This document shows positions 1-12,768 of a stretch of 12,768 bases of DNA, piece after piece (position 1 is the stretch's first letter; each line of letters begins with the position of its first letter). Made by a program: the position numbers and the translations under genes. The stretch spans positions 1-12,768 of the forward strand of contig JAJYGM010000105.1 of assembly GCA_021785095.1 (NCBI GenBank), written 5' to 3'. Below the pieces are notes generated by a model. It did no database searches and had not been told where the DNA came from. It was given only the letters and a program-made list of their open reading frames with translations. This stretch comes from Actinomycetes bacterium. Its GTDB lineage: Bacteria; Actinomycetota; Acidimicrobiia; Acidimicrobiales; Bog-793.

Positions 1-1
1 T

Positions 2-97
2 GCCCGAGAACACCCAGCTCAGGGGGCCTCCATGGCACTGACACACCCCCGTGCTCTCCTGGACGCAGCCAAAGCCCGTTACCAGCGACTTCGGTGA
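2..97 (+). CDS. Possible 3' end of a gene entering from the left
   Basis: An open frame runs from the first bases of the window to a TGA at 95-97 and ends in a short basic tail (ALLDAAKARYQRLR). It could be the C-terminus of a gene that begins outside the window, or a 21-codon ORF from the ATG at 32. No family is recognisable, and third positions are only moderately GC-rich. The next 157 bases, up to the antitoxin stop at 255, show no gene. This is a weak call. Confidence 0.25.
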   Translation, partial: AREHPAQGASMALTHPRALLDAAKARYQRLR

Positions 98-254
98 GCT
101 CAAAGGGGATCTTTGGTGAAGACCATCCGGTGGAGGTGACATCACGTGTTTGCGCGGCTTCGCTCGACAGGTCCTGCGAACGTGCTGGTCACGGCCTCTG
201 CATAGGGCACTGCCTGGGGCACGCGCCTACTCAGCTTTGAACCTCCGGCGATAA

Positions 255-581
255 TCAGGACGCCTCACGCCGGGCAACGCTGCGGCGGAGCTTGTCGACG
301 TCGCGCGACAACGTGTCCACCAGCGAGTCGAGAGTTGCAGCGCCGCGTTCTGCGGCGAGCCCTTCCACCACCCAGTCACGGACAAGAGCAGATGCAGGGA
401 TGTCCGCCTCGTCTGCGATCCGTTGGATCTCGTCGGTCTGCTCGGGGGTGAGGCGGACGGAGTAGACGACCGAGCGGCTCTGGCCCTTGCGAAGCGCACG
501 CTCTGAGAGCGGCTGGTCCCGGCTTGCCTCCGACGCCGCGGTCTCCTCGGCGACGAGCTCTTGAAGCTCCTTCTCTTTCAT
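255..581 (-). CDS. Ribbon-helix-helix (CopG-like) antitoxin of the second TA-type pair
   Basis: A protein of 108 aa. Residues 1-35 are charged and likely disordered. Residues 37-75 fit a ribbon-helix-helix fold: the strand SVVYSVRLT followed by helices EQTDEIQRIADEADIP and SALVRDWVVEGL. The tail (85-108) looks like a charged helix that could bind the toxin. Such proteins usually bind operator DNA as dimers and neutralise the partner toxin through the C-terminus; that role is inferred from family and context. I chose the ATG at 581 because GGGAGGAG lies about 5 bases upstream and because the ATG overlaps the TGA of the upstream toxin-like gene (ATGA, 578-581), which implies translational coupling. 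A longer frame to 629 lacks this support. The order toxin then antitoxin is the reverse of vapBC just upstream. Fold call fairly sure, partner assignment moderate. Confidence 0.75.
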   Translation of the reverse strand: MKEKELQELVAEETAASEASRDQPLSERALRKGQSRSVVYSVRLTPEQTDEIQRIADEADIPASALVRDWVVEGLAAERGAATLDSLVDTLSRDVDKLRRSVARREAS

Positions 582-898
582 CGTTGCTCCTCCCAGTAGC
601 GCCGGGTCTGCGTCTCGTTCGCCTTCCATGCGTTCACGCCGATCAACTCGTCGTGGAGGTAGACCACGACGATGACCATACGAGCCGTTGAATATCCGAC
701 CAGCCGATCGGTCTTCCCGGACTTCGACGCGGGATCCGGCGAGTCCACGAGGGCGTCGTCGTCCGCGAAGGCTTCGTCAGCCCATGCGGGTTCGATGTCG
801 GCGTCGGCGTCGGCGTCGCCGGTGAGACGTATCCCACCGGCGCCGTCAACCCACGCGCGGGAGCACCGCGAAGTAGCCGCCGTCGAGCGGCCTGACAA
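578..898 (-). CDS. Putative toxin-like small protein paired with the RHH antitoxin; start codon unclear
   Basis: The conserved part reads DIEPAWADEAFADDD, then LVGYSTARMVIVVVY, then GVNAWKANETQTRRYWEE at the C-terminus. I recognise this layout from small actinobacterial proteins of about 85-95 aa encoded next to CopG-like antitoxins. It resembles BrnT-type toxins in size and partner, but I cannot prove the activity. Its TGA (578-580) overlaps the antitoxin ATG. The start is odd. Family members begin about ten residues before DIEPAW, but here the expected codon (830-832) reads ATA. The nearest in-frame conventional start is a TTG at 896-898, inside the 3' end of vapC and without a clear ribosome binding site. 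The listed extent uses that TTG (106 aa). A short GACGCC tandem tract codes for the DADADAD run. It may be a functional gene with a rare start, or a gene silenced by start-codon loss. Confidence 0.5.
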   Translation of the reverse strand: MSGRSTAATSRCSRAWVDGAGGIRLTGDADADADIEPAWADEAFADDDALVDSPDPASKSGKTDRLVGYSTARMVIVVVYLHDELIGVNAWKANETQTRRYWEEQR

Positions 899-1268
899 CG
901 TCGAAATGCCGGCGGTCCAGGCTGGCGATCGTGCGCGTCCGGTACCGCTCGGCCAGGACCACGATCGAGGCATCCGCCACGCCGATCGCCTGGTCCCGGT
1001 AGCTGGCGATGATCGCGCGAGCGCGGCGAAGCGCCTCTTCGTCGAACGCTGCCAAGTCCCATGCCCCGGCGGCCAGTTCGTCGAGCACGGCGAGCTCGTC
1101 GTCGACCCCGTGCCGAGTGGCGACGAGGTAGTCCAGCTCAGCCACCACATACGGCGAGACGACCAGGACGTCGGCTACGGCCAGCACCTCCGACACCGCG
1201 TCGTGGTCGGGCTCGGAAGCGTCGAAGAACGCCAGCAACGCGCTGGTGTCGACGATGACGGGAGGCAC
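846..1268 (-). CDS. vapC: VapC-type PIN-domain ribonuclease toxin
   Basis: A 140-aa protein, the usual length for VapC. The four acidic residues of the PIN metal site are present: D7 in VIVDTSALL, E44 in VVAELDYL, D99 in GVADASIV and D118 in IASLDRRHF. VapC toxins are Mg/Mn-dependent endoribonucleases that cut tRNA, or rRNA in some cases, to slow translation. The target here cannot be read from sequence. GTG start at 1268 with GAGGGG just upstream. It follows vapB by 3 bp, so the two are one operon. The listed TTG start of the next toxin-like gene overlaps its 3' end. Family is near certain. Confidence 0.9.
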   Translation of the reverse strand: MPPVIVDTSALLAFFDASEPDHDAVSEVLAVADVLVVSPYVVAELDYLVATRHGVDDELAVLDELAAGAWDLAAFDEEALRRARAIIASYRDQAIGVADASIVVLAERYRTRTIASLDRRHFDVVRPLDGGYFAVLPRVG

Positions 1269-1271
1269 CCC

Positions 1272-1487
1272 TCAGCGCTCCCCGAAGCCGGCAAGCAGCT
1301 CCTCGGCATCGCGGGCGATCGGCTTCCCGCTCGAGTACAGCCCGCCACGAGGACGCGGGCGAACACCGCCGACCGACACACGAATCGACTCGCGGATGAC
1401 CTCCGCCTCGGACACCCCGCGCTCGGCTGCAGCCCGCTTGACCGCCGCCTTCAGGTTCTCCGGCAGGTACAGCGTCGTCTTCTCCAC
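1272..1487 (-). CDS. vapB: VapB-type ribbon-helix-helix antitoxin
   Basis: A protein of 71 aa. Residues 3-35 (KTTLYLPENLKAAVKRAAA, then VSEAEVIRESI) form the strand and two helices of a ribbon-helix-helix DNA-binding domain. The rest (GGLYSSGKPIARDAEELLAGFG) matches the flexible toxin-binding tail of this VapB class. It should bind and inhibit the downstream VapC and repress the operon as a complex with it. GTG start at 1487; a nearby ATG at 1493 is out of frame. Three bases separate it from vapC. Palindromes just upstream (1496-1510) are the likely autoregulatory operator. Confidence 0.88.
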   Translation of the reverse strand: MEKTTLYLPENLKAAVKRAAAERGVSEAEVIRESIRVSVGGVRPRPRGGLYSSGKPIARDAEELLAGFGER

Positions 1488-1495
1488 GGCATGTA

Positions 1496-1510
1496 TGGTA
1501 CCACCGGTGG
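1496..1510. promoter_or_regulatory. Candidate VapBC operator
   Basis: Two overlapping perfect palindromes, TGGTACCA (1496-1503) and CCACCGGTGG (1501-1510), lie 9-23 bases upstream of the vapB GTG. This is the position expected for operator sites bound by a ribbon-helix-helix antitoxin. That they are an operator is inference. An insertion sequence begins at 1550, so only about 60 bases of native upstream DNA remain. Confidence 0.45.
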
Positions 1511-1549
1511 CGCTGGCGGATGGCCCGAGCCGGCACTTGGGGCGCCACT

Positions 1550-1576
1550 CCTGTCGGTGCCGAGAACGTCATCCAC
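1550..1576 (+). repeat. Left terminal inverted repeat of the IS481-like element
   Basis: 27 bases matching the reverse complement of 2712-2738 at 23 positions. Mismatches fall at the sixth base and at three positions in the GTCA stretch near the inner end. Confidence 0.8.
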
Positions 1577-1629
1577 GGGCTTCGACCTGGACTTTGACGT
1601 CGGCAGGCTGCTACAGCGAGCATCCGGCG

Positions 1630-2706
1630 GTGACCCTCTCGTTCCTCTACCGAGCGTTCTGTCGCGTCCTTCAGCTGATCCGACTCATCGGCCGGAGCAA
1701 CGTTGACCTCGCCGTCCAGATCGTCATGCTTCGACACGAAGTCGCGGTGCTCCGCCGCCAGGTTCATCGGCCGATGCTGGAGCCTGCGGACCGGGCGGTG
1801 CTGGCGGGAGTCGCACGCCTGCTCCCCCGCCGACGGCTCGGGCGCTTCTTCGTCCAGCCAGAGACCCTGCTGCGCTGGCATCGGGACCTCGTCGCGAAGC
1901 ACTGGACCTACCCGCGGAGCCGACCCGGTCGGCCGGGCATCGCGAAGGGAACCACCGCGCTGGTCGTCCGGTTGGCAAAGGAGAACCCCGACTGGGGCTA
2001 CCGGCGCGTCCACGGCGAGATGGCGACCATGGGCATCGCCATCGCCCCTTCGAGCGTCTGGGCGATCTTGAAGCGCCACGGCGTCGAGCCGTCGCCACGC
2101 AGGTCGGGGCCGACTTGGGCGGAGTTCCTTTCTGCGCAGGCGAAGGGACTGATGGCGTGCGACTTCTTCCACGTCGACACCGTTCTCCTTCGCAGGCTCT
2201 ACGTGCTCGTGTTCATCCACCACGACACGCGGCTCGTGCGGATCGCCGGCGTGACCGCCAAGCCGGTCTCAGACTGGGTGACCCAGCAGGCCCGGAACCT
2301 CTCGATGGAGCTCGCGGATGGAGCGAGCGCCATCAAGTTCGTCGTCCGCGACCGCGACACCAAGTACACCGGGTCCTTCAACGCGGTCTTTGTTGCCGAT
2401 GGCGTCAGGGTCATCAGAACCCCAGTCAGGGCCCCTCGAGCGAACGCCATCTGCGAGCGCGTGATCGGCACCATCCGGCGCGAGTGCCTCGACCGGATGC
2501 TCATCCTCGGACGCCGCCATCTCGACGCCGTACTCGCCGAGTACGTCGCGCACTACAACACGCACCGGCTGCACCGCACTCTCGGCCAGCGTGCACCATC
2601 CACACTCGATGCGACTCCGGCGCCGATCGACGACATCGACCTCGGCAAGCTACGAAGAACCGACCGCTTGGGCGGCCTCATCCACGAGTACCGGATGGTC
2701 GCATGA
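1630..2706 (+). CDS. IS481/IS3-like transposase with rve integrase core
   Basis: A 358-aa protein from a GTG start. Residues 25-95 hold an N-terminal helical region with the typical LRHEVAVLRRQV and PADRAVLAGVARLLPR stretches and LLRWHRDLV. The HTH_21-like segment DWGYRRVHGE is at 121-130. The catalytic core follows: D178 in MACDFF, D241 in VVRDRDTKY and E276 in ANAICERVIG, with about 34 residues between the last two. The C-terminus carries the usual YNTHRLHRTLGQRAP. It should catalyse cut or copy transposition of the surrounding element. The listed GTG has no strong ribosome binding site, but upstream codons lie in or near the terminal repeat and look non-coding. The frame is intact, so the element may still be active. 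Confidence 0.9.
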   Translation: MTLSFLYRAFCRVLQLIRLIGRSNVDLAVQIVMLRHEVAVLRRQVHRPMLEPADRAVLAGVARLLPRRRLGRFFVQPETLLRWHRDLVAKHWTYPRSRPGRPGIAKGTTALVVRLAKENPDWGYRRVHGEMATMGIAIAPSSVWAILKRHGVEPSPRRSGPTWAEFLSAQAKGLMACDFFHVDTVLLRRLYVLVFIHHDTRLVRIAGVTAKPVSDWVTQQARNLSMELADGASAIKFVVRDRDTKYTGSFNAVFVADGVRVIRTPVRAPRANAICERVIGTIRRECLDRMLILGRRHLDAVLAEYVAHYNTHRLHRTLGQRAPSTLDATPAPIDDIDLGKLRRTDRLGGLIHEYRMVA

Positions 2707-2711
2707 ACTGG

Positions 2712-2738
2712 GTGGACGGGGTTCTCGGCACCCACAGG
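2712..2738 (-). repeat. Right terminal inverted repeat of the IS481-like element
   Basis: Inverted copy of 1550-1576 (23 of 27 identical), starting six bases after the transposase stop. The remnant gene frame begins immediately beyond it. Confidence 0.8.
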
Positions 2739-3003
2739 TCAATGTCGGCCCCGACGCCAGCGACCACCACGTCAGCAGATCCCTGACGATCGAGCAGTTG
2801 GCCGCGCTGCTCCCCATCCTCGGTCGCCGCACGTCGTCGAGCAGTGGCTGGTTTCTCCTGTGGGAGGGCTATGGCGAGCTCAAGCGGTCGGTGTTCGATG
2901 GCGTTCCCTCGGTTGCCCACCTCATGCGCAACTACTACCTGCTGAGCGGGCCGCTGAACGCCTTCGGCGAGTTTCCCGAAGATCCCGACTACTGGTGGCC
3001 GTT
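2739..3003 (+). pseudogene. Remnant of an actinobacterial gene of unknown function, cut at both ends
   Basis: An open frame directly to the right of the IS encodes LTIEQLAALLPIL, WFLLWEGYGEL, NYYLLSGPLNAF and DPDYWWP, in that order. I recognise this series from actinobacterial proteins of unknown function that carry a LWEGYG block, a YLLxGPLxA block and a PxxWWPxDRAW block. Here the protein departs from that pattern right after WWP (about 3003), and no continuation is visible in the other frames. The N-terminal part is missing up to the IS boundary. No start codon belongs to it, so I treat it as a fossil. No function can be assigned. Confidence 0.55.
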
Positions 3004-3070
3004 CGCGCGGGCGGCGACGAGTCCACGCGTCGCACCACGAAGATCGGCCTGCCTCTCGGCGACTCGTCGA

Positions 3071-3212
3071 GTAGGGCACTGCCCTACGCTGCGGTAGGGC
3101 CGCGTAGGGCAACGCGGGCAATCCGTGTGCCTTCGACGCAACATTTCGCGAATGCCCAGCGTGCGGGCGGTGCGGCGACGTGATGCCCTGCCCAGGGCTG
3201 CGTAGGGCAGGG
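3071..3212. repeat. Cluster of GTAGGGC repeats with two inverted repeats
   Basis: GTAGGGC occurs on the plus strand at 3071, 3094, 3104 and 3202. The inverse, GCCCTAC, is at 3081-3087. The first pair forms a 17-base palindrome with a single central base (3071-3087, arms GTAGGGCA and TGCCCTAC). A second inverted repeat has arms CCCTGCCC (3186-3193) and GGGCAGGG (3205-3212) around an 11-base loop. No gene is visible here. The cluster could bind a protein, form part of a replication or transfer origin, or mark recombination debris. Confidence 0.55.
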
Positions 3213-3221
3213 TGATCAACG

Positions 3222-3258
3222 GTCGATAATCGCGTCGATAAACCCTGTGGATAACCCC
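3222..3258. repeat. Three tandem iteron-like, DnaA-box-like repeats
   Basis: Units begin at 3222 (GTCGATAATCGC), 3234 (GTCGATAAACCCT) and 3247 (GTGGATAACCCC), so spacing is 12-13 bases. On the minus strand the third contains TTATCCACA (3246-3254), a perfect match to the standard DnaA box. The other two contain TTATCGAC, one base off over eight. Spaced DnaA boxes or iterons are typical of replication origins of plasmids and some integrative elements; that role is inferred from pattern only. No replication initiator gene is visible in the window. Confidence 0.5.
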
Positions 3259-3282
3259 GTGGGAGAGCACCGGAACGGCATG

Positions 3283-3306
3283 AAAGCCCAGGAAATTCTG
3301 GGCCTT
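3283..3306 (-). terminator. Candidate terminator of the hen1-pnkp operon
   Basis: A nine-pair stem (arms 3283-3291 and 3298-3306, including one G-U pair when read on the minus strand) encloses a six-base loop. On the minus strand the last three bases of the stem are T, followed by CAT. It lies about 130 bases downstream of the pnkp stop and is the best terminator shape between this operon and the IS. The T-run is short, so efficiency is uncertain. Between 3307 and 3434 I see no gene; a minus-strand GGTTCGAAT resembles a tRNA T-loop but has no matching stems. Confidence 0.45.
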
Positions 3307-3434
3307 CAGCCCGAAGATCCAAAACCTACGGTGGTGTTGAGTTGTCGTTATTCGAACCCCGGACAGTTGCGGGAGCAGATTGGCCAGCTTGTGCGGCATT
3401 TGTAACCAGATCGGGGGCCGCGACCGAAGACGAG

Positions 3435-5972
3435 CTATAGCCGTGGGTCGACCGGCTCGCTCTCCAAGGCGAGAACCCCGAACACGCACTCATGCACGCG
3501 GTAGAGCGGTTCTCCGGCGACGAACCGCTCCAGCGCCTCGATGCCAAGGGAGAACTCGCGGATGGCGAGGGAGCGCTTGTGCCCGAGGCCACGGGCGCGG
3601 AGACGCGACAGGTGTCGTTCGGCCGTGTACTCGGGGCCATAGATAATCCTGAGGTACTCCCGACCACGCACTTTGATGCCGGGCTGCGCCAAGCCCTTGG
3701 GGCCACGGTGAACGGCATCGACCGGCTTCACCACCATGCCCTCGCCTCCCCGGCTGGTCATCTCCTCCCACCACTCGGTTCCAGCCTCCCAGGAGGTCTT
3801 GTCTTCCACCTCCACGGTGATGGCTTTGGTGGCCCGGAACGTCGTCGGGTCGGCATCAGCGAGGCGCCCGAGCAGTTCCAGATGCCACGGGTGGTCCCGA
3901 AGGGCGTGGACCGATCCTTCCCCAGCTAGGACCTGGAATGGGGCGAGTTTGAGGTCGTCAACGGATTCCACCGGCCAGCAGTACTGGCCATATGCGGCAA
4001 CGAATCCATCCACCATGGCGGCACGCTGGCTCATTTCGGCGGTGAGATCGGCGACATCCACCCCCCGTGCCGCTACCGCTTGGACGACCGCGTCCTCGGC
4101 GCGCACGGCTCGAACCGCGGCGGCGCCCACGGCGGCGTACTGCTGACGCAACAGGTCCTCCGCCTTGGCGGACCACGGGAGAAGCTCGCAGTCGAGCACG
4201 AGCCAATCACTGGCGAGCTCCTCCCAGAGACCCGTCATGGATATTGCGGCGCGCACTTTGGCCAGAAAGGCGGCTTCCCTCTCCCCGTCGGCAAAGAAGG
4301 GGCGGCCGGTCCGGGTGAAGACGACACCGCCAGAGGGCGCGTCGATTCCGAAGCGTCGTGATGCGACCGAGGCGTCCCGGCACGCTACAACGACGGCTCG
4401 AGACCCCATGTGTTTCTCCTCGCATACCACGGTGCGAACGCCGACGGCCCGAAAGGCGGCAAAGGCCTCGTGGGGATGTTCGAGCAGCCCTTCCCGGTCC
4501 GAGGTCGCCGTAGGGGACATCGTCGGAGGGAGATAGACGAGCCATCGTGGGTCGACAGCGAACCGGCTCATGACCTCGAGGGCGGCGGCGGCGTTCTCCT
4601 CGCGGATCGTGACGGTGCCGGCCAAGCGGGCCTCGATTATCCGTTTGCCGAGGACGTCATCGAGGTCCAGGTCGGTAGGTTCGCGTGCCTCATCGGCTGG
4701 AGTCGACGCGAGCGGTCTGACTGGCTCGTAGTAGACCTCCTTCGCTGGCACAGAGACCAGCTCGCGTTCGGGGTAACGCAGGGCCGTGAGCTGGCCTCCG
4801 AAGACGCAGCCGGTATCGATGCAGATCGTCCGGTTCAGCCAGACGGCTTCGGGCACCGGCGTGTGGCCGTAGACGACCGTGGCCTCTCCTCGGTAGTCCT
4901 CCGCCCACGGGTAGCGCACCGGAAGGCCGTACTCGTCGGTCTCTCCCGTCGTGTCGCCGTAGAGCGCGAACGAGCGGACCGTCGCGGAGGCGCGTCCCTG
5001 CATGTTGGCCGGGAGCCCAGCGTGCGCTACGACGAGCCGTCCCTCATCGAGCACGAAATGGCTGATCAAACCATCGAGGAACGAGACGACCTGCTTGGAG
5101 AACTCCGGCGGTTCCGCTGCGAGCTGCTCGAGGCTCTGGGCGAGGCCATGACCAGTGGTGACGTTTCGGCCGTTCAGCGCTCGAAGCAGCTTCACCTCGT
5201 GGTTGCCGGGGATGCACAGCGCACTCCCCTCGCCAGTCATGCCCATGACCAACCGCAGCACAGCCGGCGTCGCCGGGCCTCGGTCGACCAGGTCGCCGAG
5301 GAAGACTGCCCGACGGCCATGGGGGTGACGGGCCGAGAGCCCGTCGGGGTCGATCTCGTAGCCGAGGGCGGTCAGCAGCGCCCTTAGCTCTTCGTGGCAT
5401 CCGTGGACGTCGCCGATGACGTCGAAGGGCCCGTGATCGTTCCTACGGTCGTTCCAGAGCGGCTCACGCTCGAAGGTGGCCGCGGCGATCTCCTCTTCGT
5501 CCTTCAGGTGGTAGACGCGGTGGAACCCTTCACGGCGCAATCCCCGTATCGAGCGACGAAGCTGGCTGCGCTGGTTGCGCAGCACGTGTGGGCCGAACTG
5601 GCGGTCAGAGCGCGATGCATTGCGAGCAGCGCACACGTCTTCTGGGACGTCGAGCACGATCGCCACGGCCAGAACGTTGTTTGCCTTGGCCAGATTGACG
5701 ACGGATCGCCGGGCTTCGGTCTGCACGTTGGTGGCGTCCACCACGGTCAGTCGCCCTGCTTCGAGGCGCTTGCCGGCGATGTAGTACAGCACGTCGAAGG
5801 CGGCATTCGTGGCCGTCTGGTCGTTCTCCTCGTCGGCGACCAGACCTCGACAGAAGTCGGAAGACAGGACCTCGGTCGGCAGGAAATGGCGGGTCGCGAA
5901 GGTCGACTTTCCTGAGCCGGTCACCCCTACGAGCGCCACGACGCAGAGCTCCGGGATCTTCAGGACAGTCAT
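3435..5972 (-). CDS. pnkp: Bacterial Pnkp: RNA 5'-kinase, 2',3'-phosphatase and ligase
   Basis: A three-domain RNA end-healing and sealing enzyme of 845 aa. Residues 1-170 are a P-loop polynucleotide kinase: Walker A GVTGSGKST (16-24), SSDFCR with D39 as likely general base, and VVDATNVQ. It phosphorylates 5'-OH ends. Residues 183-410 are a calcineurin-like phosphatase: GDVHGC (187-192), GDLVDRGP (226-233), GNHE (256-259), AHAG (316-319) and YGHT (368-371). It removes 3' or 2',3'-cyclic phosphate. From about 480 on there is a nucleotidyltransferase ligase: EEKHMGSR with the adenylated lysine K520, EGMVVKP (744-750) and GIKVRG (765-770). In studied relatives the ligase works only together with Hen1. 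I chose ATG at 5972, which overlaps the hen1 TGA (ATGA), over an in-frame upstream extension to 6077. All motifs look intact. Confidence 0.96.
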   Translation of the reverse strand: MTVLKIPELCVVALVGVTGSGKSTFATRHFLPTEVLSSDFCRGLVADEENDQTATNAAFDVLYYIAGKRLEAGRLTVVDATNVQTEARRSVVNLAKANNVLAVAIVLDVPEDVCAARNASRSDRQFGPHVLRNQRSQLRRSIRGLRREGFHRVYHLKDEEEIAAATFEREPLWNDRRNDHGPFDVIGDVHGCHEELRALLTALGYEIDPDGLSARHPHGRRAVFLGDLVDRGPATPAVLRLVMGMTGEGSALCIPGNHEVKLLRALNGRNVTTGHGLAQSLEQLAAEPPEFSKQVVSFLDGLISHFVLDEGRLVVAHAGLPANMQGRASATVRSFALYGDTTGETDEYGLPVRYPWAEDYRGEATVVYGHTPVPEAVWLNRTICIDTGCVFGGQLTALRYPERELVSVPAKEVYYEPVRPLASTPADEAREPTDLDLDDVLGKRIIEARLAGTVTIREENAAAALEVMSRFAVDPRWLVYLPPTMSPTATSDREGLLEHPHEAFAAFRAVGVRTVVCEEKHMGSRAVVVACRDASVASRRFGIDAPSGGVVFTRTGRPFFADGEREAAFLAKVRAAISMTGLWEELASDWLVLDCELLPWSAKAEDLLRQQYAAVGAAAVRAVRAEDAVVQAVAARGVDVADLTAEMSQRAAMVDGFVAAYGQYCWPVESVDDLKLAPFQVLAGEGSVHALRDHPWHLELLGRLADADPTTFRATKAITVEVEDKTSWEAGTEWWEEMTSRGGEGMVVKPVDAVHRGPKGLAQPGIKVRGREYLRIIYGPEYTAERHLSRLRARGLGHKRSLAIREFSLGIEALERFVAGEPLYRVHECVFGVLALESEPVDPRL

Positions 5973-7366
5973 CTGCTGAACACCGCCATCTGGGTGGGAG
6001 GCCCGACAGTGGCATCCTCGGGCCCAATGCCGGAGAGGGACAGCGCATACCCGTGCCGGGTCCCTATCTGTTCGCACCAGTTGGCGAACTCCGCCCTAGT
6101 CCACTCGAAACGATGGTCGCGATGACGGAATGCGCCGGCCGGCAATGACTCGAAGCGGACGTTGTACTCGACGTTGGGCGTGGTGACGATCACCGTCGAC
6201 GGTCGGGCGTGGGCGAAAACCGCGCGCTCGAAGCTCCCCAGCCGAGAAGGATCGAGGTGTTCGATCACCTCGACGACTGCGGCCGCGTCGAAGCCGACCA
6301 GGCGGGCGTCGCGATAGGTAAGTGACCCCTGGACGAGATCGACCCTGGCACGTTGGCTCGGCGCCATGGTGTCGAGGTGCAGGCGCTTGGCAGCGACCTC
6401 GAGAATGCGAAACGAGACGTCTATTCCCACGACCTGTTCGATGCCCTGCACACGGAGCAGTTCGCCCACCAGCTTTCCCTCGCCACAGCCGAGGTCCAGC
6501 ACTCGGCGGGCGCCGCTGGCGCGAACGGTTCGGAGGACGGCGTCGAGTCGTTGTTGGTTCAGGTTGATCGGCTTTTCGACCGCCTGCTCCTGAGCGTCGT
6601 ACCGGGCCTCTGCCTCGTCGGGGTCTTCCAGGTCCTCCTCCATGAGCCGACTCAGGGCCTCCCGGGTGAGCTGACGGTCATGGCGTAGGTAGCGGCGCGT
6701 GATGAGGTCCCGCTCTGGGTGTCCGGAGAGCCAGTCGCCGCCTCTTCGCAGGAGCTTGTCGATCTCGTCTTGCCCTACCCAGTAGTGCTTGTCATCGTCG
6801 AGCACGGGCAGAAGAACGAAGAGGTGCTCAAGGAGCCCTTTCAGGGTCACGGCTGCCCTCAAGGTGAGGTCTACGTATTGGCTGTCCCCCCACCCCGGGA
6901 ACCGCGGGTCGAGCGGGATGGTCTGTGCTGTGACCTCGTAGCCAAGAGGCTCGAAGAGCCGGAGCGCGACCTCCTCGCCGCCACGGCAGGGCGTCACTGG
7001 CAGACGGACCTCCAACGAGATGGCCTGTCCGACCAGCTCGGGGCGCTCCTTGCTCCTCCCTGCCATCGCGGTCGAGAACACCTTGCCCAGGACCACAGAC
7101 ATGAAGGACGAGGCCGCATAGGGGCGGTCGTTGACGTACTGGCCAAGAGAGAAGTCATTGCCTCGCGGGCCACGGCGACGGACCAGTCCAACGGGGTCGA
7201 CGTCGACGACGACGGCCGCGGTGCAGCGCTCGTTGTTCGCCTCGGGGTAGACGACGTGGGCTCGACCGAAGCCGAACTCGGCGCAGTGGTGGGCGGAGGG
7301 GTTCTTGTGCAGCAAGTACCCGAGATCGGTGGCCGGGCGGTGGTCGGTTGAGATCGTGAGCAGCAT
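5969..7366 (-). CDS. hen1: Bacterial Hen1: RNA 3'-terminal 2'-O-methyltransferase and Pnkp partner
   Basis: A 465-aa protein in two halves. The N-terminal half opens LLTISTDHRPATDLGYLLHKNP and contains GQYVNDRPYAASSFMSVV; in relatives it binds Pnkp and activates its ligase. The C-terminal half (about 265-465) is an SAM-dependent methyltransferase: LDLGCGEG (290-297), then EVIEH with E366, E369 and H370, and H418 in RHRDHRFEW, the metal-binding set. It methylates the 2'-OH of the 3'-terminal nucleotide of the broken RNA before sealing, so the ribotoxin cannot cut again. From the ATG at 7366 the length and catalytic positions agree with what I recall for the Clostridium thermocellum enzyme. An in-frame extension to 7492 gives a proline-rich leader without family match. 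It is the first gene of the operon. Confidence 0.95.
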   Translation of the reverse strand: MLLTISTDHRPATDLGYLLHKNPSAHHCAEFGFGRAHVVYPEANNERCTAAVVVDVDPVGLVRRRGPRGNDFSLGQYVNDRPYAASSFMSVVLGKVFSTAMAGRSKERPELVGQAISLEVRLPVTPCRGGEEVALRLFEPLGYEVTAQTIPLDPRFPGWGDSQYVDLTLRAAVTLKGLLEHLFVLLPVLDDDKHYWVGQDEIDKLLRRGGDWLSGHPERDLITRRYLRHDRQLTREALSRLMEEDLEDPDEAEARYDAQEQAVEKPINLNQQRLDAVLRTVRASGARRVLDLGCGEGKLVGELLRVQGIEQVVGIDVSFRILEVAAKRLHLDTMAPSQRARVDLVQGSLTYRDARLVGFDAAAVVEVIEHLDPSRLGSFERAVFAHARPSTVIVTTPNVEYNVRFESLPAGAFRHRDHRFEWTRAEFANWCEQIGTRHGYALSLSGIGPEDATVGPPTQMAVFSR

Positions 7367-7530
7367 GAATGGGGGCCTTGGCGTCGGGAGTGGCGCGGGT
7401 GCGCTGGTAGGACATCTTCGCATCGGCCCGGGCCGGACCAAAAAATCTTCGAAAACCCCTTGACTTCGCGGCCCGATCGAGGTCTCCTCCATGGCTCGAG
7501 GCGCTTGCTCGGCCGGCAGGGCACGGCATC
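7367..7530. promoter_or_regulatory. Divergent intergenic region between hen1 and the mobilisation genes
   Basis: These 164 bases must hold the start signals for both divergent operons. Visible are a perfect 12-base palindrome CGGCCCGGGCCG (7424-7435), a short A-rich tract from 7440, and ATCTTCG repeated at 7414-7420 and 7445-7451 (31 bases apart, about three helical turns). A TTGACT at 7460-7465 could be a -35 element for the rightward operon, but no good -10 follows at normal spacing. No convincing sigma-70 promoter faces hen1. A shared regulator is possible, but none is identified. Confidence 0.4.
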
Positions 7531-8463
7531 ATGTTTCAAAACCCCACGTCAGCGCACGATCGATCGCGTGCGCCTTTACGGCCGACCCCTGTTCACCCCC
7601 CGCTTGACTCGATCCGGGGCACTCCGGGGGCAGTACCAACCGGCACGCTCCGGCCGGTCGACCGGCACCTGCTCACGCTGCTCCGCGAGCACGAGGCGCT
7701 CACGACCAGCCAACTCGTCCGGCTCACCGGGATGCCCGAGCGGACCGTTCAGCACCGCCTCGGCGTCCTCTACAGCGCCGGACTGGTCAACCGCCACCGA
7801 CCGCAAGCGGCCATCGGCACCTGCCCGTACCACGTCTGGCTCACCCCGTTCGGGGCCGCTGCGGTCGGTACCGAGCCACCGCGGGCCTGGAGCGAGGACC
7901 TGTCCGGCCTGCGGACGGGTGCAGCTCTGAGCGACCTCTGGCTCGGGCTCTTGGACCACGGTCCCGCCATCGGGCTGGTGGTGACCGCCTGGCACCGCTT
8001 CCGGCCCGGCGTCAGGTACGTGGATCCGCGCACGGGTGAGGATGGGAACCTCTCGGCTGATGCCGTACTCACGGCGCGGCTGGGCGCCGGTGCGGAGATC
8101 GAGGCGCTGCTCTTCGCCAGCGTCGATCGCATTCCGGCACCGCGCCTGGCATCGGTGGTCGCCCGCTGGGCGGACTACCTTGCTGCGGCTTCGGCCAGGG
8201 TCCCCCGCGTAGTGCTGGTGCTGACGCAGAGGACGGGTCACCGCGCCGCCATCTTCAACGCAATTCGACACGTGGGGGACACCCCCACCATCCGCAAGGC
8301 CGACCAGCTGGCGATGAAGACGGCCGTCCCCCGCCTGGCAGTCGGCCTCGTCGGGAGCAGCGCACCTACCCTCGCCACCGAGGCGGTGTGGCGCATCCCA
8401 GCGAACGAGGATGACCATCGCTTGGTCGAGGTGCTGACCGGCGCCGCGGTGGTGGGCCGATGA
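7531..8463 (+). CDS. Replication-Relaxation family protein, degenerate copy
   Basis: A 310-aa protein. Residues 40-110 form a winged helix-turn-helix: VDRHLLTLLREHEALTTSQLVRLTGMPERTVQHRLGVLYSAGLV, then the wing YHVWLTPFG. This layout and the rest of the protein match the Replication-Relaxation family of plasmids and integrative elements, thought to act with relaxases or replication proteins. In the C-terminal half the acidic core is weakened relative to its neighbour at 9023: D177 and D199 remain, but the expected Glu two residues before D199 is A197 (FASVDR), and the following Lys is missing. The ATG at 7531 is used although the first 40 residues look poorly conserved. Its TGA overlaps the next ATG. 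DNA binding without nuclease activity is a reasonable guess. Confidence 0.75.
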   Translation: MFQNPTSAHDRSRAPLRPTPVHPPLDSIRGTPGAVPTGTLRPVDRHLLTLLREHEALTTSQLVRLTGMPERTVQHRLGVLYSAGLVNRHRPQAAIGTCPYHVWLTPFGAAAVGTEPPRAWSEDLSGLRTGAALSDLWLGLLDHGPAIGLVVTAWHRFRPGVRYVDPRTGEDGNLSADAVLTARLGAGAEIEALLFASVDRIPAPRLASVVARWADYLAAASARVPRVVLVLTQRTGHRAAIFNAIRHVGDTPTIRKADQLAMKTAVPRLAVGLVGSSAPTLATEAVWRIPANEDDHRLVEVLTGAAVVGR

Positions 8464-9026
8464 CGCAAGCCAGGACCACGTCATGTCGTCACCAGGCGCT
8501 CGATCACCACCCGCAAGACCAGCCCCAGACCAGCCCCCACCATCCGCAAGCCCAAGCCCCCGACGTCAAGACCCGTGCTCCTCGGAGCGACTGGGCCGAC
8601 TTCCAGCATCCGCGGTCGGCCGTGCCCGACCCGGGTGAGCGGGCGTGCGCGTGCCATCAGCAAGATCGCGAGCATGTGTGCTGCGAGCACTGCGGTGCGG
8701 CCGAAGTGCGGCATGGCGACGTGTGCCCTGGCATCAGTGTGCCGCCAGCGGGTGCCCTGCGACCACTCGCCCGTGCGCTGCTGTCGGTGGCGGTGGACGT
8801 GCACGCCGAACGACGTGAGGTTCGCCGTGTCACGTGTCCGGCGCACGAGGCGACCTTGCGGATGGAAAAGAAGGGGCTCCGTCACCCCGTCCGTTCCCCC
8901 CTCGTTTCAGGGGTCCGTTCTCCCGCCACTCCTGAGGTGACCCCCTCTAGCGACGCGTCACCGCACGTCGGGGCCGCTCCACCCCCGCCACTGGTGAACT
9001 CCGACTGTATTGGTGATTGTGCATGA
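8460..9026 (+). CDS. Cys- and His-rich protein of unknown function
   Basis: A 188-aa open frame joined to both neighbours by ATGA: its ATG (8460) overlaps the upstream TGA (8461-8463), and its TGA (9024-9026) overlaps the downstream ATG (9023). Matching overlaps at both ends strongly support a real, translationally coupled gene. Residues 1-60 are rich in His, Gln and Pro and likely disordered. The middle holds clustered cysteines and histidines: C63, C65, H66, C74, C75, C78, C89 and C126, which suggests a zinc-binding module around CCEHC. The segment ALRPLARALLSVAVDVHAE looks helical. The tail is Pro-rich. I recognise no family. Open frames also run through this stretch elsewhere (8575-8940 plus, 8481-8885 minus) but lack such junctions. 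Confidence 0.6.
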   Translation: MTQARTTSCRHQALDHHPQDQPQTSPHHPQAQAPDVKTRAPRSDWADFQHPRSAVPDPGERACACHQQDREHVCCEHCGAAEVRHGDVCPGISVPPAGALRPLARALLSVAVDVHAERREVRRVTCPAHEATLRMEKKGLRHPVRSPLVSGVRSPATPEVTPSSDASPHVGAAPPPPLVNSDCIGDCA

Positions 9027-9937
9027 CTGCTTCGTCTTCCCGCCGGCGACGGAGGATCACGGACCGGTTGGTCTTCGACGTGGCGTCGTCGTTGACCGAT
9101 CGCGATCGACACATCCTCCGTCTCCTTCGTTGGCATCGAGTGCTGACCACGTCCCAGATCCACGTGATGTTCTTCAGCGATCTCAACACCGCCCAGCACC
9201 GGATGACCCGCCTTGACGAGCTGCGTCTCGTGGAACGCTTCCGACCCCTGCGCGCCGGCCGGGAGGCCGAGTACCACTACGTGCTCGACGTCCTCGGTGC
9301 CTACGTGGTGGCGTCCATGGCCAACCAGGACCCCGACCGGGAGGTCAAGATGCGATGGCGCACCGACTGGGCGCTGTCGATCGCCACGAGCCAGCGCCTC
9401 GCCCACACCGTCGGGGCCAACGAATTCTTTGTCCACCTCGTGGCTGCGGCGCGCACCAATTCCGACGCAGAGCTGTCCACGTGGTGGGGAGAGCGCTACT
9501 GCAAGGACCGCCTCGGCGAGGTGGTCCGTCCCGACGGGCTTGGGGTTTGGCGTGAGGGCGACGCCACCGTGGTGTTCTGCCTCGAGTACGACCGGGGTAG
9601 CGAGCAGCTCTCCCGGCTCGAGAAGAAGGCCGGCGACTACGCCCGGCTCGAGGCCGCCTGGGGCGCCGCCTTCTGGCTGTTGGTGGTCGTGCCGGGTCCG
9701 CGGCGCGAGGTCGGCGCACGTTCGGCCCTGTCCGGCCAGGGCCTGGCGGTCGCCACGACCACCCAGCCATTGGCCGTTCGGCCGACAGACGCCATCTGGG
9801 CGCCCCTCGGTGCCGACGGGACCCGGGTGCGCCTGGCCGAGCTGGCCAGCTGGCCACGGCTGGCGGAATCGACGGCGCGCCTGGCCCGGGCCGCCCGCTA
9901 CCGGGACGACGACAACCACTACGAGGAGGCCAGCTGA
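9023..9937 (+). CDS. Replication-Relaxation family protein
   Basis: A 304-aa protein. A basic N-terminus (SSSRRRRR) precedes a winged helix-turn-helix at about 24-90: LTDRDRHILRLLRWHRVLTTSQIHVMFF, RMTRLDELRLVERF and the wing EYHYVLDVLGAY. The family motif TVGANEFFVHL is at 129-139. The C-terminal half carries RPDG with D171, then CLEYDRG with E188 and D190, then K201/K202, an order compatible with a PD-(D/E)XK-like core. Family members occur on plasmids and integrative elements and are linked to conjugative relaxation and replication. The ATG at 9023 is chosen because it overlaps the upstream stop; a TTG two codons earlier is also in frame. The serine recombinase start follows 68 bases after its stop. 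Confidence 0.85.
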   Translation: MTASSSRRRRRITDRLVFDVASSLTDRDRHILRLLRWHRVLTTSQIHVMFFSDLNTAQHRMTRLDELRLVERFRPLRAGREAEYHYVLDVLGAYVVASMANQDPDREVKMRWRTDWALSIATSQRLAHTVGANEFFVHLVAAARTNSDAELSTWWGERYCKDRLGEVVRPDGLGVWREGDATVVFCLEYDRGSEQLSRLEKKAGDYARLEAAWGAAFWLLVVVPGPRREVGARSALSGQGLAVATTTQPLAVRPTDAIWAPLGADGTRVRLAELASWPRLAESTARLARAARYRDDDNHYEEAS

Positions 9938-10005
9938 CGACGAAGGACTTGCACCCCGAGGAAGAACGAGCCCACATGGGGGGATCAACGAAGGAGCGTG
10001 ATGCG

Positions 10006-11004
10006 ATGCGCTGTGTGACCTACCTGCGGGTGTCCACCCGCGAGCAGGCCGAGAAGGGCGAAGGCGAGGAAGGCTTCTCGATCCCCGCCCAACGCGAGGC
10101 CTGCACCCGCCACATCCGAGACGCCGGTTGGGACCTCGTCGACGAGTACGTCGACCGCGGCGAGTCGGCGCGATCGGCCGACCGTCCAGCCCTGAAGGAG
10201 ATGCTGGCCCGCATCGCCGAAGAGCGCGACGTCGACGCCGTCGTGGTGCACAAGATCGATCGGCTCGCTCGCAACATGGAAGACCACGTCGCTATCCGGG
10301 CGCTGCTCCGGCGCCGGAGCGTGGCGCTCGTATCGGTGACCGAGAACGTGGAGGAGACCGCCTCGGGACGGTTGGTCGAAGGCATCCACGCCTTGATGGC
10401 CGAGTTCTACTCATCCAACCTGGCGAACGAGATCCGAAAGGGCCTCACCCAGAAGGCGAAAATGGGCGGCTTCCCCCACGGCGCCCCGCTCGGCTACGGG
10501 AACCTGCGCGAAGTGATCGCCGGCCGCCAGGTGGCCCGCATCGTCCCCGATGCAGAACGCGCCCCGCTCATTACGCTCGCCTTCGAGCACTACGCGACTG
10601 GCGAGTGGACCCTTCAACGCTTGGCCGGAGAGCTGGCGCACCGAGGCCTCACCAACCGAGCTCGGCGCGACCGGACGTCCATGGCCATCACCTGGCAGGG
10701 CCTGGCCAAGATCCTTGCCAACCCCGTCTACGTCGGCATCGTCGAGTGGAACGGCGTCCAGCACCCCGGCTCCCACGAACCGCTCGTCGACCCCGATACC
10801 TTCCGCCGGGTCCAAGAGCTGCTGGCCGCCCGCGCGGCGCGGGGGACCCGCGAGCGGAAGCACCCGCACTACCTGAAGGGTCTGCTGCATTGCGGCGTTT
10901 GCGGCCGGCGCCTTTCGATCCAGCGCTCCAAGGGCCGCTACACCTACTTCTTCTGCTTGGGCCAGAAGAACGACCCGACGGGCACCTGCCGGGAGCGCTA
11001 CTAA
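10006..11004 (+). pseudogene. Large serine recombinase, 5' part, split by IS630 insertion
   Basis: Starts at ATG 10006 with GGAG nine bases upstream. Residues 3-150 are the resolvase catalytic domain: YLRVSTREQ with nucleophile S10 and R8, then HKIDRLARN and the long helix MAEFYSSNLANEIRKGL. Residues 155-275 form the recombinase domain (GAPLGYG, NPVYVGIVEWNG). A zinc ribbon follows, with C296, C299, C317 and C328. The frame then meets a TAA (11002-11004) supplied by the first bases of the inserted element, giving 332 aa. The intact protein would integrate and excise its element at attachment sites. The fragment keeps the catalytic domain and zinc ribbon but loses the coiled-coil region. It continues at 12139-12702. 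Upstream in-frame starts (9949, 9976) are possible but have no good ribosome binding site. Confidence 0.9.
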
Positions 11005-11025
11005 TGAGGCCGTTGACTACTGGAC
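11001..11025 (+). repeat. Left terminal inverted repeat of the IS630 element
   Basis: Matches the reverse complement of 12114-12138 at 19 of 25 positions, with CTAA at the tip and an eight-base perfect block TACTGGAC at the inner end. Its second to fourth bases provide the TAA that truncates the recombinase. Confidence 0.8.
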
Positions 11026-11042
11026 ATGTGGGGTAGTGGGCG

Positions 11043-12029
11043 CTAACCGGTGATGTAGCTGAGGTCCGGCGAGCGGAAGAACCCGCGGACGATGTCCTTG
11101 GACGACTGCAGCCGTGCCACGGCCTTTTCGATGACGACCTTCATGTCGTCGACCGAGCGAGCAGCCGCCCGACCCACCCGGTCGTGCTTGACGTTCTTCC
11201 AGACCCACTCGTCGGGGTTGAGTTCGGGAGAGTACGGCGGGAGGTAGAAGAGCTCGAGACGTCCCTTGGTCGAGGCGACGAACTGGCGGGTCTTGGCGGC
11301 CTTGTGAGCGGAATGCCCGTCGACGATCAGGTAGATCTTGCCCCGCACGTCGTGGAGGAGCTTCTTCAGGTACTCGATGAAGGTTCCTGCGTTCACCCGG
11401 CCGGCGAAGCAAAAGTGCAGCTTGCCCTTGGCCGAGACCGCGGAGATCATGTTGAGCGAGGCCCGCCGACCCGTCCCCCGCACGACTGGGGTCTTGCCCC
11501 GCTCTGCCCAGGTCGTCCCCGAATGGTGGTCGGTGCGCACCCCTGCCTCGTCGCAGAAAAAGATGGTCGCCCCCGCCCTCTTCGCCTTGGCGGCGATCTT
11601 GGGGTACTCCTCTTCCTTCCAGCGTCTGACCGCTTCTGGGTCCTGTTCGTAGGCCCGTACCAGCGGGCGCTGGGGAGACAGCCCCATGCGCTGCAGCAGC
11701 CGGCCCACCGCCGACTTGGACATCACGACGCCGTAACGCTCCTTGATCAGCCCGGCGACCATGTCGCGCGTCCACAGCGCGAACTCGAAACGGAGCTGGC
11801 GGGGGTCAGTGCCGACGATCGTCCGGCGGAGCCCGGCGACCTGGCGAGGGGAGAGCTTGGGAACGGCTCCCTTGGCCTTGCCGACTGGGAAGGACTTCTC
11901 GCCCATCTTCTGGTAGGCGGACCACCAGCCATAGACGGTCGAGCGCCCTACACCGAAGGCTGCCGCGACATCTTCGACGCCGAGTCCCCGCTCCAACAGG
12001 CGCACCACCTGGGCACGCTTCTCCTCCAA
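11043..12029 (-). CDS. IS630-family DDE transposase
   Basis: A 328-aa protein. Residues 5-40 are a helix-turn-helix (VRLLERGLGVEDVAAAFGVGRSTVYGWW), and a second winged-helix segment includes SKSAVGRLLQRMGLSPQRP at 104-122. The catalytic triad fits D160 in IFFCDEAGVRTDH, D237 in YLIVDGHSAHK and E274 in YSPELNPDEWVWKNVK. It should move its element by cut-and-paste into TA sites. No ATG or GTG is in frame at the right place; TTG at 12029 is the only plausible conventional start, and translation might begin a little upstream at a rarer codon. The frame is intact. A good sigma-70-like promoter lies within and beside the right end. Confidence 0.92.
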   Translation of the reverse strand: MEEKRAQVVRLLERGLGVEDVAAAFGVGRSTVYGWWSAYQKMGEKSFPVGKAKGAVPKLSPRQVAGLRRTIVGTDPRQLRFEFALWTRDMVAGLIKERYGVVMSKSAVGRLLQRMGLSPQRPLVRAYEQDPEAVRRWKEEEYPKIAAKAKRAGATIFFCDEAGVRTDHHSGTTWAERGKTPVVRGTGRRASLNMISAVSAKGKLHFCFAGRVNAGTFIEYLKKLLHDVRGKIYLIVDGHSAHKAAKTRQFVASTKGRLELFYLPPYSPELNPDEWVWKNVKHDRVGRAAARSVDDMKVVIEKAVARLQSSKDIVRGFFRSPDLSYITG

Positions 12030-12089
12030 GCCACGTCGCTTGACGCGCTCACGCTTTACCCGGGATCTGGCAGCTCTGGCGATGACATC

Positions 12090-12118
12090 AGTATAACACG
12101 GGTCATCGCAGAAGTCCA
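12090..12118 (-). promoter_or_regulatory. Candidate promoter of the IS630 transposase
   Basis: Read on the minus strand, TGGACT (12118-12113) is followed after exactly 17 bases by TATACT (12095-12090). This is close to the sigma-70 -35 and -10 consensus and points at the transposase start about 60 bases on. The -35 hexamer overlaps the inner block of the terminal inverted repeat, so transposase binding could repress the promoter. Confidence 0.6.
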
Positions 12119-12138
12119 GTAATCACCGCGCTTCTTAG
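12114..12138 (-). repeat. Right terminal inverted repeat of the IS630 element
   Basis: Inverted partner of 11001-11025. It ends at the TA copy (12139-12140) that re-enters the recombinase reading frame. Confidence 0.8.
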
Positions 12139-12702
12139 TATGTCGCAGCCGAGGACCTCGAAGCCCAGGTCGAAGAGCTGTACCAGCGCATCCAGCTCCC
12201 GGCTTCGTGGGCCGACCGACTACGTGAGGAGATGGCAGCCGAGATCGTCGAGCGCCAATGCGCCGACGCCGCCCAGCGCGAACTGCTCACCCGCCGCCTC
12301 GCCATGGCGGAAGCCCAGCGGCACAAGCTCCTCGACGCCTACTACGCCGGAGCGATCGATGTGCCGACCCTGAAGACCGAGCAGGCCCGCATCGGTGCCG
12401 ACATCGACGCTGCCAAGGACCGGCTCGCAGACCTCGACGCCAACCTCGACGAATGGCAGGAGATCCTGGAGCTGGCTGCCACCCTCGCCACGCGCTGCGG
12501 CGACGCCTACCGCAAGGCCAACGACCGGACCCGCAAACAGTTCAACGCGGCGGTGTTCGAGCACCTGGACGTGAAAGGCGGCCGGCTCTGCCATGAGGAG
12601 TACCGGCCGCCCTTCGACGGGGTCTTCACCGTGTCCGAGTTCGAATACGGAACACGAGTAAGGCCATCACAGAAGGGTCTGAGCAGCCCGGACACGACGT
12701 GA
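12139..12702 (+). pseudogene. Large serine recombinase, 3' part
   Basis: Continues the frame broken at 10998-11000: TAT GTC GCA GCC from the right TA copy gives YVAAEDLEAQVEELYQRI, which is where the recombinase should resume after its zinc ribbon. The 187 residues are largely helical and charged, with likely coiled-coil stretches (MAAEIVERQCADAAQRELLT, AEAQRHKLLDAYYAG and DIDAAKDRLADLDANLDEW) that in large serine integrases control synapsis and direction. It ends FEYGTRVRPSQKGLSSPDTT at TGA 12700-12702. It has no start of its own; an ATG at 12232 could in principle yield 156 aa. With the 5' part the intact protein would be about 518 aa. The remaining 66 bases hold only a short near-palindrome, TGCGGGCCCCGCA. 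Confidence 0.88.
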
Positions 12703-12768
12703 TCGGGTGCTCACCCACGCGATAAGCGACGTCAGCCCACAGCTGCGGGCCCCGCACCTGGGACGTCG

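Follow-up and report, generated by a model that had tools for sequence, protein, structure and literature searches.

A Pnkp-Hen1 RNA repair operon in a likely integrated element of a tRNA-targeting serine recombinase family

The RNA repair operon and its neighbours

The window, i.e. the whole stretch of 12,768 nucleotides analysed here, contains an RNA repair operon on its minus strand. The pnkp gene (3435–5972) encodes a polynucleotide kinase-phosphatase-ligase of 845 aa and hen1 (5969–7366) a 3'-terminal RNA ribose 2'-O-methyltransferase of 465 aa; both genes are complete and overlap by 4 bp, the ATGA at 5969–5972. Pnkp scores 1403.8 bits against TIGR04075 (cut-off 750) and Hen1 702.4 bits against TIGR04074 (cut-off 340), in each case over the full length of the model. 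In alignments to solved relatives (4drf, 3ty8, 4j6o and 4gp6 for Pnkp, 4dqz and 3jwh for Hen1), the Pnkp motifs GSGKST, GDLVDRGP, EKHMGSR and EGMVVKP and the Hen1 motifs DLGCG, EVIEH and HRDHRFEW are kept or nearly so. We take GSGKST to be the kinase P-loop, GDLVDRGP to belong to the phosphatase, EKHMGSR and EGMVVKP to the ligase and the remaining three to Hen1. With equivalogs above curated cut-offs, a single operon and conserved catalytic regions, the pair is a Pnkp-Hen1 RNA repair system, and the original prediction of an overlapping operon with intact active sites holds.

Two genes of the Replic_Relax family are transcribed divergently from the operon, as had been proposed. RR1 (7531–8463, plus strand), which has an HTH, reaches 44.6 bits against PF13814 and RR2 (9017–9937, plus strand) 152.6 bits (cut-off 25.3). 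The open reading frame between them (8460–9026, plus strand) lacks a family match; its C-terminal half has a counterpart in front of RR2 in another locus, L084 (58 % over 97 aa). The structure predicted for RR2 (pLDDT 82.8) comprises a winged helix followed by a C-terminal domain whose resemblance to a restriction nuclease is no more than weak. In a fold search winged-helix entries fill the list and PaqCI alone matches the C-terminal domain (three chains, best E 0.005), so that the nuclease fold is a lead rather than a finding. RR2 also matches phrog_9381, annotated as ‘replication initiation by nicking’. A Pfam scan that covered 20 ORFs of the window gave Replic_Relax as the only family of this kind, with no relaxase, coupling or secretion family and no FtsK/TraB-type gene; these genes are at most a candidate mobilisation module.

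Downstream of RR2 lies the large serine recombinase (SR) of the prediction, present in its domains but not as an intact gene. The N-terminal part (10006–11004 within an ORF at 9949–11004, plus strand) contains the Resolvase, Recombinase and zinc ribbon domains of a large serine integrase and corresponds to residues 1–332 of the homologue in locus L118. The C-terminal part resumes at 12139–12702 (plus strand), corresponding to residues 332–504 of that homologue and 452–559 of phrog_95. Between 11004 and 12139 the gene is split by an IS630-family transposase (11043–12029, minus strand; DDE_3, HTH_33), as the sequence at both ends also shows, and this copy of the element has probably lost its own mobility.

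Insertion sequences do occur on both sides of the operon, as claimed, but one is inside the recombinase gene and the other outside the element delimited below. The latter is of the rve type (IS481/IS3-like; 1550–2738, plus strand), with a transposase at 1630–2706 (PF13683, 54.9 bits), inverted arms at 1550–1576 and 2712–2738 and a match to NF033577 below cut-off. Of two postulated toxin-antitoxin units one stands, a VapBC-like pair at 846–1487 (minus strand) that also lies outside the element and consists of a PIN protein (846–1268; PF01850, 57.3 bits) and an RHH protein (1272–1487; PF01402, 28.4 bits). The other finds no support: the ORF at 255–581 is RHH/NikA-like at 20.2 bits, below the cut-off of 27, and its neighbour at 578–1150 matches no Pfam family. 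The ends of the window show no exact overlap of the kind expected of a circular contig.

Attachment halves and an unoccupied site

The left attachment half, P' (3331–3405, plus strand), begins with a GT core (3331–3332) and includes the conserved word GTTGTCGTTATTCGAACCC at 3341–3359, which recurs exactly in L118 and near-exactly twice in a further locus, L122, with its two copies of P'. In the window, L118 and L122, P' is located upstream of SR and points in the same direction as SR. Read in that direction it codes for the tail VVLSCRYSNPGQLREQIGQLVRHL, ending at a stop codon, and a similar tail ends the protein P0140 after its recombinase. The right half, P, GAGTTCGAATACGGAACACGA followed by a GT core (12637–12659, with P itself at 12637–12657, plus strand), comprises the last conserved SR codons. 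Its pattern has one match in the window against 0.00 expected, and none in viral contigs. In L118, L120, L121, L122 and L167, P directly abuts an antisense tRNA.

The two halves are imperfect inverted repeats of each other and have a short core in common. The core bases, whose position was picked after the sequences had been seen, are equal between the left and the right end in the window (GT/GT), in L118 (GA/GA) and in L122 when its inner P' is used (GT/GT); one of the four end pairs examined disagrees, the outer P' of L122 having TT against GT at the right end. Among the SR loci compared, P' was found in the window, L118 and L122 alone and not in L120, L121 (the weak match there being P itself) or more distant loci.

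What lies beyond the left half can be compared directly with an unoccupied site. The flank at 3194–3330 aligns with the sequence that immediately follows tRNA-Ala(cgc) in a relative, G431, as well as with the flank of an element in G286 (blastn, 78 % over 3194–3341), and window positions 3060–3376 are 75 % identical to L122. In G431 the tRNA-Ala(cgc) gene is unoccupied, and the sequence next to it corresponds to the left flank of the window as far as the junction. G286 contains the window-like flank, P', a FitA-like/PIN pair, remains of RR2, SR, P and tRNA-Ala(cgc). An origin of replication was considered for 3060–3330, which has repeats and a word resembling a DnaA box, and was dropped once the region turned out to match the tRNA-Ala(cgc) flank.

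The P' motif might instead be an unrelated dispersed repeat, in which case the left end would be misplaced. Taken by itself its word is not rare: across 395 genomes it matches 11 times, in 8 of them, compared with 5 matches for a reversed control pattern, which puts the background at about 5 for the whole set, and in some genomes similar words occur away from SR. However, the position and direction of P', the tail it has in common with P0140 and the unoccupied site all agree, and we regard an unrelated repeat as highly improbable.

We place the element at about 3331–12659, since P ends the SR gene, P' lies beyond pnkp and the outer flank matches the DNA behind an unoccupied tRNA-Ala(cgc). The unoccupied site matches on the left side; the right flank of the window (12660–12768) is not a tRNA and has no convincing match. 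A tandem neighbour, a deletion or an assembly join may account for this.

A recombinase family at tRNA 3' ends

Within one bacterial class, an antisense tRNA gene follows SR at no more than 350 bp in 37 of 39 testable places (36 of 38 in a first count plus 1 of 1 added later, the second added place having only 126 bp of room), and in none of 43 places does one precede it within the same distance. The tRNA genes beside the family are those for Gly, Ala, Val, Met, Glu, Ser, Arg and Lys. Anchored SR tails matched the antisense tRNA with a score of at least 35, a threshold of our own choice, in 87 of 101 cases; the sense strand gave 18 such matches, and 2 of 101 shuffled tails reached the score.

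The order within the element is P', pnkp and hen1 (facing left), RR1, the ORF without a family, RR2, SR (facing right) and P. In the mechanism that we propose, the SR gene of the free circle would run across the P/P' junction and close with a CRYSN...L tail. Insertion at a tRNA gene's 3' end would remove this tail and put antisense-tRNA codons in its place, leaving the tRNA intact. Read-through across the junction into P' was predicted before the homologue tails were seen. One protein, P0140, points to such a free form: it ends in FEHGTRVEVRCRYSNLGQLRDRLVQLLDVTPS, the one tail of this type in 120 listed SR homologues. The 6 matches obtained with this region as query include no further example.

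In a broader reading, to which we give an even chance, the recombinase represents a large, overlooked clade of serine integrases that targets the 3' ends of many tRNA genes. Its gene would span attP, and integration would exchange a C-terminal helix for an antisense-tRNA tail, a swap that could serve as a switch distinguishing the free enzyme from the integrated one. Exchangeable cargo, in this instance repairing tRNA-type damage, would follow the left half-site. The tail swap makes a simple question testable, namely whether it controls the direction of recombination, and serine integrases using tRNA ends could serve as laboratory tools. A serine recombinase vehicle of this kind runs counter to the usual division described in PMC4383910, which assigns tRNA genes as targets to tyrosine rather than serine integrases.

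The operon as cargo and its relation to known systems

Between P' and the relaxation genes there would be a cargo slot whose content differs from element to element. In the window pnkp-hen1 is the only recognised cargo; related elements have other genes there, and a CLC channel and a TetR-like gene occur in other P'-bounded tracts that adjoin a tRNA. We consider it likely that the window holds an integrated element (about 3331–12659) of a tRNA-targeting large serine recombinase family, with pnkp-hen1 in an exchangeable slot.

The idea that RNA repair spreads as cargo is thus supported for this copy, in which the operon sits between two attachment halves with the left end confirmed by an unoccupied site. 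It does not extend to recurrence of the module: of 89 other pnkp loci, none has a match to RR1 or RR2 and 2 have a match to the recombinase, both distant (30–33 % identity), so that spread by this module in general is not supported. Similarly, none of 31 element-type loci is a second element with pnkp-hen1, and since a tRNA gene lies within 1 kb of pnkp in only 4 of 80 loci, there is no general rule that links the two.

If the operon were a resident of the chromosome with the recombinase module merely inserted beside it, the absence of the module from other pnkp loci would be accounted for, as would the Pnkp tree, in which the window falls inside a clade of its own class. The tree comparison that had been suggested hence limits any recent transfer to within the class. 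However, pnkp stands between the left half-site and the recombinase module, and this half-site adjoins the flank of a tRNA-Ala gene that is unoccupied in G431 and carries another element in G286; the relatives compared show no fixed location for pnkp. Of 395 genomes of the class 8 contain the gene, as do 4 of 42 of one family, and its surroundings differ. Plasmids carry pnkp-hen1 as well, and in relatives the pair occupies various sites. The test for a fixed core location leaves the idea of a mobile operon standing: in 15 same-class loci, several of them on short contigs, only L002 and L003 share a gene directly beside the operon, other matches being few, of common kinds (RHH, amidase, ABC ATPase) and at varying distance. 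A resident operon is accordingly very unlikely.

It is possible, if doubtful, that the operon arrived only after the element had integrated, brought in by the action of an insertion sequence or by illegitimate recombination, and that the recombinase has never moved it. Insertion sequences are close by, the recombinase is split and this is the only such pnkp-hen1 element among the 31 element-type loci compared. Against this, the inverted-repeat listing shows no pair bracketing the operon, and in related tracts the slot behind P' holds other complete units. Our preferred interpretation remains that the operon entered together with the element.

A defence island, in which RNA repair, toxin-antitoxin genes and insertion sequences have gathered together, is unlikely. 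The VapBC-like pair in the window fits such an arrangement, and of 8 plasmid regions examined 4 have toxin or antitoxin genes close to pnkp-hen1. However, the pair lies outside the element ends, and PADLOC, whose model library dates from 2023, found no complete anti-phage system among 10 window proteins; its weak single matches include a mad2 methyltransferase for Hen1 and HTH models (Csa3) for RR1, with none for Pnkp. Pnkp has no match in viral contigs, none of 145 matching phage records covers 80 % of the protein, and the two pattern matches of RR2 in viral contigs are not relatives.

From the biochemistry described in PMC4411300, Pnkp-Hen1 may protect against ribotoxins or anticodon nucleases: the two enzymes would repair RNA cleaved by ribotoxins and methylate it at the 2'-O position. 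The element would illustrate one route by which RNA repair kits pass from one bacterium to another. Defined by its ends and by the unoccupied site, it offers a tangible carrier to account for their patchy occurrence in one bacterial class.

The window shares both proteins, the operon and the motifs with the bacterial Pnkp-Hen1 system (TIGR04075/TIGR04074; 4drf, 3jwh), which PMC4411300 places in about 250 species, always as one operon; it differs in that its operon sits inside an integrated serine recombinase element. The Borg Pnkp1-Rnl-Hen1 cluster, as presented in PMC11208441, places RNA repair genes on extrachromosomal DNA but encodes a three-protein complex on another kind of element. The integrative and mobilizable elements covered in PMC5704250 are likewise small and integrated with cargo, sometimes toxin-antitoxin genes, whereas the window element lacks a recognised relaxase; their serine recombinases are described as disrupting dispensable genes, and the tRNA targets listed belong to tyrosine integrases. 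AICEs of Mycobacterium (tRNA-Leu) and phage phiRSM1 (tRNA-Ser), treated in PMC3218068, also integrate at tRNA genes by serine recombinases; such integration is called rare there, and AICEs are reported to be absent from Acidimicrobidae. In comparison, the single SR family of the window adjoins eight kinds of tRNA, and the scanned ORFs include no FtsK/TraB-type gene.

The pnkp-hen1 operon and the element around it

The operon is genuine, and both of its genes are complete. Pnkp (3435-5972, minus strand, 845 aa) scores 1403.8 bits against TIGR04075, the curated bacterial family, and Hen1 (5969-7366, minus strand, 465 aa) scores 702.4 bits against TIGR04074. The two reading frames share the bases ATGA, so that the overlapping gene pair of the original prediction is borne out. 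Structures of relatives are available for all three parts of Pnkp (kinase, phosphatase and ligase) and for both halves of Hen1, and the alignments to them show conserved motif regions in both proteins.

In the opposite orientation, RR1 (7531-8463, plus strand), a gene of the Replic_Relax family, is the first gene upstream of hen1 and starts 164 bp away from it. It is followed by an ORF with no assigned function, by RR2 (9017-9937, plus strand), also of the Replic_Relax family, and by a large serine recombinase on the same strand. The latter was predicted to be divergent from the operon together with RR1 and RR2, which is indeed the case, but the gene is broken: its first part ends at 11004 and the remainder occupies 12139-12702, corresponding to residues 1-332 and 332-504 of the homologue in the related element L118, and an IS630-family element (transposase 11043-12029) sits within it. 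Because the recombinase gene is split in this way, the window's copy has probably lost its own mobility. The whole element, about 3331-12659, contains pnkp, hen1, RR1, one ORF, RR2, the split recombinase and IS630.

Element ends and an unoccupied site

In L118 and in a second related element, L122, the DNA to the left of the recombinase resembles the stretch just left of pnkp. Their common core, GTTGTCGTTATTCGAACCC, is exact at window 3341-3359 and in L118 and occurs twice in L122, with one change in one copy and two in the other; in all three it is oriented in the direction of the recombinase. The attachment halves of serine integrases are imperfect inverted copies of each other, and the left half (P', 3331-3405) stands in just this relation to the right end (P, 12637-12659). 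The first two bases agree at both ends in the window (GT), in L118 (GA) and, with the inner left half, in L122 (GT), the outer left half of which reads TT. In the 4822-7463 region of L122, the two left halves flank a FitA-like/PIN pair inside one element, which may reflect stepwise cargo capture.

By itself, the left-core word is no proof of a half-site, since it gives 11 matches in 8 of 395 genomes against 5 matches, counted from the same listing, for a reversed control pattern. These genomes represent the class of G001, a MAG labelled Acidimicrobiaceae, and were drawn evenly from a larger group; 27 of them possess the recombinase family and 17 RR2. Six of the 11 matches fall in G367, G286 and G240, which carry close recombinases, while the core is absent from the other recombinase loci compared, mostly those with more distant recombinases.

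Window positions 3194-3341 are 78% identical to the DNA directly behind tRNA-Ala(cgc) in the relative G431, reaching the tRNA 3' end; the last 11 bases of this match belong to the left half-site, which resembles a tRNA end. This site is unoccupied in G431, in which the recombinase has no match. G286 has this flank too, and beyond it come, in order, a left half, a FitA-like/PIN pair, a second left half, remains of RR2, the recombinase, a right half and tRNA-Ala(cgc). As this flank is common to all three, the window element would, judging from the alignments, occupy the same kind of site as the G286 element, with pnkp-hen1 standing where G286 has its toxin-antitoxin pair. In L118, genes in the matching slot encode a protein of metallo-beta-lactamase fold, a luciferase-like monooxygenase and an alpha/beta hydrolase, alongside IS genes. 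In loci L208 and L217, a CLC chloride channel and a TetR-like regulator lie between a left half and tRNA-Gly(gcc); L217 retains only the recombinase end and in L208 the recombinase was not found. The main gap of the element model is the right flank (12660-12768), which yielded no tRNA and no convincing match elsewhere. The window operon had been proposed as mobile cargo, and it does turn out to be enclosed by the two ends of an integrated element, a stronger case than could be made at the time.

Distribution and vehicles of pnkp-hen1

Recurrence of the module was examined at 89 other pnkp loci (80 plus 9 further, two of which repeat the L002 and L007 genomes), with flanks of up to 10 kb and often shorter. 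RR1 and RR2 had no tblastn match at any of the 89, a search that a very divergent Replic_Relax protein could escape, and the recombinase had distant matches at two (L017 and L020). Conversely, neither pnkp nor hen1 is present in any of 31 element-type loci (recombinase loci, P' loci and the unoccupied site). These comparisons gave no evidence that the operon generally moves with this module. The original prediction is sound in its core and weaker on two points, namely that the module is broken and does not recur with pnkp-hen1.

A shared core location would have spoken against cargo, and the operon has no fixed place among the 15 class loci compared, several of which lie on contigs <10 kb. The only common gene directly beside it is of RlaP type (L002 and L003); further matches concern an RHH protein (L002, L008) and, labelled by eye, an amidase-like protein (L003, L007) and ABC-type ATPases (L006, L008, L126). 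The RlaP gene of L002 (12542-13324; PF10127, RNA repair pathway DNA polymerase beta family) comes immediately after pnkp; in L003 a short piece of this gene (12532-12723) stops some 30 bp short of an antisense tRNA-Val(tac). Elsewhere, a tyrosine integrase and a small HTH_17 protein (L128) or an rve-type transposase (L214) adjoin the operon.

Whole or nearly whole Pnkp occurs in 8 of the 395 class genomes (10 match, two of them over the phosphatase part only) and in 4 of 42 genomes of one family. The eight best relatives in one genome scan are MAGs at 68-75%, seven labelled Acidimicrobi- and one Actinomycetes (G007, from the family of G367 and the same class); the best overall reaches 79% (G416). 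Among 72,556 plasmid records, 16 carry a Pnkp relative (>=80% of length, identity >=42%), a count that omits two rows at 24% and includes one chromosome-sized record, H6. Two of eight plasmid regions examined are on plasmids typed conjugative, and four have toxin or antitoxin genes inside the region shown. On Skermanella rosea plasmid pSR-1 (L136), a second RNA repair unit, an rtcB-family gene with prfH, lies a few genes from hen1-pnkp; on Asticcacaulis plasmid pASDW145_1 (L223), hen1-pnkp has a tyrosine recombinase and a RelE/RelB pair before it and two nucleotidyltransferase genes after it.

In a FastTree of 92 Pnkp proteins, the window falls into a 12-row clade of its own class (support 100), and four other class genomes appear in two other places, in one of which two long branches are joined, a pattern that the tool marks as frequently false. 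Taken together, the lack of a fixed place, the patchy presence, the plasmid copies and the tree point to occasional movement on a local scale, with the window element as one of at least two vehicles.

A recombinase family at tRNA 3' ends

In sister loci, the recombinase gene has a conserved end, GAGTTCGAATACGGAACACGA and close variants, directly beyond which lies an antisense tRNA 3' end (Gly-ccc, Ala-ggc, Gly-gcc, Ala-cgc); in L167 it is an antisense Gly-tcc tRNA that abuts the recombinase end. The sample comprised 44 places (43 distinct recombinase places and L210, one further recombinase end), five of which, with <430 bp beyond the match, were left out, including L199, also with a tRNA. An antisense tRNA follows the recombinase within 350 bp at 37 of the 39 places with room (36/38 plus 1/1), the exceptions being L168 and L218, and precedes it at none of 43 (0/41 plus 0/2). 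Of 120 listed homologues, 101 possess the anchor residues together with a tail of 8 residues or more. Antisense translations of 60 tRNA genes match 87 of these tails, compared with 18 matched by the sense strand; of 101 shuffled tails, 2 match. In L118 (6875-8470) and in the homologue P0121, the recombinase frame continues into the antisense tRNA, P0121 being fused to dCTP-deaminase-type domains that resemble the L118 gene past the tRNA (8501-9070, PF22769); such read-through is a likely source of odd annotations.

Translated in the recombinase's direction, the left half of the window gives VVLSCRYSNPGQLREQIGQLVRHL, a tail that is short and conserved. In a free circle, the recombinase gene would cross the P/P' junction into a tail of this type. 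A free-form tail, predicted beforehand, was found in 1 of the 120 listed homologues: P0140 ends FEHGTRVEVRCRYSNLGQLRDRLVQLLDVTPS, with a four-residue spacer separating R from CRYSN, just what the window halves would yield. A further search with that region gave no second example among 6 matches. Four other serine recombinases (P0147, P0164, P0199 and P0224) have a common tail, VRSSRLG.., without antisense-tRNA match, which may mean either a different target or a different free-form tail; the window tail after FEYGTR, VRPSQKGLSS, is faintly like it.

The most surprising result lies beyond the original prediction: a serine integrase family that appears to take many different tRNA ends, with a gene apparently spanning its own attachment site. 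Among the open-licence papers listed for serine integrases at tRNA genes and for Pnkp-Hen1 on mobile DNA, none was recognised as a description of this family or of pnkp-hen1 as its cargo. The word tRNA is absent from the main text of a large survey of large serine recombinases (PMC10083194). PMC10654092 places tyrosine systems of Mycobacterium at tRNAs and serine systems elsewhere, and PMC3218068 names as rare cases the tRNA-Leu elements of mycobacteria and phage phiRSM1.
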